Shown: positions 1 to 64,000 of the stretch, one piece after another
Position numbering within the stretch: position 1 is the stretch's first letter
Layout of the letters: every line of letters starts with the position of its first letter
Source: Bacteriovorax stolpii
Lineage (GTDB): Bacteria; Bdellovibrionota; Bacteriovoracia; Bacteriovoracales; Bacteriovoracaceae
Direction of reading: 5' to 3'
Assembly (NCBI GenBank): GCA_945860895.1
Contig: CAMASK010000006.1
Span: 1-64,000, forward strand
Length of the DNA stretch: 64,000 bases
The notes under the pieces: generated by a model
The model's database searches: none
The model's input: only the letters and a program-made list of their open reading frames with translations
Told to the model about the DNA's origin: nothing
Made by a program: the position numbers and the translations under genes

Positions 1-875
1 ATTTTTGGAAGAAGCTGTTGAGCAACTACACCCTGAAGAACGAATGAAAGAAGAGTTCTGATTTGCTCCTGTTGCTCGTGAGAAAACACGTTAATAATCC
101 GGTTAATTGTTTGTACCGTGGAATTGGTGTGTAGAGTACCGAATACAACGTGTCCCGTTTCAGCAATAGTTAATGCAGCCTCAATTGTTTCTGGGTCTCG
201 GAGCTCACCCACCAAAACGATATCGGGATCCTGTCGAAGTAAGGATTTAATCCCCTTAGTAAAACTAAGTGTATCGGCACCAATCTCACGCTGGTTAATA
301 AGTGACAATTTATGTTGATGCACAAATTCAATCGGATCTTCAAGAGTGATAATGTGGTTTGGAGCTCCAGCATTTAACTTATCTATTATAGAAGCAAGTG
401 TTGTCGATTTACCTGAACCCGTTGGACCGGTAACAAGAAAAAGTCCAGAAGCAACGTCCACCATGTCTAAAAGGATGGGTGGTAAACCCAGAGCTTCAAA
501 ATCGGGGATAAGACTAGGAATCTGTCGAAAGACGGCCGCAACTGCGCCCTTTGAATAAAAGACGTTTGCACGAAAACGTGCCAGACCTTTGATGCCGAAA
601 GAAAAATCTAATTCAAGATTTTTCTCCAATTCTGCTTTTTGTTTTTCAGTTAAAATTTGATAAATAAGTCTTTTGGTATCATCTGGCAAAAGACTTCCTA
701 CTTTAACACGCACTATGTCGCCACTAATACGCATGCCAGGTGCACTACCGACGGTTAAGTGCAGATCGGACGCGCCATTATCAACCATAACTTTAAATAA
801 CTGCTGGATTTGCAGGCTTCCAATTCCTTGTTCAACAGCTGTTTTAGTTTGGGTTTGGGTACTGTCGCTGGCCAT
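1..875 (-). CDS. pilT: Type IV pilus retraction ATPase PilT (3' end cut by the window edge)
   Basis: Own translation of the minus strand from ATG at 875: MASDSTQTQTKTAVEQGIGSLQIQQLFKVMVDNGASDLHL...GPTGSGKSTTLASIID...EDPIEFVHQHK...LLRQDPDIVLVGELRDPETIEAALTIAETGHVVFGTLHTN...; not in the ORF track because it runs off the edge. Confidence 0.95.
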   Translation of the reverse strand, partial: MASDSTQTQTKTAVEQGIGSLQIQQLFKVMVDNGASDLHLTVGSAPGMRISGDIVRVKVGSLLPDDTKRLIYQILTEKQKAELEKNLELDFSFGIKGLARFRANVFYSKGAVAAVFRQIPSLIPDFEALGLPPILLDMVDVASGLFLVTGPTGSGKSTTLASIIDKLNAGAPNHIITLEDPIEFVHQHKLSLINQREIGADTLSFTKGIKSLLRQDPDIVLVGELRDPETIEAALTIAETGHVVFGTLHTNSTVQTINRIINVFSHEQQEQIRTLLSFVLQGVVAQQLLPK

Positions 876-883
876 GCTAACTC

Positions 884-2560
884 CTAAAGTTGATCTGAAG
901 CAGAGTTTGAAACTGCTTCCTCAAGTGTTGTTAATCCTTGTGCCACTTTTGTAAGTGCACACATTCTTAAAGTTTTCATACCATCTCTGATAGCTTGTCT
1001 TTTAATATCATCAGAAGAGGAATTTCTAAGAATGAGCTCCCGTACCTTTGGTGTAACTGAAAGGACTTCATAAATTGCGACACGCCCTTTATAGCCTGTA
1101 TTGTTACAAATCTCGCAACCCTTACCCTTATAAACTTTTATCTTTTCAGCTGAAGCTGGTGCAAAACCGCAAGCAATTAACTCATCTAGTGAAACTTTAT
1201 TTTCTTCCCTACAATTAATACAAATTTTTCGGCACAACCTCTGAGCAACAATTACGTTGAGAGCTGCCACCACAAGAAAAGGTTCAATCCCCATGTTTAA
1301 CAGTCGCGTAACTGTTGCAGGTGCATCATTGGTATGCAGGGTAGATAAAACTAAGTGACCAGTAAGTGCTGCTTCTACTGCAATTTCACCCACCTCTAAA
1401 TCTCGAATTTCCCCCACCATAATAATATCCGGGTCTTGTCTTAAAAATGCTTTAAGAGCGACGGCAAAGGTTAATCCAACTTCTTTTTTTACATTTACTT
1501 GATTACAACCTTCCAGGTTAAACTCACACGGGTCTTCAGCAGTGGAAATATTATTATCAGGTGTGTTTAAGTCAGCGAGAGCAGAGTAAAGAGTTGTTGT
1601 TTTACCGGAACCAGTTGGACCAGTTACAAGACACATACCATATGGACGATGGATCCCTTCTTTAAAAACTTCAAGCTGCTTTTGTTCAAATCCTAACTTT
1701 GTCATATCTAATTGCAAATTAGAAGAATCCAGAAGTCGAAGAACAATTTTTTCGCCAAACAATGTTGGAAGAGATGAAACTCGATAATCAATAGGGTTAC
1801 CCCCGATTAGAAGCTTGATACGGCCATCTTGCGGTTTACGTTTTTCTGAAATATCCATCTGGGACATAATCTTTAAACGAGACAAGACTGAAGCCATCAT
1901 ACTTTTAGGAGGCTGGGCAACTTCAACCAAATTACCATCAACACGAAGCCTGACTCTGAAAATCTTCTCGTATGGCTCAACGTGTATATCTGAAGCCTTC
2001 TTAACATAGGCTTCTGCCAGAAGCCGGTTTACGAATGTTACAACGTCATCGGAAATATCTTCTGCTTTAACACTTTCCTCAGTGACTGCAGCAGTGGCAG
2101 CCGTCACTTCTTGAATATTGTTAATCAGATCATCTACAGAATCTTTAATGCCAGAATACAATTTTCTCCACGAAGAAATATTCGTGAGGATAAACTCAAC
2201 TTGTTTCTTGAAAATATCAGTTAGCTCTTTTGTTCCTTCAGCAACAACACTTGGATCAAACGTAGCAAGCGTTACCTTAGATGCTGTTTTTTGAATTGGA
2301 ATTGCCCTCCACTTAACCACATGACGCTTTTTAAGTGTTTGCAATGTTTCTGGTGGTACTTTTGCATTTTTTAAATCAATAAAGGTAATAGAAAACTTTT
2401 CAGAGCAAATTTTTGCAAATTTATTTTCATCAAAATAGGGCATCGATAAAAGTTCAAATTCATTAATCTCATCGTCCCTCCCCATGGAGAGGCGGCGCAA
2501 CTCTTTTAGAGTTGCCATTCCGGTATTGGTGACAATGTCGATGAAATCTTTACGAATCAT
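884..2560 (-). CDS. pilB: Type IV pilus assembly / type II secretion ATPase PilB (GspE family)
   Basis: Walker A GPTGSGKTTT, ASP/His boxes, C-x2-C zinc motifs (CRKICINC, CEIC); T2SSE N-domain. Confidence 0.93.
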   Translation of the reverse strand: MIRKDFIDIVTNTGMATLKELRRLSMGRDDEINEFELLSMPYFDENKFAKICSEKFSITFIDLKNAKVPPETLQTLKKRHVVKWRAIPIQKTASKVTLATFDPSVVAEGTKELTDIFKKQVEFILTNISSWRKLYSGIKDSVDDLINNIQEVTAATAAVTEESVKAEDISDDVVTFVNRLLAEAYVKKASDIHVEPYEKIFRVRLRVDGNLVEVAQPPKSMMASVLSRLKIMSQMDISEKRKPQDGRIKLLIGGNPIDYRVSSLPTLFGEKIVLRLLDSSNLQLDMTKLGFEQKQLEVFKEGIHRPYGMCLVTGPTGSGKTTTLYSALADLNTPDNNISTAEDPCEFNLEGCNQVNVKKEVGLTFAVALKAFLRQDPDIIMVGEIRDLEVGEIAVEAALTGHLVLSTLHTNDAPATVTRLLNMGIEPFLVVAALNVIVAQRLCRKICINCREENKVSLDELIACGFAPASAEKIKVYKGKGCEICNNTGYKGRVAIYEVLSVTPKVRELILRNSSSDDIKRQAIRDGMKTLRMCALTKVAQGLTTLEEAVSNSASDQL

Positions 2561-2617
2561 AGTACTGTTAACCCTTTAATAGTATGTTACCATTTTCGGA
2601 GTTTTAAGCACTTAAGT

Positions 2618-3313
2618 TTAATGAATGTTTCTTTGCCAGAATGCCCAAGCGGCTTTGGCCTGCAAAGTGAGCATCTCCTGACCATCCTGGTACTCCTTTA
2701 CCTTTAATGGCAGAGTATTTTGGTGGGGATAAAAGCGATAATTAAAGTCCCAGAAATAAAAATTCCGGGAAATATTCCCCATGAAATGAAAATCTCTTGA
2801 ACAAGCATTTATCACAAGAGTGGCTTGATCACTTTTAGAAAGCTTGGACAAATCGAGATGTTCTAAATCAGATTGATTCGAACGGGAAAATTGTTCCACT
2901 GAAAGATGTAATTCTGAAGCCACTAGCAGTGTAATCCTTGCCATAACCCCACTACCGAGCAGAATCAAGTGAAGTCCCGGTATGCGCTTTTGATAATTCT
3001 GCAAAATTTCTCTTACTGCTAAGAGATCAGTGTTTGTTGCGATATAGCCATTATTTGTCAGAGCTATTGTATTTATTGCTTTTAACTTTTCAATAGAATC
3101 ATCTTGTATCGTCACATCCTTTAAATAGAAACTTTTAAAAGGAGAAGTGATATTTAGACCCTGATATTTTTTTGATAATTCAACAAGCGAAGGCAGTAAG
3201 CTTTCATCACCTAGGTCTATCAGATCATATAAAACCTCTGGTCCGATTATTTTTTTATATAAATCGGGTGATAGAGAGTGAGAAATATTCTTGCCAATTA
3301 AACCAAATCTCAT
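2618..3313 (-). CDS. aroE: Shikimate dehydrogenase (short, divergent AroE-like)
   Basis: SLSP, GLNITSPFK (GxNVTxPxK-type) and AINTI...NTD motifs; 231 aa. Confidence 0.8.
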   Translation of the reverse strand: MRFGLIGKNISHSLSPDLYKKIIGPEVLYDLIDLGDESLLPSLVELSKKYQGLNITSPFKSFYLKDVTIQDDSIEKLKAINTIALTNNGYIATNTDLLAVREILQNYQKRIPGLHLILLGSGVMARITLLVASELHLSVEQFSRSNQSDLEHLDLSKLSKSDQATLVINACSRDFHFMGNISRNFYFWDFNYRFYPHQNTLPLKVKEYQDGQEMLTLQAKAAWAFWQRNIH

Positions 3314-4251
3314 TTTTTTCTCAAAAAATCTTTCGCAAAGACCACATCGCTTTTTATTTGCGAAATTAAATCATTCACTGTTGGAAACTTTTGCTCATCT
3401 CTTACTTTATAAAGAAACTCAATGTCTAAAACTTCACCATAGATATCAATATCAAAGTCGAATAAATTCGTCTCAATATTAATTTTGTGAGTATCTTTGA
3501 ATGTTGGGTTATGACCAATATTTGTAATCGAATTATAAGTCATCTTATTGTAGATGGTACGTGTTACATAAACTCCACGGTGAGGCACAATCAAATCAGG
3601 AGAAACCTGGATATTAGCAGTAGGAAAACCAATTTTTTTTCCTCTTCCTTCTCCTTTAATCACTACTCCTTCAAGGTGAAAAGGTCTGGCCAGTAATTCT
3701 TCAACCTCGGAGATTTTTCCAGAAATTAAAAGATCTCTGATCAGACTTGATGAGACGACTTTCCCATTGAATTCAAATTTAGGCTGAATTTCAACTTCAA
3801 CATTTAATGGCTTGCATAAAGCTTTAACCAGATCATAGCCACCCTGCTTATTTGCACCAAAAGCGAAATCATACCCAAGATAAAAGTCTTTGAGATTAGG
3901 GTAGGCGAGCAGATGTTTTTTTAAAAATTCTTCTGGTGAGAGGGTACTAAAATCTCTTGTAAAACCAATCTCCACCAGGAAATCAACGCCCAATGCCTTC
4001 AAGAGCCTTCTTCGCTGTTCATAACTATTGATTAGAAATCTTTCTTTTTCTGGTTTCAATATTTTTTGAGGATGAGGAATAAATGTCACAACAACAAACG
4101 ATTGTTTTTTTTTCAAACAATCATTTTTAATTTTTTTTAAAAGTTCACGATGTCCTAAATGAACTCCATCGAAATTTCCGATGGTAAGGCCAATAGCTGG
4201 ATATTTATCGTTAGCCTTTGGTAATTCAAGTAGGTTGTGAAGTATCTTCAT
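3310..4251 (-). CDS. ribF: Bifunctional riboflavin kinase / FAD synthetase
   Basis: GNFDGVHLGHRELL, FHLEGVVIKGEGRGKKIGFPTANI motifs. Confidence 0.93.
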   Translation of the reverse strand: MKILHNLLELPKANDKYPAIGLTIGNFDGVHLGHRELLKKIKNDCLKKKQSFVVVTFIPHPQKILKPEKERFLINSYEQRRRLLKALGVDFLVEIGFTRDFSTLSPEEFLKKHLLAYPNLKDFYLGYDFAFGANKQGGYDLVKALCKPLNVEVEIQPKFEFNGKVVSSSLIRDLLISGKISEVEELLARPFHLEGVVIKGEGRGKKIGFPTANIQVSPDLIVPHRGVYVTRTIYNKMTYNSITNIGHNPTFKDTHKINIETNLFDFDIDIYGEVLDIEFLYKVRDEQKFPTVNDLISQIKSDVVFAKDFLRKK

Positions 4252-5887
4252 TTTTTACGCTTTGAATGTATTTATCAAGTTCCCTAAAAGATTCGGCTTT
4301 ATAAGTGAACTTGAACTGAGTTTTAGTATGCGAATAATCTTTATAGTCATTGCAATTGAGTAAATCAATAAAATATGTTTTTGTCTCTTTTTTTAAGTCG
4401 GCTTCTTTTATTAGCGATAATGGAGATTTTCCAGAACGAGATATTAAAGGGCTAATCCACTGTGCAAATTCATGTAACTGGAATTGGCCTTTTTTAAAAT
4501 TACGAGGAATAGTGCTTGAACCAAATGAAGGAAGTTTTTCTCGGGTTATTACGATTCCCAAAGATATGAGAATGGCTACCACCAGCAAAGAAATATTAAG
4601 ATAACTTAAGAAATTTTTCCAGGTCTTGGTCTCTTCAAACTTTGGTAAAGCTAAAGTCAGAGGCAATTTAGAAGTATCATTTATTTTAGTAGGTTCATTT
4701 GGTTTTTGCTCCGACTTAAAAGCGACTGCATTTCCACCAGCCACTACAATCTCAGGAATATTCAACTGAATAGGTACATATCTGGAACCATCAGGATCAA
4801 AATAGGCCAGCGAGATGGTAGCTAATGGAATTTTAAGATTTGCTTTCGGTAAGAAAGTATAATCAAAAACTTTCGTAGCTTGGTCAGCATCCATTATTTT
4901 TAAATCACCATTGGACTCAAATTCTTCTAAATCAGGATGCTTTAAAATGACAGGAGCTTCCATATTTTCTAATGCCCCTCCACCAGTTACTGTCAGCTTC
5001 ACTTCCAATGGTTCATTTACGATTAGACGGGTATTATTAATCTGTAAATTGAAGTCATGCTTACCTACTAGGCCCGTGAAATTTGCTGGCTTGCCTTCTT
5101 CGGGCAATGGCATCACATCGACTTTTACAATTTCACTTGAAACAGTTTTAACGCGTGTTTCACGATTAAAACCAAATCCACCAAAGGGGTCACTTCCTCT
5201 TTGAGTAAGCACTGTTGCAGATAGGTGCAATGGATCAATTTTCAATTCACCGATTTTTTCAGGAAAAAGTTTTACACCATAAATTTGAGTTCTAATATAA
5301 AGCTGTCCATCGACATTAACTCTCTCTGATCGATCGGGTTCCTGTAAAAATCGTTTTAAAAAATTATTAAGCTTAGGATATTTCTTAATATCTAGATTAC
5401 TTACTTGAACCTTACTGTAGAGGTAGTAGCGGACAATGATTCCTTCACCCAGATAAATATTCTTTTTGGGTACATCCGCCATTACAAAAACATCAGCTGC
5501 TACTTCTGGCTCTTTTATAATGTTAAATGAAAATGTAGGATGACGAATAACTTTAGATCCTAGTTGAACCGAAATGTCCCGCAAGTGTGCCGGACCGGGT
5601 TCACTTGCCGACAGCTCATAAACAATAGTCATCTCTCGGGAAGATTTAAATTGGCCATTTATCCACACTGAACTAGTTTTTATTCCGTAGTTGTTTTTTC
5701 CCACGACTTCCACTTTATAGGGACTAAAATTAATTACTGGTTCTTCATCAGCATCAGTAAATATGCGAAAAATGGCCCTAAACATTTCTCCTGCTATCGG
5801 CTTTGCAGGATTTAATTCAATCTTTACTTCATCAGCAAGTGCGTAATTCATACAGAGAAAAAAAATCATCAATAACAGTGTTTTCAT
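4226..5887 (-). CDS. BatD-like protein (oxygen tolerance family), start probably the second Met at 5887
   Basis: Signal peptide MKTLLLMIFFLCMNYALA, BatD-type beta-domains and C-terminal TM; sits in a moxR/bat operon. Confidence 0.8.
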   Translation of the reverse strand: MKTLLLMIFFLCMNYALADEVKIELNPAKPIAGEMFRAIFRIFTDADEEPVINFSPYKVEVVGKNNYGIKTSSVWINGQFKSSREMTIVYELSASEPGPAHLRDISVQLGSKVIRHPTFSFNIIKEPEVAADVFVMADVPKKNIYLGEGIIVRYYLYSKVQVSNLDIKKYPKLNNFLKRFLQEPDRSERVNVDGQLYIRTQIYGVKLFPEKIGELKIDPLHLSATVLTQRGSDPFGGFGFNRETRVKTVSSEIVKVDVMPLPEEGKPANFTGLVGKHDFNLQINNTRLIVNEPLEVKLTVTGGGALENMEAPVILKHPDLEEFESNGDLKIMDADQATKVFDYTFLPKANLKIPLATISLAYFDPDGSRYVPIQLNIPEIVVAGGNAVAFKSEQKPNEPTKINDTSKLPLTLALPKFEETKTWKNFLSYLNISLLVVAILISLGIVITREKLPSFGSSTIPRNFKKGQFQLHEFAQWISPLISRSGKSPLSLIKEADLKKETKTYFIDLLNCNDYKDYSHTKTQFKFTYKAESFRELDKYIQSVKNEDTSQPT

Positions 5888-5888
5888 C

Positions 5889-7694
5889 TCACCAGTCCTT
5901 ATTCTCACGGGATTTGCGTCGATTCATATCCCGGGTACTTTGTTCAATAATCTTTAACTGCAACTGTCTATCATCTGATAATAATTGCTTTAGCTTTGGG
6001 GAAACTTTTTGGGGTGGAAGTTTCTGCTTATTCTCCTCGTTTGAGGATTGCTCATTATTTTTATTTTCATCTTTTTTATCTTCGTCCTTATTCTTTTCAT
6101 TGTCTTTTTCTTGATCAGAATCTTTTTTGTCTTTCTGATTCTGATCTTTGTCCTGAGAATCCTTTTTCTCTTTAGGATCCTTAGTGTTGCCACCTTTTTG
6201 CTGCTTATCTTTACCCTCACCGCTATTTTGTTGCTGACTATTATCTTTTTCCTTATTTTCCTTATTTTCTTTATTCTCTTTATTTTCTTTATTTTCTTTT
6301 TCCTGGTCCTTCTTTTGCTGCTGTTTTTTCTCTTCCTGAACTTTAAAATAATTAAGGATATTATTTTCTATAATCTCTTTAACTTTTTTGGTTTTGTCTG
6401 ATTTGGGGTCCAATGAAGACAGCAGATTCTCATAGGTCTCGAGACCTTTCTGTCCTTCGCCTTTTTCCAGTAATGCTGTTGCATAGTTAAGGTAGGCTTC
6501 AGGAGGAATATCTTTACTGATAGAATCTTTCGATAGATTTTCGTTATAGAGAGCTAGTGCTTCACTATGAGCGCCTGCTTTTTGCAACTCATCGGCCAGC
6601 TTAATTTTTTCGAGCTGTGACAAGTCCCCTTTTTGAAGGAGTTCCATGTTCCTTAAGATCTCAGGGGAATATTCGCGCAGCTCTTTTTCGTCTGCCTTTA
6701 CCGGAGAAATGATGAGAAGAACTCCAAGGCTAAAAACACGGATCACTTTCATAAAATAGGATAATATGAGCAGAATTAGAGCTGGAACTACTGCCCATTC
6801 CATCATAACAGGCTTTATGACCATATCCTGCTCTTTATCACCTTTGGCCCCGTCGCCTTTAAAAAAATCAAGGATTTCATCGGAAGGAAGGGTATAGGTA
6901 TTGGCTATCCAATATTTTCCAGAGGGAACGTCCGCTGCAACTTTTTTAAAAAATCCCTCATTTAGTTTAGTGATGACATCTTGACCACGATTTTTTTTAT
7001 ATCCAAATCTAAATCCGCGGCCATCATCAAGAGGTATTCTGCCTCCCTGATTAGTACCAACTCCAACTAGGGCGAGATTAATTTCTTTTGGAACATTTAA
7101 ACCAATATCTTGAGCTGTTTCTTCTCCATCTGTAATAACAAGAATATTACCTCTGGCCTCACCAGTTTCTTTGAAATATTGGATACTTTCTTGTATTGCT
7201 GCCGTTAGTGCTGATGAACCATTTTGATTTCTTAAATTTTTTATGCTTTCAAGACGAGCATCTATGAGATCAAGATCATTGGTAAAAGGGACAATCTTCT
7301 TTTGAATTTCTGCGAAGGCCACAATGGATAGTTGTTGGCCGGCCGCTTTCCTGGCAAAATGCTTAGCGATTAAAACAGCTTTTTGTAAGCGGCTTGGTTT
7401 GACATCTTCCGCGAGCATACTGGCCGAAGTATCCATTAAAATTATAGTTCTTTGAGTGGGGATACCCGCCTTAATTTTCTCCTCAGGACCTCTTAAATCC
7501 ACTAAACTGAAAACTAATAAACTTATTCCACTTATAAAAAGGAAAGTTGAAAGATAACTAAAGAAACTACGATTATAGAACCAATAGAGTTTAACAACTT
7601 TAAAAAATTTTTTTTCTAACCATAATGTTAAAAATATAAAAATGGCTAAAGATAAAACAATCCACGGCAAATATTCAGAATGTTCGTAATTCAT
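5889..7694 (-). CDS. VWA-domain protein fused to a TPR and a K/E/N/D/Q low-complexity tail (BatB-BatC-like)
   Basis: VWA MIDAS DTSASM (ILMDTSASMLAEDVKPSRL), TPR-like ALALYNENLSKDS...YLNYATALLEKGEGQKGLETYENLL, long charged tail. Confidence 0.85.
   Translation of the reverse strand: MNYEHSEYLPWIVLSLAIFIFLTLWLEKKFFKVVKLYWFYNRSFFSYLSTFLFISGISLLVFSLVDLRGPEEKIKAGIPTQRTIILMDTSASMLAEDVKPSRLQKAVLIAKHFARKAAGQQLSIVAFAEIQKKIVPFTNDLDLIDARLESIKNLRNQNGSSALTAAIQESIQYFKETGEARGNILVITDGEETAQDIGLNVPKEINLALVGVGTNQGGRIPLDDGRGFRFGYKKNRGQDVITKLNEGFFKKVAADVPSGKYWIANTYTLPSDEILDFFKGDGAKGDKEQDMVIKPVMMEWAVVPALILLILSYFMKVIRVFSLGVLLIISPVKADEKELREYSPEILRNMELLQKGDLSQLEKIKLADELQKAGAHSEALALYNENLSKDSISKDIPPEAYLNYATALLEKGEGQKGLETYENLLSSLDPKSDKTKKVKEIIENNILNYFKVQEEKKQQQKKDQEKENKENKENKENKENKEKDNSQQQNSGEGKDKQQKGGNTKDPKEKKDSQDKDQNQKDKKDSDQEKDNEKNKDEDKKDENKNNEQSSNEENKQKLPPQKVSPKLKQLLSDDRQLQLKIIEQSTRDMNRRKSRENKDW
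6248..6302. repeat. Degenerate 9-bp tandem repeat encoding (KEN)n
   Basis: ttttccttattttccttattttctttattctctttattttctttattttcttttt. Confidence 0.8.
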
Positions 7695-8668
7695 GCAACA
7701 TCCTTTAGTAAAATGCGGCGTAAAAACTCAACCGCAAAAATCAAGCAAACTCCAAATAGCAAAAAAGAATAATACTGCTCATCATAAATAATTTTATTAC
7801 TGACTTTAATTTCGGTTTTTTCAAGCTTTTGAATATCTTCTAAAATTTCTTTTAATGCTCCATTACTCTTTGCGGGATAAAATTTTCCACCAGTCATATC
7901 GCTGATTTCTTTTAAGGTTTTGTAGTCAATAGATCCACCGGGTATCAGCTGATATTGGGTCCCAAAGATTCCATTTCCAACTGGTATTTTGGCATCTTCA
8001 TCAGTTCCTAACCCAATGGTATAAACTTTAATGCCAAACTTTTTAGCTTCTTCAGCAGCTTGGATCGGAGTAAGTGTTCCCACGTTGGCGACACCATCAG
8101 TTAAAAGAATAATAACTTTATTTTTAGTTTCGGAATTTACTGCCCTGGCAACAGACAAAGCAAGTCCATCACCAATATTAGTACCACTGCCTAAAAAACC
8201 AATAGATATCTCTGCTAAAATCTGATCCACAAGAGATGGGTCTGTTGTTAATGGTAGAAGAGTGAAGACTTTTTCAGAAAAAATGACTACTGAAATTCTA
8301 TCAGTAGGGCGCATTCGTACGAATTCTCTAATACGTTCTTTTGCAACTTCCAGACGATTGGGCTTAATATCTTCGGCCAACATCGAACGAGAAACATCGA
8401 TACAAATGATTACATCATTGACTTCTATGTTTGAAGGTGAAAATTTCTGGGCTTTTCTTGGTTGCATCAATGAATAACTAAGATAAGCCCAGCCAACTAT
8501 GCCAACGAGGAATAATGCAACTCTAAGTATCTTTTTTAACCAAGTTTTAGTATTTGTCTGCATGGGAAAAAACAAAGGAGAGCGGACGAATACTTTCCAA
8601 TAATCAAAACTCCACATAATAGCGGCAATGGCCCCAACCCAAACAAGATAAGGAGTTCTAAATTCCAT
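7691..8668 (-). CDS. BatA-like von Willebrand factor A domain membrane protein
   Basis: MIDAS DVSRSMLAEDIKPNRL, LLTDGVANVG, N- and C-terminal TM segments. Confidence 0.88.
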   Translation of the reverse strand: MEFRTPYLVWVGAIAAIMWSFDYWKVFVRSPLFFPMQTNTKTWLKKILRVALFLVGIVGWAYLSYSLMQPRKAQKFSPSNIEVNDVIICIDVSRSMLAEDIKPNRLEVAKERIREFVRMRPTDRISVVIFSEKVFTLLPLTTDPSLVDQILAEISIGFLGSGTNIGDGLALSVARAVNSETKNKVIILLTDGVANVGTLTPIQAAEEAKKFGIKVYTIGLGTDEDAKIPVGNGIFGTQYQLIPGGSIDYKTLKEISDMTGGKFYPAKSNGALKEILEDIQKLEKTEIKVSNKIIYDEQYYSFLLFGVCLIFAVEFLRRILLKDVA

Positions 8669-9401
8669 TTAAAACTCCGGAAACATCTGATTTAAAATTA
8701 GCATAAGCGCGCATGACTTCTTTAATTTCAGCATCATTTCTTGAAATTTTAAACTGATACTTAAATAAGACCTGTTCCAAATTCTTAAACATAGGGTCAA
8801 GTTCGGGAAACTTCTCCAGATACTTCAGCTTTTGCTGCCACATTTTCACAACATCATCATATTCACTGCAATTTAATATTTCTGTCTTATATTTTTTCTT
8901 TGTCTCAATGATAGTTTTTTTTGATCGATTTTTACGAAAGTATAAATTTAGCGACAAACCAATGATGACCAAAATAGAAAGAAGCATGATCCATTGAAAA
9001 ATCTTCATTCGTTCGGGAATTTCAAATTCTCCCAGAAGAAAAGATTTACCACCCTTTGTTGGAATTATTTCCAGATCATTCCAGTGAACGTGGACCTCAT
9101 CTCCCTTTATAACTTCAATCAATTCTTTCCCAGTAGGAACAACGAGAAAGATGGCTTTTACTTGAGATTGTAATTTTCCTTCCTCTTCCTTGAACGAAGA
9201 GGAACTTAGTATATAAAGTGTTTTACTTAAATTTCTGCTTTGAAGAACAGGTAGAGAGACCTGTCCCTCCGATTCTTTTAGAATAAGTGTTCCCGCAATT
9301 ATCTCGCCTTGCCTTACGGAACTTTCCTCTGGAATAAATTCCAGACTAACTTTTGACCACGCTGATAAAGTAATGAATATAATTAAAAGTATATTTATCA
9401 C
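8658..9401 (-). CDS. Signal-peptide, single-TM protein of the bat operon, function unknown
   Basis: 247 aa, N-terminal signal and internal TM (IMLLSILVIIGLSLNLYF); overlaps batA by 11 bp. Confidence 0.7.
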   Translation of the reverse strand: MINILLIIFITLSAWSKVSLEFIPEESSVRQGEIIAGTLILKESEGQVSLPVLQSRNLSKTLYILSSSSFKEEEGKLQSQVKAIFLVVPTGKELIEVIKGDEVHVHWNDLEIIPTKGGKSFLLGEFEIPERMKIFQWIMLLSILVIIGLSLNLYFRKNRSKKTIIETKKKYKTEILNCSEYDDVVKMWQQKLKYLEKFPELDPMFKNLEQVLFKYQFKISRNDAEIKEVMRAYANFKSDVSGVLNGI

Positions 9402-10240
9402 ACTAGCTCTCTTACAAATTTTTCTAGATATCGTTCATCCACACCAATTTCTTTAAAACGTTCTTTTACAAACATTGGATTTTGGTCACTTCCCTTTAAA
9501 TCAGTCACCATGGACTTTCCTGTTAACGGATTTTTTGTTTTAAAAAGAAAAGGTAAGTTATTGTTCTTATCGATAGGTGAATATATTCTAAAACAATGCA
9601 TGTGCTTTTTATCGAGAAGCTTATCCCAAAGTTGCTTATCTTTTACCAGGCTTAAATCCCCCAAATAAATTACTTCTTTACGTCTTGCAAGTGCTGCTTT
9701 TATCTGAGCGATTTTTGATTCCTCATGCAGGTCATTTGAAATTGGCTTCTGACCATTAATAACTTTGCCATCGCCGTCTATTACTCCCAATTTTTCAAGT
9801 ACAGAAATAAAAAGAGTTAGGCCTTCTTTACCTTTTTTAGGAGGCAAATTGATAGTTTTTCCTGCCCAAACGACAACGCGGATAACATCATGAGTTTGTC
9901 CTGCCAGCAAATAGAGAAGTGCAACGATCTCTATCAATGCTTGAAGTTTCGACACTTCATTGTAGCCGTAAAACAGGGTCTGGCTTAAATCTAGAAATAC
10001 AACAATCTCTACATTTCGTTCTTCTTCAAAAGTTTTAATATATATATTTGAAGAACGCGCAGTTAATTTCCAATCAATAAAACGTACGTCATCCCCAGGT
10101 ACATAAACTTGATGCTCCCTAAACTGTAATCCCGATCCTCTAAAATGGGATTTTAACATCCCTGTTGCATAGGCATTGGAATTCTTGAAAATGTGAGACT
10201 GGATCATACCGACGACCCGCTCAATCTCTTTAAGATTCAT
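9398..10240 (-). CDS. DUF58 domain protein
   Basis: GSGLQFREHQVYVPGDDVRFIDWKLTARSSNIYIKTFEEERNVEIVVFLDLS is a DUF58 signature. Confidence 0.92.
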   Translation of the reverse strand: MNLKEIERVVGMIQSHIFKNSNAYATGMLKSHFRGSGLQFREHQVYVPGDDVRFIDWKLTARSSNIYIKTFEEERNVEIVVFLDLSQTLFYGYNEVSKLQALIEIVALLYLLAGQTHDVIRVVVWAGKTINLPPKKGKEGLTLFISVLEKLGVIDGDGKVINGQKPISNDLHEESKIAQIKAALARRKEVIYLGDLSLVKDKQLWDKLLDKKHMHCFRIYSPIDKNNNLPFLFKTKNPLTGKSMVTDLKGSDQNPMFVKERFKEIGVDERYLEKFVRELV

Positions 10241-10241
10241 A

Positions 10242-11186
10242 TCAAATTACACTCGTAGCAATTATACTTACTAAATTTCGGGTATTGATTTTGTCTATCT
10301 GGGCCTCATAAGATGCTATGACCCGGTGACCAAGCACAGAAGGAACAATTGATAAGACATGATCTGGAGAGACGAAGTCTTTACCATCCATAAAAGCTTT
10401 AAATTTAGCTATTTTATACAACCAAATGGAAGCTCTTGGTGAAGCACCAGCTACCAGTGCACCTTCGTATTTCTTAGGAAAATACTTATTGCCTGGTCTG
10501 GTTGCATGGACCATTCTGATGATCATATCCTTCATTTTTTCATCAACGTAAATCATTTCAACTTTTTCTTTTAATTCAAAAAGATCTTGCTGATTAATTA
10601 AAGCCTTCAAATCTAGTTCTTGCGATTTTATTCCAAGAATACTTTTTTCAGATTCAAAATCTGGATAATCTACGGAAATTTTCATCATAAAACGATCCAG
10701 TTGTGCTTCAGGTAAATTATAAGTCCCTTCCTGCTCAATCGGATTTTGTGTAGCTAGAACAACGAATGGACTTGGAAGCTTATGCGTTTTATCACCTATG
10801 GTAACTTGCTTTTCCGCCATGGCTTCAAGAAGGGCAGCCTGTACTTTAGCTGGTGAACGGTTGATTTCATCTGCCAAAACGAGCTGAGTGAAAATAGGGC
10901 CCAACTTAGTCGTAAACTCCTGTTTCTGTTGGTTGTACATCATCGTTCCGATCAAATCCGAGGGAAGCAAATCCGGAGTAAATTGAATTCTTTGAAAATG
11001 CAGATCACAGATTTTACTCATTACAGAAACACTTAAAGTCTTACCCAAACCTGGCATCCCTTCAATCAATAGGTGCCCTTCGCAAACTAAGGCTGCAATG
11101 ATGGATTCAAGTAATTCATCTTGTCCAAATACTGTCGTCTTGGCGTGTTTCAAAACGGTATTAACTTTTTCTCTAAGATTACTCAT
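10242..11186 (-). CDS. MoxR-family AAA+ ATPase
   Basis: Walker A EGMPGLGKT, DEINRSPAKVQAALLEAM, ATQNPIEQEGTYNLPEAQLDRF; MSNLREK start at 11186 preferred over the ORF-track start, which overlaps the upstream gene. Confidence 0.93.
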   Translation of the reverse strand: MSNLREKVNTVLKHAKTTVFGQDELLESIIAALVCEGHLLIEGMPGLGKTLSVSVMSKICDLHFQRIQFTPDLLPSDLIGTMMYNQQKQEFTTKLGPIFTQLVLADEINRSPAKVQAALLEAMAEKQVTIGDKTHKLPSPFVVLATQNPIEQEGTYNLPEAQLDRFMMKISVDYPDFESEKSILGIKSQELDLKALINQQDLFELKEKVEMIYVDEKMKDMIIRMVHATRPGNKYFPKKYEGALVAGASPRASIWLYKIAKFKAFMDGKDFVSPDHVLSIVPSVLGHRVIASYEAQIDKINTRNLVSIIATSVI

Positions 11187-11188
11187 AT

Positions 11189-12385
11189 TTATGACTCCAT
11201 TAAGTAGAAATAACTTTTTATATAATTTGCTTTCTCCATGAGTGAAGCTACAGGGTGATCCCATCCTTGAATTCCACAATAGAGAAGCTGAATTTTTTTA
11301 TTTTCTTTATTAGCTGCATCCAGAATGTTTTTCTGAAATTCTTCATGACTTACATAATGTGTGCAAGAAGAAAACGCCACAACTGCACCAGGACTCGCTG
11401 CCTTCATAACTTTTCTATGCAGTTTACTGTAACCTTCAAGCGCCTGATCTTTTTGATTAAGGCTCTTAGCAAAGGCTGGTGGATCGCATAGGATTAAATC
11501 GAATGTTTGTTTTTTTGAAATAGCAGCATCCAGGAATTTAAACACATCTGACCTGAAGAACAATCCTCTCCCTTCAAATCCATTGAGCTCCAGGCCCGCA
11601 TTGATTTCATTTTCAAAATCACCTTGGTCAACGAAGCTAACTTTTTTTACTCCAGCCTTTAAAGCACTAATTCCCCAAGCTCCGGCATAACAAAAAAGAT
11701 CTGTGGCGTGTTCAAATTTTTGATTTAAGCGACCCAGCAATTGAATAAGTTGGTATCTGTTTTCTCTGTGATCATAATAGAAACCAACTTTTTGCAAAAC
11801 TTCTGAGCGGATAAAAAACTTGAGCCCATTCTCTTCAATCTCAAGAGATGGTACCGGCTCGGTGTCGTAAGTGGGGAGCAACTCTTTCTCCCGGTATTTG
11901 GCATTGTCTAACATAAAGGCTTCACCACTGATAAGTGATTCTACTGTAGATTTTATTAAGTTCCTATAGCGGTCTATGCCAGCGGTATTAATTTGAATGA
12001 TCGCCTTGTCGTTAAATTGGTCAATAATTAGTCCTGGCAATCCATCCGATATGCCATAAAAAATTCGGGCAGCTCTTTGGTAGCTATTAAAATATTGTCT
12101 ACGATTAAAGGCTTTCGTTAATACTGATCTGAGAAAATTTTCTACTGAAAATTCTGAAATTTTTTGGGCATCAACTTCAGCGACGAGATAAATACAAACA
12201 AACTTTTCCTCTATAATGGGGTTAACAAATCCGATCATTGCTAAAGGCAATGTCGGATGAGTGAAGGAACACCATTCCCCTGGTGAAAGAGACTTTATCG
12301 ACTCTTCAACATCACTTTGTTTCAATTCTTTGTGGTGAGCCTTAACTTTATTAAGTCCACCTTTGGCCAATAACAATGATCTCAA
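11189..12385 (-). CDS. Class I rRNA methyltransferase, RlmI/RlmO-like
   Basis: N-terminal PUA-like region, ATDLFCYAGAWGISALKAGV, LILCDPPAFAKS, SSCTHYVS motifs. Confidence 0.87.
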   Translation of the reverse strand: MRSLLLAKGGLNKVKAHHKELKQSDVEESIKSLSPGEWCSFTHPTLPLAMIGFVNPIIEEKFVCIYLVAEVDAQKISEFSVENFLRSVLTKAFNRRQYFNSYQRAARIFYGISDGLPGLIIDQFNDKAIIQINTAGIDRYRNLIKSTVESLISGEAFMLDNAKYREKELLPTYDTEPVPSLEIEENGLKFFIRSEVLQKVGFYYDHRENRYQLIQLLGRLNQKFEHATDLFCYAGAWGISALKAGVKKVSFVDQGDFENEINAGLELNGFEGRGLFFRSDVFKFLDAAISKKQTFDLILCDPPAFAKSLNQKDQALEGYSKLHRKVMKAASPGAVVAFSSCTHYVSHEEFQKNILDAANKENKKIQLLYCGIQGWDHPVASLMEKANYIKSYFYLMES

Positions 12386-12458
12386 GCGAAGCCCTGCTGC
12401 TAAAGTTGTTTTGTTATTATAACAGCTTAGAAAGGGCTCTCAACAATGATAAAGGGTT

Positions 12459-15400
12459 TTATCTCTTAGAAGTGTTTTGGTCGGGGTTTAATTCAAGGGA
12501 TTTAAAAGATTCATCAAGAAATTGGATCAATTTCTCACGGTGATTAAGGAAAAGCTCATCCATCATTTCTTTCAAACGATAACCTTCAACATTCTTTTCA
12601 CCTAAAAACTCTATTAGAAGTGAAACAGTCAATTTATCTTTTGAATTGCCCAGAGCACTTTGGAACCAAGCCTTGAGGGATTCCCATTTTGTATCGCCTG
12701 GTGAAAAAATCGCCTGGAATGTTTCAAGCCAATTAAGATCAGTCTCAAAATGGTTCATGTTAATTAGCTGATTTATAAACAAACTGATTCTTTCAATAAA
12801 ACTTTCATTTTTTAATAATATTTTCAAATCTTTTAGATCAATCAGTCCTGAATTTGATAATTCCCCTACCAGACGATTCAATGCTTCCTGATTGATGATT
12901 AGACTATCTAAAAGCTTATTAACTAATTTTAAAAGTTCTTTTTTATCTTCTACTTTTGTCATTATCATTTTTATTTCAGGCCACATTTCAATTGATAATT
13001 CAAAAAGAGAGGCTATTTTTTCCAGATTTGGATTACTTATTTTTACATCAGAAAAAATCAAAATTGATTTAAGTGCAATCTCTTCGAGATATTTTTGCTC
13101 TTCGGGATTAGCAGTAGCAGCAAGATCGATTAAATCACTCATCAGTAGATTTAATTGATTCCTATCCGCGTCTAAATATTTGTCAAGTACAAATTGTTGA
13201 GCATTTTGTAATTTAGATATTTCATGGCGACCAATGAGATTTTTATTTATCTTCTTAAAATCATTGGTATCTAATTCACTTAATTCACTATCAAAGTGAG
13301 ATCGTACAAAACTTGATAAATGTCTTAACCCAGACATCCTGGTGACTTGAGTTAAAAATTGTCCATTATGACCTTCCACAATTGATCCTTTTGGAATCTG
13401 ATAAGGGTTAAAGTCTTGGGTAGAAAGCTTAGATGATTCACCTACGGCAGCCAGCAAGCTTTGAATGAATGGGCCATAGCTTTGTTTAGTTCCATTTGCC
13501 TGGTCAAATTCATCTGACAACTCAACAAGTGACCAATATGTATTACGGACATTTTTGAGTTTTGTTTTTGTCTCACGAGGAAAAGTATGCAGACCTCTAA
13601 ATAAGCCACCAGATTGTTGCATCATTTTTAGTAAATTTTCTTTAGCAATAACATCCTGCCTATACTGATCGGCACCGGCAACGGCATTTTTAAAATAAGA
13701 ACCATAGAAATTATTTATGAAAGCTATATCCCGAATCACAACCTCAAGCCGATCAATGGTAGTACCCTTTACTTTTTTGGTACCTGTATCGCTATGATAC
13801 AAGAATTCTTTTGATGTTTTCTCAGATGAGAGATCGTATAAAAATCTTATTGCTTCATCAATCGAAGCCTTATGATTACTCTTCTTACTTTTTTTGAATG
13901 GTAAATCAATACCACCTTGGGGATGAATCCATTTTATTAATTCTCCTCCGAGGCTTTTACCATTTTCATTTTTTCTTTTGATTATACGTAAAATCTGGAT
14001 TGTTCCATCTTTTAAGTCCTGCCTTGAAAGACAAGGATTTGCACCAATGTCAGCTCTTAGGGCTTCACAAGAAACAAATAAAGGATTTATCTGAATATAA
14101 GGCTTAGCTTTTTTAATTAATGTAAATCCATCTAAAGTTATCTGATTAAGCTGTTCATCGTTATGGTTGTTGAAAAAAAACTTTAATCGAGACTCAAGAG
14201 AAATTGCCTGATTTATCGATGCATAGACTCCTGAGAATTGATGAAATGTTTCAAGTAATTGTGGATGTGTTAAAACTCGGTGAATCTCTACTAGATTATT
14301 TTTAATTCCTTTTGAACCATTTTCCGAAGTCAGAATCATATTGGCCTGAACCGCACTAGAAAATATAAATTGAAGCATTCCAGGAGACCAGACCCCCGTT
14401 GCAGAATGAAAATCTCCAACCTGGTAATGGTCTTGAAAATACTTATTAGAGGCATTCATCCATAAATAAATTTGGCCAACAAATCCAACATTGCCTAAAA
14501 CTTTGAGGCAAGACTCTGGTAAGTTATTGACTAAGTTATAGTAACTGGAATCTTGTTCATAAGCTTCTGCCAATGAATTGAAACAAACTCTAGTCAATTT
14601 AGAATTAAGCTTCGTATCTTGCGTTTCAACATAAGTCATTATGGGAAGTGAGTTTTCCATTAACGGAGCTTGAATGGCATTTTTTTTCAAGTCTGAATTT
14701 CTTGTCAAGATTTCTACAAATTGAAATATTCCCTCGTCGGATAGGAACTTAGTTAAATCTGACTGCACATTTTCTTGTGAAAAAGTTTTAATCAAATATC
14801 GTAAGTTTTTCCGAAAATCCTCGCTTCTTAGTGAATTTTCCATGGAAGGAGTAAATTCGGGGAATGAAACCATTATATTTTCGGCAAAATTCATAACCTG
14901 AGAAGTATTAATTTCTTCACTCAACAAAAGTCCAATAAATGAAATAAAAGAATCTTTCTGTTGGGCGGACAGACCTTGCCACAATTTTGACCAAGACTTA
15001 AACCACTGGCCTGTCTTGCTGTTATTATATTGAAGGTCATTTATTAACCCTGAGATTGCTTCAAGATCACTTTTGTCCAAACGAGCAACAACTTCGTAAA
15101 GTGATTTAACGAATTCCGTATCATTTCCTCTTGATTCAAGATCAAGAAGAATTTCCCTTAGTGCACCAAAACTATTTGAGGATAAGAATGATAAAAACTC
15201 AAAACGATTATCCCCAAATATGACATGAATATTTTTCAGAAATGTGTAGTCATGATGGGAAGTTATTGCCATGAAGGCATGTTTCAATATCTTATAAAAA
15301 GAATCGAGTCCTTGTTGCTGGTCTTTTTCTTCGCAAAACCCTTGAAACGCGAGATATTTTGACATTCCATGGAGAAGAACACTTTCAAAACTCTCATAGG

Positions 15401-16304
15401 AATCAAATTTCAAGGCATCTATTTTATGTTTTAGGTCTTGTCCCACATTCACTGTGAAATCTGTAGTGTTTGCCCTGTTCGTGCATTTAATTTTATTATC
15501 AATACTTTTCTTTAAAAATGAGACATCTTTAAAAAAATCTGGCTCTTCTAAAATATCAAGGAGTACTCGTAAATCACCATTAATCCCTTCCTGAGCCCAG
15601 CTTTGTAAAACAGAATCTTTATTGTGTATGATTTTTGCGAGATGATCCCAATTTCCTGGACCCATTTTATTGGATAGATCCTCAAACATTCTCCCGATAC
15701 GAACAACTAAATTGGACTTATCTTCTTCGCTTAAAAGCTCATTAATTTGTTTTTTCTTTTTTTCGTAAGTTTTAGCTATGTTTTTAATTGCACGAATTGT
15801 TTTTAAATTTTCATTATTGGATGGGGATAAAACTTGCATAAATATTGCTCTTTCATCCGGATCTAGACTCAGGCCCTCAAGAGCTTGCGTTAACTGAAAC
15901 ATTATTCTGTGATCGGCTAAACTTTTTTCTAAAAATATTGCTAACTGATTCAACTCACCATTTAGCTGTGCTTGTGCTACCAACTCAAAAAATGCTTTTC
16001 TTTTTTTATGAGAAATGAAGAATGAATCGTTTATTACTTTAAGGACGTTATCTATTTTAGTTTGGTCAGCATTTTTCAAGGTCAAATTTAGGTTACTAAA
16101 TTTTTTACTCCATCCCGAACATTCAAAAATATTCAATAGATTTTTTTTGCTTAGGACTTGCCCTTCAAAAAACATCTCTGAACAAGCAACTTTTATAGTT
16201 TGACGGGGAATTGTTGAATTCTTTATTGGCGCAGGCTTTTGGCCGGTACACGATTGTACCAGGATAAACATTCCAAATATTAGGATCTGAAGAGAAGGCT
16301 TCAT
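12459..16304 (-). CDS. Large putative lipoprotein (1281 aa), function unknown
   Basis: MKPSLQILIFGMFILVQSC lipobox-like signal; long uninterrupted ORF with no family I recognise. Confidence 0.8.
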   Translation of the reverse strand: MKPSLQILIFGMFILVQSCTGQKPAPIKNSTIPRQTIKVACSEMFFEGQVLSKKNLLNIFECSGWSKKFSNLNLTLKNADQTKIDNVLKVINDSFFISHKKRKAFFELVAQAQLNGELNQLAIFLEKSLADHRIMFQLTQALEGLSLDPDERAIFMQVLSPSNNENLKTIRAIKNIAKTYEKKKKQINELLSEEDKSNLVVRIGRMFEDLSNKMGPGNWDHLAKIIHNKDSVLQSWAQEGINGDLRVLLDILEEPDFFKDVSFLKKSIDNKIKCTNRANTTDFTVNVGQDLKHKIDALKFDSYESFESVLLHGMSKYLAFQGFCEEKDQQQGLDSFYKILKHAFMAITSHHDYTFLKNIHVIFGDNRFEFLSFLSSNSFGALREILLDLESRGNDTEFVKSLYEVVARLDKSDLEAISGLINDLQYNNSKTGQWFKSWSKLWQGLSAQQKDSFISFIGLLLSEEINTSQVMNFAENIMVSFPEFTPSMENSLRSEDFRKNLRYLIKTFSQENVQSDLTKFLSDEGIFQFVEILTRNSDLKKNAIQAPLMENSLPIMTYVETQDTKLNSKLTRVCFNSLAEAYEQDSSYYNLVNNLPESCLKVLGNVGFVGQIYLWMNASNKYFQDHYQVGDFHSATGVWSPGMLQFIFSSAVQANMILTSENGSKGIKNNLVEIHRVLTHPQLLETFHQFSGVYASINQAISLESRLKFFFNNHNDEQLNQITLDGFTLIKKAKPYIQINPLFVSCEALRADIGANPCLSRQDLKDGTIQILRIIKRKNENGKSLGGELIKWIHPQGGIDLPFKKSKKSNHKASIDEAIRFLYDLSSEKTSKEFLYHSDTGTKKVKGTTIDRLEVVIRDIAFINNFYGSYFKNAVAGADQYRQDVIAKENLLKMMQQSGGLFRGLHTFPRETKTKLKNVRNTYWSLVELSDEFDQANGTKQSYGPFIQSLLAAVGESSKLSTQDFNPYQIPKGSIVEGHNGQFLTQVTRMSGLRHLSSFVRSHFDSELSELDTNDFKKINKNLIGRHEISKLQNAQQFVLDKYLDADRNQLNLLMSDLIDLAATANPEEQKYLEEIALKSILIFSDVKISNPNLEKIASLFELSIEMWPEIKMIMTKVEDKKELLKLVNKLLDSLIINQEALNRLVGELSNSGLIDLKDLKILLKNESFIERISLFINQLINMNHFETDLNWLETFQAIFSPGDTKWESLKAWFQSALGNSKDKLTVSLLIEFLGEKNVEGYRLKEMMDELFLNHREKLIQFLDESFKSLELNPDQNTSKR

Positions 16305-16376
16305 ATGGTATTTTTACCATCTGAATGTAAGCAGCTGAGAATTATGGTCCTTAACTATGTAGAAATTACAGATTGT

Positions 16377-17177
16377 CTAAAGACTAGTCTTAGTCCCTTC
16401 ACTCAGGAAGAACTTCATGGCATCTCCAGTGTTAATCTTGTAATTTTTAAGCTCTATCGTTTCACCTGAATTCAATGGTTTAACTCCGCCGCTTTCAAGT
16501 TTTTGTTCTATAGATGTCTTGATCTTGGCCAGGACTCCTATGCCCTGTGAACTGGCATATGTGAGCTCTTTTCGACTAATAATGACCTGACCATTTTCAC
16601 CTGCACTGGTAGTTTGAGATTTAAGCACCCATTTACCATCAGAAAATGAATCTTTTTCATATTTGGGGGTAATTATCAAAGTACCGACGGGCTTTTTGGC
16701 GATAACCTCAATGATTTTATCCTGATTATCAAACCTCAAAGTAAAAGATGGTATCAAAGCTATGCCCGTCGTATCTTGCGCGATTAATTCCTTAGGATTG
16801 GCCGTGGAAATGATCTTATAACCAGCAAAACGATTTAAAGTCGCAACAGGCAGAAGGTTATCCATCATTGAAAGTATTGTTGATTTAAGTTCTTCTTTAA
16901 CTTCTTTAAAGCCTTCCGGCATTCCATGAATTTCAATGGCAATTCTTTCGGGATTAGCTGTCCAATAGGTTCTAAAATAGATTTTCTCAATTTCACCAAA
17001 AATTAACTGATCATTAATCTGTTTTGTTATTTTCGGACTTTCAATATCAACCACGAAATCTTTAATTCCTTTAGTTTTTAAAGAATAAACTTTAGCATCA
17101 AAATTCTTTAGGTAAGTTGATGGATCTTGGGACCATGCTGATAAAGATAAGAGTGTTAATAAAACAAATATTTTCAT
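16377..17177 (-). CDS. Putative exported protein, unknown function (start MKIFVLL at 17177)
   Basis: Signal peptide MKIFVLLTLLSLSAWSQ; ORF-track start lies inside the neighbouring gene. Confidence 0.7.
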   Translation of the reverse strand: MKIFVLLTLLSLSAWSQDPSTYLKNFDAKVYSLKTKGIKDFVVDIESPKITKQINDQLIFGEIEKIYFRTYWTANPERIAIEIHGMPEGFKEVKEELKSTILSMMDNLLPVATLNRFAGYKIISTANPKELIAQDTTGIALIPSFTLRFDNQDKIIEVIAKKPVGTLIITPKYEKDSFSDGKWVLKSQTTSAGENGQVIISRKELTYASSQGIGVLAKIKTSIEQKLESGGVKPLNSGETIELKNYKINTGDAMKFFLSEGTKTSL

Positions 17178-17179
17178 AA

Positions 17180-18517
17180 TTATTCCTTCAACCAAATCGA
17201 CGGATCGACACTTGGACATCTGAGGTGCTTTTCTTTCTTATATATTACCATACCAGGTGATCCGGATACACCTTTCAAATTTTTCACATGCGTGTATATA
17301 ATAGAAATCCAGTCGGATTTAAAGTGAGAAAAATAGGCAACTATTGAAGCGGCAAGATTAAGCATTTCCCCGGTCAATGCTTGAGAAGACTGAAGCTTAA
17401 TTACAGCATGGGCACTTTTTGCATCTTCAAGATGGATCCATATGTCCTCTTTAGAAGCCCATTTATTTCTCAATTGATCATTACCAAAAGAGCTTATTCC
17501 AATACCAATTGAGAAACCTTCAAATTTAAAAATTTTGTAGTCTTCACGTTCGGGATACTTTATCTGAAGTGAAGCATCTTTTTTTTCTTCTTTTCCCCAG
17601 ATGGGTTTAGTGATGGGAAGGGAAGATGTTTCTTTTTTTTCTGTTGTCTTGCCAGCTAATTGTTCTTTAACTGATAAAAGACGTTGGCTCAAAATACCTT
17701 CACCACGCTTGAGCTTTTTAATTTTTTCAAACAGTAAGTTTCGCCTCTCGTAAGGGTTCAAGTCCCCTTCAAATTTTATTTTGTGGTCTCCAATTTTAAG
17801 TTCATAAACATCTAGTGAATCACCTTTATTCAGAACCTTTTGGATATCTTCCCACTGCTTAGTTCGGGTAAGATCTTCTTCAATATTATTAATTTTCCTT
17901 TGCAGAAAAGTTGGCGCACTTGTAAGTCCTTTCAAGTTGGCTGCCTTTAGTTCATCTTCCAAAAGTTGCGCAATGGTGGAATTCAAAGACGCATGTAAAT
18001 CATGTTTCATGTCAGTACGGCGTCCCACTTCATTAAAAAAATCAAATAAATCTGGCATATCTTCATTGGGGATTATGGCTTTACCATGCCAACTCATCAG
18101 TAATTTAAACTGAGAATCCGGAGCATCCTGATAATGATGAACAAAATAAAGCTTTCGGGCTTTCCAAAAGAAAAGGATAGAATTTAGTTTTCCATATTTC
18201 TGGTAATTAAATTTCACGATTCGATCAAACTTATCCAGCTCTAATCCCACAAAACTACAAGAACTGAGATGCTTTCGAAGATATTCAAGAAAAGTATCTT
18301 TACGCCTTAAGTCCGACATAGGCGGTTGATCATGTAACCAAATGCCTTCCTGGCCCGCCCCGCGGCCAAGAAAGAGGTGAAAAGTTTTACCCGGTGACCT
18401 TATTGAAAAAGAAATAAAGAATGAAGTACTATAAATCTTTTGAATTTGACTATAGGAGAGACTTATCTCACTAATAGTTTTGACCTGCTTTTGTAAATCC
18501 AGATAGTATTGAATCAT
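17180..18517 (-). CDS. NFACT family protein (RqcH/Rqc2/FbpA-like)
   Basis: NFACT-N-like N-terminus, coiled coil, C-terminal NFACT-R RNKWASKEDIWIHLEDAKSAHAVIKL. Confidence 0.82.
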   Translation of the reverse strand: MIQYYLDLQKQVKTISEISLSYSQIQKIYSTSFFISFSIRSPGKTFHLFLGRGAGQEGIWLHDQPPMSDLRRKDTFLEYLRKHLSSCSFVGLELDKFDRIVKFNYQKYGKLNSILFFWKARKLYFVHHYQDAPDSQFKLLMSWHGKAIIPNEDMPDLFDFFNEVGRRTDMKHDLHASLNSTIAQLLEDELKAANLKGLTSAPTFLQRKINNIEEDLTRTKQWEDIQKVLNKGDSLDVYELKIGDHKIKFEGDLNPYERRNLLFEKIKKLKRGEGILSQRLLSVKEQLAGKTTEKKETSSLPITKPIWGKEEKKDASLQIKYPEREDYKIFKFEGFSIGIGISSFGNDQLRNKWASKEDIWIHLEDAKSAHAVIKLQSSQALTGEMLNLAASIVAYFSHFKSDWISIIYTHVKNLKGVSGSPGMVIYKKEKHLRCPSVDPSIWLKE

Positions 18518-20890
18518 ATGACCATCAATCTCATTAACACTAATCGTTCAGTTCATCACTCCCAAGTGGAGTGGGATGTTTTAACAAGAATTATAGCCCA
18601 GTTTGCTTATTTTGAGAGGAATAAGGAAGAACTAGTGGGTAAGATTTTTTCGGGTCAAATAGACCTATTAGCTGAAGAATTTGTTAGAACGCAGAGTTAT
18701 CAGAATGAAGTTAAAGATGAATACCGACAGGTGTTAAATCAAGTTTTCAGCAAAATTCCTGCAGACAAATCTTTAGAACGTTACCGGGAACATATATCTA
18801 AAAAGGGCGTCTTAAATTTTTCCGAGTTAAATAAGCTCACTTTGTTAATTGAAAGCGGTCTATTTTTAAAAAAAGATTTTCCGGCCCTGAAGTTAGCCGA
18901 ATTGCAAAGATTATCAGAACTTGACTTCCTGCCAGTTCAACGTAAATTTTTGAAAGAATTTAGACATCTAGTAGACGACTCAGGAGAGGTCCATTTTGAC
19001 CGTCATCCTGAATTGAACGATCTGAATCAAAGACTAAGAGATCTGGAAGAAAAAATTCGCAGAACTGTTCAAGATTGGCTTCACGATCCCGCCCATACTA
19101 AGATTCTTCAATATTCCAGCTTTGATGTTCATTACGAACGATATGTTGTGCCTATTAGATCAGATTCATATAAATCTGAATATGGCCTTATTGTTTCTCG
19201 TTCAGAGTCGGGACAGACATTGTTTGTAGAACCGTACGAAGTAAGGGAAGCTTGTAACAGAAGAATGGAAATTATTGCTAAGATTGATGAGATTATTAAT
19301 CAACTTGCGATGAAGTTCTCATTCACTCTTTATGAGTTTTCAGATTTATTGAATCAATTGAATCATTTCTTTCTCAGACTTGATCATTATCTCGCAAAAT
19401 CAGCTTTCGCTAATGACTATGCCCTTGAGTGTCCCAGTATTAAAAGTACGCCGGGATTTAAATTTTCACAGCTGTTTCATCCATTAATTAAAGATGCCAT
19501 AAAAAACAACGCTGATTGCAATTCCAATGACCATGGCATGGTTATTTCGGGCCCCAACACAGGGGGAAAAACAGTTTTTCTTAAATCACTCACATTATCT
19601 TATCTGCTTTTCTACCATGGTTTTTTTGTCCCAGCGGCAGAGGCTGAAATGTATCCTTACGAGGGGTTATTTTACTTTGGAAATGACTTGCAAGACTTAC
19701 AAGTCGGTTTAAGCTCATTTTCTGGAGAGGTTAAAAACTATATTGAATTGATGGAGCATATCCTGCCGTCAAATTTGATTTTAATTGATGAGATATTTAA
19801 TTCAACTTCCTCAGATGAAGCATCGGCACTTTCTTTAGCCTATTTTGATGAACTTCATAAAAAAGGCATCTGCCATATTGTAGTTTCCACACACCATCAG
19901 ATGTTTAAAACCTTGATTCATCAGGATCGAAATTATATTTCTTGTCATGTCGGATTTGATACTAAAAATATGAAGCCTACCTACAAAATTCAATGGGGAA
20001 CTCCTGGTGCCTCTATGGCAATTGATATATTCAGAATTCTGGCGCGAAATCACGCGGCGGTTAAAGATGTACCGGATAAAGCCTTAACTCACTTAAGTGC
20101 CAAGAATGTTAGTTATGAAACTCTCCTTCAAAGGGTCTCTCAAAAGCAAATTGAACTTGATCAGTTGTTAAATTTAAATCGCCAACATGAAATTGAACTT
20201 AAAAATCAGAAGGGCGCCATGCAGGGGGTGCTCAATCTAAAATTAAACGAAGAATTAACGAAAGCGAGAAAAGAAGTCGAAAAAATAATAACTGAAGCCA
20301 GAATGCTTGTTGAAGAAGCACGCAGAAACGAAATACCTAAAGTAAAAAGAGTTGATGAAAAATCACATCTTTTACTAACTAAAATTCGTGCCTTAAAGGG
20401 TGAAGTAATAGAAGAAGCTGAAGAAGTTATTATTCAAGAAAGTGACCTACTCATAAGTGATTTAAAAGTAGGCGATACCGTTTATTCAATCACATTGAAG
20501 AAAGAATTTATAATCACCGCCATTGATCTCAGAAAAAAAGAAGTACAGATAGGGAAAGGGCCAATTAAACTTAGTGTACCTGTTTCTAGCCTCGCCAATT
20601 CAAAACGAGCGCCTCAGCAGCATAAAGTTAGTGTCTCTTTTCAGAAAAATAATGATGCTAAATTTGAATATGATGTCAGAGGTTTGAGACTATCTGAATG
20701 TCAAAGCATCATTGAAAGAGCTTTAGGAGATTTGTTAACTGGCGACATTCCATTTGTAAATGTCATTCATGGACATGGAGACGGAATTTTAAAGAACTGG
20801 TTAAGAGATTACGTAAAAAGATCAAAAGAATTTTCAATCAATACTTCAGAAATTGGCAATGATGGTGAAACGCGTATTGTTCTTCGTTAA
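18518..20890 (+). CDS. mutS2: MutS2 family ATPase with Smr domain
   Basis: GPNTGGKTVFLKS Walker A, DEIFNSTSSDEASAL, C-terminal Smr YDVRGLRLSECQ...VIHGHGDGILK; ATG at 18518 preferred over TTG at 18509. Confidence 0.93.
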   Translation: MTINLINTNRSVHHSQVEWDVLTRIIAQFAYFERNKEELVGKIFSGQIDLLAEEFVRTQSYQNEVKDEYRQVLNQVFSKIPADKSLERYREHISKKGVLNFSELNKLTLLIESGLFLKKDFPALKLAELQRLSELDFLPVQRKFLKEFRHLVDDSGEVHFDRHPELNDLNQRLRDLEEKIRRTVQDWLHDPAHTKILQYSSFDVHYERYVVPIRSDSYKSEYGLIVSRSESGQTLFVEPYEVREACNRRMEIIAKIDEIINQLAMKFSFTLYEFSDLLNQLNHFFLRLDHYLAKSAFANDYALECPSIKSTPGFKFSQLFHPLIKDAIKNNADCNSNDHGMVISGPNTGGKTVFLKSLTLSYLLFYHGFFVPAAEAEMYPYEGLFYFGNDLQDLQVGLSSFSGEVKNYIELMEHILPSNLILIDEIFNSTSSDEASALSLAYFDELHKKGICHIVVSTHHQMFKTLIHQDRNYISCHVGFDTKNMKPTYKIQWGTPGASMAIDIFRILARNHAAVKDVPDKALTHLSAKNVSYETLLQRVSQKQIELDQLLNLNRQHEIELKNQKGAMQGVLNLKLNEELTKARKEVEKIITEARMLVEEARRNEIPKVKRVDEKSHLLLTKIRALKGEVIEEAEEVIIQESDLLISDLKVGDTVYSITLKKEFIITAIDLRKKEVQIGKGPIKLSVPVSSLANSKRAPQQHKVSVSFQKNNDAKFEYDVRGLRLSECQSIIERALGDLLTGDIPFVNVIHGHGDGILKNWLRDYVKRSKEFSINTSEIGNDGETRIVLR

Positions 20891-20915
20891 AAAAGCCCTC
20901 TTTCGAGGGCCTTTA
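20889..20915. terminator. Intrinsic terminator between convergent mutS2 and lepB
   Basis: aaaaaaGCCCTC-TTTC-GAGGGCcttt. Confidence 0.8.
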
Positions 20916-20917
20916 AA

Positions 20918-21718
20918 TTAGTGAATAATTGTTCCAATTCTCCAAGGTCTGAATTTCCATGTTTCTTGTTCATCTTCACTCCAAGGCAAAGCCACAGAGA
21001 GCGAGAACCAAATTGCAATTGCCTTACCTTTTATATGTCCAAAAGGCACAGTCCCCCATCGACGTGAATCAGCTGAGAAATCTCGGTTATCCCCCATGAC
21101 AAAGAAATTATCCTTAGGAACAGTGAATTTATAATAATTTGCAAAGTAGTCATTCCCCACATCTACTTGAGTAATGTGAGTTGCATTGCCGGTTTTAGTT
21201 TCCATAAATTTAAATTGATAAGATTTATATCTATCATCCATATCTTCCAGAATTTTTTTACCATCAACTTCTTTAGTTTCAATAGGCTTATTGTTTACAT
21301 AAACCACCTTATCAATCACTTCGATGGTATCACCAGGAAGTCCAACAACTCGTTTGATGTAATTTAAATTAGTGTCTTTAGGATATTTGAAAACAATCAC
21401 ATCCCCGCGTTCAGGAGCTTTGGGTCCAGTCAAATAGATAGGATCGCTGAACCAATCACTAAAAGGAACTTTGAAGCCATAAGAGAACTTATTAACCAGA
21501 ATAAAATCACCAATTAATAAAGTAGGAATCATTGATCCTGAAGGGATTTTAAAAGGCTCAAATAAAACTGAACGAAAAATTAACACTGATAAGATAATGA
21601 AGGTAAATGATTTAACTTCTTTTATGAATTTTTCTTTTCTTGAAATCCCAATACTTGTTGCAGCTGGTGACTCAGAAGAGATAGGGGTAGAGATTTCCGG
21701 AGTTTGATTATCTTGCAT
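20918..21718 (-). CDS. lepB: Signal peptidase I
   Basis: PSGSMIPTL, YIKRVVGLPGD, GDNRDFSADSRRWG motifs; N-terminal TM. Confidence 0.95.
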   Translation of the reverse strand: MQDNQTPEISTPISSESPAATSIGISRKEKFIKEVKSFTFIILSVLIFRSVLFEPFKIPSGSMIPTLLIGDFILVNKFSYGFKVPFSDWFSDPIYLTGPKAPERGDVIVFKYPKDTNLNYIKRVVGLPGDTIEVIDKVVYVNNKPIETKEVDGKKILEDMDDRYKSYQFKFMETKTGNATHITQVDVGNDYFANYYKFTVPKDNFFVMGDNRDFSADSRRWGTVPFGHIKGKAIAIWFSLSVALPWSEDEQETWKFRPWRIGTIIH

Positions 21719-21728
21719 TGAATGCCTT

Positions 21729-22982
21729 TTATTTTTTTTGCTGATGTAATGATGAATAATAATATTCGTAAATATTTTTAGCTAGTAATGGTGATTTGAT
21801 ATACCATTTTTTTTGATTAACAATCATGACACATATCGATATCCCCTTGTCATTTTTGTCTTCCAAAGATTTTGCATAACTTACAAACCAGTCTCTCTTA
21901 CCAAATGGCTCTCCACCAGTAATGCTGCCAGTCTTTCCACCAATTTCTAATTTATTAAGAAGATATAAACTTCTACGGAATGAAGAGCGGGCCGTACCAT
22001 TGCTTACTGTTCCCATAAAAAGTACTCGAAGATCCTCGGCAGACTGTTGAGTCAGAACTAATTCATCTTTTTTCATGGGCGGATAAAGAACTTTTTTATC
22101 CTGCACTCCATCCAATGATTTTATCACTACGGGGTAACGTAAAACACCACCATTCGCTACAACAGAACCTATCACCGCTCCATGAACTGGACTCATTAAA
22201 GTTTGAGTATTAAGACCTGAAGATAATTCGGCTAAGTTGTATTGATCCGAAGCCATTGTAAATACAGAAGGCTTGAGATTAATGCCTTCCAAGAGCTTCT
22301 TATTGAATCCAAACTTTTCTGCCATTCTTTTCAAACCGGCCGGGGTTAAATTCTCAATTGCAGTTCTTCCGAAGATTACGTTATTTGAAGTGGCAAAGGC
22401 TTTTTGTAAATCAAGACTACGAATCCAGCGACGATTTGGTGGTTCTTTTAGTTGGTGACGATATAAAGTTGTTGATCGTCCAGTAAAACTGAATTCAGTA
22501 TCAGTCTTAATATGAGTATTCTCTAAAAGATCAGCTGCAGTAATAATTTTAAAAATACTGGCAGAAGGATGACTTGTAGTGAAAGAAAGGTCTCTTCCAA
22601 ATATATTTTTTTGGCGACCATAATCAACTGCGGCAAGGATATGGCCATTTTCATTATCTATGACTACCACTGAAGTATAGTCAGGACGATAAAGTGCAAG
22701 CTGCTTTTTAATGAATTCTTCTAAATCAGCATTGAAAGTGTAGTTTGGTTTATACTTGGCCTGATCGTAATCAATCAGTTGATCCCACGTTTGATGTCTC
22801 CCAATGATATTCTTCCATTCGTCAGGAGTTTCGGATAGTGAACTCTTAGTCGCCTGAATGTCGGCTGGAGAAAGGAACAAGGAATTATCTTTAATGAAGT
22901 TGAGATTTGCCCAAACAGGCAAAGAAGCCAGGAGACCCAGGCTGAGCGTAAGTAAAAAGCGGTTTAAATCCTTGAAAACCAT
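21729..22982 (-). CDS. Penicillin-binding protein-type transpeptidase (start MVFKDL at 22982 preferred)
   Basis: SASIFK (SxxK), TSNNVIF (SxN) and GGKTGSITGG (KTG) motifs. Confidence 0.85.
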   Translation of the reverse strand: MVFKDLNRFLLTLSLGLLASLPVWANLNFIKDNSLFLSPADIQATKSSLSETPDEWKNIIGRHQTWDQLIDYDQAKYKPNYTFNADLEEFIKKQLALYRPDYTSVVVIDNENGHILAAVDYGRQKNIFGRDLSFTTSHPSASIFKIITAADLLENTHIKTDTEFSFTGRSTTLYRHQLKEPPNRRWIRSLDLQKAFATSNNVIFGRTAIENLTPAGLKRMAEKFGFNKKLLEGINLKPSVFTMASDQYNLAELSSGLNTQTLMSPVHGAVIGSVVANGGVLRYPVVIKSLDGVQDKKVLYPPMKKDELVLTQQSAEDLRVLFMGTVSNGTARSSFRRSLYLLNKLEIGGKTGSITGGEPFGKRDWFVSYAKSLEDKNDKGISICVMIVNQKKWYIKSPLLAKNIYEYYYSSLHQQKK

Positions 22983-22989
22983 TAAAGCA

Positions 22990-23586
22990 TTATGCCTTAA
23001 AGTTCTTTCCAATGACAAAAAATTCTTTACTGACGCTTCTCGTGGATTTGGGCTTTAAATAATGGAATTCATTAAATAGATTCTTTTGCTCTTTAAGATA
23101 ATTCTGAGCATTTTGCGAATCAAAAACCTTAATAACGAAATTGCCACCAGGAAGTAGGAATTTTGGTAGGAGAGCAAAGACAGATTCAACTAAATTTAGA
23201 CTTCGGATCTGATCCAAAGATTGAACCCCTGTTGTGCTTGGCGCCATATCTGAGAGTACACAATCAAAAGCTTGCGACACTTCTAATTGAGCAAGGTCAC
23301 TAATATCAAAAATATCTTTTTGATAAATTCGAACATTTTTTACTCCTGAGAGTTTTGTGTTTACCTCTTGAATGTCTATTCCAATGACTCTTCCTTCATC
23401 ACCAATAACCTTACTCGTGTATTGGATCCAGGATCCTGGGTAATAACCCAGGTCAACTACTTGCATGCCAGGCTTAAGCACTTTATAGCGTTGATCTATT
23501 TCCTCTAATTTATAAATACTGCGAGCAAGATAATTTTCTCGCTTAGCTTTATCAAAATAGTGATCTTTAACTTTAAAATTTCCCAT
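22990..23586 (-). CDS. rlmE: 23S rRNA 2'-O-ribose methyltransferase RlmE (FtsJ/RrmJ)
   Basis: ARSIYKLEEID, VVDLGYYPGSWIQY, DCVLSDMAPSTTGVQSLDQ motifs. Confidence 0.93.
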   Translation of the reverse strand: MGNFKVKDHYFDKAKRENYLARSIYKLEEIDQRYKVLKPGMQVVDLGYYPGSWIQYTSKVIGDEGRVIGIDIQEVNTKLSGVKNVRIYQKDIFDISDLAQLEVSQAFDCVLSDMAPSTTGVQSLDQIRSLNLVESVFALLPKFLLPGGNFVIKVFDSQNAQNYLKEQKNLFNEFHYLKPKSTRSVSKEFFVIGKNFKA

Positions 23587-23640
23587 AAACTATTTCTTAG
23601 CAAGCTTTAAAGATTAAGGCCAATTTGCTATGCTATTGAA

Positions 23641-24312
23641 ATGAAAAAACAGGATCTAGCCTTAGAAGTCTTTAAACGTCTAAAGAAACTCTATCCAGAT
23701 GCTCATTGCGAGCTAAACCATTCAAATCCTTTCGAACTTTTAGTGGCTACCATTTTATCAGCCCAATGTACCGATGTTCGGGTGAATATAGTTACCCCTT
23801 CATTATTTAAAAAATTTCCTACTCCCGAAAAATTGGCCAAAGCCAAACTTGAGGATGTGGAAGAAGCCATAAAATCGATTAATTTTTTTAGAAATAAAAG
23901 CAAATCACTTTTAGGTTGTGCTCAAAAACTTATGAATGATCACGCTGGAGAAGTTCCTAGGACAGTTGAAGAGTTGAGTGAGCTGCCTGGAGTAGGACGA
24001 AAAACCGCTAATGTCGTATTAGGTAATGCGTTTAATATCAATACCGGAATTGTGGTTGATACTCATGTCAAGCGAACCTCAAATCTTTTAGGTCTTACTA
24101 AGAACACGGATCCCGAAAAGATTGAACAAGATCTAATGAAACTATTTCCTAATGAAGCATGGACTGACTTATCCCATTTATTAATTTTTCTTGGTCGCAG
24201 AACCTGTATCGCAAGAAGACCTCAATGTGATTTGTGTAGCTTAGTTGAAATTTGTCCATCTAAGAAAAAAGCTTCGAAAGTTCAGAAAAAAGCCCCTCTC
24301 GACACCAAATAA
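23641..24312 (+). CDS. nth: Endonuclease III
   Basis: LSAQCTD, LPGVGRKTANVVLGNAF, VDTHV, Fe-S C-x6-C-x2-C-x5-C (CIARRPQCDLCSLVEIC). Confidence 0.96.
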   Translation: MKKQDLALEVFKRLKKLYPDAHCELNHSNPFELLVATILSAQCTDVRVNIVTPSLFKKFPTPEKLAKAKLEDVEEAIKSINFFRNKSKSLLGCAQKLMNDHAGEVPRTVEELSELPGVGRKTANVVLGNAFNINTGIVVDTHVKRTSNLLGLTKNTDPEKIEQDLMKLFPNEAWTDLSHLLIFLGRRTCIARRPQCDLCSLVEICPSKKKASKVQKKAPLDTK

Positions 24313-25015
24313 GTGGTGGTTGATAACATTGTTTAACTTTCGTCACCTCTTTGCCATCTGAATAAAATTTGTATCCACCTTTTTGACATAGCAAGCTTCC
24401 GCCCGCAATATCCCAGATATTTTTAGGTGTTAAGCTGACGACGAAATCTATTTTTCCAGAAGATAATCGCCCAAGTTTATAAGCAATACTTCCCCTGGGT
24501 GTAAGCAAAAATTTGTCATTTTTTAATTTTTTATAAAGTCCATTGTTCCATTCTGAATGAGAGACTTCACCTTCGTATTTATGCTTTTTAATTTCATTTA
24601 CGGATGTTGCCTCATTGAAAAGTTCTTGAGTGGCCGGATTGTAAACCCAGCCTTCGCCTTCGAATTTTTCACTGAGAAAATGTCCAATTGAGACCGCCCA
24701 TTCGGGACGATTTAGGATGTATTCACGAGTTCCATCCAAAGGGTCAATTGCCATTAATGGAAAGTCCCACAAAGAATAATTTTCTTCCGAATAAATAGTA
24801 GTGTCTGGATAATCTTTGGCGGACATATTTTCTATTAAGACAGATAAAGCCAGATCAAGACTGGTCACTGGAGTTCCATCTTGCTTTAAATTTCCAGGAG
24901 CGCAAGGATGCAAATGGTATAATTCATTTATTTGAGGTAGCAATCCGGCCATAATCCGGGACAAAGATTGACTCAATAATAATTTTTTATCCACAAATTT
25001 ACCGCACTTTTCCAC
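24260..25015 (-). CDS. cysQ: 3'(2'),5'-bisphosphate nucleotidase / inositol monophosphatase family (CysQ-like)
   Basis: YSEENYS, IDPLDGTREYI, WDIAGGSLL motifs. Confidence 0.85.
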   Translation of the reverse strand: MEKCGKFVDKKLLLSQSLSRIMAGLLPQINELYHLHPCAPGNLKQDGTPVTSLDLALSVLIENMSAKDYPDTTIYSEENYSLWDFPLMAIDPLDGTREYILNRPEWAVSIGHFLSEKFEGEGWVYNPATQELFNEATSVNEIKKHKYEGEVSHSEWNNGLYKKLKNDKFLLTPRGSIAYKLGRLSSGKIDFVVSLTPKNIWDIAGGSLLCQKGGYKFYSDGKEVTKVKQCYQPPLIWCREGLFSELSKLFS

Positions 25016-25166
25016 AAGATTATTTATTTGATTTTACTTAATCCCATAAATTCAGAGTGAGCAACTTGAATTAATTCAACCACTTAACTGAGATAAAAAG
25101 GTAACGTTCCCATTCCCATCCAATTCTGGATTCTTGATTAAAATAGTTTTCCCCAAATATTTTTAA

Positions 25167-25400
25167 CTAACCTTCTTGTAGAGTCAACATTTCTACAAAC
25201 CCATCATTGGCAACAGAGAGCGCAAAAACTCCGTCATCAGATGAACTTTCTTCATCTACCACATTGGTGATTAATTTCACCCCATGACTATCAACATAAA
25301 CGAATGGCTCATTAGGACTTTTGGCATTTTGAGACGTGAAATGTTGATAACAAGAAGAGAAGTCTTTGAAAACAGTGGCCGTTAAGTGAGTCTTGTACAA
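25167..25400 (-). CDS. Small conserved-looking protein of unknown function, TTG start
   Basis: 77 aa; strong SD AGGAGG a few nt upstream of TTG (catcaAGGAGGACTTTTGTACAAG on the minus strand). Confidence 0.6.
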   Translation of the reverse strand: MYKTHLTATVFKDFSSCYQHFTSQNAKSPNEPFVYVDSHGVKLITNVVDEESSSDDGVFALSVANDGFVEMLTLQEG

Positions 25401-25508
25401 AAGTCCTCCTTGATGCCTTAGAAGAGAATCATTCCTCTTCCTGCTTAAAATTATTCTAACAAATTCTACAGATGTGCTGCAAAAGAAATTTACAAAAAGT
25501 TATGGAAA

Positions 25509-27044
25509 CTATCGATTCAAATACTCAACTATATCAGGAGGGGATTGGTAAAAATCATACATCATTCTTATTCGCCCTTCAAAATGCGAATCCAGTAGGC
25601 ACAAAAGAACGTAAATCATGTATATGAAATTTCGACGTGATCGCAAACGGCTGATAGATTGAAAAATCCACTCTAATGGTAAAATTGAGAGGAAAACCAC
25701 AAACCATAAAATACCGAAGCTTCTAACCATATCTTTATCAACTAACAGCCCTAAAGCGATGACACAAGAAACCAGAATGCCAATATCCGCTAAACGTTTA
25801 TGGTCAATATTCAAGTTTGCCCAGAATTTTCGGTTTGGTTTAAAGATCACAATCAATAATGCTACAAGACCAATAAAAGAAAGTGAGTAAAAGGCTTTAC
25901 GTTTTATGACTGAAGCTAAATAGAGAAAGAACTGATGAAAACTCATTGAGTACTCAAAAAAACGTAAATCAATGTGGGTAATAAGAGTAATGAGAATCAA
26001 GAACATTCCGAGCGAGGTGTATTTAACAAATTGATTTCGATACCAATCCGTATTTTCTTTTAAGAAAACAAAATATAAAAGCGCCAAACCTACAGGAAAA
26101 AGAAATAAATGGTTATAATTAAGTGTTGTTGCCGCATAACAAAGTAAACCATACATCAAGCCTGATCGATATGTTGAGCTCTTCACACACCAAAGAATTG
26201 ACCAAACCCATAACACTGTGAAGGTTGTGCTGGCACAAGCGTAAACATCTTTCTTTAAAAAGATGGAAAATCCCCAAGTAGAAACTAAGGCAAATAATCC
26301 AAGAATGGATAATCTACGAGAGATGAAAAATCGTAATATTCCATAAAAAGCCAAGAGATAAAGACTGAAGCTAATAAAATAAAAATGCATGCTCCAACCT
26401 AGATTCATTAGATGTGGAAATCTTATGAAAGGGTAGAAATTCATTTGCAGATAATTCCACAATTGAACATTCATCTTCTCTTCTGGATCTATTATTAGTT
26501 TTAACGTTTCTAAATTACTTAAGAACGGAAAACTAGGCATTGATGTAAAAAACATTGCAATAGTAATGAATAATACTGTTTTTTCAAAAGCATCTAAATA
26601 TTTATATTCAGTAAATTGTGTAAAAACTGATTCTTGAATAATTTTTCCCCGGGTGGGCCAGGAATAGAAAAGACCAACCACAACAAAAAATCCCCAAAAA
26701 AAATGTCTTACAATTGAATCTGGAATGAAGGACATGAGATTAAAAATAATCATCATGGTGGCATTACCAATGATGACTCTGTAAAGGACGCGGTCAATTG
26801 TGGAATTGGCCCTGAAATAAATCTTCAGACGATGATCAATTTCTTTACCTAATAGATACCACTGGCCTGCCATAAACACGATGTATGCCAGCATCATTAA
26901 AGACTGTACGAAAATGTTAATTTCTAAGGACTTTTGAATCCACACCGGTAATAGTAAAAACGAGAAGTAGATAACTGCTCGATTTACAAAGAATTTAGAT
27001 TTTTCCCAAACAATATTTGAGTTTTTTGTTAAAGTATTATTCAT
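25509..27044 (-). CDS. Polytopic membrane protein, unknown (GT-C glycosyltransferase-like topology)
   Basis: 511 aa with many hydrophobic TM segments; no diagnostic catalytic motif recognised. Confidence 0.7.
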   Translation of the reverse strand: MNNTLTKNSNIVWEKSKFFVNRAVIYFSFLLLPVWIQKSLEINIFVQSLMMLAYIVFMAGQWYLLGKEIDHRLKIYFRANSTIDRVLYRVIIGNATMMIIFNLMSFIPDSIVRHFFWGFFVVVGLFYSWPTRGKIIQESVFTQFTEYKYLDAFEKTVLFITIAMFFTSMPSFPFLSNLETLKLIIDPEEKMNVQLWNYLQMNFYPFIRFPHLMNLGWSMHFYFISFSLYLLAFYGILRFFISRRLSILGLFALVSTWGFSIFLKKDVYACASTTFTVLWVWSILWCVKSSTYRSGLMYGLLCYAATTLNYNHLFLFPVGLALLYFVFLKENTDWYRNQFVKYTSLGMFLILITLITHIDLRFFEYSMSFHQFFLYLASVIKRKAFYSLSFIGLVALLIVIFKPNRKFWANLNIDHKRLADIGILVSCVIALGLLVDKDMVRSFGILWFVVFLSILPLEWIFQSISRLRSRRNFIYMIYVLLCLLDSHFEGRIRMMYDFYQSPPDIVEYLNR

Positions 27045-27105
27045 AATGTCCGATCAGAATGGTGGACTAATAATAGTCCAAACCCAAGACCCAGTTCTCG
27101 AAATA

Positions 27106-27136
27106 GGGAGAAGGATTGTTCATACTTCTCCCTTTT
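27106..27136 (+). terminator. Terminator-like hairpin in the fliD upstream region (orientation uncertain)
   Basis: GGGAGAAG-gattgttcata-CTTCTCCC followed by TTTT. Confidence 0.5.
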
Positions 27137-27257
27137 CCCTTAAATCCTAGCTCACTTTCTTCCCACTTGCATCAACTATGTCCCATGCTACCCTTAAGTG
27201 TGGTTTCAGGATGAAATCACCATCAATTACCCAAGCCGCTTTTCATGGAGGAAAGAA

Positions 27258-28649
27258 TTGGGGATATCTTTTGGCTCAATCAATTCAGGACTACCTAAAG
27301 ATATCGTTCAGCAGATAATCGAGGCTGAAAAAATTCCTATGAAGCAAATGGAAGTGCGCAAGGAAAAAATTGAAGACAAGAAAGCTCTTGTAGGTCAACT
27401 CATGACTCTTGTGGAAACCATGCGTGGAGAGCTTCTAAAAAACAAAGGTGGACGAAGTTTACGAGAAGTAAAAGTAAACACTGGCGAAAGCAGTCAGATT
27501 ACTGTCACAGCAGATAAAAATCTCGCTGACCCTGGGAAATATAATCTTGAAGTTTTACAGCTCGCAACAAAGTCTTCAGCTGTTAGTAATGGAGTAGAAG
27601 ACAAAGACAAAACTTATGTAGGTGTTGGGTATATTAAGGCAGTACTTCCCGGTGGTGAAACTAAAGAAATCTACGTTGATCAGGAAAATGCCTCTCTAAC
27701 GGGAATTGCCAAACTCATTAATGCTGATCAATCACTCGGTCTCAAGGCGAATGTGGTGAATGATGGTAAGGATAAAGACGAGCCGTATCGTTTAATTCTT
27801 TCTATGCAAGAAACTGGTGATGGAAAAAATGCTGAGTTTCCTTACCTCTATCTAGTGGATGGGGAAGTTGATTTATATTTTGAAAATGAAAAACCTGCTC
27901 AGGATGCAAAAATTAAACTCGATGGTTTTGAAATTGAAGTTCCAACAAATAAAGTTACCGATTTGATTCCTGGTTTGATAATTGATCTTAAAAAAGCAAA
28001 ACCAGGGGAAGAAATCAATTTAGAAATTACTGAAGATGTTGAAAAAATAGGTGGTAAAATTACCAGCCTGATTGACAACATCAACAATGTTTTAAAATTC
28101 ATTAAAGACCAAAACTCACTTAGTGAAAAAAGCGATACTTCTCGTACTCTTGGTGGTGATTTAACTCTTACTCAAATTGAAAGTCGCATCCGATCGGCAA
28201 TTTTTAATCCAATTATGACCAGTAAAGGACCAATGAGAATTGGTGATTTCGGAGTTACTTTTGAAAGAAATGGTTTATTAAAATTTGATCAAGCTAAATT
28301 TGAAGCATCTCTAGCCAAAGACTATAAATCAGTAGCTGAAACTTTAACCGGAATGTATACCACTGAAGGCGGCAAGGTTAATGGATTTATCGATACACTT
28401 GAAGACGTAGCGAAGACTATGTTGAATCAGCCAAGTGGTGCACTTCATACCAGAAAATCCGCGCTGCAAAGTCAGGTAAGCAGCATTGACCGACAAATCG
28501 CAAATCGCCAGCGTATGCTGACTCAGAAGGAAGAAATCTTGAAAGCAAAATTCGCTCGACTAGAGGAAACCATGTCTAAAATTAAAGGTCAGGGGGCAGG
28601 TCTTGCCGGTTTAGCTGGTCCTATGAATCCGGTACAACAATTAGGCTAA
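27258..28649 (+). CDS. fliD: Flagellar hook-associated protein 2 (filament cap FliD)
   Basis: GSINSGLPKDIVQQIIEAEKIPMKQMEVRKEKIEDKKALVGQL FliD N-terminus and FliD C-terminal domain; TTG start at 27258 with GGAGG 6 nt upstream, rather than the ORF-track start 27198. Confidence 0.9.
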   Translation: MGISFGSINSGLPKDIVQQIIEAEKIPMKQMEVRKEKIEDKKALVGQLMTLVETMRGELLKNKGGRSLREVKVNTGESSQITVTADKNLADPGKYNLEVLQLATKSSAVSNGVEDKDKTYVGVGYIKAVLPGGETKEIYVDQENASLTGIAKLINADQSLGLKANVVNDGKDKDEPYRLILSMQETGDGKNAEFPYLYLVDGEVDLYFENEKPAQDAKIKLDGFEIEVPTNKVTDLIPGLIIDLKKAKPGEEINLEITEDVEKIGGKITSLIDNINNVLKFIKDQNSLSEKSDTSRTLGGDLTLTQIESRIRSAIFNPIMTSKGPMRIGDFGVTFERNGLLKFDQAKFEASLAKDYKSVAETLTGMYTTEGGKVNGFIDTLEDVAKTMLNQPSGALHTRKSALQSQVSSIDRQIANRQRMLTQKEEILKAKFARLEETMSKIKGQGAGLAGLAGPMNPVQQLG

Positions 28650-28679
28650 AATAGATCCAGAGAACAGGAGGAGTATAAT

Positions 28680-29081
28680 ATGAGTTACGGTTTAGGCGCA
28701 TACAAAAAGACTTCAGTTGAAACAGCCAGCAAGGAACAAATCCTTCTTATGCTTTATCAAGCTGCAATTAAAAACTGCAAGAAAGCAATGGAAGCGATTG
28801 AGAATAAAAATATTGCCAAGAAAGGCGAACATATCGGCAAGATGCAAGATATTGTCGTTGAACTATCCAACAGTCTTGATTTTGAAGTTGGTGGTGACGT
28901 GGCCAAAGAGCTTTCTTCCCTTTATGACTACATTCTTTACTCAAGCACACAGGCAAACATCAAGATTGATAAAGTACATCTTGAAGGTTGTTTAAAAGTT
29001 TTAAATACACTTTATGATGGCTGGATTGAAGCCATTAAACAGATCAAGTCTCAAAACACAGCTAACAATAAGAGCGCTTAA
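28680..29081 (+). CDS. fliS: Flagellar export chaperone FliS
   Basis: GAYKKTSVETASKEQILLMLYQAAIKNCKKAMEAIE; directly after fliD. Confidence 0.93.
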   Translation: MSYGLGAYKKTSVETASKEQILLMLYQAAIKNCKKAMEAIENKNIAKKGEHIGKMQDIVVELSNSLDFEVGGDVAKELSSLYDYILYSSTQANIKIDKVHLEGCLKVLNTLYDGWIEAIKQIKSQNTANNKSA

Positions 29082-29428
29082 TGAATAAGATGATCCTTCT
29101 CTTGGATGAATTTATTATTAAAGCAATTATAATGACTGAATCTATTCTAGAAGTTGATTATCGTGATGATATCAAACTAGCTAGCTTCACGCAGAACAGA
29201 GAGCGCCTACTATCTATTATAGATCAGATTTCTGAAAAAATTGACTGGCCATCAATCGAGATAATGCATCGAGAGGATTTTCACCGAAAAATTGAGTATA
29301 TAAAATTCCTGGACGTTAAACTTATTGGCAAATTGCAAGAATACCAAAGCGAAGTAAAAAAAGAAGTTGAACTTACTTTCAAACAAAAAGAAAACGTTAA
29401 GGGATACAATCTCTCCGAAGTGAAGTAA
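29081..29428 (+). CDS. Small helical protein in the FliT position, unknown
   Basis: 115 aa, start overlaps fliS stop by 1 nt. Confidence 0.7.
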   Translation: MNKMILLLDEFIIKAIIMTESILEVDYRDDIKLASFTQNRERLLSIIDQISEKIDWPSIEIMHREDFHRKIEYIKFLDVKLIGKLQEYQSEVKKEVELTFKQKENVKGYNLSEVK

Positions 29429-29433
29429 ACGAA

Positions 29434-30780
29434 ATGAAAAAGCTGCTGATTATTCAGTTAGATGAAGCTTATTTTCTATTAGAATCTCTTTTAATGCTGG
29501 AGCGTCACTGGAATGCTTTAAAGGATTTTGAAGTTACAGTTTTGGTAAATCAGATTTCCCTGAAACAAATTCAAGATGGTTCGGTGTCGATACCTCCTGG
29601 AATCACTACTTCAGTAAATAATGTTTTTAATCAGCAATTTGATTTAAGTGTAAACTTCTCATTAAATGAAGACTCATGGTCTCTGCATCAAGAAGTCAAT
29701 TCCTCACAAAAGCTTGGTTGCTTAAAGCAAGACGGGAAACTAAATGTTCCCGATGCATGGTCATCATATTTATTAACCCTTAAATCACGAGCTCCCTTTT
29801 TAACTTTTCATCTTCAGGATATTTATAAAAACATATTGGGCATTAGAAAAATGTTTCAATCAAATAACGAAAAAAAAACTTATAGCGAAGTCTTTATTGG
29901 TCTATCCAATACAAGTTTTTTTTCTGCGATCGAACAAGAAAAGCTTATTGGGCAAATTAATTCAAATTATCCAAATATAAAAATTAAAGACATATCTGAA
30001 GTTGATTTTGCAACTGATCATTCACATAGTCTTTATATTGGACCAGCTTCTCTTGATGCTTTAAAAATTTGTGAAGATGGCGCCACAGGAATTTATCTAA
30101 GCAGTCAGTTCCAGGGATTTAATTTATTGCCTCACAATTCAGGACATTTTCTCATTAGCGCACGAAACACCATGCTCAAATCTGATTCTCTCATGAGTTT
30201 CATTGACGCACATATTTTAAACAAAAATGTATCTACCAATTTCCCCTATGCTCTCTATCAAATTGATTGCGAGAATCTCTTTGGGAGCTATATCAAAAGT
30301 TTGAATTTAAGTGATGACTGCTACCCGTTGTACCAGGCGCATGTGGTTCTTTGGAATTTCGTCTTAAATTTATTTGATTTAAATTTAGAAATTATAAAAT
30401 GCAGCCAAGGTCATACACAATTACTGGAGACTCAAAGAGAAGTCCTGATGAAGGTAATACGTTTATACGACTATGCCATGAGCTCTATTGATTTCGTTTA
30501 TAAGGAATCCAAGTCGGTCGAGGCAAACTTTGATAAGCTTCAAGGTCACTTAAAAAATCTTCGAGACATAGATGAGATAACTGACAAAATTTCTCAGTCA
30601 CATGCTTATCTTCGTCCAATTTTGGATTTTTACCGAATCCGAAGAGGTCAAAATGAAGAGACAACCCTTTACCTGCAGGCCCAGCATAGCTACCTTTTGT
30701 ATTCAGAAGAGCATCAGGCACTCAAATCAATCCTTGAATTAATTACTGTGACATTGCGTAAGAACGACGTTAGCATTTAA
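29434..30780 (+). CDS. Unknown 448-aa protein, weak resemblance to GT9/heptosyltransferase-like fold
   Basis: MKKLLIIQLDEAYFLLESLLMLERHW start and IGPASLDALKICEDGATGIYL segment; same operon as fliDS. Confidence 0.6.
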   Translation: MKKLLIIQLDEAYFLLESLLMLERHWNALKDFEVTVLVNQISLKQIQDGSVSIPPGITTSVNNVFNQQFDLSVNFSLNEDSWSLHQEVNSSQKLGCLKQDGKLNVPDAWSSYLLTLKSRAPFLTFHLQDIYKNILGIRKMFQSNNEKKTYSEVFIGLSNTSFFSAIEQEKLIGQINSNYPNIKIKDISEVDFATDHSHSLYIGPASLDALKICEDGATGIYLSSQFQGFNLLPHNSGHFLISARNTMLKSDSLMSFIDAHILNKNVSTNFPYALYQIDCENLFGSYIKSLNLSDDCYPLYQAHVVLWNFVLNLFDLNLEIIKCSQGHTQLLETQREVLMKVIRLYDYAMSSIDFVYKESKSVEANFDKLQGHLKNLRDIDEITDKISQSHAYLRPILDFYRIRRGQNEETTLYLQAQHSYLLYSEEHQALKSILELITVTLRKNDVSI

Positions 30781-30805
30781 GTAATCATATTCAAGGAAGA
30801 AGCTG

Positions 30806-31225
30806 ATGTTAGGGAAGACAACTCATACACTTGGGGAAACAGATAACCTATTGGTTGATACCATTTCGCTTACCCAAGATCTTTTAAACGATATCATTCA
30901 TCAAATTAATGCCATTGAAGCTTACATTCCTGAAAAAGAATACTTCTGGAACCTTCAGTTAACAGACCTAACGACAGATATTAGTAAATTTGTTGAAATC
31001 ACCACGCTTTTATCCCGTCTTTTAATGAGTAAGAAGAAAATCAACATCCCAGAAATTAAACAGTCACATATACATTTGTTCTTCGTTTTAAAAGGTCTCA
31101 ATCAAGCCCAACAAAAAATGGATTCTATGGTGCTGGAAGATTTGATTAAGTACGAATTAAAAGATAATTTAACCCAGTGGAAAATAGATCTAATCCCATT
31201 AACCAAACGACTACTAAACTCATAG
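30806..31225 (+). CDS. Small predominantly helical protein, unknown
   Basis: 139-aa ORF, co-directional, 3' end overlaps the kinase ORF. Confidence 0.6.
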   Translation: MLGKTTHTLGETDNLLVDTISLTQDLLNDIIHQINAIEAYIPEKEYFWNLQLTDLTTDISKFVEITTLLSRLLMSKKKINIPEIKQSHIHLFFVLKGLNQAQQKMDSMVLEDLIKYELKDNLTQWKIDLIPLTKRLLNS

Positions 31226-32895
31226 CGGTTCATATCGATCCGGCTATTTTTGGTGACTTTTCAGATACATTTCTTGATCCTAGCATTTTCAAATTAGTTT
31301 CTGAGAAAGAAGCCCAGTTTTGCCTTCTGAAAAAAAAATCACGCCTATGGGCTCAATTTAGTGACGGTAAATTTTGTGACTATCCATACTATTTAAAAAA
31401 TATCAGCCGCCTAATTGAAGGATTTAAATCAGAATCTGTACAAAGACATTACCCAATTGAGGCTTTTCAAAGCTTTATAAAAGGTACAGAGGTTATTGAA
31501 AAAAAAATCTTTTCAAACGCCTCAATGAGCCCAGGCGAGAATGTTAAAGATTTATGGGACGAGATTATCAAGAAAGTTAATTTCATTTCCAGCGAATCCC
31601 ATAGCTTGAAAGGACTCGTAGAGAAGATTCTAGAGATACCTTTTCTCCAAAATTTTCAGAGCTCAATGATTGTTTTACATCTAAAAGGACAAACAAAAGC
31701 GGAATTAATGGGAACAATGTGGAGAAGTGAAAAAGTTCATGCCCTCATTGAAATCAAAGATTTTAATACTTTTTTCAATTCAATCCGAAAATCCAAAATA
31801 AAATCGTTCTCAACTGACGACTGTGAAAAAGTAAATTTACCTTTTAACGGAAGCTTCCTTGCTAAAGAAGTTATCTCAAAAAAATATAGCTTAATAACCA
31901 TAGTTTCAAGACACGACTTTCTGAATTATTCCCAGGAAGAGATAGAGCTCTACGAAACATGTATTTATTTGCTTCAGCCTCATTTTGAACGGTTAATTGA
32001 TCAAGAATTCTCTGATAAAAAAATCTCAGAATTGAGAATATGTCTTAAAGATTTTCCACTACCTCTTAGAATTATTGATAATCAATCCGGCTCAGTATTC
32101 ATAAATGATCTTTATCGCAATGAACTTCAAGATCAGGACATCTTTTTCAATAAAAAGATCAAAGGATCATTTAGTCTGGATCTTTATGATAGCGATGAAT
32201 TGAGGCATTACGCTTTTGATTTATTTCATTTTCAACGAATTTCCCTCTTGGGTGAATTGCTCAATACTTTAAGGCATGAACTCAGTAATCCATTATTTGG
32301 TCTTAAATTAAGCTCCCAGATTTTTAATACGCTGGACATTAATCCAGATGACAAATCATTTATGCAGGAGATTGAAAGGAATGTAGATCGTTGCCAATCT
32401 ATCATAGAAAACTTTTCAAATCTTTATCAGATACAACCTGAAACAAAGCCTATTTTATTAAAGAAAATGATAGATGAGTCCTTGGTTCTAGCTAAGAGTG
32501 AAATAAGGGAAGTTACAAAAAAAATTACTTATGATGATGAATGTGAAAAAATTATTCTCAATGTACCACTTATCTTCGTTGTACAAATTTTATTCAACTT
32601 GATCGTGAATGCTGCACAGGCAATGCGAGGCCAGCCTGAACGAGCAACTTTAGGAATTTCAGTATCAATCCATGATTCAAATGTTCTTATTGATGTGCGA
32701 GACAATGGTCCAGGAATCCCTGGAGATAAAAGCATTAATTTATTTAAACCGTTTTTTACTACTAAATTACAAGGCACAGGTTTAGGGTTGGTCTTAAGTC
32801 GTAACCTGACAATTAAAATGGGGGGTAATTTAGAGTATTTACCAAATAAAAATGAAAAAGGTGCTCAATTCAGGCTAACATTACCAATAACATGA
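31177..32895 (+). CDS. Soluble sensor histidine kinase
   Basis: H-box LRHELSNPLFGLKL, N-box NLIVNAAQAM, G1 DVRDNGPGIP, G2 GTGLGLVLS; no TM segment evident. Confidence 0.9.
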   Translation: MENRSNPINQTTTKLIAVHIDPAIFGDFSDTFLDPSIFKLVSEKEAQFCLLKKKSRLWAQFSDGKFCDYPYYLKNISRLIEGFKSESVQRHYPIEAFQSFIKGTEVIEKKIFSNASMSPGENVKDLWDEIIKKVNFISSESHSLKGLVEKILEIPFLQNFQSSMIVLHLKGQTKAELMGTMWRSEKVHALIEIKDFNTFFNSIRKSKIKSFSTDDCEKVNLPFNGSFLAKEVISKKYSLITIVSRHDFLNYSQEEIELYETCIYLLQPHFERLIDQEFSDKKISELRICLKDFPLPLRIIDNQSGSVFINDLYRNELQDQDIFFNKKIKGSFSLDLYDSDELRHYAFDLFHFQRISLLGELLNTLRHELSNPLFGLKLSSQIFNTLDINPDDKSFMQEIERNVDRCQSIIENFSNLYQIQPETKPILLKKMIDESLVLAKSEIREVTKKITYDDECEKIILNVPLIFVVQILFNLIVNAAQAMRGQPERATLGISVSIHDSNVLIDVRDNGPGIPGDKSINLFKPFFTTKLQGTGLGLVLSRNLTIKMGGNLEYLPNKNEKGAQFRLTLPIT

Positions 32896-33251
32896 AGCAT
32901 TTATTAATAATTGAAGACGAAATTTTAATTCAACAATCTCTAAAAAAACTCTTTGAAAGGCGTGGATTTAAAGTTGATGTATCTGCCAGCGGAAAACTGG
33001 CAATACAAATGATCCTCTCTAATAATTTTGACCGGATAATATGCGATCTAATGCTCCAGGATATTTCAGGCTTTGATGTCATTGAAGAATCAAAGAAAAA
33101 ATATTCCTCAAATGAGATCAGTCAGAAGTTTGTTATCATGACGGCTTATAATTCCCCACAAGTACTTTCCCGTGCGAACTCTTATCAGTGTAGACTTTTG
33201 AATAAGCCCTTTGATAACCTAGAAGAAGCCATGCGCCTGATGACGGAGTGA
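32892..33251 (+). CDS. Single-domain response regulator (CheY-like receiver)
   Basis: LLIIEDE, CDLMLQDISGFD, VIMTAYNS, NKPF receiver motifs; 119 aa without output domain. Confidence 0.92.
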   Translation: MKHLLIIEDEILIQQSLKKLFERRGFKVDVSASGKLAIQMILSNNFDRIICDLMLQDISGFDVIEESKKKYSSNEISQKFVIMTAYNSPQVLSRANSYQCRLLNKPFDNLEEAMRLMTE

Positions 33252-34156
33252 TAATGAAAAAGTCCCCTTTAATAATTATTGGAATTACTCTTAAGCCCAA
33301 TTCCACGCCAGAGTTTTACAACATCCTTCCCAACTTGTGCTCATGGTTGCTGCGTCGTAAGCGAAAAGTTATTTTTCAAATAGAAGATAAAGAACGAGTT
33401 TATAAATTCTTTAAAAACAAAGTTACTGACCATCTCGAATTTTGGGATGCAAAGAAATTTCATCAAGATATAGATATAATGCTCTCTTTGGGTGGAGACG
33501 GAACACTAATTGGTGTTTGCCGCAGAATAAAAGCCAATATTCCTGTTTTGGGAGTTAATCTTGGAAGACTTGGGTTTATTACTGAGTTCAATAAGAATGA
33601 ATATTTTGATCGCTTAGGCGATATCCTGGATGGCAAATATGATATTACGATCAAGCCATTGTTTCATATCTCGGTTATGCGAAAAAATAAGGTTCATTTC
33701 AAGGATTATTTTTTTAATGACGCAGTCTTAGCAAAAAATGACATTGCACGGATGATTTATCTGAGAGCTGAACTTGAAAGAGAACATATTTACAATATAT
33801 CTGGTGATGGAATAATTATTTCAACTCCTCTAGGATCGACAGCTTATTCTATGGCAGCTGGTGGTCCCATAGTTCATCCCGACGTCAAAAGCTTGATCCT
33901 GACACCGATTTGTCCCCATTCTTTAATTCATCGTCCTTTCGTAGTACCAGATACTTCCCCTATAGTTCTAAAAATCCTCCCACCATATCATTCGGTTACC
34001 CTTACACTAGATGGCCAGGTTGCTATTAATATAGACGACCAGGATATAGTTCTTATTAATTCATCAAAGGTGAAAAAGGTCTCCCTAATTAAGAACGATC
34101 AGCGCAGCTACTTTGAAACGATTAGAGAGAAATTCATTTTTTCAAAACGGGATTAA
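33248..34156 (+). CDS. nadK: NAD kinase
   Basis: SLGGDGTLIGVCRRI, GVNLGRLGFITEF, SGDGIIISTPLGSTAYSMAAGGPIVHP. Confidence 0.96.
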   Translation: MIMKKSPLIIIGITLKPNSTPEFYNILPNLCSWLLRRKRKVIFQIEDKERVYKFFKNKVTDHLEFWDAKKFHQDIDIMLSLGGDGTLIGVCRRIKANIPVLGVNLGRLGFITEFNKNEYFDRLGDILDGKYDITIKPLFHISVMRKNKVHFKDYFFNDAVLAKNDIARMIYLRAELEREHIYNISGDGIIISTPLGSTAYSMAAGGPIVHPDVKSLILTPICPHSLIHRPFVVPDTSPIVLKILPPYHSVTLTLDGQVAINIDDQDIVLINSSKVKKVSLIKNDQRSYFETIREKFIFSKRD

Positions 34157-34157
34157 T

Positions 34158-34208
34158 ACGTAAAAGTTACGTTTTTATTTGACATCCGTAAGTTATCCGT
34201 AATACTAG
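34158..34208 (+). promoter_or_regulatory. Candidate recN promoter/operator region
   Basis: ACGTAAaagTTACGT palindrome (34158-34172), TTGACA (34179-34184), direct CCGTAA repeats with 11-bp periodicity, AATACT about 16 bp downstream. Confidence 0.5.
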
Positions 34209-34225
34209 TTATTGAGGGGATAATT

Positions 34226-35854
34226 ATGGAAACCAATTTCTATTTAAAAAAACTGATTATTCAAAATTTTGCTACTTTCAAAAACCAATCCATCCATTTT
34301 CAACCTGGATTCAATGCCATCGTAGGAGAGACTGGTTCAGGGAAAAGCTTAGTACTGGATGCACTTCAATTAATTCTCGGTGGAAGAGCTGATAAAAAAG
34401 TTGTTCGTAAAGACACAGATTATTCCCTGATTGAAGCTTCATTCAAGTGCACCGATAGTGAAGTTCAAAGCTACCTCGAAAATGAGGGTTATCCGATAGA
34501 AGGTAAAGAATTAATTATTAAAAGGGTGATTTACAAAAATGGAACAACTAAAACGTATATTAACCATCTTTCAAGTACGGTCGCATTTCTTGCTGCTTTC
34601 GCCAAACGCTACATTGATCTTGTTGGCCAATTTGAAAACCAAAAACTTTTAAGCGAAGTTTATCAACTTCACTTACTTGATCACTATGGGAAGTTAACTG
34701 ACAATGTAGAACAATTTCAAAGCAAACTTCACGAGTTTAAAGCCTTACAAATAAAGCTCTCGCAATTAGAACAATCCAAAGCGAACAGAGAGCAAAGACT
34801 AGACTATTTAAATTATCAGCTCCAAGAGATAGAGAAACTGAATCCAGACTCCCAGGAAGAAGAAGACCTTCTCATGAAGAAAAATCTTCTGATAAATGTT
34901 GAAAAGAATCGAAAGATATCATTTCAACTTAAGGAAATTTTTGATGGAGGCGAGGGAAATCCTGGCCTCCTTTCTCAAATGAAATCATTTAATAATATTT
35001 TAAACAAGAATAAGGAACACTTCAGTCAATACACTGAGAATGCATCAGAGATTGAAGACATGTTACATCTTCTCATTACGCAAATCGATAAACAATTTGA
35101 TAACGAAATGGATCCACAAGTGTTGGAAGGTGTTGTTGATCGTCTGGATATTTATCAAAAAACAAAAAAGAAGTTTGGTGGAACGGTGGAAAGTATTCTT
35201 CACACACAAATGGAATTTTTAAAAGAACGTGATCATTTACAGCTCTTAGATTTTAATTTAGAGGAAATAAAAAATAATTCAGAATTGTTCAAAAGCGCCT
35301 TGTCTGAACTTGCAAAGGATCTTCATAAAAAGCGTCTCGCTAATGCGGTTAAACTTTCTAAGGAACTTACACAAAGAGTTCAAAGCCTTAAAATGAGTGG
35401 CGCTACTATTAAATTAATTCTAGAAGAACTCACAGAATTTAATGAATTTGGTCTAACGAGAGCGAATTTTTTCGCGGAAACAAATCCTGGTGAAGGATTA
35501 TTCAAGGTTAAGGATATTGCTTCAGGTGGAGAACTTTCGAGAATTTTATTAGCGGTAAGACAAATCCTTTCCAGCTATGACTCCATAAGCATTTTTCTTT
35601 TTGATGAAATTGACACCGGAATTGGAGGAGAAACGGCAATTTGTATTGGTAAAGCACTTGCTCAGGTAGCATTAAACGGGCAAGTTATAGCTATAACCCA
35701 TCTTCCACAAATTGCTCAATTTGCTGATGTACTCATTTTGATTCAAAAAGATATTCAGGGAAAGGATGAAAGTTCAAGAACTGAATCTAAAGTAAAAGAG
35801 ATAATGGGCAAAATGGTGCAAAAAGAAGTACGGCAAATGTCTCAATTAGCTTAA
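34226..35854 (+). CDS. recN: DNA repair protein RecN
   Basis: GETGSGKSLVLDALQLILGGRAD, SGGELSRILLAVR, FDEIDTGIGG, ITHLPQIAQFAD. Confidence 0.96.
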   Translation: METNFYLKKLIIQNFATFKNQSIHFQPGFNAIVGETGSGKSLVLDALQLILGGRADKKVVRKDTDYSLIEASFKCTDSEVQSYLENEGYPIEGKELIIKRVIYKNGTTKTYINHLSSTVAFLAAFAKRYIDLVGQFENQKLLSEVYQLHLLDHYGKLTDNVEQFQSKLHEFKALQIKLSQLEQSKANREQRLDYLNYQLQEIEKLNPDSQEEEDLLMKKNLLINVEKNRKISFQLKEIFDGGEGNPGLLSQMKSFNNILNKNKEHFSQYTENASEIEDMLHLLITQIDKQFDNEMDPQVLEGVVDRLDIYQKTKKKFGGTVESILHTQMEFLKERDHLQLLDFNLEEIKNNSELFKSALSELAKDLHKKRLANAVKLSKELTQRVQSLKMSGATIKLILEELTEFNEFGLTRANFFAETNPGEGLFKVKDIASGGELSRILLAVRQILSSYDSISIFLFDEIDTGIGGETAICIGKALAQVALNGQVIAITHLPQIAQFADVLILIQKDIQGKDESSRTESKVKEIMGKMVQKEVRQMSQLA

Positions 35855-36577
35855 TTCGGGGAATGAAATTTCATGATCCTCTATATAGATAAAGGATTTT
35901 GATCTGAGAGCATATCCATTATTAATATAGTATGAATTGTTGGTAATCTGAAAATGATCTTTAACGTGACTATGACCTCCTAATATAAAATTAAATTTTC
36001 CTTCTGTGGTTTGAGTGACTCCAGACCGAAATCTTTTTTTTACTAAATTTTCATCATAGCTAACTGACCCTCGTTTACGGGAACTCTTAGAAGCTATTTT
36101 GCCTAGGTAATTTAAAAGCCTGTAAGGCATCATTTTGTTTGCCACAAATCTTAGAGGGGGAGAAAGAATAAAAGCTTTATACTTCTGGTAATTCACATTA
36201 TCTATTTCATGTTCATCGCCGTGAGAAAAATAATAAGTCTTCCCCTCTATCATCTCAATCAGGGGAATTTGCATGGGCATAATCTCGCGATTAGGCCAGC
36301 GAAATTTAAATAAGGCTTCTAGGTGGACATCGTGATTGCCTTCAAAAAAAAGAACTTTTTTCCCATTTCTCTGAAGAACATCCAACAAATTAAAAATATG
36401 TTCGAAATTTTTAATGTATTCGGTATGAGGACCACACATTAGATCAAAAATATCCCCCAACAGAACAACATAATCACTATTTACAACTAGTGGATTAGTT
36501 AAAAAATTACACAGTAGATGATCAGCATCATCATGAGGGATTTTGACGTGGACATCTGAAATGGCAGCTATTTTCAT
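35846..36577 (-). CDS. Calcineurin-like metallophosphoesterase, LpxH-like UDP-2,3-diacylglucosamine hydrolase
   Basis: SDVHV, LLGDIFDL, FFEGNHDVHLE, SHGDE, GGHSH metal-binding motifs. Confidence 0.85.
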   Translation of the reverse strand: MKIAAISDVHVKIPHDDADHLLCNFLTNPLVVNSDYVVLLGDIFDLMCGPHTEYIKNFEHIFNLLDVLQRNGKKVLFFEGNHDVHLEALFKFRWPNREIMPMQIPLIEMIEGKTYYFSHGDEHEIDNVNYQKYKAFILSPPLRFVANKMMPYRLLNYLGKIASKSSRKRGSVSYDENLVKKRFRSGVTQTTEGKFNFILGGHSHVKDHFQITNNSYYINNGYALRSKSFIYIEDHEISFPELS

Positions 36578-37339
36578 CTATTCATTTATAGCATGCAGCT
36601 CATCCTTTAGTCGCTCAAAAATGAATTTTTCAAGATGCTTTTTACTAATCTGATCAATTTGACTGAATTTGCAACAGATTCTCCAGACTTTATAGTTTAA
36701 ACCATTATCTCCATCAGGTTCAACTTCCTTAATTAAAGAAATCTCACAATTTAATTTTGTACTCCAACCATTTGCTTTAATTTCCAGATTCCTTATGTGA
36801 TCGTGAATTTTAAAAAATTTAGATTCCATTCTAGATACAAAAAAAGAAAATCCGCCGGATGATATATCAAAGCAAGATTTATTAAATGTTTGAGTCATTG
36901 GCCTGGGTATAGTGGTACTTTTGCCAAAGTTTACTTTTACTTCTTCTGTATTATAAACATTAAGACGAAAGTTTTTTCTTCTTTCTACCTGAGCAACAAA
37001 TTCTGGAAATTGAAGAGTATATCTAGTGGGTGCTTCGGTTTGTTTGATTGTGCATCTTAAAAGTAATGCAGAATCAGGAATATATAGATCAATGTAGTCT
37101 TGAGAGGCAATTAATTCTTGAACAGTCTTTTCATGTCCTGCCATAGGTACTATCGTAAAATATTTGCGAAGTTTTCGTATCGATTCAATTTTTACGTCGG
37201 CAAGATGTTTCGAGCCTCCTACTAGTCTCCAGATGATTACTTCAAGCTCAGTCTCCTTTGCAATTGAAAGAAAACTTACAATTATTGATTCATCCCGGAC
37301 TTTCCTAAGCTTATTGTCATTCAAAACTATTTTCTCCAA
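36578..37339 (-). CDS. PilZ-domain protein (TTG start)
   Basis: RRKNFRLNV ... DISSGG matches the PilZ RxxxR / DxSxxG signature. Confidence 0.82.
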   Translation of the reverse strand: MEKIVLNDNKLRKVRDESIIVSFLSIAKETELEVIIWRLVGGSKHLADVKIESIRKLRKYFTIVPMAGHEKTVQELIASQDYIDLYIPDSALLLRCTIKQTEAPTRYTLQFPEFVAQVERRKNFRLNVYNTEEVKVNFGKSTTIPRPMTQTFNKSCFDISSGGFSFFVSRMESKFFKIHDHIRNLEIKANGWSTKLNCEISLIKEVEPDGDNGLNYKVWRICCKFSQIDQISKKHLEKFIFERLKDELHAINE

Positions 37340-37342
37340 AAT

Positions 37343-37370
37343 GACCTTCCAGGTTTAACCCTGGAAGGTC
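37343..37370 (-). terminator. Strong hairpin after flagellin, before the PilZ gene
   Basis: GACCTTCCAGG-6 nt-CCTGGAAGGTC, then ATTTT on the minus strand. Confidence 0.65.
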
Positions 37371-37400
37371 TCGGAATTTAAAACAGATTAAACACCCTAA

Positions 37401-38231
37401 TTAACCGATCAAGCGAAGAGCACTTTGACCAAGTTGATTAGCCTGAGCCAGAGTTGCTGTTGCTGCAGCACTTTTAACTGCATTGGCCGCAACCTTAGCA
37501 GTAGCATCAGCTACATCTACATCTTCAATTCGAGATTTAGCACTTTCCTGATTCACAACCGATACATCCAAGTTATTAACAGTGGCTTGTAGTCGAGATT
37601 GCATCGAACCAAAAGCCGCACGAAATGAACTTACTTTTGCAATGGCGCTATCAATATTTTCCAAGTTACTCAAAGCATCATCTTTTTCCTTAATATCTGT
37701 TCCCCCAATCCCTAAATTTTCAGCCGTTGCATCTGAGTTACCAGAATCAAATTCAATTCTGTTACCTTCATCACCATGTGCACCGACTTGAAATTGTAAA
37801 GTTTCTCCATCACCATTCAGGAGTGAGCGACCGTTAAAAGTTGTAGTTTTAGAAATACGATCTGCTTCTTGTACGAGTTGTTCGTATTCAAGAGATAGAT
37901 AACCTCGTTCAGCTTCACCCACAGTATCTGAGCTTGCTTGAATTGAAAGTTCTCGCAAACGAGTAAGAATATTACTCGTTTCATTCAAGCCACCTTCTGC
38001 CACTTGCACCATAGAAATCCCGTCGTTAGCATTTCTCGATGCCATACGTAAACTTCTAGTTTCTGCTTCCATTTGCTTGGCAATCGCCAAACCAGCGGCA
38101 TCATCAGAAGCTTTAGTAATACGCTTACCAGATGATAGTTTGCTGAAGTCAGACTCCTGTTGGACACTGTTTGCCCGCAGATTTTTTTGCACTTCCATAG
38201 ATGCAATGTTGGTGTTAATTCTTAAGCCCAT
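37401..38231 (-). CDS. fliC: Flagellin (short type, about 276 aa), start MGLRINTN at 38231
   Basis: MGLRINTNIASMEVQKNLR...SSGKRITKASDDAAGLAIAKQMEAETRSLRMASRNANDG and C-terminal flagellin domain; SD AAAGGGAG 7 nt upstream of 38231. Confidence 0.96.
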   Translation of the reverse strand: MGLRINTNIASMEVQKNLRANSVQQESDFSKLSSGKRITKASDDAAGLAIAKQMEAETRSLRMASRNANDGISMVQVAEGGLNETSNILTRLRELSIQASSDTVGEAERGYLSLEYEQLVQEADRISKTTTFNGRSLLNGDGETLQFQVGAHGDEGNRIEFDSGNSDATAENLGIGGTDIKEKDDALSNLENIDSAIAKVSSFRAAFGSMQSRLQATVNNLDVSVVNQESAKSRIEDVDVADATAKVAANAVKSAAATATLAQANQLGQSALRLIG

Positions 38232-38250
38232 CAACGTACTCCCTTTGCTA

Positions 38251-38288
38251 AGAACGGTTAAATTTAAACCGACTAAATTAGTCGTTCT
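38251..38288 (-). promoter_or_regulatory. Three-way-junction RNA structure in flagellin 5' leader
   Basis: Outer stem 38251-38255/38284-38288, inner hairpins 38256-38270 and 38271-38283, no unpaired junction bases. Confidence 0.55.
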
Positions 38289-38292
38289 CTCC

Positions 38293-38319
38293 TTATCGAA
38301 CTCTTCGAAATAAAAATTA
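38293..38319 (-). promoter_or_regulatory. Sigma-28 (FliA)-like promoter of flagellin
   Basis: Minus strand TAATTTTT-N11-TTCGATAA versus TAAAGTTT-N11-GCCGATAA: 6/8 and 6/8 matches with exact spacing. Confidence 0.65.
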
Positions 38320-38372
38320 AGGTTTAATTTAGTAGTTAAGTCGGGTATTTGATGTTTTTCCAAAGATATTAA

Positions 38373-38708
38373 TTACTTAATTAATTTTAAGTCATTTTTT
38401 AAAGATGAATAACCAATTGATTTCTCTTTGGTTGCCTCCAAAAGAACGCTTAAACTTCTAGGAGCAAGCCAGAGAGAGCTATCATTAACCTGCCATCTAA
38501 GCCTGGTATTTAACTCTACTTTTTCCTCAGTAAAAGTTTCGAGAATAAGAACATTCTGCTTGAGACGAAGAGATGTTACGACAGCTGAGAACCAAAACTC
38601 AGGAGGAACAAAAACTGAATTTGGTGAATAAAAAAAACAGAAAATGTCGGTTTGGGGTAAAGAGAAAGGAATTTTTCTTTCAGGATTTTTTGAGAAACAA
38701 AAATTCAT
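38373..38708 (-). CDS. Small protein of unknown function
   Basis: 111-aa ORF overlapping the hldE-C stop by 4 nt. Confidence 0.5.
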   Translation of the reverse strand: MNFCFSKNPERKIPFSLPQTDIFCFFYSPNSVFVPPEFWFSAVVTSLRLKQNVLILETFTEEKVELNTRLRWQVNDSSLWLAPRSLSVLLEATKEKSIGYSSLKNDLKLIK

Positions 38709-39157
38709 GTATGCTGAATTTTATTAATTATTGATGTCGTTGAATACCCATCAACAAAATTGAGAGAAAAAACTTCTCCTCCAGCACTTATGACTTCTTT
38801 AGCACCAACAATTTGATCAATTTTCCAGTCTCCACCTTTCACTAAAACTTTGGGCTTAATTTTTAAAATCAAATTTAGTGGGGTGTCTTCAGTGAAAATT
38901 TCGGTAAAGTCCACAGATTTTAATTGTGACAGGACATAGGCACGATCTTGTTCATTGTTAATAGGACGATCTGGACCTTTAAGTCTTTTCACACTTGCGT
39001 CTGAGTTAACTCCAATTACCAGAAGATCACCAAGCTTGCTGGCTTCAGCTAAATAGGTAACGTGACCTTTATGAAGAATATCAAAACAACCATTCGTGAA
39101 AACAATTTTCTTATTTTTATTTTCCGTAATAAATTTTTCCAATTCTTTTGAAAACAT
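38705..39157 (-). CDS. rfaE2: D-glycero-beta-D-manno-heptose 1-phosphate adenylyltransferase (HldE C-domain / RfaE2)
   Basis: FTNGCFDILHKGHVTYL, GVNSDASVKRLKG, VKGGDW motifs. Confidence 0.93.
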   Translation of the reverse strand: MFSKELEKFITENKNKKIVFTNGCFDILHKGHVTYLAEASKLGDLLVIGVNSDASVKRLKGPDRPINNEQDRAYVLSQLKSVDFTEIFTEDTPLNLILKIKPKVLVKGGDWKIDQIVGAKEVISAGGEVFSLNFVDGYSTTSIINKIQHT

Positions 39158-39910
39158 TTATTCAGCCTTAATGACTTTAGAGCCAGAAACTTTATTTTGG
39201 AGATCAAAATATGAAAAAAGTCCGAGGCTAATAAAATTCGCTAAAGAGATAAATGAACGGAACAATAACTTAGAAAAAGTCTGAGGTTTGTTTTCATTAG
39301 TTACAACCATGATTCCCAAAAGATTTTTTCCAAAAGTCGAGCTAGTAGTTTTTTCAAAAATAGAGAAATATATCAAGTAGAATCCACAAAAAAGCGTAAG
39401 CACAAGAGGAGTAATCTCATTCGGATAAGCAGTCCAAACCTCGATTAAATCCATGTCTATTGTTCGAGACATAATTGTTAAAACTAGGCCAAGACAAGAT
39501 AATAGTAATCCCATATCCAGCGCATAAGCTAAAACCCTGTTAGATTTTAAAGCGATACGAAAAACTTTTTCAGGTTTATTGATGTCAATTTTTTTAGAAA
39601 TTTCTACCTCTATATTTTCATGAGCGTAAAAAGCAGAAAATTCATTTTGATAAATTTGGTTATCATTTTGTTTTGGCATTTGCATAGGCCGAGAAACCTG
39701 ATTCGCATTAATGGATGAAATTTCATTGCTAAAGGCAGCTTTAAATTCAGTGGATGGTTTATTTCCATGAAAACCTAGACCAGAAGTGATCGGTTTGAAA
39801 TCAAAATCAATATCATCATTAAGCACAACTGGAGCTGACTTTTTTGAAGGATTTGACTCTAAATTCATGGGTATGTCCTTTTTAATTCTTTCTTTTAGCT
39901 TGTCATACAA
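39158..39910 (-). CDS. RDD-family membrane protein
   Basis: VLAYALDMGLLLSCLGL, TSSTFGKNLLGIMVV, long polar N-terminal extension. Confidence 0.8.
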   Translation of the reverse strand: MYDKLKERIKKDIPMNLESNPSKKSAPVVLNDDIDFDFKPITSGLGFHGNKPSTEFKAAFSNEISSINANQVSRPMQMPKQNDNQIYQNEFSAFYAHENIEVEISKKIDINKPEKVFRIALKSNRVLAYALDMGLLLSCLGLVLTIMSRTIDMDLIEVWTAYPNEITPLVLTLFCGFYLIYFSIFEKTTSSTFGKNLLGIMVVTNENKPQTFSKLLFRSFISLANFISLGLFSYFDLQNKVSGSKVIKAE

Positions 39911-39913
39911 AAT

Positions 39914-40606
39914 TTAATCCAGCAATGACCCAAGAATGATTCCTGCTCCAGTTGCCACAGCAGTAGGGGTCCTTAAAATGGGAGTAGGTAAATTTAGTAC
40001 GGAAATATTTGGTAAAACATGCAAAAATGTCATTTCTTCCTGAGAAAAACCACCCTCAGGGCCCACAATCAATAAATTAGCTGCAAATTTATCATGAGCT
40101 TTTTTAGGATTGAAGCTTTTAGATTGAGAATCAAGCATAAGAGCGTTTTCATAATCTTCAAATCTTATTCCGTTCCATTCAGTTTGAATAATTTCAGGAA
40201 AAAACGCTCCATTGGATTGCTCTAAAGCACTAATAAGTAGGCTCTTAATCCTTTCAATGTCTGGAATTCGATTTTGTGAATAAGTAGACCGTATTAAATA
40301 AATTTTTCTAAAACCAAGCTCTACAGCTTGTTTAAGAGAAAGCTCAAGGGCTTCTTTCTTTGGAATTCCTAGCGCCAAATCCAAATTATATTTTCGACTA
40401 ACTTCGTCGTGCTCTAAAGTCTGAAGGGTCAATTCCCTCTTTGAAATTTCTGAAACCTGAGTTTTCACCATTAAACCTGCACCATCAAGAAGCAGAATCT
40501 CCTCATTAATTTCTACACGGACCACATTCAATAAGTGATGTGCCTGTTCACCTTTCAATTGATAGCTGGCTTGAATTTTTAATGGATTAAGGTAGGTTGC
40601 ACGCAT
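39914..40606 (-). CDS. rsmE: 16S rRNA m3U1498 methyltransferase RsmE
   Basis: HHLLNVVRVE, IGPEGGFS-like VGPEGGFSQEE, ILRTPTAVATGAGIILG (LR.ETA-type) motifs. Confidence 0.92.
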   Translation of the reverse strand: MRATYLNPLKIQASYQLKGEQAHHLLNVVRVEINEEILLLDGAGLMVKTQVSEISKRELTLQTLEHDEVSRKYNLDLALGIPKKEALELSLKQAVELGFRKIYLIRSTYSQNRIPDIERIKSLLISALEQSNGAFFPEIIQTEWNGIRFEDYENALMLDSQSKSFNPKKAHDKFAANLLIVGPEGGFSQEEMTFLHVLPNISVLNLPTPILRTPTAVATGAGIILGSLLD

Positions 40607-40608
40607 GC

Positions 40609-41562
40609 TTAACTCTTAACCATGTAAAGGGCTGCCCAATCGCCCTTTTCAAGCTTTTGAACCAACTTCATTCCACCTTCAGTATAAGCCTTTATTATCC
40701 CCTCAACCTGAGGCCTTAAAAGACCAGAGAGAACGAGACCTCCATTCTGACGAGTTATAGAAATTAAATAATCTTTTTCCAGCATCAAAATACTTTCAAG
40801 AATGTTGGCAAAAACAAGATCATACTGCGATTTTAATTTATCACGAAATTCTGGCAACAGAAGCCGAAAGGCATGCTCCTGCAATTTATTAAGCTCAGCA
40901 TTTTGATAGCAATTTTTATTGGCTTCAGAATCTATATCATAAAAATCAACTTGAGCATCTGGATAAAGGATCAAAGTCCCAAGACCGAGAATTCCAGAGC
41001 CTGAACCAAAATCAAGAGCAGTCTTAACTGGGAATGTGATTTGTTCAGTTAATAACTTCAGACACAAAAACGTGGTCTCATGACTACCGGTACCAAATCC
41101 CATCCCAGGATAAATATAGATCTTATTCTCGGTTTGACTTTTATAATCTGTCATCCATGATGGGATAATTTCAAAAGTCTCATTTACTAAAATGGGTGTA
41201 TAATGTTTTTTCCATTCAGCGTTCCAATCTTCTGAAACATGCTCCTCAATTTGAACTTCAGCTAAAACTAACTTTTGAGTTTTTGATTTAAATTCTTCTG
41301 CATCATTTTTGTGATTAAAGAAGAAACGGTAATTGCCAGGTTTGCCTAAAGCATTTTCTTCAACTTCATCCAAAACTGATTCTGGTAAATCCCCTCCGGA
41401 ATAAGATCTTTCACCTAAGAGAGCATCTACTTCTGGTTCAGTTAATGAGTACTCCTCAATGCCTAAAGCATTGTATCTTTCCATCGCCATTTCCTCTAAA
41501 ACTGACAGATCGGCTTTTACCGGCTGAAAGTGGAAGAGCGTCACAATCCAAAAATTTTCCAT
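40609..41562 (-). CDS. prmA: Ribosomal protein L11 methyltransferase PrmA
   Basis: GMGFGTGSHETT, ALDFGSGSGILGL, FANILESIL, SGLL motifs. Confidence 0.92.
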   Translation of the reverse strand: MENFWIVTLFHFQPVKADLSVLEEMAMERYNALGIEEYSLTEPEVDALLGERSYSGGDLPESVLDEVEENALGKPGNYRFFFNHKNDAEEFKSKTQKLVLAEVQIEEHVSEDWNAEWKKHYTPILVNETFEIIPSWMTDYKSQTENKIYIYPGMGFGTGSHETTFLCLKLLTEQITFPVKTALDFGSGSGILGLGTLILYPDAQVDFYDIDSEANKNCYQNAELNKLQEHAFRLLLPEFRDKLKSQYDLVFANILESILMLEKDYLISITRQNGGLVLSGLLRPQVEGIIKAYTEGGMKLVQKLEKGDWAALYMVKS

Positions 41563-41681
41563 AAAAATCCTTTAATTGCTGGGTTTTATAACCTATCTAA
41601 GTCCATATGTGAGGCTAAAAAATTTACATTAGGCGAGGTTTCCTTGGCAGACTTGCCTTTTATTGTTAGTAATCACACCTC

Positions 41682-42332
41682 ATGAATCAAAAAATTTTCC
41701 TCATAGGTATAGCAGGCGGCTCAGGGTCGGGTAAAACTACGTTTGCCAAAAAAGTCATGAAAGGCATCAGCTCGCTAGATTCATGGATGTTACACATGGA
41801 TTCATACTATTTACCCAAGCAGCCAATAACCAATTATACGGCCAGCGGTAAACCAAACTTTGATCATCCAAATGCTTTTGATTGGGATCTTCTCCGTAAT
41901 CACCTATCGGAATTGAAGCAAGGCTTAACGATTAAATGTCCTATTTATGACTTTTCTAACAGCAGTCGAACTAAAGAATATGAAGAAATTGGCCCCTGTC
42001 GCGTGGTGCTTTTTGAAGGTATTTTCGCACTTTACGATCAAGAAATAAGAGACATGCTTGATATTAAATGTTTCCTGCATGTTGATTCCGATATTCGATT
42101 TACCAGAAGACTTCATCGAGATGTTAAAGAGCGAGGAAGATCTTTAGAATCAGTTATTTCTCAGTACTATGATACTGTAAGGCCCATGTATCAAAAATAC
42201 CTAGATCCACAACGTCAGTATGCTGATTTCGCAGTTGGTGAAGAAACGGACGTTGCCTCACTTATTTTGTCTGCTAGAATTAAAGAAATGCTTAACGAAT
42301 CCAGTAGGATGCAAGCACATGAGGCAATGTAG
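41682..42332 (+). CDS. udk: Uridine kinase
   Basis: IAGGSGSGKTTFAKK, NFDHPNAFDWDLL, PIYDF, FEGIFAL, RRLHRDVKERGRS. Confidence 0.95.
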   Translation: MNQKIFLIGIAGGSGSGKTTFAKKVMKGISSLDSWMLHMDSYYLPKQPITNYTASGKPNFDHPNAFDWDLLRNHLSELKQGLTIKCPIYDFSNSSRTKEYEEIGPCRVVLFEGIFALYDQEIRDMLDIKCFLHVDSDIRFTRRLHRDVKERGRSLESVISQYYDTVRPMYQKYLDPQRQYADFAVGEETDVASLILSARIKEMLNESSRMQAHEAM

Positions 42333-43949
42333 TTGAAAAATAAATACTTCTCAGTCCTTCCTATAGGTGGAGTCGAAGAAATTGGCTCCAACATGACTCT
42401 AATCCGTGGGTCCGAGGAAGATATCATTATAGACTGCGGAATGCTTTTTCCCTTTGAGGAATGCTTTGATATTAATTATTTGATTCCCGATTTTTCACTG
42501 CTTGATCCGTCCAAAACCAGAAATATTATTATTACTCATGGTCACGAAGATCATATTGGAGCTTTAGCACATTTGTTAAAGCAGTTTCCAGATCTGACTC
42601 TTTTTGTAACTCCATTCACGTTACATTTAATTCAAAGAAAATTAGAAGAACATAAAATCAGTTTTAAATATGTGGTTTATCAACCAGGTCAGGAGCTTTC
42701 ATTCACTAATGTGGACATCATTCCCATACATGTGAATCACTCTATTCCTGAAACCAGTGGTCTCATTATCCGATCGAAAGCCAGGGAATGGGGAGCACTG
42801 TATATTTCAGACTTTAAAGTTGATCTGAACTCTAAGCATGAAGAGCCAATTGATTTCAAATTAATTAAGCAGAAATTATCTGAGTGTACTCAAACGGCTT
42901 ACTTCATCGATAGCACCAATGTAATCTATGACGGAAAAACGACTTCAGAGAATGAACTTCATAATGATCTGGAGCATTTAATGAATCGACCCGAGAATCG
43001 ATTGTTCATTACGCTTTTTGCCTCCAACGTTCATCGCATGAATGCTATTGCTAAAATGGCAAAAGCTTCAGGTAGAAAAATTGTTGTAATGGGCCGCTCG
43101 CTTTGGACTTACATGGAAGCAGCTCGGGAATCAGGTCACACTGAAATCACAGCAGACGATCTATTTATGCCTGATCAAGTAAAAGGTCAGACTGGAAAAA
43201 TGCTCATTTTTCTCTCTGGTTGTCAGGGAGATTTTTTAAGTGCACTTCGGCGCTTTAGTTTTGGAGAAGATGGAAACTTTAAACCAACTCCCGGTGATGT
43301 TGTTATTTTTAGTTCGAAGGTTATTCCAGGAAATGAAAAAAAAATTTACCGCATCTATAATAAACTCACTTCTTTTGGTGCTGAAATAATCACTGCTCAT
43401 GATCATCTTATTCATGCCTCTGGGCATCCTGGTAAAGAAGATTTAATTTTACTAATTAATAATTTCACACCCAATTACTATTTCCCAATCCATGGGGAGC
43501 GCTACATGCTCAGAAAACATCAGGAATTCTTGAAGAAAGATTTCCCGAAGATTTCTTCTCATGTAATCCACAACTATCAGGAAGTTATTTTAGGTGATGG
43601 ACAAATTAAAGTCGAAGATCACGATGTAATTGAACCGCGACTTATTCATGGTAAGGCCCTTGAAATTGAAAAAACACAAATATCTCAAAGAAGAAAGATG
43701 GCAACCCAGGGAGCAGTGTTTATCAGTTACCATCGTTCGATGGGACTTTTAGATATTACCACACTGGGTCTACCCTTGATGGCCCAGGAATCTATGGAAG
43801 CCCTGAAAAAGCGTCTTTTAAAACAAATCCAATCTGATCTTGCCGGCCGGGAAGAAACTTATTTCAAAGATCAATTAAAGATCTCTACCCGACAGTTTTA
43901 CAACCAACTTTTGGGTTATAAACCTGTTACAGAAGTTCATCTTTACTAA
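42333..43949 (+). CDS. rnj: Ribonuclease J (TTG start)
   Basis: IDCGMLFP, ITHGHEDHIGAL, SGCQGD, IPGNE, HASGHPGKEDL, PIHGERYMLRKH; GAGG SD 8 nt upstream of TTG. Confidence 0.93.
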   Translation: MKNKYFSVLPIGGVEEIGSNMTLIRGSEEDIIIDCGMLFPFEECFDINYLIPDFSLLDPSKTRNIIITHGHEDHIGALAHLLKQFPDLTLFVTPFTLHLIQRKLEEHKISFKYVVYQPGQELSFTNVDIIPIHVNHSIPETSGLIIRSKAREWGALYISDFKVDLNSKHEEPIDFKLIKQKLSECTQTAYFIDSTNVIYDGKTTSENELHNDLEHLMNRPENRLFITLFASNVHRMNAIAKMAKASGRKIVVMGRSLWTYMEAARESGHTEITADDLFMPDQVKGQTGKMLIFLSGCQGDFLSALRRFSFGEDGNFKPTPGDVVIFSSKVIPGNEKKIYRIYNKLTSFGAEIITAHDHLIHASGHPGKEDLILLINNFTPNYYFPIHGERYMLRKHQEFLKKDFPKISSHVIHNYQEVILGDGQIKVEDHDVIEPRLIHGKALEIEKTQISQRRKMATQGAVFISYHRSMGLLDITTLGLPLMAQESMEALKKRLLKQIQSDLAGREETYFKDQLKISTRQFYNQLLGYKPVTEVHLY

Positions 43950-43989
43950 TTATGCTCGGCGAAATCGCATCATTTGATTTACAATATTC

Positions 43990-44589
43990 ATGATGGAACA
44001 AACTGCCCTCATCCTGATCATTGTAACGCTCTTTCTTTTGGTAGTAATCGTAGGCTTACTTTCCATCCTTATTTATCGCATGTTTAAAACAGGGACTATT
44101 GTAGCAACTGCAGGTAAACCGGCAAATCATCATCCAGACATTTCTAAATCAGATCTCCATCCAGGTATCGTTAAGAGAATTAAAGAAATAGAAAAAATTA
44201 AACCCAAGCGCTCAGATCTATTTTGTCCTAATCATAGTGAAGAGCCTGGTGAAGTAATGTGTGCCATTTGCGATAAGATTTACTGCAAGTCATGTATTAA
44301 ATCGTTTAAGACTTTGCACTTTTGTAAAGAACATCTGCCCCTTGTCATGAGACATGATTGGGAAGAAATTGTAACCGTTAAAACAGCTACACATGATCCA
44401 GAAAGAGGAGTCAGACTTTATGACTTTAAGAAAGAAATCTTTGAAAAAAATGATCTACCGACTTATATAGAAACTCACTATAAAATCAATGTGGATTCTG
44501 ACTATATCGAAACTTATCTTGTGATGTATGCAATGAAAGAGTCCACAGAAAAAATCAAAAAATTATTACCCGAAAATATTCTTACATAA
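43990..44589 (+). CDS. Membrane-anchored protein with B-box-like zinc finger
   Basis: N-terminal TM then CPNHSEEPGEVMCAICDKIYCKSCIKSFKTLHFCKEHLP. Confidence 0.75.
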   Translation: MMEQTALILIIVTLFLLVVIVGLLSILIYRMFKTGTIVATAGKPANHHPDISKSDLHPGIVKRIKEIEKIKPKRSDLFCPNHSEEPGEVMCAICDKIYCKSCIKSFKTLHFCKEHLPLVMRHDWEEIVTVKTATHDPERGVRLYDFKKEIFEKNDLPTYIETHYKINVDSDYIETYLVMYAMKESTEKIKKLLPENILT

Positions 44590-44619
44590 AAAAAAACCTC
44601 CGTTAGGAGGCTTTTTTTT
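44588..44619. terminator. Bidirectional intrinsic terminator between convergent genes
   Basis: AAAAAAAAACCTCC-GTTA-GGAGGCTTTTTTTT. Confidence 0.88.
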
Positions 44620-46066
44620 AGATTTGTGAATCGTGGTTGCGTTCTTTGTTCTTCATGAATGAAGGTGTATCAAATTCATCTTCATCAAAATTAAAGAAGC
44701 CAAGTTTTTCAGCAATTGATTTGATTCTGCTTTCACGATTTTGAGCAGCTTGAGAATTGTCATTCTTTTGAACAGCCTCAACCGGTGCATTAACTGCATT
44801 GTCAAAATGAGAATATTCATTTTTTTCTACTGGAACTTGCTGCGGAAGAGTTGGGCGCGAAGCTCCTTCAAAATTCTTCTGAGACTCATACTTGGTAGCT
44901 GCACTCTGAAGTTTTTCTGCCCAGTTAATTTTCGGCTTATTCTCATTTAATGGCAATTTAGGTTCATCAAATTCAAATGTAGTTTCAGATTTTTCAGCGT
45001 AATCATTTGGTTTAGCTATAGGAGAAATCATAGCTTCCATTTGAGGAGCAACGTAAGGTGAAGCAGTAGTTACTTGTGGACGGTAATTATTAGGTTCTTT
45101 ACGCGCAATACGTAGACCAGTCGCAATTACAGTAACTTTAATATTTTCACCCATATTATCGTCAATTACAGTTCCAAAAATTATTTCTGCATCTTCATCT
45201 GCTGCCTCCATAATTAATGTTACAGCCTGATTTGTTTCGAAAGTTGAAAGCATCGAATTACCAGTAATATTAATAATAATTCCTGTTGCTCCATCAATGG
45301 ATACATCTTCCAGAAGTGGAGAACTGATTGCTTGTTTAGCAGCTTTCAATGCACGTTCAGATCCAGAAGCAATGCCTGTGCCCATCAAAGCAAGACCTTT
45401 ATTAGTCATTACAGTTGAGACGTCTGCAAAGTCAGCATTTATGAGACCTGTATTATTGATCAAGTCAGAAATACCTTGAACAGCATTCAAAAGTACTTCA
45501 TCAGCAGCTTTAAATGTATCCACTAGAGATAAATTTTCGCCAGCAAGTTGAAGCAAACGCTGATTTGGAATACAAATTAATGAATCCACCGATTCTTCTA
45601 AAGAAAGAATTCCTTCTTCGGCCTGGCGAGCGCGCTTTTTGCCTTCAAACATAAATGGTTTTGTTACTACACCAACTGTAAGAGCACCCATTTCACGCGC
45701 AAGCTTAGCAATTACTGGAGCGGCTCCAGTACCGGTTCCGCCACCCATACCTGCAGTAATGAAAACCATATCTGCACCATGAAGTGCTTCAGAAAGTCTT
45801 TCGTAATCTTCAATCGCCGCCTTGCGACCAACTTCAGGATTAGCACCAGCTCCAAGACCTTTAGTAACGTTACCACCAAGTTGGATTTTCGTGCCTGCCA
45901 TATTGGCATTCAAAGCTTGTGAATCTGTATTAGCAACAATGTATTCAACACCAGTAAGCCCAGAACGAATCATTGTGTTTACGGCGTTACATCCGCCTCC
46001 ACCAACGCCAATGACTTTAATTTTTGCACCAGCTGGAAGGTTAGCATTATCAGCAATATCGAACAT
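44618..46066 (-). CDS. ftsZ: Cell division protein FtsZ
   Basis: [37 protein letters not shown]. Confidence 0.98.
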
Positions 46067-46080
46067 AAGAGCCTCCGAAA

Positions 46081-47316
46081 TTAAAAAATCTCTTTAAACA
46101 CGTTTTTTAATGATCTACCTAGTTTATCAAACATATCTGATTCGTCTTCTATTTTCTCTTCACGAGTTATAGCTTCAGAAAACTTAGTTGATTCTTGCAA
46201 GAGTCCTAGAACAGTTGAAAATTTGGGGTGCTGCATGGCCGAAGTCATGCCGCCAAAGGGCTGAGGGTAACCAAGCTTAACTGGCTTATCTAATATAAAT
46301 TCTGCCATTTCTGGAAGATTTTTGATCAAGGCCCCACCACCGGTCAACACGTAGCCACCGGTTATCTCATCTTGCAAATTCTTTTCCAATACGATTTCTT
46401 TGACTACATTGAGTAGCTCCTCAGCTCTCGCACCCAAAACTTCAGCTACATAGCTCAATGAGACTTCTCTTGCTCTGGTGCCAGAGAGGCCCTGAACGGT
46501 CAGATAAGTTTCATTTAACTGGGTCTGATTTAGGACCGATCCATGTGCCTGTTTTATTCTTTCTGCTTCATTATGAGGAATTTTTAGAGCAACTGCTAGG
46601 TCATTAGTGAAGTGATTTCCACCCAATGGAACAATCTGAGAATGGATTAATGAGCCTTCTTTCCAGACGGCAATATCTGTAGTTCCACCACCAATATCAA
46701 TTAATACAACACCTAGTTCTTTTTCTTCATTAGTAAGAACTGATTTAGAAGAAGCAATTGGCTGAAGAATGATTGAGTTTGCTTTAAGGCCCGCGTGCTC
46801 AACACATTTGATTAAATTTTGAATAAGCGGAGTTTTACCAGTAACGATATGCACGTTAACTTCTAAACGTGAGCCACACATACCAATTGGATTTTTAATA
46901 CCTACTGTATTATCGACTTTAAATTCTTGTGGAATGACATGCAGGATTTCACGGTCAGAAGGAATCAGAACAGCTTTCGCAGCTTCGATTACTCGGTCAA
47001 CATCGTTTTGTGTGATTTCTTTGTTTTTAACAGGTACAACACCACTAGAGTTAAAACAGTAAATATGATTACCAGCAATACCAACAGTCGCGGATTCAAG
47101 TTCTTCGATTCCAGCCATGAGCTTAGCTTCTTCGATTGAGCTGCGTATTGATTCAACAGTTTTTTCAATGTTTACCACCGAGCCTTTTTTAAGGCCATTG
47201 CTCGGATGAGATCCCACTCCGAGAATTTCTATATTTTTTGCTGTTTTAACGGCAATCAGGGTACAAACTTTTGTAGTCCCGATATCCAAAGCGACAATTA
47301 CACTTGTGCTACTCAT
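46081..47316 (-). CDS. ftsA: Cell division protein FtsA
   Basis: [40 protein letters not shown]. Confidence 0.97.
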
Positions 47317-47360
47317 GAGATTCCCTTCTCGCTATTGAGGCATCATGCCTCTAGTAAAGT

Positions 47361-48113
47361 CTAGATACTATCTGAAAACTTGACAACAACCTTTTTAGCA
47401 TTCACTAGGTTGATGCTATTCGGGTAACGTTTGGTCTTCTGAATATATCCAATGACTTTTGAAAGTTTAGTAAGTTTTTCGTCCCATAGCTCTGCCCCCA
47501 TGAACACACTGGTAGCCTTGCCTGAGAGTGCAAACACGATTGTTAAATCATTGTTTTTGCTAATGATGATTTCAGAAATTTGACTTCGGAGATCCTTCTC
47601 CATCAGCTTAATAAAATTTACAAGATTGGTAGGGGCATCACCATCTAATTGTGCCATGGAAATGGCGAGAAGAGGTAAGTTATGATTTAACTTCTTTTCA
47701 ACTTGCATGAGGTTCTCGTAACCAGGCTCATACATCTTGGAATTATCGCCAAGGATAGCTGAATAGTGTTCTTCTCCATTAGATTTATAAACCTGAACTT
47801 TTACTAAGGGCTGCGGACACTCAAGATTGATCTTTAATGTTTTAATAACCGGGTTATAACTGATGCGGTAATCAGAAAGAAAGTGCTTCTCTTCTAATTT
47901 TTCATTCACAATCTTCTCTTTAACATCTTTTAATGAATGAGCTTTTTCAAATTCTTTCATCACAATCATCGCAAAACTAGTGGAAGATTTATTAGGGCAT
48001 TCACCAATATAAGTACGATAATTAATATTTTTTTGAGTGAAAGAGTCGGGAATTCCTGCTGTAGCAAGTTGAGAGAGTAAGCTTAAGAATGATACTAAAA
48101 AAAGTGACCACAT
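47361..48113 (-). CDS. ftsQ: Probable cell division protein FtsQ
   Basis: N-terminal hydrophobic segment, position between murB and ftsA; low sequence conservation. Confidence 0.7.
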   Translation of the reverse strand: MWSLFLVSFLSLLSQLATAGIPDSFTQKNINYRTYIGECPNKSSTSFAMIVMKEFEKAHSLKDVKEKIVNEKLEEKHFLSDYRISYNPVIKTLKINLECPQPLVKVQVYKSNGEEHYSAILGDNSKMYEPGYENLMQVEKKLNHNLPLLAISMAQLDGDAPTNLVNFIKLMEKDLRSQISEIIISKNNDLTIVFALSGKATSVFMGAELWDEKLTKLSKVIGYIQKTKRYPNSINLVNAKKVVVKFSDSI

Positions 48114-48116
48114 GAA

Positions 48117-49091
48117 TTAATGATAGGGGATTTTTACTTCCAATTCAAACTCTATTCCATAGAAGTGATCCATTTCAAAATTTATTAATTCAACCAAGGT
48201 TTTGAATTGATCCCAAGTCGCCTTTCCAGAATTTTCCATAAAGTTTGCGTGCTTGGGACTAATTCTAAGCTCCCCTACTCCTACACCTTTAAGCTGGAGT
48301 AGATCGATCAGTTTTCCTGCAGGTAATTCTTTAAGAGGATTTTTGAAAACACAGCCGCAGTTTTTGGTGGCCAAAGGTTGAGTAGTTTTTCGATAGTTCA
48401 AATAGTCTTTTATCTTCTGTGGAATCAATTCATCTATACCCAGATGAATAAGGGTAGCTCCCACAATCACTTCACCTGGTTTTACAAAATTATTCTTACG
48501 ATAGGAAAAACTTTGAGCAGTAATTTTCTCCTCTCTAATTTTTCCCTGCTGATCGACCAAGCGAACTGATTTTACTAATTTACCAATCTCACCTAGGTTC
48601 GTTCCAGCGTTCATGTAAATCGCCCCACCCAATGTGGCTGGAATTCCAGTGAAAACTTCCCAACCTTTCAAACCAAATTTAACGGCGTGAGAGGTAAGGT
48701 GATTAATTCCTAGAGAGGCGGGCAATTCATATTCATCTTTAAGTGTTTCTAGATATGAAGGTTCAAATAAAAAATCTAAGTGAAGAATTAGTTCAGAACA
48801 TTGAGCTGGTAGAATCTGATTTGCACCCCAGCCTACAACTAAATATGGTTTTTTATGCAGACTCAAAAGTGGCAAGAGTTTTTGCAAAGCTTCTATTGAT
48901 TTCACTTCAATCAAGTCACCTTGAGAAGATAATTTAAAAGTCGTGAATTTAGTAAGATCGATATTTTCGAAAAATTCGCAATCTTGAATTTCCTTAATCG
49001 AGTCAACCAAGTTTTTCATACATGAGAAAGTAACACTATCTAGACATTTTTTCCAAATCATACGGATATTATTTTTCAGCACTAACATCAT
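48117..49091 (-). CDS. murB: UDP-N-acetylenolpyruvoylglucosamine reductase MurB (start may be at 49019)
   Basis: NLTKFTTFKL-type start, GIPATLGGAIYMNAGTNLGEIG, GCVFKNP, SPKHANFMEN. Confidence 0.93.
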   Translation of the reverse strand: MMLVLKNNIRMIWKKCLDSVTFSCMKNLVDSIKEIQDCEFFENIDLTKFTTFKLSSQGDLIEVKSIEALQKLLPLLSLHKKPYLVVGWGANQILPAQCSELILHLDFLFEPSYLETLKDEYELPASLGINHLTSHAVKFGLKGWEVFTGIPATLGGAIYMNAGTNLGEIGKLVKSVRLVDQQGKIREEKITAQSFSYRKNNFVKPGEVIVGATLIHLGIDELIPQKIKDYLNYRKTTQPLATKNCGCVFKNPLKELPAGKLIDLLQLKGVGVGELRISPKHANFMENSGKATWDQFKTLVELINFEMDHFYGIEFELEVKIPYH

Positions 49092-49370
49092 ACACGAATA
49101 AATTCATGCATCTTAAAAAGGTGCCAGGTAACTTTTCTAAAAAGACATCAAATACTGGCGCAATCTGATCTTAGATCCTATCGTGTCCATCACAACTAGC
49201 GAAATTTACTGCTGCACTTTTAAAGAACTAGAAGGACTCTTCAAGGATACAAATGAATGGGAAATTCATCGTCGAAAAATCTCGGATTTTCATTATCTTC
49301 TCAAGTAGGATAAGGATATGGTGCTGAACCGGCATTATCACTAAGCTGTTTTGCTTTTTAATTTAGCAAT

Positions 49371-50747
49371 TTAAAGATCTTTCACCATATCCCGAATTTT
49401 TTTCGAGATAGCGCCGGCACCTAAAGTGAGAAATAAGCAGTTCTGAGATTTTCTTTCTTCAAGAAGTGATTTCATTCCTTCCAACCCTGATAAAAAGTAA
49501 ACTTTTTTACCATTCTTTTTCATTTCATTAACTAGGGCTTCAGTTGTGATACCAGGTATAGGTTGTTCGGAAGCGGCATATATTGGAGTTAAGTAAAGCT
49601 CATCAACACCTTCAAAACATTGTTGAAATTCTTTCCAGAAATTTTGAGTACGACTGAACCGATGTGGTTCAAAAACGACACATAAAGGACGCTCATCTAC
49701 GCTTTTGAGAGAAGAGATTGTCGCCATCACTTCTGTTGGATGGTGTCCATAATCATCAATGACTAAAAATTTGTCTTTTTCATAAAGCTTCTCTAGTCGA
49801 CGGCCTACACCTTGAAACTTCATGAGACCAGATTTAATTAACTCTAAATCGATTTCCGCTTGATGAGACATAGCTATGGCAGCAAGTGAATTTGAAACGT
49901 TATGCATTCCCCACATAGGTGTTCTGATTGTCGTAAGTTTTTTACCTTGAAAATAGAGGTCATAAGTCGTGCCAGAAGCGTTGATCAAAACATTTTTCGC
50001 AACATAATCCACTTCTTCCAGATCAGTTTCAATGCCGTACCAAACCATAGGACGTTTTATAAGTCCTTTAATAGAAAGAGAGGGTTTATCATTGGCATTT
50101 AAAGCAACTCTTCCATAAAAAGGTAATTTGTTCACAAATTCCACAAATGCTTCCACAACTTTTTCTTTGGTGCCGTAAAAATCTAAGTGATCATCATCAA
50201 TGTTCGTAATTGCAGCCATGATGGGATTTAAAAGAAGAAAAGAGCCATCTGATTCATCTGCTTCAGCAATTAAAAATTCTCCATCTCCTTTTCTGGCGTT
50301 ACCTCCAAGATTAGAAACAATCCCACCAATGATGTGAGTCGCATCTTTTTTGGCTTCCTGAAAAATTGTGGCAATGAGTGAAGTTGTAGTCGTTTTACCG
50401 TGAGAACCTGCGACAGCAATTCCAAACTTTAAACGCATCAGTTCAGCAAGCATTTCTGCACGTCTGATCATAGGTATTTTTAGTTGCTGGGCTCGTGCGA
50501 ATTCAGGATTTTTTGGATCAATGGCGGAGCTATAAATTACAAGAGTCGCTTCTTCTACGTTAGAAACTGCGTGACCAACAAATATTGTCGCACCTTTTTT
50601 CTTTAAATTATCTGTTACCGAAGAGGCATTCAAATCAGAACCAGAAACTGAATAACCTAAATCCAAAAGGACTTCGGCAATTCCGCTCATGCCAATTCCA
50701 CCAATGCCAATAAAATGTAGTTTTGTAGTTTTAAGCCATCCCAACAT
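49371..50747 (-). CDS. murC: UDP-N-acetylmuramate-L-alanine ligase
   Basis: HFIGIGGIGMSGIAEVLL, GSHGKTTTTSLIA, NIDDDHLDFYG, DDYGHHPTEV. Confidence 0.97.
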   Translation of the reverse strand: MLGWLKTTKLHFIGIGGIGMSGIAEVLLDLGYSVSGSDLNASSVTDNLKKKGATIFVGHAVSNVEEATLVIYSSAIDPKNPEFARAQQLKIPMIRRAEMLAELMRLKFGIAVAGSHGKTTTTSLIATIFQEAKKDATHIIGGIVSNLGGNARKGDGEFLIAEADESDGSFLLLNPIMAAITNIDDDHLDFYGTKEKVVEAFVEFVNKLPFYGRVALNANDKPSLSIKGLIKRPMVWYGIETDLEEVDYVAKNVLINASGTTYDLYFQGKKLTTIRTPMWGMHNVSNSLAAIAMSHQAEIDLELIKSGLMKFQGVGRRLEKLYEKDKFLVIDDYGHHPTEVMATISSLKSVDERPLCVVFEPHRFSRTQNFWKEFQQCFEGVDELYLTPIYAASEQPIPGITTEALVNEMKKNGKKVYFLSGLEGMKSLLEERKSQNCLFLTLGAGAISKKIRDMVKDL

Positions 50748-51786
50748 GTTTTTTTATCTCTCTTAAAATTTCACGACAGGTTTCATTACCTGGATGAGGG
50801 GTTTGAGAGTACTTTAACGCTTCTTGAGAAGCCTTGACTAGAAATTCTTGGGTCGCCTTTACACTCTCTGGATGAGCCATTTTAGGGTCTAGAATTTCCA
50901 CTGTAAAATCCGACTCTTCTTTAAAGATTTGGGCATTAAATAGTTGATGGTTATCTGTGGCCTTAGGGTAAGGGAAGATTAAAACCGGCTTTTTAATGAT
51001 GGCCAGCTCGGAAACTGTACTAGCTCCAGAACGGGCAATAATCACGTCACACCATTCGTATTCTGCCTGCATATTATCGATGTATTCAAGTGGAGTGTAA
51101 TTCACGGTAGTTTTGATCTCTGGAGCTTTTTGACCAGATCCTAGTTGATGATGAATCGCAAGTTTTGAAACCGGTGACTGTTTAAGCATTTCAAAAATGA
51201 CATCATTAATCTGCGATGCTCCAAGGCTTCCTCCAAAAACAAGAACCTTGAGTTCGCTATCATATTTTTTCGGGGCGACTGGCATGATTGATTTTCTAGT
51301 TGGGTTACCGACTACTTTAACTTTCTTTTTTAAGGCAGCAGAGAGGCCCTTGGTTTTTGAAAAATGAACGAAAATCAATCGAGAAATCCAACCTAAAATT
51401 CTGTTGGTAAGACCCATGACTGCATTCTGTTCAATGATAAAAACGGGAATAAATTGAAGAAATCCGGCCAATAAAGTTGGACCGCAAACGTAACCACCAG
51501 CACCAACAATGAAGCTTGGTCTTTTTGAAAGGTACATGAAAAAAATGGAAAAGAAGCTGATCATGTTTTCAAAAATATTTCTTACTAGTGTAATTGGATT
51601 GTTTGTACGAAGAGGTTTAGAGGCTAAATGACGTACATTCTGATCTTTAAATAGTTTATAATCTAAGGGTCTTTTACCAGTGAGATAAAGAATCTCATAG
51701 CCATTATCTTTTAGAGCTTCTCCAACTGCTAAAGCAGCATTGATATGTCCGCCAGTTCCACCAGCAACAAGTACAGCGTATTTCAT
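50731..51786 (-). CDS. murG: UDP-GlcNAc:lipid II GlcNAc transferase
   Basis: VAGGTGGHINAALAV, EQNAVMGLTNR, RSGASTVSELA. Confidence 0.96.
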   Translation of the reverse strand: MKYAVLVAGGTGGHINAALAVGEALKDNGYEILYLTGKRPLDYKLFKDQNVRHLASKPLRTNNPITLVRNIFENMISFFSIFFMYLSKRPSFIVGAGGYVCGPTLLAGFLQFIPVFIIEQNAVMGLTNRILGWISRLIFVHFSKTKGLSAALKKKVKVVGNPTRKSIMPVAPKKYDSELKVLVFGGSLGASQINDVIFEMLKQSPVSKLAIHHQLGSGQKAPEIKTTVNYTPLEYIDNMQAEYEWCDVIIARSGASTVSELAIIKKPVLIFPYPKATDNHQLFNAQIFKEESDFTVEILDPKMAHPESVKATQEFLVKASQEALKYSQTPHPGNETCREILREIKKHVGMA

Positions 51787-51789
51787 AGA

Positions 51790-52956
51790 TTAATTAAACG
51801 CACTTTTAAGTGCACCAATAGGAGATTGTTTGCCCTTGTTTTTGATTTCTTTAAGATCACTCGGGTGAATCTTCAAGCATGCAAAAACTAAACCTAAGGC
51901 GGCCATGTTAGCGACCATGGATGAACCGCCATAACTGATAAATGGTAAATTCAACCCTTTAGTAGGAAGAACTCCCAATACTACACCCATATTTAAAAAG
52001 GCCTGGAAACCAATGGCAAAAACAATGGTCGAAATCATGATGCTTCCCACTCTTGATTTAAGCGAGATTGCCATTTTGAATCCGATAAAAATGAAGCTAA
52101 CGAACATAATGGCAGTAGTAATCACTCCAATAAAGCCCAACTCTTCACCAACAACCGAAAAAATGAAATCGTTATAAGCCTCAGGTAAATAGAATAATTT
52201 CTCATTACTATTTCCGAGTCCCTGGCCAAAAAAGGACCCGTGAGCAAATGCAAGAAATGACTGAATCACCTGAAATCCACTACCGCGCGGATCTTTCCAT
52301 GGATCAAGGAAGGCAAGGATTCGCTTCATACGATACGGAGCTGAAACTAGAATTCCAGAGGCTCCGATGAAGCCCATCACTAAAGTTGCATAAAAATATT
52401 TTCTTGGGAAAGAAGATAAAAACGCAATGAAACCAATGATCATTGCTGCAATAAAAAATGTTCCAAAGTCTGGCTGAAGTACGAAAACGGCCAGTGGATA
52501 CATTAATCCAGAAAGGTAAATTACACGCTGTTTTGGAGTGTAATTATTGAAATTTTCAAAATATCTAATGGCGGCCAACATCAACGTGTATTTTAAAAAC
52601 TCACCCGGTTGAAGATTCATAAAACCAAGATTTAACCAACGCTTTGATCCCTTCATCATCACACCTATTCCAGGAACCAATGTCATTGTGAGAAGAAAAG
52701 CAAAGAAGGCATTAATCTTGTAAGCTTGTTTGTAGAGATAAAGAATTTTAAGTTTAGAAAAGATGATGGCAACTGCCAGACCCATCCCAATAAAAAAAAG
52801 CTGCTTATAAAGGAAGAAATAACTGTTTCCCATGTTCTCAGTGGCATACATATAGCTTGCCGAAAAAACCATGATGACTCCAAAGAGAGTCAAGAAAAAG
52901 ACATTGATGACAAAATAATTTGTTAACTGTTCTAGTCGGTTATTTGCTTCTTGCAT
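51790..52956 (-). CDS. ftsW: Peptidoglycan polymerase FtsW (SEDS family)
   Basis: Polytopic; GSKRWLNLGFMNLQPGEFLK, FISYGGSSM SEDS signatures. Confidence 0.95.
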   Translation of the reverse strand: MQEANNRLEQLTNYFVINVFFLTLFGVIMVFSASYMYATENMGNSYFFLYKQLFFIGMGLAVAIIFSKLKILYLYKQAYKINAFFAFLLTMTLVPGIGVMMKGSKRWLNLGFMNLQPGEFLKYTLMLAAIRYFENFNNYTPKQRVIYLSGLMYPLAVFVLQPDFGTFFIAAMIIGFIAFLSSFPRKYFYATLVMGFIGASGILVSAPYRMKRILAFLDPWKDPRGSGFQVIQSFLAFAHGSFFGQGLGNSNEKLFYLPEAYNDFIFSVVGEELGFIGVITTAIMFVSFIFIGFKMAISLKSRVGSIMISTIVFAIGFQAFLNMGVVLGVLPTKGLNLPFISYGGSSMVANMAALGLVFACLKIHPSDLKEIKNKGKQSPIGALKSAFN

Positions 52957-53004
52957 ATTTTACACCGGAAATGAGTTGTATCATTTCCAGTGTAACATAG
53001 GACA

Positions 53005-54387
53005 TTAAAGTTGGAAGATGAGTTTCTTGTAGTAGTTACCTTTTTCTTCAAAATCACGGAAGACATCTGTTGAATCATTGCCCGGGCACAAAAGGATAGT
53101 ATCTCCAGTACGGGATTTTTGATAGGCCAGCAGAACTGATTCATCAAAGGAGCCAACTAGGTAGGTTTGAGTTGAATCACCTAATACACGATTCATAGTC
53201 TCCTTTACCTCCCCAACAAGAACAAGAACACGTACTTTCTCTTTAATAATATTTGCATATTTTTCAAAAGGAATGCCTTCAACTTCTTTACCACCGGCGA
53301 TTAAAATAACAGGTTCTTTAAAAGCTTCTAAAGAAATTTTTAATTCGTCCATTGTTTCAGATTTTGAATCGTTATAGAAACGAACACCATTTTTTTCTAC
53401 AACAAATTCAAGCCTGTGCGGGATTCCAGGAAATTTCTCAATACAATGTTGAAGGGAAGCATCACTAACTTTAAGGGCCTTACACGCCGTAATCGCTGCC
53501 ATCATATTCTCACGATTATTCACTCCTACAATTCTCATATCAGTTACCTTGAATTCAGAATGGTAATGAATATTTGAATGAATACGCTTATCGTGGAAAT
53601 GTGTCCCCTGAATTTCTGAAATCACACCCATGGTTACGAATGATTTTCTTGAATACCAAAATGTCTGAGCTTGTGAATTTCTCAAAACAGAATTTGAAGC
53701 TAATTTATCAAAGTTAACAACAAGGTAACTCTCAGGGCCGAGATTTCTTGCCACCTTTAAAGCAGTATCCAGATATTCAGCAGATGTTTTAAATCTTCCT
53801 TGAAGATTTTTTTCTTCAAGGTTTGGATAGACGGCCATGATAGGCTTAAAATTTTCCAATGTTTGTAACTGCAGTGGTGAAACTTCGATTACACAATAAT
53901 CAATTTCTTCTTTATTAGGTAAAGAAAGAAAATTAATAAATGGCTCTTCAGATGTTCCGCCCACAAAGATATTTTTCTTATCCACTTTAAGCGTATAACC
54001 AATCATGTGAGAAGTAATTGTACGACCCTGGCTTCCACAAACTGCAATAATCGGTTTGTGGCAATTTTCATAGGCAAAAGCAAAATCAGAATAAACTGCT
54101 CTTCCGTGTTCACGAGCAACTTTAAGTTGAGGAAGTTGCGGATCTACTGATGATGAATAAACCACCATATCAGCATCGATAAAATCCTCATCTTTATGCT
54201 CGCCCAATGTCATAGTTGGTGTTGGATTAATTTTCTTTAAACGCTTAACCTGTTTATTTAAATCAAAAATAGGCTTAATATCTGTAACTTTAATTTCACA
54301 GCCCAATTGAGTGAATAGATGAACGAGTGCGAATCCTGTTTTACCTAATCCTACAATCAGGACTTTCTTGCCTTTATATTTTTCCAT
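53005..54387 (-). CDS. murD: UDP-N-acetylmuramoyl-L-alanine-D-glutamate ligase
   Basis: VLIVGLGKTGFALVHLF, PHRLEFV, FYNDSKSET, ILIAGGKE. Confidence 0.93.
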   Translation of the reverse strand: MEKYKGKKVLIVGLGKTGFALVHLFTQLGCEIKVTDIKPIFDLNKQVKRLKKINPTPTMTLGEHKDEDFIDADMVVYSSSVDPQLPQLKVAREHGRAVYSDFAFAYENCHKPIIAVCGSQGRTITSHMIGYTLKVDKKNIFVGGTSEEPFINFLSLPNKEEIDYCVIEVSPLQLQTLENFKPIMAVYPNLEEKNLQGRFKTSAEYLDTALKVARNLGPESYLVVNFDKLASNSVLRNSQAQTFWYSRKSFVTMGVISEIQGTHFHDKRIHSNIHYHSEFKVTDMRIVGVNNRENMMAAITACKALKVSDASLQHCIEKFPGIPHRLEFVVEKNGVRFYNDSKSETMDELKISLEAFKEPVILIAGGKEVEGIPFEKYANIIKEKVRVLVLVGEVKETMNRVLGDSTQTYLVGSFDESVLLAYQKSRTGDTILLCPGNDSTDVFRDFEEKGNYYKKLIFQL

Positions 54388-54405
54388 GAGTAGCTCCTTA
54401 AAATT

Positions 54406-55482
54406 TTATCTTAGTTTGAGTGTCGCCAAAGCAAGGATGGCGAAGACCAAACTTACAATCCAAAAACGCACGATCACTTTAGTTTCGGGCCATCCCATTA
54501 ACTCAAAGTGATGATGAATAGGTGCCATTTTAAAAATTCGTTTTCCACGTGTTTTAAATGAAGCTACCTGTAAAATAACAGAGACGGCTTCAATTACAAA
54601 AATTCCTCCAATAAGAACAAAAAGAAATTCATTTTTTGTCAAAACAGCAATCGTACCTAAACATCCACCCAATGAGAGAGAACCAACATCTCCCATGAAA
54701 ATTTCAGCAGGGTAAGCGTTATACCACAAAAATCCAATTCCGGCCCCTATCAAGGCAGACACAAGTACTAATAGTTCACCAACATCTGGTACGTAAGGTA
54801 TGAAGAGATATTGAGAAAATTCCACGTGCCCGGCCAGGTAAGCCAATAATCCAAGAGTTGCTGCAGATGTAATAGTTGGGCCAATGGCCAATCCATCTAA
54901 TCCATCAGTTAAATTCAAGGCATTTGAAGAGCCCACGATCACGAAAGCGGCAAATGGAACATACCACCATCCAAGATCAATAAGCGATTCTTTAACAAAT
55001 GGGACGTAGACCTGAGAATCGGTCACATTAAATTTAATCATAACGAAGCTGGCCAAAAGAGCTGTCAGAAATTGCCAAGCTAATTTTTGGCGAGCACTCA
55101 CACCTTTAGTATTTTTTTTCAGTACTTTTAGGTAATCGTCTAATCCACCCAGAAAAAAGTACGAAATTGTCACGAAAAGCGTTATCAAGATTGGAAATGA
55201 CACAAAGTTGCCGCAGATTGCACAAGCAATGAGAGCACTGCCCAAAATGAATACCCCTCCAAAGGTAGGAGTTCCTTTCTTCTTTTTGTGAGATTCTGGA
55301 CCTTCTTCACGAATAGTTTGTCCAAATTGCTTTAATTTCATCAAAGCTATGAATCGTTTTCCCCAAAAGATTGACACCAGAGTGGCAATGATGAAAGCCA
55401 TAAACGATCTGAAAGTGATGTACTTAAAGATATTGAATAGATGAACGGATTGACTTAGCGGGTAAAGCCAATGATACAGCAT
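54406..55482 (-). CDS. mraY: Phospho-MurNAc-pentapeptide transferase
   Basis: KKGTPTFGG, NALNLTDGLDGLA, MGDVGSLSLGG, HHHFELMGWPETKV. Confidence 0.98.
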   Translation of the reverse strand: MLYHWLYPLSQSVHLFNIFKYITFRSFMAFIIATLVSIFWGKRFIALMKLKQFGQTIREEGPESHKKKKGTPTFGGVFILGSALIACAICGNFVSFPILITLFVTISYFFLGGLDDYLKVLKKNTKGVSARQKLAWQFLTALLASFVMIKFNVTDSQVYVPFVKESLIDLGWWYVPFAAFVIVGSSNALNLTDGLDGLAIGPTITSAATLGLLAYLAGHVEFSQYLFIPYVPDVGELLVLVSALIGAGIGFLWYNAYPAEIFMGDVGSLSLGGCLGTIAVLTKNEFLFVLIGGIFVIEAVSVILQVASFKTRGKRIFKMAPIHHHFELMGWPETKVIVRFWIVSLVFAILALATLKLR

Positions 55483-55507
55483 GTTTATCCCTTTAAAAAA
55501 GATAAAC

Positions 55508-56914
55508 TTAAGTTATATCGAAGAGTGACTCCAATTGTAAAGAGCGAGAACCCTTTATAAAGTGAATTCGATACTTCTTTAAAACCTGATCACGATATTC
55601 GCTCTTAAATTTACTTGTACTAGGTCTGCCAGCAGCTTGAGAGAAGCCTTTTAGATAATGATCACTAAATCGTCCTACAAAATAAACATGTTTAAATCCG
55701 AGATTTTTAATAAATGCCCCCAGATCCTGATGATATTGAGGACTAGAATCACCTAATTCGTTCATATCTCCCAAAACTACACAAGCTTCATCTAATGATA
55801 AGCCTTGATCAATGACACTATCCTTGAAACCTTCTAAAGCAGCACGCATTGAAGATGGGTTGGCATTGTAAGCATCAAGGTAGACCGGTCGTCCTTCAAA
55901 TTCAATCCATTCAGAGCGATTTTTTGTTGGCCTGAAATCTGCCGCTGCTGCAATGATTTGTTCTCGATATTCTGGAAAAAAATGATGAGCGATGAAAACA
56001 CAGGTAATCAGATTTAATTTATTGTGTCTTCCTGTTATATTTGAATTCGTCGCATTCAAAGTATTTCCGTTAAAGGAAATCTGGGCCCCGTTTTCAAGAT
56101 AACTTATTCTCGCCATAACATCAGGGCCTTCACCATAGGTGATCGCACCTTTAAATTTTTCAAATCTTTTTAGAAATTGATCGTCTTTATTAATTAAATA
56201 AAAACCTTCACTTTGAGTCACTTCTTTTACCGCATGATAAAGATAACCTTCTTCATCGAATACTTTTTCTTCTGATCCAAAAAACTCCAGATGAGTTGCA
56301 CCAATGTTGGTTGTAAGTCCTGCATTAGGAACAGAAATATCACATAAAACTTTAATTTCGCCAGGGTGATTACTTCCCAATTCAAGAATAACCATTTCAG
56401 TCTCATCACTTACTTGTAATAAGGTAAGTGGAACACCCAAGTGATTATTGTTGTTTTTTTCGGTCGCAATAATTTTTTTGGGCTTGATTGCATTCAAAAT
56501 AAATGAAAGCATTTCTTTATGAGTTGTTTTTCCATTTGAGCCAGAAATAGCAAAAATGGTATTTTTCTTACGAAGTTTTTTCCATTCAACAATATGATGA
56601 TGGGAAAGCTCCTGTAAAAAAATGATTGAATCAGTAACAGCAACAAATTGGGTTGAAGGATATTTAGTGGCAAGAGTTTTTGCCTTGGCTTCATTTTCAG
56701 CATCAGCCTGATAAATGACTAAGGGACATTTATGTTCTAGTAAAGAATCAATTACATCTAAAGGATTTACTTTAGCTCCAGGAATTGCAACAAATACAGA
56801 TGGATGATGATATTTTCGAGTATCAGTACATATTTTATATTTGAGATTCAAATCCAGAAAGGTTGGAAGATTTTTAACGGATGAACATTGCTTTAAATAT
56901 TTTAAGCTAACCAT
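55508..56914 (-). CDS. murF: UDP-MurNAc-tripeptide-D-Ala-D-Ala ligase (start MVSLKYLKQ at 56914 preferred)
   Basis: ISGSNGKTTHKEMLSF, NNNNHLGVPLTLL, ELGSNHPGEI, DAYNANPSSM. Confidence 0.94.
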   Translation of the reverse strand: MVSLKYLKQCSSVKNLPTFLDLNLKYKICTDTRKYHHPSVFVAIPGAKVNPLDVIDSLLEHKCPLVIYQADAENEAKAKTLATKYPSTQFVAVTDSIIFLQELSHHHIVEWKKLRKKNTIFAISGSNGKTTHKEMLSFILNAIKPKKIIATEKNNNNHLGVPLTLLQVSDETEMVILELGSNHPGEIKVLCDISVPNAGLTTNIGATHLEFFGSEEKVFDEEGYLYHAVKEVTQSEGFYLINKDDQFLKRFEKFKGAITYGEGPDVMARISYLENGAQISFNGNTLNATNSNITGRHNKLNLITCVFIAHHFFPEYREQIIAAAADFRPTKNRSEWIEFEGRPVYLDAYNANPSSMRAALEGFKDSVIDQGLSLDEACVVLGDMNELGDSSPQYHQDLGAFIKNLGFKHVYFVGRFSDHYLKGFSQAAGRPSTSKFKSEYRDQVLKKYRIHFIKGSRSLQLESLFDIT

Positions 56915-58286
56915 TTTTATTCCTTGATATAAACTCATCCACTTCACGGATATCACTGTAAGGATATTTTACTCCATGAATCAAAATGTAATCTTCATGC
57001 CCTTTACCTGCAAGCAGCAGTACTTCTTGATCTTTTAATTCTGAAAAAGCTAGTTTAACTGCTTTGGGCCGCTCTGGAATGACTTGAAATGTTTTGCCTT
57101 TAATACCCTTAAGAATATCTGAGATAATTTGTAGTGGATCCTCATTGCGAGGATTGTCACTGGTTATGTATACTTCATCCGCCCAATCACATACTACAGA
57201 GGCCATTAGAGGTCGCTTTTTACGATCTCTATCACCACCACAACCAAAAAGAACTTTTAGTTTGTATCCCGGAAAAGTTGATTTGATCCCCCGACAAATA
57301 TTATCTAAAGCATCAGGGGTATGAGCAAAATCAACAATTATAAAATTGGAAAGATAAGGTTGGATGTAAAAACGTCCATCTGGCGGAAGTAGATTTTGGT
57401 AATTGATTTTAAAGTGCAGATCAAAGACTTCATGAATAATAGAGTATGCAACTTCTAGATTGTTTTTATTAAATTGAGTGCTAAAAAAAATTGGTAAACT
57501 ATCCTGAATTTCTTTTGCAACTTGAGCTCGGTTTGATGTTTGGCTGAGTTTTTTAAATAACTCTTTTTGTTCTACAGGTACGAACAATTTAGCTTTTGGT
57601 TTTAATTTTTTTAAAATTAGAGCTTTTGCTTTGTAATATTCATCCATCGTAGCGTGGTAATCCAAATGATCTTGCGTAAATGACAACCACCCAGCTACAT
57701 CGAAAGAAATGCCATGCAGTCTATCTTGCTCAAGAGCGTGAGAGCTTGCCTCCATAACACAGAAATCTTTGTCTTTACCGTAAAGAAATAAAAACTTCCT
57801 GAGATCAATCTGGCCAGGTGATGTTAAACCAAAATCTAAAATTGTTTTATTATATTCTCGCACTCCTAAAGTTCCGATACTGATACCATTCTTTCCAATC
57901 AAGTGCCCAATTTGCAAAACCAAATCAGTGGTAGTGGTTTTTCCATTGGTTCCTGTAACACCAATGAACTTTAACTCTGGTAAAGGATAAAGACGGTTCA
58001 ATATTTCATATTGGATGCCAGGCCATTTTGATTCTTCAATTACAATAGAATTTGGTAAAAGATTTGGGATAGATTTATTTACAACTAACAAAGCAAAATT
58101 TGCGGTTTTTATTCTTTCTCTAAATGTCTCTTCACTTTTTTGATCATCGGCAATTTTGTAAAACAAAATAGAGTCTGACATCGAATTTTGAGATAACCAG
58201 TGAATATCCTTAATAAAAATTTCAGGAAAAGTAATTTTAAAAATTTCTTTGAGATCTTCTCTATTCAGCATAAGTAGGAGCTTCAA
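56907..58286 (-). CDS. murE: UDP-MurNAc-L-Ala-D-Glu ligase MurE
   Basis: GVTGTNGKTTTTDLVL, MEASSHAL, FTQDHLDYH, DFAHTPDAL, TSDNPRNEDP. Confidence 0.96.
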   Translation of the reverse strand: MKLLLMLNREDLKEIFKITFPEIFIKDIHWLSQNSMSDSILFYKIADDQKSEETFRERIKTANFALLVVNKSIPNLLPNSIVIEESKWPGIQYEILNRLYPLPELKFIGVTGTNGKTTTTDLVLQIGHLIGKNGISIGTLGVREYNKTILDFGLTSPGQIDLRKFLFLYGKDKDFCVMEASSHALEQDRLHGISFDVAGWLSFTQDHLDYHATMDEYYKAKALILKKLKPKAKLFVPVEQKELFKKLSQTSNRAQVAKEIQDSLPIFFSTQFNKNNLEVAYSIIHEVFDLHFKINYQNLLPPDGRFYIQPYLSNFIIVDFAHTPDALDNICRGIKSTFPGYKLKVLFGCGGDRDRKKRPLMASVVCDWADEVYITSDNPRNEDPLQIISDILKGIKGKTFQVIPERPKAVKLAFSELKDQEVLLLAGKGHEDYILIHGVKYPYSDIREVDEFISRNKNG

Positions 58287-60237
58287 ATTGTATCTTAAGA
58301 TTTGAATTACCTGCTAAAGGAGTTCCGGCTGGAATTGATTGGCGGGTAACAATTCCAAAACCATTAGTGTCTAATTCAATATTTATTTCCTGAGCTAATT
58401 TTAAGCAACTGGATTTATCCAGGCCTATAAAGTTAGGCATGTAACCAGGGGCAAATGCTTTTTGAGTTGCAGCTTGCTGCATTTGAACTTCGTCTAAATT
58501 TGTTTTATTAGATTTCTCATCATATTTGGCAAACTGGGCAAAATCTTTTTTCTTATACAAAATATACTGAGTAATTTTTTTTACAATCGGTGCGGCAACT
58601 ACGTTTCCGTAATATCCATTAGCTGTTGGATGGTCAATGTAGGCCATCACTACAAATTTCTTATTCACATTCACTGGAAAGCCAATAAAGCTTGCCACAT
58701 ATCCTTCATAACCACCGCGAGTGGCTATTCTTTGGGCTGTGCCAGTTTTTCCCGCAACTTCATAATGTGGTATAATAGCATTTGTACCCGTCCCATTATG
58801 AACGGCATTCACTAGCATTTTGGTTATTTTTTTTGCCGTGGATTCAGATATTATTCTGTTTTCTGGTTTTAACTGACTTTTTTCATGTTTTAGTAAAGTT
58901 GGTCTAACAAGATATCCGCCGTTAGCGATAACGGAATAAGATCGAAGCATTTGTATTGCAGTTGTAGCAATTCCTTGACCAAAACTAATATTACTTAAGC
59001 TTAAAGGCCGTACTTTATCATTTTCTTTGTAACTCAAAATACCTTTTGATTCGCCCCGAACCTCAATACCTGTTTTTTGAGCCAATTTGAACTTATCAAA
59101 AGTCTGACGGAGTTTTGGATATTTTAAACTAAAGGCAATTTTAGTTGTTCCAACGTTTGAACTAAATTTTAAAATATCACCAACAGTTAACCATTCAAAT
59201 TTTTCATGGGACTCGGCCTCAGAGACCCAATGGTTTTGGACTCTCATTTTACCATTTTCACAAAAAAACTTTGTTTCTGCTTTCGCCACTTTGTGTTCAA
59301 GAGCTGAAGTTACTGTAATAGTTTTTAAAATGGAACCTGGCTCAAATGGGTCGGTCACAAAAGCAAGTTTGCGAAAGTCCTGTGAGTAGTCAGAAGCTTT
59401 ATTTGGATCAAAAGTTGGATAATTTGCTATAGCGAGAATTTCTCCCGTCTCTGCATCCATAACTCCGGCGCCACCACGAAATGCTTTATGATGTTCAACT
59501 GCTTCTTTAAGGTAACTTTCTAGTGTTCCCTGTATCTCTTTGTCCAAGGCGAGTTGGACATCTGCAACTCCCTCATCACTTGAACGTGTTTCGTATTTTA
59601 TTGGACGACCTTTGGCATCGTGAATGTACTTCACTACCTGATAGTCACCCTTCAATTCTTTATTTAAGCTGAATTCAATACCCGCTAAGCCTGTATTATC
59701 AATACCCACAAACCCTAAGGTTTGGGCCATTAATTCACGATTCGGATAAACCCTTTGCGAATGTGATTCTGAAAAAATTCCATCTAATTTTTTTATCTTT
59801 TTAAACTGATTTTCTGAAAGAGTCACTTTGCGAGCAAGCCATGTATATTTATTTCTTTTTTGAACCAAACTTTTTAACTTTGGATAAGTCAATTCTGGCA
59901 CAATTTTAGAGAGTGACTTTAATTGAGAATAAAAAGAGGCATTTTTATTTTTAGGAATCGTAAATAAATTATAAACATGAACGTTAATGGCCAGAGGGGA
60001 GCCATTACGATCCAGAATGTTTCCGCGATTAGGATATTCTTTTACTTCTCGAAAAAACTGACTTTTAGCATACGCCAGTAATTTCTGTTTATTTATTACT
60101 TGAATATAAAAAGCTTTGCTGATTACTACAGCAAACAAAAAGCAGAAAACCATAAAACTAAAAAAAATACGGTTTTTCAATTTATCGATCCTATGGAATA
60201 AAAATGATTTGTTCAGGACCTGGCTCTTTAAGGCCAT
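58261..60237 (-). CDS. ftsI: Penicillin-binding protein 3 FtsI with C-terminal PASTA domain (start approximate)
   Basis: N-terminal TM, EPGSILKTITVTSAL (SxxK), SSNVGTTK (SxN), AGKTGTAQR (KTG), PASTA-like MPNFIGLDKSSCLKLAQ. Confidence 0.93.
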   Translation of the reverse strand: MALKSQVLNKSFLFHRIDKLKNRIFFSFMVFCFLFAVVISKAFYIQVINKQKLLAYAKSQFFREVKEYPNRGNILDRNGSPLAINVHVYNLFTIPKNKNASFYSQLKSLSKIVPELTYPKLKSLVQKRNKYTWLARKVTLSENQFKKIKKLDGIFSESHSQRVYPNRELMAQTLGFVGIDNTGLAGIEFSLNKELKGDYQVVKYIHDAKGRPIKYETRSSDEGVADVQLALDKEIQGTLESYLKEAVEHHKAFRGGAGVMDAETGEILAIANYPTFDPNKASDYSQDFRKLAFVTDPFEPGSILKTITVTSALEHKVAKAETKFFCENGKMRVQNHWVSEAESHEKFEWLTVGDILKFSSNVGTTKIAFSLKYPKLRQTFDKFKLAQKTGIEVRGESKGILSYKENDKVRPLSLSNISFGQGIATTAIQMLRSYSVIANGGYLVRPTLLKHEKSQLKPENRIISESTAKKITKMLVNAVHNGTGTNAIIPHYEVAGKTGTAQRIATRGGYEGYVASFIGFPVNVNKKFVVMAYIDHPTANGYYGNVVAAPIVKKITQYILYKKKDFAQFAKYDEKSNKTNLDEVQMQQAATQKAFAPGYMPNFIGLDKSSCLKLAQEINIELDTNGFGIVTRQSIPAGTPLAGNSNLKIQFEAPTYAE

Positions 60238-60508
60238 ATCTTGTAGCAAACTCACGCAACTTAGGAACCGACATTTCACGTGCACGCTGAGCTTTTAATT
60301 CCTTGTTATAAATAACAGCTTTTTTAAAATCTGAATTAATGTTGTTGAGAGAATAAGCTTGTTCAATACCCTTCATCCTGAAAGCAACAAACAAAACTGC
60401 GAGAGTAGTAAAAGTAAGGGTAAAAGGTAATGCTTGAGGATTGCAGAGGAACTCAAACAAACGATTATTAAATTTAAGTTTTGAACCTTTTTTTCTTAGT
60501 GCCATCAA
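60191..60508 (-). CDS. ftsL: Probable cell division protein FtsL
   Basis: Small single-TM protein, position between rsmH and ftsI. Confidence 0.75.
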   Translation of the reverse strand: MMALRKKGSKLKFNNRLFEFLCNPQALPFTLTFTTLAVLFVAFRMKGIEQAYSLNNINSDFKKAVIYNKELKAQRAREMSVPKLREFATRYGLKEPGPEQIIFIP

Positions 60509-61448
60509 CCCTCCCTAGTTGAGTCTCCCGTTGTAGTAACCGAAGTTTTGCACTTCGTGAACGAGAATTTTCAGACAGCTCTTCATCCGTAGCTGTGAGT
60601 GGCTTCTTGGTTAAAATTGTAACAGGAAAATCTTCTTTCTCCACTAATTCTTTGAAGGTGTGTTTTACGATTCTATCTTCCAAAGAATGAAAGCTGATAA
60701 TCGCCAGCACTCCACCCTCGGCTAAATAAGGCAACAGTTTTGGTATGGTATTTTCCAACACTCGTAATTCATCATTCACTGCAATTCTTAAGGCTTGAAA
60801 AGTGCGAGTGGCAGGATGAGTTTTACCATGTCGATCTTTGGCGGGATAAGCGTGAAAACAAATGTCTTCAATCTCACCGGTTGTCTCGATTTTTTTTGTT
60901 GCCCGAAGTTCAACTATCTTAGAGGCAATTCTGCGTGAAAGACGGTCTTCTCCATAGGTGAAAATAATATCCGCGATCTCTTTTTCGGAGAGAGTATTTA
61001 ATAAATCGGCGGCAGTTGGAGTATTGTTATCTCCATAATTCATACGCATATCAAGAGGTGCATCTGCCCTGAAACTAAAGCCTCTTTCCATCTTATCAAA
61101 CTGATGGGATGAGACGCCTAGATCCATTAATATCCCTGCTAGTTTCCCTTGCATTTGATTCTTTTCACACCAATCCGGGAACTCCTGGAAATTCATAGGC
61201 AGGAGGTAAACACTCCCCTCTTTGCCCCTACTACGAATATTTTCCTCACCATTTTTCAAGGCATCGGGATCTTGATCTGTTGAATAAACCGTAGAACCAG
61301 TAATATGGTCCGACAGTGCAAAGGTATGTCCACCGGCGCCGAAAGTTAAATCAGCGAAAATTTTTGAACCCGAAGCCACAGATCCAGTTTCCAGAGCAGC
61401 CAGGCATTCTTTTAACATTACTGAATAGTGGGAAAGATATTCGGTCAT
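60474..61448 (-). CDS. rsmH: 16S rRNA m4C1402 methyltransferase RsmH (MraW)
   Basis: HYSVMLKECL, DLTFGAGGHTFAL, MDLGVSSHQFD, ISFHSLEDRIVK. Confidence 0.97.
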   Translation of the reverse strand: MTEYLSHYSVMLKECLAALETGSVASGSKIFADLTFGAGGHTFALSDHITGSTVYSTDQDPDALKNGEENIRSRGKEGSVYLLPMNFQEFPDWCEKNQMQGKLAGILMDLGVSSHQFDKMERGFSFRADAPLDMRMNYGDNNTPTAADLLNTLSEKEIADIIFTYGEDRLSRRIASKIVELRATKKIETTGEIEDICFHAYPAKDRHGKTHPATRTFQALRIAVNDELRVLENTIPKLLPYLAEGGVLAIISFHSLEDRIVKHTFKELVEKEDFPVTILTKKPLTATDEELSENSRSRSAKLRLLQRETQLGRVDGTKKKRFKT

Positions 61449-62293
61449 TATTTTAAAACAACTTCTAAGATTTCTTTATGATGATGTGAATGAAGAGTTG
61501 CATCAGTCATAACGGCATAAGCATTTTCGGGTATGAATTTAACTGGGTCTTTCACTAAACTTGGTATTGCTTGCACTACAAATTTTTGAGCTGAAAGATA
61601 ATTGGATTTCATGACATCCATGATTTCCTGAACACTACAATGCTCTTCTTTCCAACAATCGTAATCAGTAACCATAGCCACAGTTGCATAAGCCATACCT
61701 GCTTCTTTAGCTAAAAAGGCTTCTGGTACGTTTGTCATACCAATAACTGAAGCACCAAAGCTTCTATAAATTTTTGATTCTGCTTTGGTCGAAAACTGAG
61801 GACCTTCAATACAAATATATGTTCCACCTAAATGAGAACTCACCCCAGCTTTTTGACAAGCTTCATACAAACGCTTTTGCAAGGAAGTCTCAATAGGATT
61901 AGCAGCTGAAACATGGCCAACAATTCCTTCATCAAAGAAAGTGCGTTTTCTCAGACCCTTGGTCCAATCAATAAATTGATCAATCAATACAAATTGGCGG
62001 GGAGCATATTCTTCCTGAAGGGAACCCACTGCAGAGATACTTATAAGGGTATCAACTCCTAGTTTCTTAAGAGCGAAAATATTAGCGCGGTAATTTACTT
62101 CGGAAGGAGTATATTTATGTCCAATTCCATGTCGAGGCAGGAAGTAAAATGAAGATCCATCCACTTCACATTCCATAACGTCAGCACTTGGCTCTCCAAA
62201 AGGTGTGGAAACTTTTATTTGATTCTTAACCTTGATCGCATCAAGTTTATAAATTCCTGACCCACCAATGACTGCAACCTTTATACCTGCCAT
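61448..62293 (-). CDS. mtnP: S-methyl-5'-thioadenosine phosphorylase
   Basis: GGSGIYKLDAI, RHGIGHKYTPSEVNYRAN, CIEGPQFSTKAES, GMTNVPEAFLAKEAGMAYATV. Confidence 0.95.
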   Translation of the reverse strand: MAGIKVAVIGGSGIYKLDAIKVKNQIKVSTPFGEPSADVMECEVDGSSFYFLPRHGIGHKYTPSEVNYRANIFALKKLGVDTLISISAVGSLQEEYAPRQFVLIDQFIDWTKGLRKRTFFDEGIVGHVSAANPIETSLQKRLYEACQKAGVSSHLGGTYICIEGPQFSTKAESKIYRSFGASVIGMTNVPEAFLAKEAGMAYATVAMVTDYDCWKEEHCSVQEIMDVMKSNYLSAQKFVVQAIPSLVKDPVKFIPENAYAVMTDATLHSHHHKEILEVVLK

Positions 62294-62302
62294 GACTTTT
62301 CC

Positions 62303-62740
62303 TTAGGCCAATAAGCCAGTGAGATCCACTACTCTTCCAAGAGACTTAGATTGACGACCAGAAAAGCTAAAAGATTCGTCTCTTTCAGACTCTTCTTTAC
62401 ATTGGATACACATTTCAGCAGTTGGGCGAGCAAGTAGACGCTCAAAACGAATCCAATTTCCACAGTCAGAACAAAGACCGTATTCATTTTTTTCGAATTT
62501 CTTAAGAGCTTTATCAATTTTCTTTACGTAGAAAACTTCGCGATTTCTAAAACGCAATAAGTGAGAGTTAGTATAATCCGTAATTGATTGTTCTACTTCG
62601 TCACTGCCTTCCGGTTTTGATAGTTCAATATTTGAAGTATTAATCTGATCATTAAAAACAAGACTATTTTTTTCTTCAATTAATTTAAGTCTCAGTGTTT
62701 CAAGTTGTTTCTTCGTAATTGCTCTAACTTTCTCAGCCAT
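62303..62740 (-). CDS. DksA/TraR-family zinc-finger regulator
   Basis: YGLCSDCGNWIRFERLLARPTAEMCIQC. Confidence 0.9.
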   Translation of the reverse strand: MAEKVRAITKKQLETLRLKLIEEKNSLVFNDQINTSNIELSKPEGSDEVEQSITDYTNSHLLRFRNREVFYVKKIDKALKKFEKNEYGLCSDCGNWIRFERLLARPTAEMCIQCKEESERDESFSFSGRQSKSLGRVVDLTGLLA

Positions 62741-62762
62741 GGGGATAACTCCTATTATTAAA

Positions 62763-63353
62763 CTATTCCAATCCGCCCTTAATATTTAAAAGAACGGATT
62801 TAGAGACCATTTTTAATGTTTCAAATACTCCATGCCCTTGACTCGCAATCGCTTCAAAGGCTGGATTTTTTTTCTTATTTAATTGATGCTGTAAATCTTC
62901 AACCGATACAATATTTGGAAGATCACGTTTATTCCACTGCATAACCAATGGCACCTTAGCAAGATCATAACCTTGCTCAAGAAGGTTTTTTTCTAATCCT
63001 TGAAAAGACTCAAGATTTGCTTCCATTCTTTCAACTTGAGAATCAGCAACAAATACCAGACCATCCACACCACGAAGAATCAGTTTACGGCTCGCTTCAT
63101 AAAAAACCTGACCAGGAACTGTATAAAGATGAAAGCGAGTTTTGAATCCACGAATTTCCCCCAAGTCTAAAGGAAGAAAATCAAAAAACAAAGTTCGCTC
63201 GTTTTCGGTATTAAGGGTAATCATCTGCCCTTTATTCTGTGAGCTGGTTTTTTGGTAAATGTATTGGATATTAGTTGTTTTTCCACCAAGACCTGGACCG
63301 TAATATACGATTTTGCAGTTAATCTCTTTGGTATGATAATTTACAAATGACAT
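62763..63353 (-). CDS. mglA: MglA-like small GTPase (start MSFVNYH at 63353)
   Basis: [62 protein letters not shown]. Confidence 0.95.
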
Positions 63354-63354
63354 A

Positions 63355-63846
63355 TTAAATTCCACCTAATGAAAACAATCGATCAATTTCAGAATCAGAA
63401 ATATCATGAAACAAGTAACCCTCACGCGCACTAAAGACAGCCTTTTTAGGAAGAGGCTCATCAATAAACAATCTTTCCATTTCTTCTTTAATCATCGCAA
63501 TTTGTCTCTTGAGCAGACCAGGATTTAGACAATCGTTATAGATCGCCCCTAGAAAATAGCGCTTACCAGACAGATTAAACGGAAATAAATAAATTCCTTG
63601 AGATGAAGTATCAAAAGCTAAGCGGAAATCCATCACTTCATTTTGCTGATACACCAGGTTCATTAAAGCCTCAGAAGCCTGCCAGACTCCACTAACGAGA
63701 GCTGCCACTGATGTAGTGGTATTATTTTGAACAGAATCATAGATAGTAATACCATCTTCACGAGTCACGAAGAGACGGGCGTTAAGACCATTTAACTTTT
63801 GATCCAAAACAAACTTAACTTTTTCGGTAACTGTTACTGTTTTCAT
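63355..63846 (-). CDS. Roadblock/LC7-like protein, candidate MglB partner
   Basis: [17 protein letters not shown]...[19 protein letters not shown] roadblock-like; 1-nt gap to mglA. Confidence 0.75.
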
Positions 63847-64000
63847 TAAAACCTTTTACGATTTTCTAATGCTTTAGTTATGGTCATGGGGTCAAGATAC
63901 TCGAGACTGCCACCAATTGGGATACCAAAGCCGATTCTGTCCACCATCACTGAGGTTGGCAATATTGATTTCAAATATGAGCAAGTAGCATCCCCTTCAA
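63846..64000 (-). CDS. recR: Recombination protein RecR, C-terminal end (5' part outside window)
   Basis: Own translation of minus strand: EGDATCSYLKSILPTSVMVDRIGFGIPIGGSLEYLDPMTITKALENRKRF*, typical RecR C-terminus. Confidence 0.9.
   Translation of the reverse strand, partial: EGDATCSYLKSILPTSVMVDRIGFGIPIGGSLEYLDPMTITKALENRKRF

Follow-up and report, generated by a model that had tools for sequence, protein, structure and literature searches.

A conserved, covarying RNA stem-loop at the inferred 5' end of class-1 flagellin mRNAs in Bacteriovoracaceae, a candidate shield against 5'-end-dependent decay

The flg-Rhizobiales RNA motif, linked to flagellar genes, is a candidate structured RNA. 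Stabilising stem-loops at the 5' terminus are described for E. coli ompA and papA and for B. subtilis aprE (Emory 1992; Bricker 1999; Hambraeus 2002, as related in the passages of PMC3997798 and PMC7509114 that cite them), and it is established in other bacteria that 5' hairpins impede conversion by RppH and shield mRNA against RNase E or RNase J (PMC3997798; PMC7509114). The flaA gene of C. jejuni combines a sigma-28 promoter with a covarying 5' UTR (PMC4894983). Mapped attack-phase promoters of Bdellovibrio bacteriovorus have, according to the promoter passages of PMC3627812, the consensus TTAAG-N16-CCGATA. Among the titles and abstracts retrieved by searches on Bdellovibrio or Bacteriovorax flagellin leaders, none describes a hairpin of the kind reported here.

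The leader analysed here belongs to a flagellin gene of Bacteriovorax stolpii, within a window of 64,000 nucleotides (the whole stretch of DNA that was analysed, to which all unprefixed coordinates refer). Its CDS (276 aa; 37401-38231, minus strand), the class-1 flagellin of the family, was matched to flagellin models by hmmscan against NCBIfam and is 70-81% identical to its orthologues in the genus; the best flagellin model gave 1.1e-67, yet these matches lie below the curated cut-offs. A Shine-Dalgarno sequence, AGGGAG (38239-38244, minus strand), is read directly 7 nt before the ATG, where the genus leader alignment has the consensus AAGGAGTACGTTG. The sigma-28-like promoter that had been proposed upstream is confirmed: TAATTTTT-N11-TTCGATAA is read directly from 38319 to 38293 on the minus strand, with -35 and -10 elements at the right spacing for FliA (TAAT-N15-TTCGATAA) that are kept in orthologues. 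In the family, about 89 orthologues are preceded by a CGAT(A/C)(A/G)G -10 and, further upstream, a TAAA/TCAA-like -35. The -10 (CGAT; CGAA in two) was placed in 89 leaders, mostly by promoter match and in three cases by hand; the set excludes the ambiguous L113, a few duplicates and a few leaders that lacked a clear -10, and the presence of a hairpin was no criterion in choosing leaders. Counting 10 nt on from the T of CGAT, 86 of the 89 leaders have a purine (59 G and 27 A; the other three have C), and in 63 of the 89 a T stands just before this position. We take this conserved purine to be the probable +1, which in the window is most likely A38285 (range 38284-38286, minus strand).

As described in the earlier note, the 38 nt at 38251-38288 can close into a perfect three-way junction. 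The transcribed (minus) strand reads AGAAC-GACTA-ATT-TAGTC-GGTT-TAAATTT-AACC-GTTCT, occurs once in the genome (G000:C6:38251-38288) and, folded in isolation by RNAfold, gives this junction at -8.4 kcal/mol, a value that 10 of 200 shuffles equalled. One inner hairpin had been drawn as GACTAA-A-TTAGTC, whose 1-nt loop is impossible; its correct form is GACTA-ATT-TAGTC. The leader context is ordinary in stability, with z-scores of 0.56 over 121 nt and 0.00 over 75 nt, and no tRNA that might explain the fold lies anywhere in the window. A scan of the 64 kb found three perfect closed junctions in total versus about 0.07 expected from dinucleotide shuffles. The other two (13035-13074 and 48890-48928) both lie within coding ORFs and are probably due to chance, so perfection alone is weak evidence and establishes no function.

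The position of the start bears directly on this structure. A38285 is the fourth base of AGAAC, the 5' arm of the outer stem (38284-38288, minus strand), so three of the five bases of that arm would be untranscribed. The proposal that the start falls at the edge of the outer stem is thus borne out in placing a structure at the mRNA 5' end, but the start itself appears to lie within the 5' arm. When the whole leader is folded from the inferred +1, no outer stem forms, and the prediction consists of hairpin 1, hairpin 2 (pairing probability about 0.6) and a helix in which GTTCTTA pairs with codons 3-5. Since 38285 is inside its 5' arm, the outer stem needs a start about 4 nt further upstream, and only with such a start does the junction reappear in the fold.

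The part of this structure that evolution has retained is hairpin 1, C-GACTA-ATT-TAGTC-G (38270-38284, minus strand), as seen in both covariation and the positional pairing profile. Within the genus, orthologues came from 25 other genomes, of which 24 yielded a class-1 leader, one of the 24 yielding two; the remainder of the family was covered too, in a search of 129 genomes of Bacteriovoracaceae. In the 26 genus sequences, hairpin 1 is paired in 89.8-90.5% of cells, a figure that falls to 19-41% when the helix is slid by 1-3 columns, and two-sided (compensatory) changes occur at seven of nine pairs (29 cells). The MAFFT alignment was blind to structure, and the pairs of hairpin 1 were picked after inspection. 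None of 500 shuffles matched the pairing percentage, the two-sided cells or the covariation score, counts that are not probabilities because related sequences are non-independent. Parsimony on the genus flagellin gene tree requires at least 16 Watson-Crick exchanges, and among 85 distinct leaders family-wide, two-sided changes affect six of seven pairs (73 cells).

Position and stability agree with this pattern. The best local hairpin has a mean energy of -6.5 kcal/mol, compared with -1.44 +/- 0.17 kcal/mol in shuffles, and the starts of these hairpins cluster at the inferred +1. Pairing probability at +3 to +5 is 0.88-0.98 in real leaders versus 0.43-0.57 in shuffles, with maxima at about +2 to +8 and +15 to +21. 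Some orthologues have a mid-stem mismatch (unpaired cells, columns 21-33 and 20-34), and a clear hairpin at this place is missing in the family leaders L033, L119, L132, L124 and L127. In the window, hairpin 1 has just 5-6 bp and an energy of -4.5 kcal/mol, and the prediction leaves +1 unpaired. The loop sequence differs between genera, and a similar apex (AUUGU) is kept among members of the genus. Comparative analysis of the leaders thus shows that class-1 flagellin mRNAs of Bacteriovoracaceae carry a conserved, covarying predicted RNA stem-loop (stem of 5-9 bp, loop variable), placed at the first putative transcribed bases of a sigma-28 promoter and nearly gene-specific. In genus g32, eight class-1 leaders (L075, L081, L089, L093, L101, L107, L110 and L114) contain another hairpin further on, its loop rich in G (GAGAGT-GGGG-ACTCTC, GGGAAT-GGGG-ATTCCC); the stem of this second hairpin varies in sequence and stays paired. 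In other families of the phylum (L143, L144 and L140), the 5' end of the flagellin leader seems, by eye, to be pairable soon after the -10.

The remaining helices do not share this conservation. In the 26 genus sequences the outer stem is paired in 39% of cells and hairpin 2 (GGTT-TAAATTT-AACC; 38256-38270, minus strand), which is present here and not conserved as such, in 52%, with an alignment that is less dependable over both because leader length varies. We therefore rejected the three-way junction as a conserved unit with covariation in all three helices. The alignment of related leaders suggested in the earlier note does reveal compensatory changes in hairpin 1, but not conservation of the outer stem or hairpin 2, and with the start also falling inside the 5' arm, the idea that the junction is a functional unit is unsupported. 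The junction appears to be mostly peculiar to this one sequence, with the outer stem and hairpin 2 as probable local additions that have no conserved function.

Specificity was addressed with a covariance model of the -10 and hairpin. Its sole match in the B. stolpii genome was the window site, at an E-value of 2.46 that reflects a weak model. We rejected the candidate explanation that the hairpin is a general feature of all sigma-28 transcripts, given that the model, weak as it is, matches only flagellin in this genome. In the family as a whole, almost every match is found immediately upstream of class-1 flagellin, and the exceptions mostly have E > 1. Fourteen flagellin matches were held out from the model-building set, comprising sites in G069, G096, G149 and G032 (two) and second copies in G060, G062, G063, G065, G066, G067, G068, G071 and G072. 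No Rfam family reaches its gathering threshold anywhere in the window, and among 13 related leader loci, at E up to 1, Rfam gave nothing relevant; matches to an L20-leader-like family and to a microRNA family at these loci were dismissed as weak and irrelevant, both being below the gathering score. Hairpin 1 thus belongs to a conserved 5'-terminal element for which we found no description and no Rfam match.

We consider it somewhat probable, at roughly 55%, that this 5'-terminal stem-loop, flush with +1, would shield the flagellin mRNA from 5'-end-dependent decay. The conserved stem lies within about 2 nt of the inferred +1, and with 0-2 unpaired nucleotides it could work like the 5' stem-loops of ompA, papA and aprE. 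By this analogy, the stem would keep three activities from reaching the 5' terminus: conversion by an RppH-type pyrophosphohydrolase, capture in the 5'-monophosphate pocket of RNase E/G, and attack by RNase J, a 5' exonuclease. The abundant flagellin message would be kept long-lived, and selection would act on pairing of the 5' end, not on loop sequence. Both an RNase E/G and an RNase J-like enzyme are encoded in the genome. The gene for the latter (42333-43949, plus strand) is part of the context of the window and lies outside the element; it matches NCBIfam TIGR00649 at 4.6e-97 and 325.7 bits, under the 400-bit cut-off of that model. Besides the presence of both decay nucleases, we count in favour of this reading the covariation, the hairpin at the inferred +1, the purine at +1 in 86 of 89 leaders, the strand asymmetry described below, the held-out model matches, the known protective 5' hairpins and the same layout in the P1 paralogues. 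Flush placement, a variable loop and near-restriction to one flagellin gene would all fit such a role, and stabilisation of the transcript, which the earlier note had listed among several possibilities, is probably the best mechanism. Not every leader has its hairpin flush with the start: in the P2 paralogues it lies several nucleotides downstream of the inferred 5' end.

Alternatively, a small RNA or an RNA-binding protein could bind hairpin 1 and so regulate how the flagellin mRNA is translated or what becomes of it, much as CsrA-FliW does for flaA/hag, though through another recognition sequence. The genes csrA and fliW are neighbours in this genome (C17:24428 and 24801; G000:C17:24428-25157) and each is found in 119 of the 129 family genomes, several GGA motifs occur in paralogue leaders, some of them in hairpin loops, and the apical sequence is alike across much of the genus, so that a protein could read the loop. 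Against this, the loop sequence is not conserved between genera, and 23 of 26 class-1 genus leaders have GGA only in the Shine-Dalgarno sequence, whereas leaders of the C. jejuni type carry ANGGA in two loops (PMC4894983). With class-1 genus leaders mostly having no second GGA, a C. jejuni-type CsrA mechanism does not fit this gene, and hairpin 1 was rejected as a CsrA site since its loop in the window contains no GGA. On balance we regard a protein or small-RNA site as rather doubtful. Just upstream of csrA and fliW, at 24040, there is a further flagellin-like match, probably FlgL. A regulatory role of another kind would be a conformational switch, in which GTTCTTA (38249-38255, minus strand) pairs either with the 5' arm, forming the junction, or with codons 3-5 (38218-38224, TAAGAAT) around the Shine-Dalgarno sequence and start codon, and so gates translation. 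The window leader does fold into the start-codon helix from the inferred start and back into the junction when +1 is moved 4 nt upstream, and a (G/A)TTCT(T) motif lies upstream of the Shine-Dalgarno sequence in most of the 26 genus leaders. But the helix with codons 3-5 is predicted in about half of the genus, is absent from other genera and has no covariation support; its pairing probability is 0.39 versus 0.28 in shuffles within the genus and below shuffles elsewhere, its coding arm is fixed by the protein sequence, and the competing 5' arm is largely untranscribed and unconserved. The switch is improbable, and translation gating by the structure, as suggested previously, finds no conserved support in the genus or elsewhere.

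Whether the repeats act in RNA or DNA can be judged from the mismatches that they tolerate. Relative to column composition, G-T mismatches in hairpin 1 are near expectation (0.78-0.87), whereas A-C mismatches are depleted to 0.18-0.31; tolerance of G-U together with depletion of A-C indicates an RNA helix on the transcribed strand. A direct test of the difference between the two was weak (0.15, 0.09 and 0.016 in three sets), so the asymmetry favours RNA over a DNA palindrome in a supportive, not conclusive, way. The suggestion that the palindromes are an operator is accordingly disfavoured. Inverted repeats binding a repressor over +1 to +20 would occupy a common operator position, overlapping the start region, but besides the mismatch pattern, compensatory changes fall within the half-sites, sequence and spacing vary between genera, and the model matches almost only at flagellin; we judge an operator highly improbable. 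Least probable of all is a chance fold in AT-rich DNA that has no function. The ordinary folding energy (z = 0.56) and the occurrence of perfect junctions in coding sequence speak for it, and chance remains a good account of the outer stem and hairpin 2, but for hairpin 1 it is contradicted by covariation and position. Protection of the 5' end thus remains our preferred reading of hairpin 1.

Leaders of paralogous flagellin genes provide a further view. P1 leaders have the same CGA-N9-T-G(+1) layout, with T-G(+1) in 17 of 18 and a predicted hairpin in all 18; their consensus fold has a weak covariation term. Four to seven GGA motifs, resembling CsrA-binding arrays, occur in the last 100 nt of P1 leaders (L003; L158, L165-L190), some within hairpin loops (AAGCACGGAAGCTT, ATCATCACGGAATTGATGA). 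P2 leaders (L156-L185) carry a 10-bp covarying hairpin about 20-43 nt past the -10 CGA, a few nucleotides inside the inferred 5' end, with two-sided changes at six of ten pairs (30 cells) and a conserved apex, TCA-TRG-TGA. They also contain a conserved micro-ORF of six codons (e.g., M-I-L-T-G-G-stop) in all 16 checked, the set being G000:C64:4083 (L004 1339-1500), L036-L041 and L156-L185; its Gly-Gly codons form the flagellin Shine-Dalgarno GGAGG and its stop lies 3-4 nt before the flagellin ATG. In P3 leaders (L005; L191-L195), a five-codon micro-ORF (MLTGD*, MTTKD*, MQTKD*) lies over the Shine-Dalgarno sequence and ends 3 nt before the ATG. These features strengthen the view that the flagellin leaders of the family are under selection at the RNA level. 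We offer tentatively the possibility of a coordinated leader set. Most leaders would open with a covarying hairpin, either at the 5' terminus or slightly downstream of it, followed by a module specific to each paralogue (none in class 1, a multi-GGA array of CsrA type in P1 and a micro-ORF overlapping the Shine-Dalgarno sequence in P2 and P3), and the leader RNA would then determine in what order or dose the flagellins enter the filament.

The element described here would be an RNA element outside Rfam that most members of a predatory bacterial family possess, and that is tied to a major motility mRNA. It provides a testable case of 5'-end protection that may have been selected over long evolutionary time in one specific gene, and a ready covariance model, together with the CsrA-type paralogue leaders as a contrast set, for studying how several flagellins are dosed per filament.

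Compared with described systems, the element differs from the flg-Rhizobiales RNA motif (PMC2864571), given the Rfam results for the window and the 13 leader loci. It shares the promoter consensus of the FliA attack-phase promoters of B. bacteriovorus, whose promoter passages in PMC3627812 do not mention leader hairpins. Like C. jejuni flaA and Bacillus hag, it is part of a structured flagellin leader in a family that encodes CsrA and FliW, but the CsrA-regulated type has two or more GGA/ANGGA sites, with a hairpin loop holding one and the Shine-Dalgarno sequence another, and this leader lacks such a pair; P1 and P2 paralogue leaders fit the flaA/hag type better than class 1 does. With ompA, papA and aprE it shares a sequence-independent loop, a separate ribosome-binding site downstream and, judged by the inferred +1, the placing of a short stem-loop on or close to the 5' terminus of an abundant mRNA, and, as in those leaders, pairing matters and the loop does not: the stem has compensatory changes and the loops differ between genera. 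It differs from them in serving a flagellin, in belonging to a different phylum and in being kept family-wide with compensatory changes, its start and stabilising effect being inferred. In its predicted anatomy, then, the element is like the known 5' stabilisers.
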